IMG/VR virus record: IMGVR_UViG_3300033233_000150
Span: 1 to 25,885 of that record
From: a virus
DNA: 25,885 nucleotides
Direction: 5' to 3' (one strand)
Each line of letters starts with the position of its first letter. Within the stretch, counting starts at the first letter, position 1. The translations under genes and the position numbers were made by a program. The notes beneath the pieces are model-generated. The model saw only the letters and a program-made list of their open reading frames with translations. It had not been told where the DNA came from and searched no databases. Positions 1 through 25,885 of this stretch are shown here, piece by piece.

Positions 1-16
1 GGTGTCCCAAGGATAT
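1..16. repeat. Terminal direct repeat, left copy
   Basis: The 16 bases GGTGTCCCAAGGATAT are identical to the last 16 bases of the window. This shows either that a circular molecule was cut with a short overlap or that a linear genome has short terminal redundancy. A 16-base identity at both extreme ends is not expected by chance. Confidence 0.9.
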
Positions 17-31
17 TTTCCTCCTTCCTTG

Positions 32-55
32 TATAATATAAAAAAAACCGGTTTT
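32..55 (+). promoter_or_regulatory. Putative promoter -10 box and AACCGGTT-core operator
   Basis: A consensus TATAAT lies at 32-37, but no good -35 box is seen 16-18 bases upstream, so any promoter here may depend on an activator. A perfect 12-base palindrome, AAAACCGGTTTT, lies at 44-55, where transcription would start. Its 8-base core AACCGGTT recurs at 22816-22823, just upstream of the ribbon-helix-helix gene. This arrangement fits a repressor or activator site controlling the first late genes. The palindrome is seen directly; its function is inferred. Confidence 0.45.
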
Positions 56-59
56 ACTA

Positions 60-323
60 GTGAAAACGATGAAAACAGCGAGTTTGCGGCACCTCCGACC
101 TGATGTTTGGGAGTTTTTGGCGAGGGTGCCTTTGACTGGAAAAATCAAGGTGGATTCCTCGCTCGGGAAAATGCTTCGGAGCACAAAAAGCCGTGATGGC
201 AAAGCTCTGATGGTTTGCGTTGAGGCTGGTTTGCTTTACTTTGTCGAGCACACTGAAAACGATGACGCCTATGTGACGCGGGAAAAACCTCCTGAGTCCG
301 ACCTTTTTAATTTGAAAAAATGA
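60..323 (+). CDS. Small winged-helix-like protein, paralogue A
   Basis: This 87-residue protein begins at GTG 60; an in-frame ATG at 69 is an alternative and neither has a clear ribosome-binding site. It aligns along its length with the next gene product: both share VPL-x-GKIK, a central helical stretch ending in a C-x-x-x-LL segment, and a C-terminal VTREKP-x-E-x-x-LF. The order of three predicted helices followed by a beta-hairpin (residues about 55-70) resembles a winged helix, so DNA binding is plausible but unproven. The final ESDLF loosely resembles a sliding-clamp binding peptide. Its stop overlaps the next start as ATGA. The family was not recognised. Confidence 0.75.
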   Translation: MKTMKTASLRHLRPDVWEFLARVPLTGKIKVDSSLGKMLRSTKSRDGKALMVCVEAGLLYFVEHTENDDAYVTREKPPESDLFNLKK

Positions 324-586
324 AACCACTTCCCCCTGGTGCTTTGGAGTTGCTGGAAAAAGTTCCCCTAAAAGGAAAAATCAAACTTGCGGATGTGGTG
401 GGTCTGACGCATTGGGTGAGCTACACTCGCGGGCGCAACATGCTTCGGCTGTGCCTTGATCAACACCTATTGCACGTTGTTCATGACCCAGCTACTGGTC
501 GTTCGTTTGTCACACGTGAGAAACCCCAAGAACCTTCCCTATTCGATGCGCCTACCGAAAAAGACATCGTTGCAAAATTCACATGA
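320..586 (+). CDS. Small winged-helix-like protein, paralogue B
   Basis: This 88-residue protein is a diverged tandem duplicate of the preceding gene product. Shared positions include VPLKGKIK (residues 15-22), the helical segment MLRLCLDQHLL, and VTREKPQEPSLF near residue 75. It starts at ATG 320, overlapping the upstream stop by ATGA, and its own stop overlaps the following ATG in the same way, so the three genes are likely translated as a coupled unit. The helix-helix-helix-hairpin pattern suggests a winged-helix fold. The position ahead of the terminase genes is compatible with a late-gene regulator or a packaging accessory factor. The function is unknown. Confidence 0.78.
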   Translation: MKPLPPGALELLEKVPLKGKIKLADVVGLTHWVSYTRGRNMLRLCLDQHLLHVVHDPATGRSFVTREKPQEPSLFDAPTEKDIVAKFT

Positions 587-753
587 AACCGCCTAAAACG
601 CACCCCACCAACCCACGCCTGCGCTGGATTATTCGCTACGGATCCGGCTCGTGGGAGGTCGAGCCTTGCAAGGGCAACGATTTGCCGACACTCCCACCGC
701 CTGAGATTGTCAGGAGAAGGGGAGTTTCAAAAAAGGTTTTGAAGGCAAAATAA
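583..753 (+). CDS. Small basic protein of unknown function
   Basis: This 56-residue reading frame starts at ATG 583 with an ATGA overlap on the preceding stop, the coupling style used across this operon. That overlap is the main reason to accept such a short gene. The product is rich in Pro, Arg and Lys, with RLRWIIRYGSGSWEVE in the first half and a strongly basic tail from about residue 43. No domain was recognised. It lies between the paired winged-helix-like proteins and the terminase small subunit, so a DNA-associated role is possible but is only inference. Confidence 0.6.
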   Translation: MKPPKTHPTNPRLRWIIRYGSGSWEVEPCKGNDLPTLPPPEIVRRRGVSKKVLKAK

Positions 754-775
754 TTTCGGGAATTGTGGCGGCGTG

Positions 776-841
776 ATGTTTCGCTGGTTAAGCACTTCCC
801 CGACCCCTCGTAACCACATAAAAACGGGGGGACATTTTTAA
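776..841 (+). CDS. Possible 21-residue leader peptide
   Basis: A short frame from ATG 776 ends in TAA at 839-841, overlapping the ATG of the terminase small subunit by one base. The product has 21 residues (MFRWLSTSPTPRNHIKTGGHF) and no recognisable domain. The overlap resembles translational coupling elsewhere in this genome, but a stop codon meeting an ATG in an AT-rich stretch could be chance. Confidence 0.2.
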   Translation: MFRWLSTSPTPRNHIKTGGHF

Positions 842-1344
842 TGAAAAAGAAAGAAAACAAAACTCCGCAGGATCCAGAGCGTAAAACCTTAGATGGCGTA
901 GAATTGACCGGCACCGTTTACGAAAACCCCGCATTTGCTGCGGTCGGCTTCGGAATATCAAAAGCTCAGATTCTTTGGGCACGAAAACAGGGTGCGCCTG
1001 GGTTTGCTGGTGGTCGGATCCATCACGACTTGCTCTTGCCTTGGCTTCGCGAAAACGAGGCAAAGCTATTCGACGATGAGCTAGACAAAAACGCTTGGGA
1101 ATGCAGGCGGCTTCGGCTTCAGTGCCAAGCTATCGAGGATGAAAACGAGAGGATTCGTGAGGGATTTGTTACAAAGGAGACTTTTGAGAACATGAAAAAG
1201 GAGATCGTAGCGGCTTTCACAATGCAGGTTTACGCAATACCCGCTTGGCTTTCGATCGATGTGGCCGGCAATGCGCCTCATGAAACTGAAAGGAAGATGA
1301 TCGCGGCTTTCGATGCGGTGTTTGTGAAAGTTTCTGGGGGATGA
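841..1344 (+). CDS. Terminase small subunit (Nu1-like)
   Basis: This 167-residue protein probably recognises the packaging site on phage DNA and recruits the large terminase subunit. Residues about 33-70 look like the winged helix-turn-helix of Nu1-type small terminases: a GISKAQILWARKQG recognition helix, then G-R-I-H and a helix ending in LPWLREN. A helical region follows (about 85-140) with RLRLQCQAIEDENERIREGF, comparable to the coiled-coil and large-subunit-binding part of Nu1. It sits directly upstream of a methyltransferase and the large subunit, and its stop overlaps the methyltransferase start by ATGA. Similarity is judged from motif pattern and position, so the family call is good but not certain. 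Confidence 0.7.
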   Translation: MKKKENKTPQDPERKTLDGVELTGTVYENPAFAAVGFGISKAQILWARKQGAPGFAGGRIHHDLLLPWLRENEAKLFDDELDKNAWECRRLRLQCQAIEDENERIREGFVTKETFENMKKEIVAAFTMQVYAIPAWLSIDVAGNAPHETERKMIAAFDAVFVKVSGG

Positions 1345-2066
1345 AACTGAACAGGGGTGAGTTTTATCACGGGGACTACTTGGTCGAGTCGCTGAAGATT
1401 AAAAGCGAGAGTGTTGATTTGATTTTGACGGATCCGCCGTATGGGCTTTCGAGTCCGGTTTTTAACAAAGCAAACTACAGAACCGGCAAACCTAAAGATA
1501 GAGTAACGTGGGACGACCCAATCGACATTTGTTTGCTGCTTAAAAATGTCTCTCGCGTTTTACGTGCTGGCGGGCGTGCTGTAATTTTCGGCGGCGGAAA
1601 AACCTCTGTTGATTTGCTTGCGTTTTATGGGCGAGCTATTCACAAACTCAGGCTGAGCCAGCGGGCGGTTTGGGTGAAGCCGTCGTCTGGGTTTAACTTG
1701 GGGTGCAACCTTAATCTGGTCGGGTGTTTCGAGGACATTTTTATTTTCACAAAGGTGGGCGGCAAACCTGTCTTCAACCGCTCGTGCAAAAAAGCTAAAA
1801 AAAATGTTTTTCACTACCCGCTCCAGCGGACTTTTAAACACCCAACAAAAAAACCTGAAAGACTGCTGGAAGATTTGATTAAAACTTACTCAAACAAGGG
1901 TGATCTCGTCGTAGACTTTTTTTCGGGTTCAGGATCAACAGGGGTTGCATGTGAAAACACGGGGAGGAATTACGTTTTGATTGAACGTGACCCGCTGTTT
2001 TTTGAAGGGGGACAGCTCCGGTGTCAGGCTGCGGCGGATGAAGTGTTTCAAGAGTTTAAGTTTTAA
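1341..2066 (+). CDS. DNA methyltransferase, beta class (N6-adenine or N4-cytosine)
   Basis: This 241-residue protein transfers a methyl group from S-adenosylmethionine to an exocyclic amino group in DNA. The catalytic motif IV, DPPYGL, is at residues 31-36, and the SAM-binding motif I, FFSGSGSTG, is near the C-terminus at about 193-201. That order (IV before I) defines the beta class, as in CcrM and many type II enzymes. The KHPTKKPE stretch before motif I is typical of the family. No companion nuclease is seen, so it is an orphan. It is wedged between the two terminase subunits and overlaps the small-subunit gene by ATGA. DPPY favours N6-adenine, but the target sequence cannot be read. Hemi-methylation could protect phage DNA or mark it for packaging. 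Confidence 0.93.
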   Translation: MKLNRGEFYHGDYLVESLKIKSESVDLILTDPPYGLSSPVFNKANYRTGKPKDRVTWDDPIDICLLLKNVSRVLRAGGRAVIFGGGKTSVDLLAFYGRAIHKLRLSQRAVWVKPSSGFNLGCNLNLVGCFEDIFIFTKVGGKPVFNRSCKKAKKNVFHYPLQRTFKHPTKKPERLLEDLIKTYSNKGDLVVDFFSGSGSTGVACENTGRNYVLIERDPLFFEGGQLRCQAAADEVFQEFKF

Positions 2067-2068
2067 AA

Positions 2069-3784
2069 ATGAGCTGGCGAAAATACATCAAGCTCAAAAG
2101 CCGTGAGCCAATCTGGCGGTGGCTCGAGCAATTTTTATTTTTAAAAGGTTCCCCGCACGGAAACAAATTCAGGGCGGATCTCACCCCGTGGCTGAAAGAG
2201 CCGTTGTCAGAATTTGGCGACAACAAGAATCGAGAGATAACCTGCCAATGCTGCGTGCAAGGCGGTAAGACTACCGTGCTCCACGGGGCTGCGGTGTGGG
2301 CTATCTCGCAGGATTGTTCGACCATGTTCATCACAATGCAAACGGACGATGACGCGCGGGATTTTGCAAAGGAGAGGCTGAACCCGTCTTTCGACAAGCT
2401 CGGCGTGGAGCAGATTGATTTTCCAAAGGAGCGAACGCGGCGGGCGACTTGTTATATCTCATTGCCCAACGGGTTCTTGCTGGTTCAGGGGGCAAACGAA
2501 AATAATTTACAATCGAAGTCCGTCCGCTGGATCCTGAATGACGAGGTTTACCGCTGGAAGCCAGGACTACTCGACGAAGCTCGAAAGCGGGGGACAAGGT
2601 TTTGGAATCGGCGGATCCTGAACTGCTCAACCGCAGGAGATGCGGGTGATGACCTTGACCGAGCTTTCAAAGCTGGAGATCAGAGGATCTGGCACCTGCG
2701 TTGTCCGGCTTGCGACAAGCTCACGCGTCCGCAGTGGGCAAGAATCAAGTGGGATAAGGAGGCTTGCCTTGTCGAAGGGGAATGGGACTACTTAAAACTG
2801 AGGGACGGGGCGCAGTATGAGTGCGAAAATTGCTTGGCACGCTACTTTCACACCCCTGAAAATCATCATTTGCTCAATTTAAAAGGTGAATTTGTAGCAA
2901 CCAACCCAAGGCCGTCACCTCAAACGATCTCATTCCAATGGAACGCGCTGTGCCTTGCCCCCTCCGAGGTCTCGTGGGGTGAGTTGGCGGTCGAATGGGT
3001 CAAGGCTGATGAGGAATGGCGGCGGGGAAATGAGTTTCCGAGGAAGGAATTCATCACAAAACGGCTTGCGGAATCGTGGTCAAACGAGGTTTTGACCTTA
3101 GAAGTTGACCTGCCAAAGCTGGAGGAGTCGGGGTGGGAAGGGGAGAAGGCGCGCTTCCTCACTATTGACGTTCAAGAGGATCACTTCTGGGCGATTGTTC
3201 AGGGTTGGAACGCGGCGGGGGATGACTACATTCACTTTGCGGATCGGCTGCTGACGTTTTCAAATTTGAGGGAACTCCAAGAAACTTGGAACATTCCCAG
3301 CTCCTGCGTTTTTATTGACTCAGGTCACGACGCGCGGCGAGTTTATGCAGCCTGTGTGGATTACGGGTGGACGGCGTTCAAGGGTGAGGACGTTGCAACC
3401 ATGCGGGTTTCAACGAAAGAAGGTTTCAAAAATTCCTTTTACTCGTGGCCGCCCGGCAAGGGCGACCCGAATTTAGGCAAGACTTATCAAGGGCGCGGCG
3501 GCGTTTGCGCTCTGATTCGTTGGGCTAAACGCGGGGTGCTGGACATTGCCGGCAACCGGCGTGATGCCAGAGGCGGAAAACAAAAGTGCTTTGTATCTCC
3601 CACGGTCGGGGAGCAGTTTCAGAAACAAATGTTCAGCGAGCAACCCCGAATTGAACGCGACAAACGTGGGCGCGAGTTCCGGCGGTGGCATCGGATCGGA
3701 TCCAGACCGAATCACTTGTGGGACTGTTACTGCATGGGCGTGGTCGGGGCTTGCATGACAAGTTTCATCGGTGGTAAGGAATAA
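2069..3784 (+). CDS. Terminase large subunit (lambda GpA family)
   Basis: This 571-residue motor protein packages DNA into the prohead and cuts it at the ends. The N-terminal ATPase has a Walker A-like CVQGGKTT (about 62-69) and a Walker B strand WILNDE (about 154-159). Two CxxC pairs (C212/C215 and C252/C255) may form a zinc site, as in many GpA-type proteins. The C-terminal nuclease has acidic residues in FLTIDV (D367), FIDSGHD (D417) and HLWDCY near the end. Length and domain order match the GpA family, whose members usually act at cos sites. The ATG at 2069 lies just after the methyltransferase stop. Confidence 0.95.
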   Translation: MSWRKYIKLKSREPIWRWLEQFLFLKGSPHGNKFRADLTPWLKEPLSEFGDNKNREITCQCCVQGGKTTVLHGAAVWAISQDCSTMFITMQTDDDARDFAKERLNPSFDKLGVEQIDFPKERTRRATCYISLPNGFLLVQGANENNLQSKSVRWILNDEVYRWKPGLLDEARKRGTRFWNRRILNCSTAGDAGDDLDRAFKAGDQRIWHLRCPACDKLTRPQWARIKWDKEACLVEGEWDYLKLRDGAQYECENCLARYFHTPENHHLLNLKGEFVATNPRPSPQTISFQWNALCLAPSEVSWGELAVEWVKADEEWRRGNEFPRKEFITKRLAESWSNEVLTLEVDLPKLEESGWEGEKARFLTIDVQEDHFWAIVQGWNAAGDDYIHFADRLLTFSNLRELQETWNIPSSCVFIDSGHDARRVYAACVDYGWTAFKGEDVATMRVSTKEGFKNSFYSWPPGKGDPNLGKTYQGRGGVCALIRWAKRGVLDIAGNRRDARGGKQKCFVSPTVGEQFQKQMFSEQPRIERDKRGREFRRWHRIGSRPNHLWDCYCMGVVGACMTSFIGGKE

Positions 3785-3811
3785 CCTGATTTGATTTCAT
3801 TCCAAGGGTAG

Positions 3812-4054
3812 ATGGCCCTTGGACTTTTTATTTCGTTTTCAAACGCGCAATTGATCGAGATGCGCGACTCGGCGCAGTTGCAGATGATCGACGGCAAAAA
3901 CCGTGTTATCACTGGGGCAGGTAGCGGCGATGTAAACTCTCAAAAGGCTTGGCAACTTGAACCGGCGGTGTTTTGGGAGGAACTCAACTGGGCATTGATG
4001 CGCTCTGGATCTCTCACCCGTAAAGTTACTCGGACAACTCCCCGCTACGTATGA
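3812..4054 (+). CDS. Head-tail connector, gpW-like
   Basis: This 80-residue protein occupies the place of lambda W, between the large terminase and portal genes. Its size and make-up (an N-terminal helix QLIEMRDSAQLQMI, a central variable stretch, a Trp-containing helix and a basic C-terminus ending in PRYV) fit a gpW-like protein that plugs the portal after packaging. Sequence identity to lambda W is not obvious, so position carries much of the weight. The stop overlaps the portal start by ATGA. Confidence 0.55.
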   Translation: MALGLFISFSNAQLIEMRDSAQLQMIDGKNRVITGAGSGDVNSQKAWQLEPAVFWEELNWALMRSGSLTRKVTRTTPRYV

Positions 4055-5577
4055 GCACCTACAAATTGAACATGCGGCGGGGCACGGAGCAGGACTACAG
4101 AGCCTCGGATAACATCTGGAACACCTCGGGGCTGACGGCTGATTCGATGCGCCCTAGGCGAACGGTGACGGCTGTGGATGGATCCACAAAGCTGGCAATC
4201 ACGCCAAACGATTTTCAAAAGACGCTGAGTCTTTCGCGGCAATTGTTCGCACGGGTTACGGAAGTTTCTGGGGCACTCCTTCAGAAAAACAACTACGTGA
4301 TCGGCGACAGTTGGGAGCCTCGATTTGACGGCGCGGATCAGGAGTGGGGGCGTGAGGCTGAGGATTACCTAGAGCGTTGGTTTAAAGTTTGCAACCTGCG
4401 GGGCGAGCCGTTCGATTGGACGACGTCGCTTTATGTAGACTCGCTCTCGATTGACAGGGACGGCGACGCTGCGATGATTCTGGCGGTGGTGGATGGTGAG
4501 CCTCGGTTGCAGTTTGTGGCGGCTCATCAAATCGGCTCGCGGTCAATTGCAGTTTCAAACAAGGACGGCACCAGCACGGTCAACGGCGGGCGGTTCAATG
4601 GTGCAAAAATTTACAACGGCGCAATTTTCGGGAAGCATCAAAACGTCATTGGCTACAATATTCTCGGCGAGACTTCAAAAGAAGACCAGCAAGTTGGCGT
4701 TGAAAGTTGTCAGCTGCTTTACGAACCCGAGTGGTCGGATCAAGGGAGAGGCATCCCACGGCTTGCATCTTCGATATTGAACTGGATGGATTACGAAGAT
4801 ATCCACCACTTTCTAAAGAAGCAGGTCAAACTAGATTCATCACAAGGAATCCTTCACTACAACGAAAGCGGCGAGGCTGCTACCGAATCCGACTTTATCC
4901 TTGGGCGTGATTCTGCTTCGGTAAATCAGGACGTGAAAGTTGAACAGCTGCAAGGCTCTGAGATCATGTATTTCAAAGCTTCCGGCGGGGGCAAGATTGA
5001 GCCTTTCCGCTCGGATCGTCCATCGCCAAACGTGGACGCTTTCACGATGCGCCTTGTTCGCGGTTGCCTTCAGTCGATGGGTTGGTTTTTTGAAATTTAC
5101 GATCCTTCAAAGGTCGGCGGATCCTCGACCCGCCTCATCCAAGACATGGCCAGAAGCTCAATTCGATCGAAGCAGAGGCTCGTGCAGCGTAGGGCCATGC
5201 GTGCCGTGGCCCACGCTCTTGGCGTGGCTATGGAAAGCGGGGCACTCCGTCAAAACGACAACGTGGACTGGCTGCGCTGGAGCTTTACGCTCCCCTCTCG
5301 GATCACTGTTGATGCTCATTACGACGACGAGACTTCCATGAACCGGATCAAGCTAGGGGCTGGGACTTACGCTGAGTTCTTCGGGGAGAAGGGCAAATGG
5401 TGGGAGGATGAGGTTAGGCAACGGATCAAAGAGCAGGCTTTCTTCATTGCTGAATGTGCTCGGCAAGGGGTTGACGTGGATCAAGTGCAGCTACTAACGC
5501 CTAACGGAATGCCTAAAGACATCGTTGAACCTGCGGCGCCCGTAGCGGATCCAGCTTTGAGCACAAACGGATTATGA
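4051..5577 (+). CDS. Portal protein (lambda B family)
   Basis: This 508-residue protein forms the dodecameric ring at the capsid vertex through which DNA passes. Features of the lambda-type portal include an N-terminal stretch with AGDSWEP-like wing residues, a DGDAAMIL strand (about 132-140), the helix-rich middle KKQVKLDSS, and a C-terminal segment with FTMRLVRGCLQSMGWFFEIYDPS followed by STRLIQDMARSSIRSKQ, which resembles the conserved clip and stem region. It overlaps the gpW-like gene and the protease gene by ATGA at both ends, as expected for a coupled head operon. Confidence 0.93.
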   Translation: MSTYKLNMRRGTEQDYRASDNIWNTSGLTADSMRPRRTVTAVDGSTKLAITPNDFQKTLSLSRQLFARVTEVSGALLQKNNYVIGDSWEPRFDGADQEWGREAEDYLERWFKVCNLRGEPFDWTTSLYVDSLSIDRDGDAAMILAVVDGEPRLQFVAAHQIGSRSIAVSNKDGTSTVNGGRFNGAKIYNGAIFGKHQNVIGYNILGETSKEDQQVGVESCQLLYEPEWSDQGRGIPRLASSILNWMDYEDIHHFLKKQVKLDSSQGILHYNESGEAATESDFILGRDSASVNQDVKVEQLQGSEIMYFKASGGGKIEPFRSDRPSPNVDAFTMRLVRGCLQSMGWFFEIYDPSKVGGSSTRLIQDMARSSIRSKQRLVQRRAMRAVAHALGVAMESGALRQNDNVDWLRWSFTLPSRITVDAHYDDETSMNRIKLGAGTYAEFFGEKGKWWEDEVRQRIKEQAFFIAECARQGVDVDQVQLLTPNGMPKDIVEPAAPVADPALSTNGL

Positions 5578-6320
5578 ACTTGGACAACTTTCTAAAGTCA
5601 AACTGTGACCCGCTCGCGCTGGATCTTCAAAAGCACTTGCGGGCGCAACTGTTTTCCATCAGGGCTGCGGCACCGGCACAGGATAAAGTGCCGGGCGTTC
5701 GCGTGATCAGGATCAACGGTTTCATTGGTCAAGGGTTGGGGTTTGATGCCGACATCAACGAGATTTCAAACGAGATTGACGCGGCGGTTGCTGATGATTC
5801 TGTCCGTACGGTTGCTTTCATTTTCAACTCTGCCGGCGGTGTTGCCGGTGGAGTGCCGGAACTTGCTCAAAAGATTCGCGACATTGCAAAACCGAAATAC
5901 GCTTTTGCCTCGGGCTTGGCGGCGAGCGCGGCTTATTGGCTCGCGGCTGCGGCGGATCAGGTTTTTACAACGCGCACCGCAGAGATTGGGTCGGTTGGAG
6001 TTTACCTTGCAATCCTCGACGAGACTCAGGCTCTTGCTAACGCAGGCGTGAAAGTGGAGCTATTCACTTCTGGGGCACTCAAGGGGATAGGTCACGTAGG
6101 CGTTGCGATCAGCGATGATCAACGAGCCTTTTTGCAAGCAAGAGTTGACTCACTCGCTTCGATGTTCAAGGCCGACATTCAGAGATTTAGGGGCGGGGTT
6201 CCTGAGCAGGTTTTGCAAGGTCAAACACTCCTCGGAGCGGATGCGGTTACGGCAAATTTAGCTGACGGTTTGCTTGCGGATGAGGCCGCATTCCTTCGCC
6301 TAATTTCAACTCCAATTTGA
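5574..6320 (+). CDS. Head maturation protease, peptidase S49 (lambda C-like)
   Basis: This 248-residue serine protease probably cleaves scaffold and other prohead proteins during capsid maturation. The SppA/S49 core is clear: FIFNSAGGVAGG (about 83-93), the nucleophile region GLAASAAYW with Ser118, the AEIGSVGVYL strand (about 136-145), and SGALKG with Lys170 as the likely general base. Lambda C carries its scaffold as a C-terminal extension (Nu3); this protein stops after the protease core, and a separate coiled-coil gene follows. The start overlaps the portal stop by ATGA. Confidence 0.93.
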   Translation: MNLDNFLKSNCDPLALDLQKHLRAQLFSIRAAAPAQDKVPGVRVIRINGFIGQGLGFDADINEISNEIDAAVADDSVRTVAFIFNSAGGVAGGVPELAQKIRDIAKPKYAFASGLAASAAYWLAAAADQVFTTRTAEIGSVGVYLAILDETQALANAGVKVELFTSGALKGIGHVGVAISDDQRAFLQARVDSLASMFKADIQRFRGGVPEQVLQGQTLLGADAVTANLADGLLADEAAFLRLISTPI

Positions 6321-6338
6321 TTTCACCCCATTAGTAGA

Positions 6339-6797
6339 ATGACGACGTTACCACAATTTATTGAAGCTGGAATGAACTTTTTCAAAACAAAAGCCGCTGA
6401 CTCTGCGGCACCACCTGCACCACCAACGGACCCAATTGGGCCCGAGGTCGTGCAACTAATCGCGGATGTTGACGCTTTAAAACTCGAAGTTGAACAACTC
6501 AAAGCGGAAGTTGCAAAGCTCAAAGCTGACCTAGGTTTATCAGCGAGTGCCTTGGCTTCGCTCGAGGGAAACTTTGTGAGCGCAGGCCGTCAAACTGCGC
6601 AGGCTTTGGCATCGGTTGCCGTGGCGCCTGTTGCGGTTTCTGCGACTCCCACCAACGCGGTTAAAGGATTCGTGGAATTGGTTCACGAACGAATCGAAAG
6701 CGGAAAAACTAAGGCCGAATCAATCGGTTTTTGCATTAAAAATCATCCTGCGGAATATCTTTTGGCACGTCAAAATGGCGGGCTGGGAAAAATTTAA
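6339..6797 (+). CDS. Probable capsid scaffolding protein
   Basis: This 152-residue protein lies between the maturation protease and the decoration and capsid genes, where scaffold genes are usual. Residues about 40-70 form a heptad-rich coiled coil (VDALKLEVEQLKAEVAKLKADL), typical of scaffold proteins. An Ala/Val-rich linker follows, then a compact C-terminal segment (about 107-150) with FVELVHERIESGKTKAES, a candidate capsid-binding domain. It begins at ATG 6339, 18 bases after the protease stop. The call rests on coiled coil and position; a minor head protein is the main alternative. Confidence 0.6.
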   Translation: MTTLPQFIEAGMNFFKTKAADSAAPPAPPTDPIGPEVVQLIADVDALKLEVEQLKAEVAKLKADLGLSASALASLEGNFVSAGRQTAQALASVAVAPVAVSATPTNAVKGFVELVHERIESGKTKAESIGFCIKNHPAEYLLARQNGGLGKI

Positions 6798-6810
6798 CAA
6801 GTAGAAAAAT

Positions 6811-7167
6811 ATGGCATCAAATAACGATACGGGTTTTGCAACTTTCACCGCTACGGCGGTGGCAATCGCGGCTTACACCCGCGTCAAAGTGGACAGTGCT
6901 GGGTTAATCTTAGTTTCCGGCGCGGCGGCTGACTCGATCGGGGTTGCGATGGAGGACATCGTTGCAAGCGGAACGGGTGCGGTCAAATTGTGGTCGGCTC
7001 CGGGCACGTTCTTTATCACGGCGGCTGGTGCAGTTGTGAAGGGCGCGGCTTTGTTTTCAATTGCTGGCGGGTTGGTGGATGACGCAGGAGTGACGGGTAT
7101 TCCATTAGTTGCAATGGACACCGCTGCGGCCGCTGGCGACATCATCGAATGCGCTCGCACAATTTAA
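6811..7167 (+). CDS. Capsid decoration protein (DUF2190/gpD-like)
   Basis: This 118-residue protein is rich in Ala, Gly, Val and Thr and shows the repeating short beta-strands seen in phage decoration proteins placed just before the major capsid gene. Recognisable stretches are ITAAGAVVKGAALF in the middle and IPLVAMDTAAAAGDIIE near the C-terminus, both like DUF2190 proteins that bind capsid three-fold sites. It starts at ATG 6811 and is followed by a well-spaced AAGGA ahead of the capsid gene. Confidence 0.72.
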   Translation: MASNNDTGFATFTATAVAIAAYTRVKVDSAGLILVSGAAADSIGVAMEDIVASGTGAVKLWSAPGTFFITAAGAVVKGAALFSIAGGLVDDAGVTGIPLVAMDTAAAAGDIIECARTI

Positions 7168-7190
7168 TTTTTAAAAAGGAATAAGGATTT

Positions 7191-8153
7191 ATGGCATTTT
7201 CAAATACTGGTGCGGTATTAAGGGCGGACATCAACGCGATGGTGTTGGAAGCGGCTGCTGCTGAGAATTTCTACATTGGAGCCTCGGTGCTCCCACCTCT
7301 TGCTGTCACCGCAAAGAGTGGGCAGTATCCCAAATTCCGCAAGGCTGGGGCTGAGTTGCTCAACCCTGATGCGGAAGCTCGCGCGGCTACTGCTGGCTAT
7401 TCACGGGTTGTTCGTGAATATGACAACGACAATTATTCGACCGTGGAATTCGGTTTGGAAGAATTAATTGGCGACGCTGACGGCGCGGAAATCGCGCGTT
7501 TCTTTGATCTTGAAAAGGTCGCAGCAAACCTTGTCCGTCGTCAGGTTCAGATCGGGCACGAGTCGCGAGTTCAAGCTGCAATCCAGAACGCCAACACGTT
7601 TGCAGCTACTACAAGCTCTGTTGCTTACACAGTTGCCTTAAAAGCTACTGCTGATTTTGCCTCCGACGTCCTAGGAGTCATCGACACTCTCAACGGTCGT
7701 GGCGAACAGCCAAATACGATCGTGATGAGTGGTGCGGTGTTCACTCGGATCAAGGGGCAAACCTTATTCCAAAACTTTGTTCGCGGCAACCGGCCTTCTG
7801 ACATCACAGCCAACCTCTCACAAGGGGCCGTGGCTCAGGCGTTTGCTGATGCTGGAATCACGAATGTTTATGTCGGGCGTGCAGCTCGCAACTCAGCAAA
7901 CAAAGGCGCGGCGTTTGTTGCCTCGCCAATTTGGAATAACACCCACGTCTGGGTTGGTCGCGTTGAGACCGGCGACGTGATGGCAGGCGGTGCTGGCCGT
8001 ACATTTTATTGGTCAGAAGATTCCGAATTGTTCACAACGGAAACTTATCGTGATGAAGCTCGAAGGTCATCGGTTGTGCGAGTTCGCCAACACGTCGCAG
8101 AGAAAATCATCGACGCTGATGCCGGTCAGTTGATCACGACTCAATTTGCTTAA
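7191..8153 (+). CDS. Major capsid protein (HK97 fold)
   Basis: This 320-residue protein is the most likely capsid subunit. The sequence pattern fits lambda E and related HK97-fold proteins: an N-terminal arm, a segment around residues 75-110 (YDNDNYSTVEFGLEELIGD, then a long helix), a middle helix with GVIDTLNGRGEQPNTIVMSG, and a C-terminal beta-rich region around VWVGRVETGDV to VRVRQHVAEKIID. The ATG at 7191 has one of the best ribosome-binding sites in the window, AAGGAATAAGGATTT, as expected for a highly made protein. A strong terminator follows the gene. Confidence 0.92.
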   Translation: MAFSNTGAVLRADINAMVLEAAAAENFYIGASVLPPLAVTAKSGQYPKFRKAGAELLNPDAEARAATAGYSRVVREYDNDNYSTVEFGLEELIGDADGAEIARFFDLEKVAANLVRRQVQIGHESRVQAAIQNANTFAATTSSVAYTVALKATADFASDVLGVIDTLNGRGEQPNTIVMSGAVFTRIKGQTLFQNFVRGNRPSDITANLSQGAVAQAFADAGITNVYVGRAARNSANKGAAFVASPIWNNTHVWVGRVETGDVMAGGAGRTFYWSEDSELFTTETYRDEARRSSVVRVRQHVAEKIIDADAGQLITTQFA

Positions 8154-8176
8154 TACTTTCGGTGGTTCAGGGACGC

Positions 8177-8217
8177 GGGGCGGGCAGATGCTGTTCACAT
8201 TTGTCCGCCCCTTTTTT
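8177..8217 (+). terminator. Intrinsic terminator after the capsid gene
   Basis: A 14-base-pair stem (8177-8190 with 8198-8211, two G-T wobbles, 7-base loop) is followed by six Ts. The stem begins GGGGCGGGC and is strongly GC-rich. It lies between the capsid and tail genes in one co-directional operon, so it probably lowers tail-gene expression relative to capsid by partial termination. Confidence 0.88.
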
Positions 8218-8222
8218 AAGAT

Positions 8223-8600
8223 TTGAAAATCGGGGACTTGATTAGAGACGGGATCGACGAGCTGATGACAGACATCAGTGACGTGACTCCTAAATTTACG
8301 TGGAACTCGGTCGAGATTGATTGCATTCCCATGATGGCTGACACCGGAGCGTTGATTGTTATTGGCGGGATTGAAGCAACTTTTACGTGCGCGTTGATTG
8401 TTCGGATCCGTGACTTCCTCTCAGCAGATTCTACGTTGGTCACGGTGGATTCAGATATTTACACGATGGACGCGGGCGTGCCGGTTCCGTTGGTTGGGAA
8501 ACTCGTCACCTTCCGGCAAAAGAGTCAACGAATCATCATGACGAGCATTGATGCTTCAAGTGCATTTTTAAAGATAACCCTGGGCAACCCAAACTCATGA
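8223..8600 (+). CDS. Head-tail joining protein, unknown family
   Basis: This 125-residue protein starts at TTG 8223, only a few bases after the terminator's T-tract; ATG 8265 is a shorter alternative. It has a mixed alpha/beta pattern with an N-terminal helix (LIRDGIDELMTDI) and several beta-strands later. The position directly after the capsid gene corresponds to lambda FI/FII-type head-completion proteins. Its stop overlaps the next ATG. No family motif was recognised, so the function is inferred from gene order. Confidence 0.6.
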   Translation: MKIGDLIRDGIDELMTDISDVTPKFTWNSVEIDCIPMMADTGALIVIGGIEATFTCALIVRIRDFLSADSTLVTVDSDIYTMDAGVPVPLVGKLVTFRQKSQRIIMTSIDASSAFLKITLGNPNS

Positions 8601-9229
8601 CCGCAACTTTAGACACTCGGAAGTTTGACGAAGCCATGAGGTTTTATGCGGCTGCCGTTAAAAAGGATTCGGCGCACATCATCAACCGGCAAGCTCTTAA
8701 CGTGCTTTTGAAAACCGTGAAACTCACACCGAAGGCGGACCCAAAAGAGATCAAAGGGAAACTGCTGAGACCTGACGGCAAGCCGAATGAGCGGGTCTAT
8801 CGGATCCTGAGCATGAGGGACAGCGGTGGAGCTTTTGCTGAGGCGAACGCAAAGAAAACTTCAAAGGGTCGAAAGAGCGCAAAGCTCAAAGTTGCAAAGG
8901 CTTTTGTTGGTAGGAGGTTGCGAGCGACGGGCTACATCCGAGCGGGTTGGTTTACAGCCACCTCAGTTTTAGATCGGTTGCTCGGCAAAAATGTGAGCCT
9001 CGGATCTGGCGCGGGGATCCGCAAGAAATTCCCTAATTTAACCGGTCACATTTTAACGGCAAAAGAATCCGAAAAACCGTTTGCAGAGTTTGGATCGATG
9101 GCAAAAGCGGCTGGGAGAGTTGGGCGTGACGCCTTGCAGGCTGGCATGAACGCGGCGGCAACTGACATGCGGCAATATGCCGAAAAAGTCATGAAAGAAA
9201 CGGCGCGAAAAGTTGCAAAAGTAAGCTGA
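8597..9229 (+). CDS. Basic neck or tail-completion protein (gpZ/HK97 gp10 position)
   Basis: This 210-residue protein is rich in Lys, Arg and Ala and has an N-terminal helical segment FDEAMRFYAAAVKKD, a basic middle (KKTSKGRKSAKLKVAKAF, about 93-110), and an Ala-rich C-terminal helix. Its place between a head-joining protein and a tail-terminator-like gene matches lambda Z or HK97 gp10-like tail-completion proteins, several of which are similarly basic. It overlaps the preceding gene by ATGA. No direct sequence match was recognised. Confidence 0.6.
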   Translation: MTATLDTRKFDEAMRFYAAAVKKDSAHIINRQALNVLLKTVKLTPKADPKEIKGKLLRPDGKPNERVYRILSMRDSGGAFAEANAKKTSKGRKSAKLKVAKAFVGRRLRATGYIRAGWFTATSVLDRLLGKNVSLGSGAGIRKKFPNLTGHILTAKESEKPFAEFGSMAKAAGRVGRDALQAGMNAAATDMRQYAEKVMKETARKVAKVS

Positions 9230-9230
9230 G

Positions 9231-9656
9231 ATGAGCCTCAAAAACAAAATCGAAAGCGCGTTTGAAACGGTGTTGACAGCTACTCCGTTGGCAACGGGCG
9301 TCACTGTGTTTTTGGGCGTGATCGACGAGGAGCAAATCAGACCTTGCGTAGTAATCAACTGCGACGGTGGCAAAGAGGATCCACTAGGATCCGGCAATCG
9401 TTGGATGGACGTATCTGTGACGGTCAAGTCACAGGTTGAGGATGACGCGGGGTTGGTGACTCATCACGCCTTGATTTCTTCCGTTGATTCTCGGCTTAAA
9501 ATTGACGAGCTGGCGGTGGATCTTTCGGCAACAACATTACTCTTTCACGTTTTTGATCCAGCGCAAGACATGGGGCAGACTTCTTCGGTGCAAGGTAGGG
9601 CGGCGGTTCATGAGCAGAGGTTCATGATTTACTGCTGCGAACAAGATTTGATTTAA
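9231..9656 (+). CDS. Tail terminator-like protein (gpU position)
   Basis: This 141-residue protein sits immediately upstream of the tail tube gene. Alternating helix and strand segments (NKIESAFETVL, then VTVFLGVIDEEQIRPCVVINCDGG, and a strand MDVSVTVKSQV) fit the small alpha/beta fold of gpU-type tail terminators, which cap the growing tail. The ATG at 9231 is separated from the previous stop by one base. The call rests on fold-like pattern and gene order. Confidence 0.6.
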   Translation: MSLKNKIESAFETVLTATPLATGVTVFLGVIDEEQIRPCVVINCDGGKEDPLGSGNRWMDVSVTVKSQVEDDAGLVTHHALISSVDSRLKIDELAVDLSATTLLFHVFDPAQDMGQTSSVQGRAAVHEQRFMIYCCEQDLI

Positions 9657-9678
9657 CAACAAAAAAAAAGGATAAAAT

Positions 9679-10104
9679 ATGGCTTCAGTTCAAACAGGAA
9701 CGGCGGTGGTTTACGGGTTTCCGGGTACTTTCATTACGGCGTTTACGGCGACTTACATCAAAGAATCTGGCGACGTTTCCTCCAATATTAAAATTGACGA
9801 AATTCGCGACGAGGATAACGAGTTGGTTGGGTTAGTCCACAGCGGAGAAACTCTTGAGATGACTCTAATGATGACTCCAAAAAGCACGACGCTTGCGCTT
9901 GCTAAAGATCAACTTTCTGCACCTCCAATGGGAACAAAAGTTACTTGCTCGGGTTTTATTGACGACGCAACCACCCCTTTTATTAACGGTGCGTGGGCTT
10001 ATGTCGGCGGCTTCAAAGTTGCTTTCAAAAAAGACGGGATCGCGTCTTACGAAATGAAATTGATGAAGCACAGAACGAATGACATTGCCCTTGCAATTGC
10101 GTAA
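9679..10104 (+). CDS. Tail tube protein
   Basis: This 141-residue protein has the beta-rich pattern of a siphovirus tube subunit: short strands with IKIDEIRDEDNELVGLV near residue 37, an EMTLMMTPKS strand (about 59-68), and AYVGGFKVAFKKDGIASYEMKLMKH near the C-terminus. An AAGGA-type ribosome-binding site (AAAGGATAAAAT) precedes ATG 9679, consistent with high expression. It is followed by a chaperone-like gene and the tape measure, the standard tail order. Confidence 0.8.
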   Translation: MASVQTGTAVVYGFPGTFITAFTATYIKESGDVSSNIKIDEIRDEDNELVGLVHSGETLEMTLMMTPKSTTLALAKDQLSAPPMGTKVTCSGFIDDATTPFINGAWAYVGGFKVAFKKDGIASYEMKLMKHRTNDIALAIA

Positions 10105-10113
10105 GCTGATCGC

Positions 10114-10674
10114 GTGCAAAAGTATTCCACAGCAATTTTACCCGAGCGCGTTCTCCTTCTGGGACAACGCCTCCAGCCTTTGTCTATTGGGCACTGCCTC
10201 GTTCTTGAAAGGATGGGCAACCCGCTTTACGTTGGCGGTGACGTGCGCGTGGAGCATTTATACGAGGCAGTCTATATCTGCTGCCAAACTATGAACGAGG
10301 CTTGGGCTTCGTTCTTTGATGATGATTTTGCAAAGAAGGTTTTGAAGTGGCACAAGCTGACAAAGCTCGTGAACTTCCAGCAATCTTGCGAGGTTTTCAG
10401 GGAATATAAAGAGAGCGCGATGAGTTTTCCGCCGGTGACGGGAAACGACTCGGAACCCAAACGCGAACTTGGCACGCCTTTCCTTTTGCAAATCAAATTG
10501 GTTCTCCAAAGCAAACTGAATTATCCAGAGTCCGAAGCTCTCTCAAAGCCTATTGGAGCGGCGATCTGGGAGGTTTACGGGCTTGCCGAAATGCGCGGAG
10601 ATTGTCGAGTCATGAATTCGATCGAAGAAGAAATTGCAGACGCTCACCGTGAGTTGATCGGGAAAGATACCTAA
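10114..10674 (+). CDS. Tail assembly chaperone-like protein
   Basis: This 186-residue, mostly helical protein starts at GTG 10114 between the tube and tape measure genes, the place of tail assembly chaperones. Its stop overlaps the tape-measure ATG as TAATG. There is no obvious second overlapping frame or slippery heptamer that would give the usual gpG/gpGT frameshift product. No family motif was recognised; the call comes from position and helical make-up. Confidence 0.55.
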   Translation: MQKYSTAILPERVLLLGQRLQPLSIGHCLVLERMGNPLYVGGDVRVEHLYEAVYICCQTMNEAWASFFDDDFAKKVLKWHKLTKLVNFQQSCEVFREYKESAMSFPPVTGNDSEPKRELGTPFLLQIKLVLQSKLNYPESEALSKPIGAAIWEVYGLAEMRGDCRVMNSIEEEIADAHRELIGKDT

Positions 10675-11840
10675 TGGCTTTCATGGAATTATCAGCGCGG
10701 CTCGGGCTTGACGGGAGTGCCTTCAGGGCTGGCTTGGACAAAGCTAAAGCTGGGGTGGCTTCGTTGCGTTCTTCAATAGGCTCAGGCATTGGTTCTCAAG
10801 TTGGGGGAATGTTAGGGGTTGCGGCAATTGTGGCTTACGCAAAGTCCACGATTGATCTGGGCGGGAAAATCTCTGACACCTCAGCGCGGCTTGGAATCAG
10901 CGCGGAGGAGTTGCAACAGTGGACGTTTGCGGCAACTCAAACGGGAGCAAGTGCGGAAGATATTACGGGCTTTTTTGAAAAGTTGACGGTTGCAAAAGCA
11001 AAAGCGTTGGCAGGGGATAAAAACGCTATTGCATCATTCAAAGCTCTGGGCGTGAGCATGGATGATCTGAAAAAGAAAAAGGTTGCTGACATTGCTTTGC
11101 AGGTTGGAAAAACGATGCAGTCGGGCAACGTTGAAGAACTGTTGCCAAATCTTAGAGCAGTTGGCGGCAAAGGTGCAGGAGCTTTGATTCCTGCTTTTAA
11201 AGGTGACCTTGAATCTGTAATGGCAAGTGCTCCCGTGATGAGCAACGAAGCCGTGGCAAAGATGGATGATGCGGGGGACAAGATTGACGAAGCGATGCTG
11301 CGGCTTAGGGTTCCGATGGCGGAACTGCTGGCGGCTTTGACGCCTCTTATAGAGTTTTTCGTTGACGGGGTTAGGATGATAATTGCGGTTTTAAAAGATG
11401 CGGGTGATACTTTTGTTGCATTCGGAACTGACCTGCTTGCAATGGCTAAGTTGGACTTCTCGCTTTCAGCGTCAAAAGCTTCAATGGCGAAAGACGCGGC
11501 AGAGGGCAACAATCTCGACAAATTGATTTCCCAAAAAAACGATGAAATGGCTGCGGAAGAAGCTAGAACTGCAGCAAAAGCGGCATTGAAAGCAGCGGGG
11601 ACAGCGGCACCAACCCCAGAACCTGCGGCAGCGGCAGCGGCAAAAACAAAGCCAGAACCCCTCCCACCGATTGCACCCACGATCCGTGATTCACTCTCTC
11701 AAATCGGCGGCTTCACAATGGCGCAAAACAGGGAAGTGCTCGACGTTCAAAGGGATCAACTTTCAACACTTGAGAAGATCGCAGAAAATACCGACAAGCT
11801 TAAAGATCCACCAGCTACAGTTGACGACGGTCTCGATTAA
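10674..11840 (+). CDS. Tape measure protein (short)
   Basis: This 388-residue protein sets tail length. The N-terminus has the typical LSARLGLDGSAFRAGLDKAK pattern, followed by Gly-rich SIGSGIGSQVGGMLGVAAI, the LGISAEELQQWTFAA segment common to tape measures, hydrophobic helices around residues 215-260 that may interact with the inner membrane, and an Ala/Pro-rich linker (about 300-335). Using roughly 0.15 nm per residue, the tail would be near 58 nm, at the short end for a siphovirus. It overlaps the previous gene by TAATG. Confidence 0.88.
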   Translation: MAFMELSARLGLDGSAFRAGLDKAKAGVASLRSSIGSGIGSQVGGMLGVAAIVAYAKSTIDLGGKISDTSARLGISAEELQQWTFAATQTGASAEDITGFFEKLTVAKAKALAGDKNAIASFKALGVSMDDLKKKKVADIALQVGKTMQSGNVEELLPNLRAVGGKGAGALIPAFKGDLESVMASAPVMSNEAVAKMDDAGDKIDEAMLRLRVPMAELLAALTPLIEFFVDGVRMIIAVLKDAGDTFVAFGTDLLAMAKLDFSLSASKASMAKDAAEGNNLDKLISQKNDEMAAEEARTAAKAALKAAGTAAPTPEPAAAAAAKTKPEPLPPIAPTIRDSLSQIGGFTMAQNREVLDVQRDQLSTLEKIAENTDKLKDPPATVDDGLD

Positions 11841-11846
11841 AAACTC

Positions 11847-12677
11847 ATGAGCGTAGGAACAGGGAATGCAAATGCGGTAAGGTCGGGGTGGGATCAACAG
11901 TTTGATCCTGCTACGGGTTGGGTTACCGTTGAAACTTGGAAAGGCACCAAGGCTCAAATTGCTGTTATTGCTCCGCTTTTTAGGGGTGCTGGAGCTAAGG
12001 TTGGGGTGTCAAACGACGGGGCGTTATGGACTCTCGTTGCGACTTGGTCGGTTGAGTTGTCCGAGAATTTAAACTCTACAACGCCTGCGGGCGCGGTCTT
12101 TGTGGGGGAAGTTCCGACGGAGATTTGGAACGTGAACATCGAGTTGGTTCAAGCTGATTTACGGGGGGCTGCTGGGATCCGTGCAATTTTTGGAACTGGA
12201 ACTCTTGGCGATGAACTTATTGCAGGAGCGTTTGCCCTTGCTGAGGATGCAATCAAGGCTCGGGAAACACCTGTTCAATATTTATCAAAGAGATTGCTCC
12301 CACCGTTGCCTAAGAATTATGAGGTTGCCTACATGAAAGTGTATCGCCTCAAAGTTCGAGGGGCAAACGCAATTGAGGAGAAACGTCCGATCCTTACACG
12401 GAATCGCACCTATTCAGCAAAATACGCGCAACCGATTAAAATTTACGGGCCAGACATTGTTTACCCAACGGTAAAGTTAATCAGTGAATTTAAGATTCCA
12501 ACATTGATTCAAAGCAAACTTCCTGATGACCCACCGGTTACTTTAGTAGAAGCAGGGTGGGGTTGGAAACAGCGGCGGCAAGATGGAACCTACGATGCCT
12601 CAAGAAATAGAATTCAAGAGACTTCAGACTGGGTGTTCGCTCAGTGGTCAGATGTAATTTACACTTTTGCAAAATGA
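11847..12677 (+). CDS. Tail protein, unknown family
   Basis: This 276-residue protein follows the tape measure, so a distal-tail or baseplate-hub role is likely. The N-terminal half is strand-rich with Trp and Thr (WVTVETWKGTKAQIAVI, then VATWSVELS). The middle is helical with LIAGAFALAEDAIKARETPVQYL, and the C-terminal third is basic and ends with DWVFAQWSDVIYTF. No lysozyme, peptidase or fibre motif is seen. The ATG at 11847 is six bases after the tape-measure stop, and the stop overlaps the next ATG. Confidence 0.65.
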   Translation: MSVGTGNANAVRSGWDQQFDPATGWVTVETWKGTKAQIAVIAPLFRGAGAKVGVSNDGALWTLVATWSVELSENLNSTTPAGAVFVGEVPTEIWNVNIELVQADLRGAAGIRAIFGTGTLGDELIAGAFALAEDAIKARETPVQYLSKRLLPPLPKNYEVAYMKVYRLKVRGANAIEEKRPILTRNRTYSAKYAQPIKIYGPDIVYPTVKLISEFKIPTLIQSKLPDDPPVTLVEAGWGWKQRRQDGTYDASRNRIQETSDWVFAQWSDVIYTFAK

Positions 12678-12874
12678 TGTTGCCTCCTCAACTTCCAATA
12701 AAAGGCCCGTTCAAACGGCTTTACGGGTGGCTTAACGATTTGCGCGAAGTTGTAAAGTCGCAGCAGCACCTTGATTCGATCGATTCAGTGACGAGCACAA
12801 CGGCTTTGGGGACGTATCGGGAGAATAGGAAATCGTCAGATTCGGTTGACGTAACCACCCCGCGTTGGGGTTGA
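12674..12874 (+). CDS. Small tail-region protein
   Basis: This 66-residue protein starts at ATG 12674 (a second ATG follows immediately at 12677), overlapping the upstream stop by ATGA. It begins with a hydrophobic Pro-rich stretch and a helix GPFKRLYGWLNDLREVVKSQQ, then a Ser/Thr/Asp-rich tail. No family was recognised. The overlap with the preceding tail gene and a possible terminator at its 3' end support it as a real gene of the tail operon. Confidence 0.6.
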   Translation: MMLPPQLPIKGPFKRLYGWLNDLREVVKSQQHLDSIDSVTSTTALGTYRENRKSSDSVDVTTPRWG

Positions 12875-12880
12875 TTTTTT
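12857..12880 (+). terminator. Weak intrinsic terminator candidate
   Basis: A five-base-pair stem (ACCCC with GGGGT, five-base loop) ends three bases before a run of six Ts at 12875-12880. The stem overlaps the end of the preceding small gene. The short stem and three-base gap make it weaker than the one after the capsid gene; partial termination is plausible. Confidence 0.4.
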
Positions 12881-12903
12881 AACAACGAAAGAAAAGGAAA
12901 AAT

Positions 12904-13263
12904 ATGGCTGGAGAAATTACAATTAGTTTGTCGGTGGTTGGATCAAAGCTGGGAGCGACTGCGAGCGCGACTGATTCAGACGTTATTGATATGACGGGAA
13001 ACAATATCAGCTCACAAACACAAACAATTGCAGTCACAAGCACTGCGATTGCAATGGGGGCAGTGCCTGTTAGTGGGATTATGGCGATCAAAAACCTGTC
13101 AACAACGGGAACAATTTACATTGACAACGTCGCAGCTGTCATAGCTGCCGCACCAATAAAAGTGAAATACGGCGAGACTGCTTTGCTCCGAACAAACACT
13201 GGAACTTATTACGCAATAGCGGACATTGCGTCTTTGGTTCAAATTGTTTGCTTTGAGAATTAA
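12904..13263 (+). CDS. Beta-rich tail-associated protein, unknown family
   Basis: This 119-residue protein is rich in Ile, Val, Thr, Ala and Gly, with almost no charged helix, suggesting a small beta-sandwich. Segments include ITISLSVVGSKLGA, SGIMAIKNLSTTGTIYI and ALLRTNTGTYYAIADI. That pattern resembles small decoration or fibre-accessory proteins in tail clusters. A good AAGGAAAAAT ribosome-binding site precedes ATG 12904, suggesting substantial expression. Its exact role is unknown. Confidence 0.65.
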   Translation: MAGEITISLSVVGSKLGATASATDSDVIDMTGNNISSQTQTIAVTSTAIAMGAVPVSGIMAIKNLSTTGTIYIDNVAAVIAAAPIKVKYGETALLRTNTGTYYAIADIASLVQIVCFEN

Positions 13264-13269
13264 CCAAGT

Positions 13270-16200
13270 GTGGCGACAACATTCCCCACGTCTCCATCGG
13301 TTGAAGTTGGCGAGGTTTTATCGTCAACCAAGCTGGCGAAACAAGCCGACGCGGTCAACGCGCGGCTTCGTTCTGGCTTAGGTGAACCGTGGCGGATTGT
13401 GTATTTATTCGCGAGTTTGTTCAGGCAAATTCGGAATCCAGAGGGGACGTTGACACCTTCGTTGTTCGAGTTCTTCAAGTTTTATCAACATCTGGATCCA
13501 AGCGCGGCGCATTGGGGATCACCTGTAGGAGGGCCAGGCGGAGTCAACACTACAAGCTCGCTTGCCTCGTTTATTTACGGCGTTGACTCTGCAAATATCG
13601 ATTCGGAATATTCGAATCTGCAAAGCGTTCCCCTGATTACAACGGAGGGGAACCCCCCCACTACACCTTCTGAGTTTTGGACTTTGGCAAAGCGGCAGCG
13701 CGGGGCGGCTGAACTTGTTTCGGGGTATTCAGCGGCTCCGATGCTTGATGCTTCGGATAAGTTTTGGCAGCTTTATCAGGGGCCGAGGTCTCCTCACGGT
13801 AACGCTTTCGGGGCTTTGCTTCCGGGGCCTTCTGAAGCTTCCCCTTGCCCTGACGGAACGGTGCCGCTGGAGTTTTTCCTCACAAAGATAGGGTCTAATC
13901 CAGTGGTGACGGTTTCGTGGACGGCAACCTGCGAAACGACTCCAGTAACAGGCACTCAAATCGGCACCAACGTCGCTTTCATCTTTGCAACCGAGACGCT
14001 GTGGTATGTCGTGAAAATCAACGGGTCATTTGAGACGTTTCCAAGGTCGGAATACATCGAGGGGCCGTATATTGAGAACGCAAAGCTGCGGAAAACCTCG
14101 GCAAAGATGCTGGATCGGGTCATTGCCTTGTTTGCTTCGGAGTTTCGAGGGAGCACAGAACAGCGGGTGCTTTTATCTGATCGGCTCTCTTACGCTTTCG
14201 ATTATCAACGGTTTTTCACAAGCCAATATCTGCTGGCTCCAGCCCGCGGGCAAGTAGTCGGGGACTCAATCATTCCCCTGTATCCACAAGCCAAAATGGA
14301 TTGCTCGGAAACGAACGCCAAGGGGGCAAGGTTGACGTTTAACGGCGGGGGAGGGTATCCGGTTACCTCGGGCTTTGTGATCGCCAGCGCGATTGTCAGA
14401 GCGTTTGGGCTTCCACTCTCCTCACTGACAATTGATTTTCGAGTTGGTGAAAATATAGCGGAGCAGTTGTCAATTTTCTTGGACTCCACCGGCAACGGCG
14501 AAGCACTCCACACCTTTTCAAATCCACCTAAAGCTGGGTCGGCTTTGATTGTAACGATCGGAAACAGAATTGAAGGCAAAGCAGGGGCAAGAATTGAAGC
14601 GGAGTTTGCCGAGTTGAAGGCTTATAAGCCGACAATCTGGGACGCTTACGCTTTAATCAGGCTTTCAACGGGTGCGGTGGCATCGGTGGAGTCACAAGGC
14701 ACCACCGAGACGGGTTCAAAGGAGGTTTTCAGAAGTTACGTAACAAAGGGCTGCGTCACCAATATCAACGGGGCATTGTCCTTCCCAGATGCTCCCGAGA
14801 ATATCAATCAATCCGCAATTTATGAGACGGCTCGAAGGCTTTCAAAAAATGTTCGCATCATCCCAAGGCAACAGCTTTTAGGCTACGAAGTCACCGGAGG
14901 CAAGAGCATTCTATATTTTAAACGGCACGCGTTTAACCTTGGTTTTGTTGATGCTTTTGAAGGCATCGCTCCGACTGCGGCGGAGATTTTAAAAGATGCA
15001 AACGCAAATGGGATTAGGGCTTTGGCACCTTCTGGAGGTTGGTCGAATGAATGGTTGATGGGGGTGGATTTCAAAAACTCATCAGGGTTCAATAATTCAA
15101 CTTCACAATTCAGGCCCGAGGTTTATTCTGACTATTTCGCGCTGAATAATCGGTGCCTTTTCCATTCCGCAAGTTTGGCAAGTGGAACCAATTCACGAAC
15201 TCGGAACCACTTCGTTCCGGGGCTTGCAAACGTCCCAACATCGACGCTGGCGGGTAACTTGATAGCGGAGGCTCCAAGCTCTTGGAGCTACGGGCCGACC
15301 GACAACTACGGGTCGAGTCTCAACCTTGAGGTCTGCGGGGCGATGGATACGGATTGCATCACAAACCGCCTAAACTTTTACAAGTCGTGCCGGATTTACG
15401 AACCCTGGCCCGAGATTGAAAGCGTCACAAGTCAGATGGAGGGCGGCGTTGAGGTTGCCAAAATCACTTTCAAAGGTCGGATCCGGTCAACGGTTGGCGA
15501 GACGTGGGGGCCTCCTGCTACAATTTCTCGTGACATCTCTACGTGGAACATAACCGATTTAAAAGCGGAACCTTTCCGATGCGATGAAAACGGCATTAGA
15601 GAGTATCTTTGGATGCAATCAAGTGGGGTGAAGTGTGAGTTTAATCAAGCGGGCAACTACGCTCTTGATGCAACCTTGGCGTCACTTCCGAGTGGGTTAG
15701 CTGGTGCGTGCTTCCCTGATTTTCTTTTTGTAAAACTGATCGAAAAACCTTTTGCGGATTTGAACGATGCGCAGGACGCGAAAGATAGCCCTGTTACTTT
15801 TGATCAAGAAGTTGCAAAAGAAGTTTATTTGCGGGCAATTTGTGAAAGTTTCGTGGATGCAAAAACCACTTCAGAAAGGAATTGCGTTGAAGATTTGAGC
15901 GGCGTTTACAATTACACTTTTGAGAGTCTGCAATATCAAGCGCACGGGCACGCATGGCTGCCATTGATGTCCGCTGGTGATCGTCCCGATGCACCACGGG
16001 GCTTCTGGCCCGTGCCAAACACGATCCTACGAGCGGAGCGGTTCAATCAGTTTTCAAATGCTGTCAACCTTTTGACGATCATCCCGTTGATGATGCCAAT
16101 GAAAGTTGAAGGGCAGTTGACGAGCAAGAGTGGCGTGGTTTACCACAATGATATAAGTTGGCCGGATCCGACAACGTCTTGCAACACCGGCACAGGGGCC

Positions 16201-16794
16201 GCTGTTCGCGCGCTCTTGCCTTCCGTTACAAGGATCGACATGCCAAATAGCTCGCTGGTGACGTGGTATCCCCTTAGCGGGCCGCAACAGCTACTCGCGG
16301 TCAATCAATTAACTGCGGGTATTTGCAACACTGCTTACAGTCCCTCGGCGTGGGAGCAGGCGCAAAGCACGGCGAGCCTCGAGCTTCGAGTTGTTGTTGA
16401 GATTGCTGATCAGGTTTACAGCTTTCCCGATACGATTAAAAGCATGATTGAAACTGGCGGCGCGTCTTTTATGTTGAAGGGTGAGGAGGAAGAATCTTTT
16501 TACGAAGCACAACCAGTTACAGTTTTGGCTAACGCTTACCCTTGCACAACAAATTACTTTTTTACCGGCACGGACGGTTTTGCTTTTCCTTACCAAGTTA
16601 AAACCAAGAGTTTTTGCAAGATTTTAAGCGGTTTGACGACGTTGGATCCTCTTGAAAGATACAGTCCGAAAGGGGTTTCGTTCATTCAAAGTAACTCCCC
16701 AACTTCTTGCGTCGGAGGTTGGGGTGCAAGCATTAACTTTACCCCTCTTGGCGGTTCTTTTGATAGAATTTTGGAAATACCTTTGACCGAATGA
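13270..16794 (+). CDS. Large tail-tip or receptor-binding protein, unknown family
   Basis: This 1174-residue protein is the largest in the genome, about 14% of it. It starts at GTG 13270 without a clear ribosome-binding site; no other start is available before residue 150. The sequence is beta-rich and unusually rich in Cys for a phage structural protein. It has no collagen-like, pectate-lyase-like or peptidase motif that I recognise. The position after the distal tail genes and before a fibre-like gene suggests the central hub, tip or receptor-binding protein of the tail. The stop overlaps the zinc-ribbon gene by ATGA. Confidence 0.7.
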   Translation: MATTFPTSPSVEVGEVLSSTKLAKQADAVNARLRSGLGEPWRIVYLFASLFRQIRNPEGTLTPSLFEFFKFYQHLDPSAAHWGSPVGGPGGVNTTSSLASFIYGVDSANIDSEYSNLQSVPLITTEGNPPTTPSEFWTLAKRQRGAAELVSGYSAAPMLDASDKFWQLYQGPRSPHGNAFGALLPGPSEASPCPDGTVPLEFFLTKIGSNPVVTVSWTATCETTPVTGTQIGTNVAFIFATETLWYVVKINGSFETFPRSEYIEGPYIENAKLRKTSAKMLDRVIALFASEFRGSTEQRVLLSDRLSYAFDYQRFFTSQYLLAPARGQVVGDSIIPLYPQAKMDCSETNAKGARLTFNGGGGYPVTSGFVIASAIVRAFGLPLSSLTIDFRVGENIAEQLSIFLDSTGNGEALHTFSNPPKAGSALIVTIGNRIEGKAGARIEAEFAELKAYKPTIWDAYALIRLSTGAVASVESQGTTETGSKEVFRSYVTKGCVTNINGALSFPDAPENINQSAIYETARRLSKNVRIIPRQQLLGYEVTGGKSILYFKRHAFNLGFVDAFEGIAPTAAEILKDANANGIRALAPSGGWSNEWLMGVDFKNSSGFNNSTSQFRPEVYSDYFALNNRCLFHSASLASGTNSRTRNHFVPGLANVPTSTLAGNLIAEAPSSWSYGPTDNYGSSLNLEVCGAMDTDCITNRLNFYKSCRIYEPWPEIESVTSQMEGGVEVAKITFKGRIRSTVGETWGPPATISRDISTWNITDLKAEPFRCDENGIREYLWMQSSGVKCEFNQAGNYALDATLASLPSGLAGACFPDFLFVKLIEKPFADLNDAQDAKDSPVTFDQEVAKEVYLRAICESFVDAKTTSERNCVEDLSGVYNYTFESLQYQAHGHAWLPLMSAGDRPDAPRGFWPVPNTILRAERFNQFSNAVNLLTIIPLMMPMKVEGQLTSKSGVVYHNDISWPDPTTSCNTGTGAAVRALLPSVTRIDMPNSSLVTWYPLSGPQQLLAVNQLTAGICNTAYSPSAWEQAQSTASLELRVVVEIADQVYSFPDTIKSMIETGGASFMLKGEEEESFYEAQPVTVLANAYPCTTNYFFTGTDGFAFPYQVKTKSFCKILSGLTTLDPLERYSPKGVSFIQSNSPTSCVGGWGASINFTPLGGSFDRILEIPLTE

Positions 16795-17060
16795 TTTTCA
16801 AGATAACAAAAAAGTCGGGCATCAACTGCAAGCAAATGATTTCGAACATTTCACGGGACGCGGTGCGAGCCGCAACGCTGGCACTACAAGGCAAAAGAGT
16901 TGCGGCAACAGGCACAGAGATTGCGGACAGAGTGCTCGTTTGCAGCACCTGCCCAGCGTTCGACGCAACGATGAACCGATGCAAAGATTGCGGGTGCTTT
17001 CTGCGATTTAAACAAGGGCTGGCATCGTCTCGGTGCCCAAGAGATTTGTGGGCAGTTTGA
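16791..17060 (+). CDS. Small zinc-ribbon-like protein in the tail cluster
   Basis: This 89-residue protein has two CxxC pairs in CSTCPAFDATMNRCKDCGC (C51, C54, C64, C67, C69) and a further Cys in SSRCP about 12 residues later, arranged like a small zinc ribbon. The first 45 residues are helical and basic. Similar Cys-rich proteins are often encoded among phage tail genes, but their role is unclear; metal binding is the only property the sequence supports. It overlaps the end of the 1174-residue protein by ATGA. Confidence 0.72.
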   Translation: MIFKITKKSGINCKQMISNISRDAVRAATLALQGKRVAATGTEIADRVLVCSTCPAFDATMNRCKDCGCFLRFKQGLASSRCPRDLWAV

Positions 17061-17073
17061 TTTGAGGGCTTTT

Positions 17074-18693
17074 ATGATGAGACTCGCGCTTAGGTTCTTG
17101 ATTCTTTTACTTTTGACAACTGCCGCTGTAAACGCGCAGCAGCTCGTGATTGGCGTGGGCACAACTGCCAACGATGGCACTGGTGATCCTGCCCGCACGG
17201 CGTTTCAAAAAGTGAACACTAATTTTACGGCGGTGTTTTTGAACGTTTTGACGGTTTCAAATACGGTAACGGCGAACACGGCGAACATTTCGACAGTTTC
17301 AAATTCCGTTGGTGTTGTGGCTGGCAACTTAACGACGGTTTCAAACTCGGTTGGAGTTGTAGCCGGAAACCTGACAACGGTCTCAAACTCGGTAACGAGC
17401 AACGCAGCAAACCTGACGACGGTGTCAAACTCGGTTGGAACTGTGGCTGGCAACTTAACAATAGTTTCAAATTCGTTGACGACCGTTTCAAATTCTTTGA
17501 CCGGAAAAATCAACGCACAAACAGGCACTACTTATTCGTTTTTAATCGGAGACGCTGGAAAGTTGACAACCTTCAGCAACGCAAGTTCGGTTGCTGTGAC
17601 TCTTGGGTTCATTGGGCCGTTTGTCGATGGCACGGTCTTCCACGCAAAAAATATCGGAGCTGGGGTTGTCACGATCACTCCCACGGGTGCAACGATTGAT
17701 TTTGCTGCAACACTGATTTTGACAAAGGGTCAATCTGCATCAATTTTCTCTGACGGAACAAATTATCGAACGACGTTGGTTTATCCGAATATTTCGGGCG
17801 AACTCACCGCAAACACGACTACTTTTTTGAATCCCAAAGATTTGACCACAAAGCAAACAATTGACCTTTATCATACGGCTGACACTTACGCCAGTCCCCC
17901 TGCAAACTACGCTCGATTGCAACTCAGTTCAGACGGCTTTGATTTTGACGAAGTCGGCACTGGCTCAATGGCTAACTTTTCGTTTAAATACAACGGGGTA
18001 AATAAACTTTATTATTCTCGCGGAGCTGGGAGTATTCACCTTGAATCTTCCGGCCATTTCGGCTGGGCTTCTGGCACTCCATCAAGTGCAAACTGGGATA
18101 CGACGATCAAAAGAAAAACAGCAGGGATAACAAGTGCATCAACCGGATTAGTGAACGACACCGGTCAGTTCTCCTCAATCAACGGACTTTCAATCGGCTC
18201 AATTTTCACGCAGACCGCAGATGCTGCGGTTGCAAACACCGTCACCGAAACTTCAATTCTAGGCACTGGCTCCGGCACGAAAACTGTTGCGGCTGGAGCG
18301 ATCAATACAATTGGAAGGACGCTGAGGATTCAAGTGCGGGGAATGATATCGGTCAACGTGGGTTCTCCAACTCTAACCGTTCGTTTTAAAGTTCAAGGCG
18401 TAACAATATCAACAGGAGTGATTGCCGTGAACGCAGCGTCAAACAACGCGTTTTCAATTGACGAACTGGTCACGGTTAGAACTACGGGTGCCAGTGGCAC
18501 GTTTGCAAGCAACGGAGAGTTTTCCTATCAAGACACAAGCAACGGCTCTCCCTCCGTTGGACTGCTTCAACCAGGCACATCTACAACCGATTTGACCACG
18601 TCAAAAACAATTGACATCACAGTTCAATGGTCGGCGGCTAATGCAGCCTCCACACTCACGTCGCAAGTCGCAACCATCGAGATTTTAAACTAA
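17074..18693 (+). CDS. Fibre-like protein with Sec signal peptide
   Basis: This protein of 539 residues is drawn from ATG 17074; ATG 17077 and TTG 17062 are in frame. It opens with a textbook signal peptide: basic n-region, LALRFLILLLLTT hydrophobic core, and AVNA as the likely cleavage site before QQ. Next comes ANDGTGDPARTAFQKVNTNF, a segment found near the start of many phage fibre and structural proteins. Residues about 60-145 carry seven VSN motifs, the first six 14 residues apart, forming a probable trimeric coiled-coil shaft. The remainder is beta-rich, with Gly/Thr-rich strands to the end. Export of a virion protein would be unusual; either it is displayed on the host surface or the hydrophobic start serves another role. 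Confidence 0.75.
   Translation: MMRLALRFLILLLLTTAAVNAQQLVIGVGTTANDGTGDPARTAFQKVNTNFTAVFLNVLTVSNTVTANTANISTVSNSVGVVAGNLTTVSNSVGVVAGNLTTVSNSVTSNAANLTTVSNSVGTVAGNLTIVSNSLTTVSNSLTGKINAQTGTTYSFLIGDAGKLTTFSNASSVAVTLGFIGPFVDGTVFHAKNIGAGVVTITPTGATIDFAATLILTKGQSASIFSDGTNYRTTLVYPNISGELTANTTTFLNPKDLTTKQTIDLYHTADTYASPPANYARLQLSSDGFDFDEVGTGSMANFSFKYNGVNKLYYSRGAGSIHLESSGHFGWASGTPSSANWDTTIKRKTAGITSASTGLVNDTGQFSSINGLSIGSIFTQTADAAVANTVTETSILGTGSGTKTVAAGAINTIGRTLRIQVRGMISVNVGSPTLTVRFKVQGVTISTGVIAVNAASNNAFSIDELVTVRTTGASGTFASNGEFSYQDTSNGSPSVGLLQPGTSTTDLTTSKTIDITVQWSAANAASTLTSQVATIEILN
17251..17500 (+). repeat. Degenerate tandem repeat encoding the fibre shaft
   Basis: About 42-base units, each encoding 14 residues around TVSNSV-GVVAGNLT, repeat through this stretch. 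Six VSN motifs are spaced by 14 residues and a seventh by 7. Bases differ mainly at synonymous positions (tcaaac against tcaaat, ggttgga against ggtgttg), so the repeat is old and held by protein structure. The period is two heptads. Confidence 0.85.
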
Positions 18694-18700
18694 AGAATTT

Positions 18701-19006
18701 ATGGCAATTGAAATTAAAGCAGAGCAAGTTGAGCAACCTGACACGATTAAACGGCGGACTTTTAAGGTGATTATTGAATCACCCATGAGTGAATCCCCTG
18801 AAATAGTTTTATCCCGTGAAATTGTGCCGTTTAAAAACGGCGTTCAAATTGTGGGCGGCTCCGAATTTCAAATTGCGCGCGAGTTTTCAAAAGTGCAGGA
18901 TGAAACAATAGCGATGGCGGGCGGGTTCGTGCTGACCGTGGCTCAAGTAGCGCAAGCAGTTGCGCTCTTTGGCGACAAGTGGGATCGCGAAGATCACGGA
19001 TTGTGA
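18701..19006 (+). CDS. Unknown protein between fibre and lysis genes
   Basis: This 101-residue acidic protein starts at ATG 18701, eight bases after the fibre-like gene. It alternates strands (RRTFKVIIES, EIVPFKNGVQIVGGSEFQI) with a C-terminal helix AMAGGFVLTVAQVAQAVALFG. There is no signal peptide, membrane segment or catalytic motif that I recognise. Its place suggests a fibre chaperone or a lysis-associated protein. It is too short and lacks the motifs of known endolysin families. Confidence 0.6.
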   Translation: MAIEIKAEQVEQPDTIKRRTFKVIIESPMSESPEIVLSREIVPFKNGVQIVGGSEFQIAREFSKVQDETIAMAGGFVLTVAQVAQAVALFGDKWDREDHGL

Positions 19007-19032
19007 ATGTTGTTTTTACAAAAGGGGGCTGC

Positions 19033-19197
19033 ATGGAGACAATAAAAACTGGGGTGCTGGGGTTAGCTGGGACAATTGGCGGGGTGACAGCTTCGCTCAA
19101 TTTGGCAAGCGACATTCTCCGGTTTGCGTCGCTGGTCGTGGGGTTGACCATCGGCTTGATTTCCCTGCGGAAACTGTTAAAATCAAAGAAGAAGTGA
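19033..19197 (+). CDS. Small membrane protein, holin or antiholin candidate
   Basis: This 54-residue protein starts at ATG 19033, preceded by AAGGGGGCTGC, a reasonable ribosome-binding site. It has two hydrophobic stretches (VLGLAGTIGGVTASL and ILRFASLVVGLTIGLISL) and ends in a basic KLLKSKKK tail, the make-up of a class II-like small holin. It stands directly before a second holin-like gene, so one may act as holin and the other as antiholin. Confidence 0.6.
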   Translation: METIKTGVLGLAGTIGGVTASLNLASDILRFASLVVGLTIGLISLRKLLKSKKK

Positions 19198-19202
19198 ATT
19201 TT

Positions 19203-19370
19203 ATGAATGATCAAACTTTGTCAATTTTCAGAACGGTTTTAAAAACTGTGGGGGCAGTGCTCGTCACGCGCGGCTCAATGAATGACGCCACACTGGAGGC
19301 TCTCATCGGAGGGCTTCTGGCGGGCGTAGGGCTGCTGCTTTCCTACCTCAAGCATCGGAAGGAAGCTTGA
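19203..19370 (+). CDS. Holin, Pam3-gp28-like
   Basis: This 55-residue protein starts at ATG 19203. The pattern LSIFRTVLKTVGAVLVTRGSMND, an Ala/Thr/Leu-rich turn, then LEALIGGLLAGVGLLLSYLKHR resembles the small putative holins of the Pam3-gp28 group: amphipathic N-terminal helix, short polar turn with Asp, hydrophobic helix and basic end. It would form pores in the inner membrane at lysis time. Its stop overlaps the TTG start of the next gene, with GGAAGGAAGC inside its 3' end as the ribosome-binding site. Confidence 0.68.
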   Translation: MNDQTLSIFRTVLKTVGAVLVTRGSMNDATLEALIGGLLAGVGLLLSYLKHRKEA

Positions 19371-19549
19371 TTTTACTTTTGGCGATTGTCAGCGCGTGTT
19401 TGCCTGTGATTTCGTTTTTAGCTCTCCAATTTTTAAAAAATTATTACAACCCTGAGCTTCAAAAACGGAGACACAATCAGCGCGTTGACGACGCCATTGC
19501 TCGCGGTGATATTGACGCTGTTAATCGCCTTTTGCGGGAGCGGCTGTAG
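19367..19549 (+). CDS. Inner-membrane spanin-like protein (short)
   Basis: This 60-residue protein starts at TTG 19367, supported by GGAAGGA five bases upstream and overlap with the previous stop. One N-terminal membrane segment (LLLAIVSACLPVISFLALQF) is followed by a charged helix with QKRRHNQRVDDAIARGDIDAVNRLL. This topology, with an embedded lipoprotein gene in another frame, matches Rz-type i-spanins. However, its soluble part is only about 35 residues, shorter than usual, so it might need a partner or have another membrane role. Confidence 0.5.
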   Translation: MILLLAIVSACLPVISFLALQFLKNYYNPELQKRRHNQRVDDAIARGDIDAVNRLLRERL

Positions 19550-19670
19550 TCGGTTTCGACCTTTGGATTCAAGTCTTTCAAGTGTTACCTTTGGGCGCAA
19601 AGGCGACGTGCTCACAAACGATTTTTACCTTGTCCCTCCCCTCCTCATGCGGGACATCTTAAGAAAGTAA
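19485..19670 (+). CDS. Outer-membrane spanin-like lipoprotein (Rz1-like)
   Basis: This 61-residue frame begins at TTG 19485, inside the preceding gene in a different frame, and runs 121 bases past it. It has a lipoprotein signal: hydrophobic LLAVILTLLIAF, then GSGC with Cys21 as the lipidation site. A short mature segment with several Pro follows. The overlapping-frame arrangement and lipobox are hallmarks of Rz/Rz1 spanin pairs, which link inner and outer membranes in the last step of lysis. A lipoprotein of this kind implies a diderm host. Confidence 0.65.
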   Translation: MTTPLLAVILTLLIAFCGSGCSRFRPLDSSLSSVTFGRKGDVLTNDFYLVPPLLMRDILRK

Positions 19671-19707
19671 TTTTCAGCACTTTTTAAAGTGCGAAAAACG
19701 CGGGGGT

Positions 19708-19744
19708 GCCGTTGAGTTCTTGTGAATTTAACGGCGTTTTTTTT
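19708..19744 (+). terminator. Intrinsic terminator of the rightward operon
   Basis: A 12-base-pair stem (19708-19719 with 19724-19735, two G-T wobbles, loop TTGT) is followed by G and eight Ts. It ends the + strand late operon 38 bases after the spanin stop. Confidence 0.92.
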
Positions 19745-19748
19745 AAAG

Positions 19749-19784
19749 AAATAAAAACCCCGCTCCAGACTCCCAGAGCGGGGG
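19749..19784 (-). terminator. Intrinsic terminator of the leftward operon
   Basis: Read on the - strand, GAGCGGGG-type arms (19758-19765 with 19776-19783, 10-base loop) are followed by TTTTTATTTCTTT. It lies 55 bases beyond the last leftward gene, back to back with the rightward terminator. Confidence 0.88.
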
Positions 19785-19838
19785 AAACGTATGAAACTTA
19801 ACCTAGCATGATCAGGCTAACCCATAATTTGAATCTTG

Positions 19839-20501
19839 TCAAGTGTTTCGAAAACTAGGCCACTTGCAATCAATGAAACCTCCAACCTCGCGGATCCTCG
19901 ACACCATAGCGGGGTCGGTGCTCGCAACGAATTCAAGCTCGGTTTGATTCGTGATGATGATGAGCCGGTGCATTTTAAAATACACACGATCGACGATTTG
20001 AAAGACTGTTTGCAAGTCCCAGTCGGATCCTTTCCGGCGGTGGAACTCGTCGAGCACAAGGAGCTTTTTAGAAGTGAAACTGTTCAAAGTTTCAATTTCG
20101 TCGCGTTTTGAGTCAGCGCGGAAGCAATCGCGCAACGCAATCAACAGGTCAAGAGTAGTCACCCATTGAGCTGATTGCCCATCGGCGCAGGCCGCGCGGA
20201 TCGCCTCAACCCCGAGCTGGGTCTTACCAGTCCCCGGCTTCCCGTGAACGACCCAGATGCCGTCTGGGCGCGAGGCGACGAGTTCAAGGGCTGAATGCCA
20301 ATCGTCATCCATTAAGCGCGGGGCGCGTGAATGCCTTGTGGGGATGCCCGAGGCTTTCAACAGGTCTTTGGCACGGATCAACTTCTCGGCGTTGACATGT
20401 TCGGCGGCTCGATCCATACGCTCGGAGATGCCTGCGAGTTTCTCACCTGAGAAAGCGAGGTTCAGGCGGGAGCAAATTTGCTCGGTGGTTTCGGGTGTCA
20501 T
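19839..20501 (-). CDS. DnaC/IstB-like helicase-loader ATPase
   Basis: This 220-residue AAA+ protein probably loads host replicative helicase at the phage origin. Walker A is GKPGTGKT, Walker B is LLVLDEFHRR, sensor 1 is IIITNQTE, and SRIRE near the C-terminus is a likely arginine finger. The N-terminal 70 residues are helical and probably bind the helicase. The start is placed at ATG 20501, five bases past the RusA stop; a GTG at 20519 would overlap RusA. No helicase, primase or polymerase gene is present, so it would act on host DnaB. It is the last gene of the leftward operon. Confidence 0.87.
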   Translation of the reverse strand: MTPETTEQICSRLNLAFSGEKLAGISERMDRAAEHVNAEKLIRAKDLLKASGIPTRHSRAPRLMDDDWHSALELVASRPDGIWVVHGKPGTGKTQLGVEAIRAACADGQSAQWVTTLDLLIALRDCFRADSKRDEIETLNSFTSKKLLVLDEFHRRKGSDWDLQTVFQIVDRVYFKMHRLIIITNQTELEFVASTDPAMVSRIREVGGFIDCKWPSFRNT

Positions 20502-20506
20502 ATGTT

Positions 20507-20968
20507 TTAAATTAAGCACACCTCTATCCGAACCCCAACATCAGGGGAAGTCTTTCCGCCCGTGTAAACCTTAATTATTCTTTCCCTCACAATCTGGGCG
20601 TCGTCTCCGTAAACAACACACGTCATCGCATCCTCAACAGCGCGTGCAAGTTTCAGGACGTCCGGCCTACCTGTGGGATAATAAGGTGCAGTTGATTTTA
20701 ATTCCCCTAGGTTTTTCCCTTTTCCGTAATGAAACTTTGGGCGTGGCAAGGAAAAGCAAAGGAAAACTTCAATCGGGCCATCAAACGGCGTTGCTGGGGC
20801 ATGCTTTCTTGCCTCCGCCTTCACGGTGGCTTGCCAACTCTTAGTTTTTTTACAGGCGTCCATGACGACGGTTCGCCCTGTGTAAACTCCGCCTTTTTTA
20901 ATCGCAAAAGCGGTTTTGGATCCGGCGGGTTTTGGGATACCGGCGACAAAAAATTCAATGGAATTCAT
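20507..20968 (-). CDS. RusA-like Holliday junction resolvase
   Basis: This 153-residue endonuclease resolves recombination or replication junctions. The RusA family signature is clear: GIPKPAGSK at the start (about 10-18), LPRPKFHYGKGK in the middle, and GRPDVLKLARAVEDAM followed by VYGDDAQIV, with conserved acidic residues in RPD, ED and GDD that bind metal. The ATG at 20968 overlaps the upstream exonuclease stop by ATGA, which favours it over a longer frame starting at 21028. Confidence 0.92.
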   Translation of the reverse strand: MNSIEFFVAGIPKPAGSKTAFAIKKGGVYTGRTVVMDACKKTKSWQATVKAEARKHAPATPFDGPIEVFLCFSLPRPKFHYGKGKNLGELKSTAPYYPTGRPDVLKLARAVEDAMTCVVYGDDAQIVRERIIKVYTGGKTSPDVGVRIEVCLI

Positions 20969-21774
20969 AATTTTTGCAAGTAAACAGGCACCTCGATCTG
21001 CACAACCTCCTCGGAGTATCCACCCCACACCCCTGACTGAATGCAGTCAATCATTCGGTTTAGATCCTCGGTGTAAATTCTCCTACCAAGCTCAATAGCC
21101 TCGGCGGAAAGGTTGTAAACCACGGTCAAATACGGGGCCGAAGTTTCCACGGCAAGAAGCACAAAGGCTTCGCGGCGCGTGGCAAAGTTCGCGTAGAGAT
21201 CCAAGTAAAACGCGGCTTGTATGTGGTAACCCAAATCGAAAACCTTTTTACCAAACACCTTGGGGCTGGCGTCCGCTGTTGTTTTTAGATCCACCAAACA
21301 GTTCGTGGAGAAGGGCGGCACGAAGTCAATCTTGCCTTTGACTCCGATCGTTCCGTTGATGCCTTGAAAGTCAGCGACAACGGCGACCTGCGCGGATCCT
21401 TCCGACAACAGGCTGGCGGCGTATTTATTATCAAACAGCGACCGCTTCATTGACTCTAATTCGAGTTGGTCAGCCTCCGACATTAGGATCCTGTCAGGAT
21501 CCTGGGCTGCGATCCATGCCTTAGATTCCTTCGTCCGACGATCAAACGTGGAGGGATAAACGCTGAGCCTCTCCCTAAAGTTTGACGAATCAAAGATCAT
21601 CGCGTCAAAGTTACTCCCCAACTTCATCGCCGCTGTCGGCTCAAAAGGGGCTGTCTTTGAATGCAGGTAATGCTGCGGGGATCTCCTGAAGGCTTTCAGG
21701 CTTGATTGTGAGACTCGATCAAGTGAAAAATAGTCCACGTCGAGCATGTGTTGAATCCCATTTTCAAACTTCAT
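20965..21774 (-). CDS. PD-(D/E)XK exonuclease (RecE/DUF3799 type)
   Basis: This 269-residue nuclease would chew back DNA ends for annealing by the adjacent RecT-like protein. The N-terminus has the family pattern VSQSSLKAFRRSPQHYLHSK. The active site is visible as GVKGKIDFV (Asp) and LVDLKTT (the D-x-K element), followed by GYHIQAAFYLDLY, the QxxxY motif of RecB-like nucleases. It overlaps the RecT-like gene by 11 bases and RusA by ATGA. The pair is equivalent to RecE/RecT or lambda Exo/Beta. Confidence 0.9.
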   Translation of the reverse strand: MKFENGIQHMLDVDYFSLDRVSQSSLKAFRRSPQHYLHSKTAPFEPTAAMKLGSNFDAMIFDSSNFRERLSVYPSTFDRRTKESKAWIAAQDPDRILMSEADQLELESMKRSLFDNKYAASLLSEGSAQVAVVADFQGINGTIGVKGKIDFVPPFSTNCLVDLKTTADASPKVFGKKVFDLGYHIQAAFYLDLYANFATRREAFVLLAVETSAPYLTVVYNLSAEAIELGRRIYTEDLNRMIDCIQSGVWGGYSEEVVQIEVPVYLQKL

Positions 21775-22534
21775 TCTGCACCTCCAGATTGATCACGGGA
21801 ATTGATCCGGCTGTTCGGATGTCGGCGACCTCCTCGGTGCTCAAAAGCCCCTTGAGAGCATCGCCAAATTGATCGCGTAAAGCAAAAGTGCGAGCGCGGA
21901 ACTTTAACATCCTCGCAGGGAACTGTTTCCAAGGGCCTTCCTTACCCCATAGGCCCGCGCTCTTGGCGTCGGCGACTGTGAACCGCACGAAGCTGGGAGA
22001 GTAATCTCTCCGGTGAACAAACACGGTCACCCCGAAATCATCAGCGGTCTTATTGAGTTTGGGTTGCATCTTGGAAAGTTCGATTCGGTCGGTTTGAGCC
22101 AGGGACTCGGTTTTGTTGAGGCAAAGAGCTCGGAAAAACGGATCCGTCTCCGCATTCGTTTCCATCTCATCGAATGCCAGAAGCAAGCCGGTGCCTCGCA
22201 CGATGGCAAGCTGGGCGTCTCCGTAAATACTGGGCCTGCCGTTGATGATGGCGATGTTCTGGAGCGATGCCATCGGTGACATCCGAAGCTCTAGACCCAT
22301 TTGGATCGCTATTGCGATTGCTTGAGGGGTGTTGAGTCCTTTAGGAGCCAATCCGCTTTGGTGGACGCATTGTGCGAAGCGAAAGAGGCTGTCGAAATCG
22401 GTGAACTGCACACCCGTATTGCTCATGGCTATTGACTGTTTGACCGCTACGGTCATCGTAGAGGGCGGCGGCGGTGCAGGCAGGGCGTAGGATGTTGCGG
22501 TTGACGGTTCTGTTGTCATGGTTTCAGGAATCAT
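21764..22534 (-). CDS. RecT-like single-strand annealing protein
   Basis: This 256-residue protein anneals complementary single strands during recombination. RecT-like features include AIAIAIQMGLELRMSPMASL with NIAIINGRPSIYGDA (about 75-115), and a C-terminal segment GPWKQFPARMLKFRARTFALRDQFGD before GLLSTEEV. The start is placed at ATG 22534, five bases after the upstream stop and after GAAAG; an ORF extension to 22609 would overlap the upstream membrane peptide and looks non-coding. The first 40 residues are Thr/Pro-rich and probably flexible. Confidence 0.88.
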   Translation of the reverse strand: MIPETMTTEPSTATSYALPAPPPPSTMTVAVKQSIAMSNTGVQFTDFDSLFRFAQCVHQSGLAPKGLNTPQAIAIAIQMGLELRMSPMASLQNIAIINGRPSIYGDAQLAIVRGTGLLLAFDEMETNAETDPFFRALCLNKTESLAQTDRIELSKMQPKLNKTADDFGVTVFVHRRDYSPSFVRFTVADAKSAGLWGKEGPWKQFPARMLKFRARTFALRDQFGDALKGLLSTEEVADIRTAGSIPVINLEVQNEV

Positions 22535-22538
22535 AGAT

Positions 22539-22631
22539 TTACTTTCGGTTGGTATTTTTAAAAATGTCGAAAAGAATTGTGAGGCAGAAAAGCCCCAACA
22601 CTCCAACAATGATAATGCTTAAAGTGCTCAT
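22539..22631 (-). CDS. 30-residue single-span membrane peptide
   Basis: This short frame starts at ATG 22631 with an ATGA overlap on the ribbon-helix-helix stop and ends five bases before the RecT-like start. The product is a single hydrophobic helix (LSIIIVGVLGLFCLTILF) with a short basic tail ending NRK. The tight coupling on both sides and clean membrane topology argue that it is translated. A role in host takeover or membrane signalling is possible, but none can be assigned. Confidence 0.55.
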   Translation of the reverse strand: MSTLSIIIVGVLGLFCLTILFDIFKNTNRK

Positions 22632-22795
22632 GGTGTTTGGGATTTAAGGAACTCAATGATGATATTGGTCACTCCGTGCCCGAGCTTTATCCCTCGGGCT
22701 TTAAAGTGACGGCGGAGGTCGGCGTGAACCGAGTTTGGGACTCGGATCACGGTTGTATTTTCTGAGCTGTGCTCGTTTTTTTCTGGTGTATCCAT
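22628..22795 (-). CDS. Ribbon-helix-helix transcriptional regulator
   Basis: This 55-residue protein fits the Arc/MetJ/CopG fold: a disordered acidic start, a strand TTVIRVP (about 14-20) that would insert in the DNA major groove as a dimer, helix one VHADLRRHFKARG, and helix two HGVTNIIIEFLKS. Such proteins bind short palindromes. A perfect AACCGGTT lies 21 bases upstream of its ATG, and the same 8-mer core sits in the putative promoter ahead of the late genes at 44-55, suggesting self-regulation and a late-gene switch. The stop overlaps the membrane peptide start. Confidence 0.72.
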   Translation of the reverse strand: MDTPEKNEHSSENTTVIRVPNSVHADLRRHFKARGIKLGHGVTNIIIEFLKSQTP

Positions 22796-22815
22796 ATTTG
22801 CAATGTTTTCTTCTG

Positions 22816-22823
22816 AACCGGTT
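22816..22823 (-). promoter_or_regulatory. AACCGGTT operator candidate
   Basis: A perfect 8-base palindrome lies 21 bases upstream of the ribbon-helix-helix ATG. It is identical to the core of the palindrome at 44-55 before the first late gene. I found no third exact copy, and about 0.4 copies are expected by chance in a sequence of this length. Confidence 0.4.
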
Positions 22824-22828
22824 AGGCG

Positions 22829-22863
22829 CAGACTTCCACGCCTCGAAAGGCGCGGCGTGTCTG
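22829..22863 (-). other. Intercistronic hairpin after the LRR/alpha-CTD gene
   Basis: Arms CACGCC and GGCGTG (22837-22842, 22854-22859) with an 11-base loop extend outward by CAGA/TCTG across a 4-base bulge. It begins four bases past the LRR/alpha-CTD stop codon on the - strand. No T-tract follows, so it is more likely an mRNA stability or processing element than a terminator. Confidence 0.5.
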
Positions 22864-22866
22864 GGA

Positions 22867-23694
22867 CTAAACGGGAGATTCTTCGGCCAACTTCAACCCG
22901 AAGCGTGTCAATGTTTCTTTGATTTCGTTCATCACTTTTTTGTTTTTTGGAATAGTTTTTAACAACTCATGTTCAGTTTTTGACGCCAACTCTCCGAGAG
23001 TTTTTATCCCTGCGTTATTTAAATTGTTTCGGGTTCGGGTAGTTAGCTTGAGATCGGAGATCCGAATCAATGCAGACCCCGATAAGAACGCGTACCCCTC
23101 GAAAGCATGTGGGCCAACAGATGTAACACTGCTGGGGATCGTAATGGTTGCCAAGCAATGCCTGAAAGCATTGCTACCAACACAAGTGACGCTGTTGGGT
23201 ATAACGACACGAGTCAACCCTGAGCAGCCAGCGAACGCCCAGTGATCAATCTTTTTGACCGGCAAACCGCCAATCGTGGCTGGAATAATCAATTCACCCG
23301 TGGCTTTGGTGTCGCAAGTCTTTATCACGATACCACCAGCCTCCTGAGAATAGGTCAGAACATTTAAAACGTATGCAGCTTGATCCTCGATCGCTTCGCT
23401 CAAAAGTTTTGGCTCAAGCCAGTTTATTCGGTTTATCCCAAAACTTATGCGGAAGTTTTGCTCTGCTTTTTCAGCGGAAGGCTCGTCAATTGTCCAAGCT
23501 TTGGACAGATCACTGGTGCTCTGCCAGTCATCCTCCTCAAAATCATACCGAGCATACGGGTGAGTGCAGTCTGGGATGATGATGATGTAAGTGTTCATGC
23601 TGTTTTGGAGCTTTGCGTCAGCGGTGTCCATTTCGACAATCATTTCGTTGAGCGTAGCCTCTAAATAATCTCGGTTGCTGATTTCGTTTTTCAT
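22867..23694 (-). CDS. BspA-type leucine-rich repeat protein with RNA polymerase alpha-CTD-like domain
   Basis: This 275-residue protein has three parts. Residues 1-110 are unassigned, with a hydrophobic TYIIIIP strand near 35. Residues about 124-205 are LRR_5/BspA-like repeats: ELIIPATIGGLPVKKID, then HWAFAGCSGLTRVVIPNSVT, and ATITIPSSVTSVGPHAF. Residues about 212-270 match the bacterial RNA polymerase alpha C-terminal domain closely: ISDLKLTTRTRNNL, IKTLGELASKTEHELLK and KKVMNEIKETLTRFGL. Aligned with E. coli alpha, DNA-contact residues R265, N268, K298 and E302 are kept as R220, N223, K253 and E257, while G296 and S299 become Asn and Val. There is no polymerase assembly domain. Promoter UP-element binding and redirection of host transcription are plausible. 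ATG 23694 opens with MKNE, like its neighbour. Confidence 0.88.
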   Translation of the reverse strand: MKNEISNRDYLEATLNEMIVEMDTADAKLQNSMNTYIIIIPDCTHPYARYDFEEDDWQSTSDLSKAWTIDEPSAEKAEQNFRISFGINRINWLEPKLLSEAIEDQAAYVLNVLTYSQEAGGIVIKTCDTKATGELIIPATIGGLPVKKIDHWAFAGCSGLTRVVIPNSVTCVGSNAFRHCLATITIPSSVTSVGPHAFEGYAFLSGSALIRISDLKLTTRTRNNLNNAGIKTLGELASKTEHELLKTIPKNKKVMNEIKETLTRFGLKLAEESPV

Positions 23695-23719
23695 GTTTGT
23701 TTTTTGTCTCGGCTGATTG

Positions 23720-23754
23720 CCGACCTCAGCCCCCCTTGCGGGGGCTGGTGTCGG
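23720..23754 (-). other. Large intercistronic hairpin with GCAA loop
   Basis: On the - strand the inner stem AGCCCCC/GGGGGCT encloses GCAA (a GNRA-type tetraloop, one G bulged), and an outer stem CCGAC/GTCGG extends it across a 3-base internal loop. It begins four bases past the stop codon at 23758 and precedes the LRR/alpha-CTD start. No T-tract follows, so a processing site or transcript-end protector is likelier than a terminator. Confidence 0.6.
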
Positions 23755-23757
23755 GAA

Positions 23758-23955
23758 TCAAATCCTGAAGGCATCCCTCAAATCTCTCAGGTTTTCATTG
23801 GAGGACAAGAAAGCTAGCTTGGTTTCAATCACCAGATTATTTGCTAAAACTTGGGCGTCACATGCTGCCTGAAAAGCTAAATAGGCAACCCGTTCTTGCC
23901 GATACAAAGCAATAAAGTTTTCTCGGATTATTTTCAGTTCGGTTTCGTTTTTCAT
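23758..23955 (-). CDS. Small helical protein of unknown function
   Basis: This 65-residue protein starts at ATG 23955 with MKNETE. It is predicted to be almost all helix, with ALYRQERVAYLAFQAACDAQVLANN in the middle and a charged C-terminus. No family was recognised. The leader AAAACGAAACGAAT has no Shine-Dalgarno, and the sequence ATGAAAAACGAAA at its start recurs at the start of the LRR/alpha-CTD gene. It is an early-operon accessory protein by position. Confidence 0.6.
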   Translation of the reverse strand: MKNETELKIIRENFIALYRQERVAYLAFQAACDAQVLANNLVIETKLAFLSSNENLRDLRDAFRI

Positions 23956-23974
23956 ATTCGTTTCGTTTTTAAAA

Positions 23975-24355
23975 TTAAACTGCGGCGAGTTTGGCTGCTT
24001 TGGCTGCGGCTAAAGTTACGAGGAGGGCTTGGTAAACTGCTGCTTTGCGGGTTTTTTCTGCCGCGTTGCGGATTTGATTTTCGAGATTTTGGGCGGCGGC
24101 GGCGGCTTTCATCGAGGAAACTATAGAGCTAGCTGATTTGCGCGAAGCTTTGGCGTCTGCGGCGATGGCTGCGTCGCGCTCGGGGGTGCTGACTGAGGCT
24201 GCGAAAGCGGCGCGGGAGGCGAGCCAAGCAATCGCTTTTTTGTCACCGGCTGCTGCGCTCGCAGCCAGAGCGGCCTCATCGGCGTCGATCCGGCGATTGA
24301 TCGCAAAAGCGATTTCTGAGTTTGTCCGATTGTTTTTGTTTAAGGTTTCGTTCAT
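23975..24355 (-). CDS. Alanine-rich helical protein of unknown function
   Basis: This 126-residue protein is about one-third Ala with interspersed Lys, Arg, Asp and Glu (SAAAGDKKAIAWLASRAAFAAS, AADAKASRKSASSIVSSMKAAAAAQ), suggesting long amphipathic helices. The start is placed at ATG 24355, whose MNETLNK resembles the MKNE starts downstream; ATGs at 24385 and 24442 are in frame. It is the first gene of the leftward unit. No family was recognised. Nucleoid-protein-like or scaffold-like roles are possible for such composition but unsupported by a motif. Confidence 0.6.
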   Translation of the reverse strand: MNETLNKNNRTNSEIAFAINRRIDADEAALAASAAAGDKKAIAWLASRAAFAASVSTPERDAAIAADAKASRKSASSIVSSMKAAAAAQNLENQIRNAAEKTRKAAVYQALLVTLAAAKAAKLAAV

Positions 24356-24373
24356 AAGTTTTTTTTCGTTCGG

Positions 24374-24392
24374 CGGAGGATTCATCCCTCCG
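24374..24392 (-). promoter_or_regulatory. Hairpin enclosing an alternative start codon
   Basis: On the - strand CGGAGG pairs with CCTCCG across the loop GATGAAT. The left arm is a strong Shine-Dalgarno and the loop contains the in-frame ATG at 24385, too close for normal initiation. Folding would hide the ribosome-binding sequence in the leader of the first early gene, which may limit its translation. Confidence 0.4.
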
Positions 24393-24442
24393 ACACCATT
24401 ACTTTCGCATGATTCTTCGAATCGTGCAACAAAAACTTTCAT

Positions 24443-24582
24443 TTATTTTCACAGCGTGGAACCCTTGATTCTATTGGTCCAAACCGCTGTTGCTCGAATT
24501 TCCTTAAAAGTTTTTGAAGGAAAAACGCGTTTGAAATCACTTTTTACGTGTGGAATTTGATTTGGGGTGGTATGGTCTGTGA
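24443..24582. promoter_or_regulatory. Divergent early promoter region
   Basis: The 140 bases between the leftward operon and SSB hold no gene. A 7-base inverted repeat, TTTCCTT (24499-24505) and AAGGAAA (24517-24523), with an 11-base AT-rich spacer is an operator candidate lying centrally. TTGAAA at 24531 could be a -35 box toward SSB, but no matching -10 box is clear, so I do not call exact promoters. Confidence 0.5.
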
Positions 24583-25056
24583 ATGCCTGATTTTAATAAT
24601 GTGGTGTTTTCGGGAAACTTGGTGCGCGATCCTGTCTTGCGAAAAACCACCAAAGGCAACTTAGTTCTCGGTTTCACATTGGGTGCGAGCAAAAGCAAAA
24701 AAGATTCTAACACCGGCGATGTCAAATTCAACGTGATCTACTTGGACGTGCAGGCATGGGGGAGTCAGGCCGAGGAAATTGCGGAGAAGGCAAAGAAAGG
24801 GACACCGTTACTTGTCGAAGGTCGGCTCAAGCAAGAGAATTGGGACGACAAGACCACGGGTGCGAAACGGTCAAAACTGATCGTGGTTCTTGAGAGTTTC
24901 CAATTCAAGGATCAAACTTCCCTCGGCAACCCCGAACCCGTGTGCGCGGCCAACACACCTCCTGCCGCTAATCGTTCGCCTCAAGCAAACGTGGCGCACG
25001 TACAGCCTAAGCTACCGCCACAACCTCAGTCTGACTTTGATGATGTCCCTTTCTAA
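24583..25056 (+). CDS. ssb: Single-stranded DNA-binding protein
   Basis: This 157-residue protein coats single-stranded DNA during replication and recombination. The OB fold is clear: NNVVFSGNLVRDPVLRKT (about 5-22), LVLGFTLGAS, VIYLDVQAWGSQAEEIAEKAKKG (about 52-74) and LLVEGRLKQENWDDK. A Pro/Gln/Asn-rich linker leads to the acidic tip DFDDVPF, the standard tail used to recruit repair and replication proteins. It is transcribed away from the recombination operon and toward the non-coding region. Confidence 0.95.
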   Translation: MPDFNNVVFSGNLVRDPVLRKTTKGNLVLGFTLGASKSKKDSNTGDVKFNVIYLDVQAWGSQAEEIAEKAKKGTPLLVEGRLKQENWDDKTTGAKRSKLIVVLESFQFKDQTSLGNPEPVCAANTPPAANRSPQANVAHVQPKLPPQPQSDFDDVPF

Positions 25057-25076
25057 AAATACTTTGAGATTTATTG

Positions 25077-25105
25077 TTGACAGATTTTTTTGCTCCCTGT
25101 ACAAT
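25077..25105 (+). promoter_or_regulatory. Strong sigma-70-type promoter
   Basis: TTGACA (25077-25082) is a perfect -35 box, separated by exactly 17 bases from TACAAT (25100-25105), a one-mismatch -10 box. It lies 20 bases after the SSB stop and would start a transcript near 25112 that crosses almost 390 bases of non-coding DNA before the next start codon. Confidence 0.82.
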
Positions 25106-25177
25106 TCCAACCGAAGGGCGGAGCTACCCGACCCAGTCCCTTCCCTTCCGAGTCCCTTTCCCCAGTTCCCTTTCCCC

Positions 25178-25200
25178 ACGATTTTGATAAAGAAAATCGT
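25178..25200. repeat. Palindrome 1
   Basis: Arms ACGATTTT and AAAATCGT pair perfectly across the loop GATAAAG. It is flanked by CCCC on both sides, in the pyrimidine-rich half. Confidence 0.85.
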
Positions 25201-25273
25201 CCCCTCCGGCCCCTTCCGGCTTCATCCCCTCCGGCGGGTATCGGGGCCGTGACTGAAATCCTGATCAAGGATC

Positions 25274-25293
25274 ATGATTTTTTAAAAAATCAT
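25274..25293. repeat. Palindrome 2
   Basis: Arms ATGATTTTTT and AAAAAATCAT form a perfect 20-base palindrome at the pyrimidine-to-purine switch, next to the near-palindrome ATCCTGATCAAGGAT. Confidence 0.85.
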
Positions 25294-25326
25294 CTGAAAA
25301 TCGGAAAAACAAAAGCGGGAAAGGGG

Positions 25327-25348
25327 ACAATTTTCTTAGAAAAATTGT
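25327..25348. repeat. Palindrome 3
   Basis: Arms ACAATTTTC and GAAAAATTGT pair with one bulged A across TTA. It is flanked by GGGG on the left and GGGACAT on the right, matching the flanks of palindrome 4. Confidence 0.8.
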
Positions 25349-25392
25349 GGGACATGGAAGGAAAACGGGGCAGGGAAAGAAAGGGACGGGGA

Positions 25393-25412
25393 GCGATTTT
25401 TTAAAAAATCGC
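25393..25412. repeat. Palindrome 4
   Basis: Arms GCGATTTTTT and AAAAAATCGC form a perfect 20-base palindrome with GGGGA on the left and GGGACAA on the right. Relative to palindromes 2 and 3, both arms change together. Confidence 0.85.
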
Positions 25413-25498
25413 GGGACAAGAAGTGGAGCGGGAACGGGGCGACTTTTAGAGTGGAAAATGCGACAGGGAAAAACAGGGGTGGGAACTAAAACAGAACC

Positions 25499-25840
25499 AT
25501 GAATGAAGCCGAATCTGAAAGCAATGAGCCAGAGGATGCTGACGAGTTGGAGCGTCTCAAACTCGGGATGGATCGTCTTTTCTCGTGGATTACTTCAAAC
25601 GGATCCGCACCCACAGCATGCGTGGCTCGTCGTGCTCGCGTTATTTTTTGGGAGGTGGGTTTCGATAATAAAACCAAGAGTTGGGCTGATTTCTCGCGTC
25701 GCTACGGCGACTCCGAACAGTTGGTGTTCGAGATACGCAAGGATTTCACGGAAAACTTTGGAGTTGGATTTGCTGGGGGGTATGCGTCGAAAAATAAAGG
25801 AAAAACCGAGCCAAGGGCTGCCCACCCCTCCCCCCCCTAA
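25499..25840 (+). CDS. Unknown acidic-start protein ahead of the late operon
   Basis: This 113-residue protein starts at ATG 25499. The first 18 residues are very acidic (Glu, Asp, Asn). Helices follow: LERLKLGMDRLFSWITSNG, a basic segment CVARRARVIFWEVGF, and WADFSRRYGDSEQLVFEIRKDF, which has a helix-turn-helix-like rhythm, then a Gly-rich stretch and a basic Pro-rich tail. No family was recognised. It lies downstream of the strong promoter and palindrome array and upstream of the first late genes across the ends, so a DNA-binding regulator or packaging factor is reasonable. Confidence 0.65.
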   Translation: MNEAESESNEPEDADELERLKLGMDRLFSWITSNGSAPTACVARRARVIFWEVGFDNKTKSWADFSRRYGDSEQLVFEIRKDFTENFGVGFAGGYASKNKGKTEPRAAHPSPP

Positions 25841-25869
25841 GGAATCTATTAGGGCGTCGGGAAGGGGTA

Positions 25870-25885
25870 GGTGTCCCAAGGATAT
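25870..25885. repeat. Terminal direct repeat, right copy
   Basis: These bases are identical to positions 1-16, so the window ends overlap. Joined at this repeat, the unique length is 25,869 bases. Confidence 0.9.

Follow-up and report, generated by a model that had tools for sequence, protein, structure and literature searches.

A conserved gap ahead of the structural operon

Within the window, by which we mean the whole virus record of 25,885 b analysed here, positions 25057-25498 hold no convincing gene, as the earlier note had claimed; no other gap between plausible genes is as long as these 442 b, and the second longest measures 226 b. Downstream, all genes from 25499 round the circle to about 19.67 kb (19670) lie on the + strand, in a ~20-kb operon that runs through the terminase, portal, capsid and tail genes. 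The features of the gap and its first downstream gene are listed below; comparisons are with L004, the relative described thereafter.

25077..25105, + strand: predicted promoter, sigma-70 type; TTGACA, 17-nt spacer, TACAAT; 11/12 consensus bases
25106..25160, + strand: conserved 5' block of the putative leader; 53/55 bases as in L004 (96%)
25116-25134, + strand: small predicted 5' stem GGGCGG/CCG-CCC; -9.5 kcal/mol, z -2.4
25125..25245, + strand: C/T-rich half, candidate Rho-loading segment; purine 0.31, 52 C and 21 G
25178..25200, + strand: palindrome P1, ACGATTTT / AAAATCGT, loop 7; z -3.5 as RNA
25208..25248, + strand: G+C hairpin GGCCCC ... GGGGCC; weak, z -0.3 against shuffles in the window
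25227..25320, + strand: second conserved block; 89/94 bases as in L004 (95%)
25274..25293, + strand: palindrome P2; the L004 change falls in the loop
25294..25498, + strand: G/A-rich half of the putative leader; purine 0.74, L004 alike
25321..25385, + strand: 65-b module with palindrome P3 (25327-25348); missing from L004 in the pairwise alignment
25393..25412, + strand: palindrome P4, GCGATTTT / AAAATCGC; 7/8 arm pairs kept in L004
25499..25840, + strand: first operon gene (ORF25499), 113 aa; protein 85% identical in L004

When IMG/VR, GTDB and a phage collection were scanned for relatives, L004 alone was close (IMGVR_UViG_3300027754_000456, L004/L007; 23,254 b). Its DNA is about 82-90% identical to the window (~86%) across most of its length, and the terminase proteins are 99% identical. 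The first 16 b of the window are identical to its last 16 b and the L004 sequence is continuous across the window ends, which together indicate that the molecule is circular or circularly permuted.

Pfam searches of the window proteins detected a GpA-type terminase, an S49 protease, RusA, a PD-(D/E)XK nuclease, an IstB-like ATPase, a methylase and SSB; the portal was assigned via PHROGs, and RecT combines a sub-threshold Pfam match with strong PHROGs support. The methylase, terminase, portal and protease genes follow a similar order in Verrucomicrobia phage P8625, whose terminase is just 24% identical to that of the window. Directly 5' of the methylase and terminase, a 167-aa ORF (841-1344, +) is similar, by eye and in position, to a small terminase subunit, and had no match in Pfam and PHROG searches. 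On the minus strand, 22867-23694 encodes a protein that combines a BspA-type leucine-rich repeat with an RNA polymerase alpha C-terminal-like domain; at 65% identity to its L004 counterpart, this protein is unusually variable for this pair of phages. The product of ORF25499 likewise had no match in Pfam and PHROG searches, and its predicted structure (pLDDT 57) was too low in confidence for use. In L004 the ORF25499 homolog and the gene after it are separated by a 299-aa HTH_17 gene (4635-5534), which the window lacks.

The pyrimidine-to-purine switch

The switch from pyrimidines to purines along the + strand, described previously from inspection, proved to be the strongest in the genome, both by 100-nt purine windows and by step. 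The lowest such window in the genome (0.26) starts at 25133, the highest (0.79) starts at 25297, and the largest purine step falls at 25267. In L004 the lowest window, the highest window and the largest step all lie at the homologous place, although its right half is without the 65-b P3 module; the architecture is therefore conserved. In both phages the 78-nt + strand window with the highest C-minus-G value lies in the C-rich half. G+C content is 33% in 25246-25293 and 47% in the purine half.

G-quadruplexes were considered as a conserved feature and set aside: three of the four canonical motif sites of the window lie in the gap, yet in L004 the right-hand + strand motif is absent and only one left-hand minus-strand motif is left. 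The fourth G-quadruplex-like site of the genome is the run CCCACCCCTCCCCCCCC at the end of ORF25499 (25821-25837); L004 also has a C-run followed by TAAGGAATCT ahead of the junction at the ORF25499 end.

Conservation begins at a predicted strong promoter

The earlier note made no mention of the promoter at 25077-25105, which is directed into the palindrome array and is the sole 11/12 sigma-70 match in the genome on either strand. Transcription would start near 25112. The hexamers of L004 (TCGACA-18-TACAAT) match the consensus at 10/12 bases, and the intervening DNA has diverged, aligning at 45%, partly because the L004 spacer is 1 base longer. High conservation begins at the -10 box. Beyond the first block, it recurs at 25227-25320, which covers the switch point, the ATCCTGATCAAGGAT hairpin (25258-25272) and P2, and at 25385-25439 (93% identity to L004). 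As a neutral yardstick, third codon positions differ at 58/157 sites in SSB (63% identity) and at 26 of about 94 in ORF25499. Against these, the conservation of 25106-25160 has P values of 5e-9 (SSB) and 4e-6 (ORF25499), and that of 25227-25320 has P values of 6e-13 and 3e-8, respectively. Two of the five sub-blocks (the P1 flank and 25440-25498) are near neutral.

Differences from L004 are spread over the three phases (9/5/6) with no codon periodicity, and the sequence thus looks non-coding. A small protein starting at GTG 25249 (ATG in L004) was rejected on the same ground and because its frame is lost past P2; a search for its ribosome-binding site gave no convincing match.

A transcribed leader predicts that conservation should start sharply at the promoter, although an onset seen in two sequences is an indication, not proof. 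The promoter directed into the array, the conservation from the -10 box and the lack of codon periodicity all point to an untranslated leader. Our analysis suggests that the region is probably a transcribed and conserved leader, as predicted from its sequence: it has a promoter upstream, in the right direction, and its non-coding sequence is conserved. Among related phages, the promoter and the architecture of the array recur in L004, minus the P3 module; a search for the leader in P8625 and L008 gave no match.

Palindromes as hairpins or as DNA sites

The gap had been described as an array of four palindromes (25178, 25274, 25327 and 25393), and this count stands out: with one mismatch allowed, the gap has four, whereas 200 dinucleotide shuffles gave 0.67 on average and never more than 3. 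Two of the three perfect palindromes in the genome with arms of at least 9 fall in the gap. The ATCCTGATCAAGGAT element is present as described and is the same in L004, whereas a degenerate fifth palindrome at 25440-25462 neither folds as a palindrome nor is kept in L004. By manual count on the alignment, 21 of the 24 stem pairs of P1, P2 and P4 are unchanged between the phages, one pair in P1 is altered on both sides with pairing preserved (CAATTTTC / GAAAATTG in L004), and two terminal pairs are lost; 4/15 loop bases are changed. The altered P1 pair is the one compensatory change found in a covariation check of only two sequences, and may be taken as weak evidence for base pairing. The arms of the G+C hairpin at 25208-25248 are identical in L004 despite a 10-b loop loss. 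Stability is low for the A/U stems (-3 to -7 kcal/mol), and a search of Rfam matched no family.

Arms kept in this way would fit an RNA hairpin, a DNA hairpin or a dimer binding site, and the palindromes could equally be DNA sites. P1-P4 would then be bound as double-stranded DNA by a dimeric phage or host protein (an operator, nucleoid or initiator function), as the 16-b core GATTTTTTAAAAAATC common to P2 and P4 and the retention of the arms in L004 might suggest. However, the arms vary among copies, the P1 arm sequence has changed between phages, the palindromes lie 70-310 b downstream of the promoter, and conservation reaches far past them; moreover, Pfam and PHROG searches found no initiator or repressor gene adjoining. 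We therefore regard such an array of protein-binding sites as unlikely.

No support for a selected long hairpin between the two halves

The whole region folds with z -2.1 as + strand RNA and z -3.1 as DNA; the corresponding L004 RNA has z -1.1. The partly complementary halves had been proposed to form a long hairpin or triplex. Without the palindromes, the duplex z is -0.30, reflecting base composition only, and when the palindromes were kept and the spacers shuffled, the RNA fold z was -0.45 and the signal was gone. These controls attribute the folding signal to local palindromes and composition, rather than to a selected long hairpin. A long left-right hairpin or triplex was accordingly dropped as a selected structure, its energies equalling those of spacer-shuffled sequence and L004 being without 65 b of the right half. 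Spacer-only shuffles thus show how a composition switch can mimic a long hairpin.

Replication, mobile repeats and packaging

An origin marked by a skew switch at this site would call for a turning point in skew, and near-neutral four-fold sites show none. Once detrended, both GC skew and purine skew bottom out at 25232 and peak near 13.0 kb. An origin placed by this raw minimum was nevertheless rejected, since the minimum is unseen at four-fold sites and shifts to 702 once the leader is removed. Four-fold-site GC skew of the + strand measures +0.213 in the + strand genes of one arm, +0.215 in those of the other and +0.195 where genes lie on the minus strand; because it is the same everywhere, the raw minimum can be put down to amino-acid composition and to the leader. 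The control illustrates how a composition switch can mimic an origin. A four-fold skew of one sign round the whole circle, in genes of both directions, is compatible with unidirectional replication, and for the same reason skew offers no origin evidence at 25057-25498.

This leaves an origin primed by transcription, in which the G/A-rich part of the RNA would stay on the template as an R-loop and prime unidirectional synthesis, as at T4 oriF. The T4 origins oriF and oriG comprise a promoter and a downstream unwinding element (PMC3016281), and the gap may resemble them in placing an R-loop-prone segment after its promoter; it differs in being purine/G-rich rather than mainly A+T-rich and in its long conserved leader. 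A role of this kind would fit the strong promoter with, downstream of it, a non-template strand rich in purines and clustered G and a stretch rich in A/T; it would also fit the one-signed four-fold skew. On the other hand, near-neutral skew is unchanged at the site, the best-conserved parts include the 5' C/T-rich block besides the purine half, 65 b of the purine half are lost in L004, and such origins have no need of palindromes. We consider an R-loop origin improbable.

Less probable still is a mobile or host-derived palindromic repeat of the REP/REPIN kind inserted in the phage. The gap shares with these elements its clustered extragenic palindromes of about 20 b (PMC3116915, PMC3733652), the 65-b palindrome unit has been gained or lost as a module between the window and L004, and the P1 unit resembles an inverted P3 unit. 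The arms here are A/T-rich, however, with one cluster per phage, and no high-copy family was found: the pattern GGGACNATTTTN{2,9}AAAATNGNGGGAC had 0 matches in 84,980 species genomes (GTDB representatives, a limited test for a host family), and the unit pattern occurs neither elsewhere in the window phage nor in the phage collection. A looser pattern matched 22 viral contigs, which looked unrelated where inspected.

A packaging initiation site (cos/pac) for the terminase is very improbable: the DNA is non-coding, repeated and structured, the terminase is of the GpA type and the contig is circular or circularly permuted, but other genes separate the gap from the terminase genes, 1.2-2.5 kb downstream, the arrangement is that of a promoter plus leader, and no result supported packaging here. 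Of the three roles offered in the earlier note, the structured RNA has thus gained support, from the promoter feeding the region, the conservation from the -10 box and the largely kept hairpin arms; the origin and the packaging site have not.

A candidate switch for the structural genes

Overall, control of transcription is a likelier role for 25057-25498 than the initiation of replication or of packaging. We judge the chances about even that it comprises a promoter and a cis-acting, untranslated leader of ~390 nt controlling transcription of the structural operon by attenuation or antitermination, a reading drawn from sequence comparison. The structural genes would be transcribed from the best promoter match of the genome across a long leader, in whose first half the excess of C over G is greatest, and this suggests control after initiation. 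We infer the transcription of the leader, the action of its hairpins as RNA and the role in termination control, the last being a tentative proposal.

In this proposed leader mechanism, RNA polymerase would start near 25112 and transcribe the C/U-rich half first, with its small 5' stem and P1, then the purine-rich half with hairpins P2-P4, and the nascent leader RNA would decide whether polymerase passes into the ~20-kb operon. The C-rich, G-poor half would act as a site recruiting termination, probably by Rho, and this block would be lifted by the conserved 5' element, the hairpins, a phage factor or a combination of these, such that the structural genes come on late despite the strong promoter. 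The spaced YC pattern of Rho sites (the 6-YC rule) is present in L004 and missing from the leader in the window, so the involvement of Rho is put forward as a proposal. No antiterminator gene was recognised in the window phage. It is conceivable, if doubtful, that the region represents a new class of phage leader RNA, in which the pyrimidine half recruits termination and the 5' element, hairpins and purine half lift it with no recognised antiterminator protein, so as to delay a structural operon whose promoter is near-consensus.

To our knowledge, little is known of gene timing in phages of this group. A conserved leader starting exactly at a strong promoter before the structural genes offers a concrete candidate for a late-gene switch.

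Among known systems, the put RNA of phage HK022 suppresses intrinsic and Rho-dependent termination over long distances by means of about 70 nt that form two long stem-loops (PMC9378689). The likeness lies in a cis element that closely follows a phage promoter and precedes an operon (PMC9378689). In contrast, the window has a bipartite pyrimidine/purine leader of ~390 nt with a predicted function, and in place of two long stem-loops within about 70 nt it has one short 5' stem (25116-25134) before the C/U-rich tract. Rho-dependent attenuators of bacterial 5' leaders similarly comprise a C-rich, G-poor untranslated leader that precedes an operon and can be masked by other sequences, and a C-rich, G-poor segment is predicted in the nascent RNA of both phages. 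The window leader differs in belonging to a phage structural operon, in its YC spacing, and in having no known ligand or riboswitch fold. We class it as a phage 5' leader element; our confidence is moderate that it is a leader and low as regards the precise mechanism. Elsewhere in the window, where the two gene blocks converge, the gap that separates them holds a strong hairpin resembling an intrinsic terminator (19758-19783, minus strand; 11 pairs, 8 of them G-C, with a T tail).
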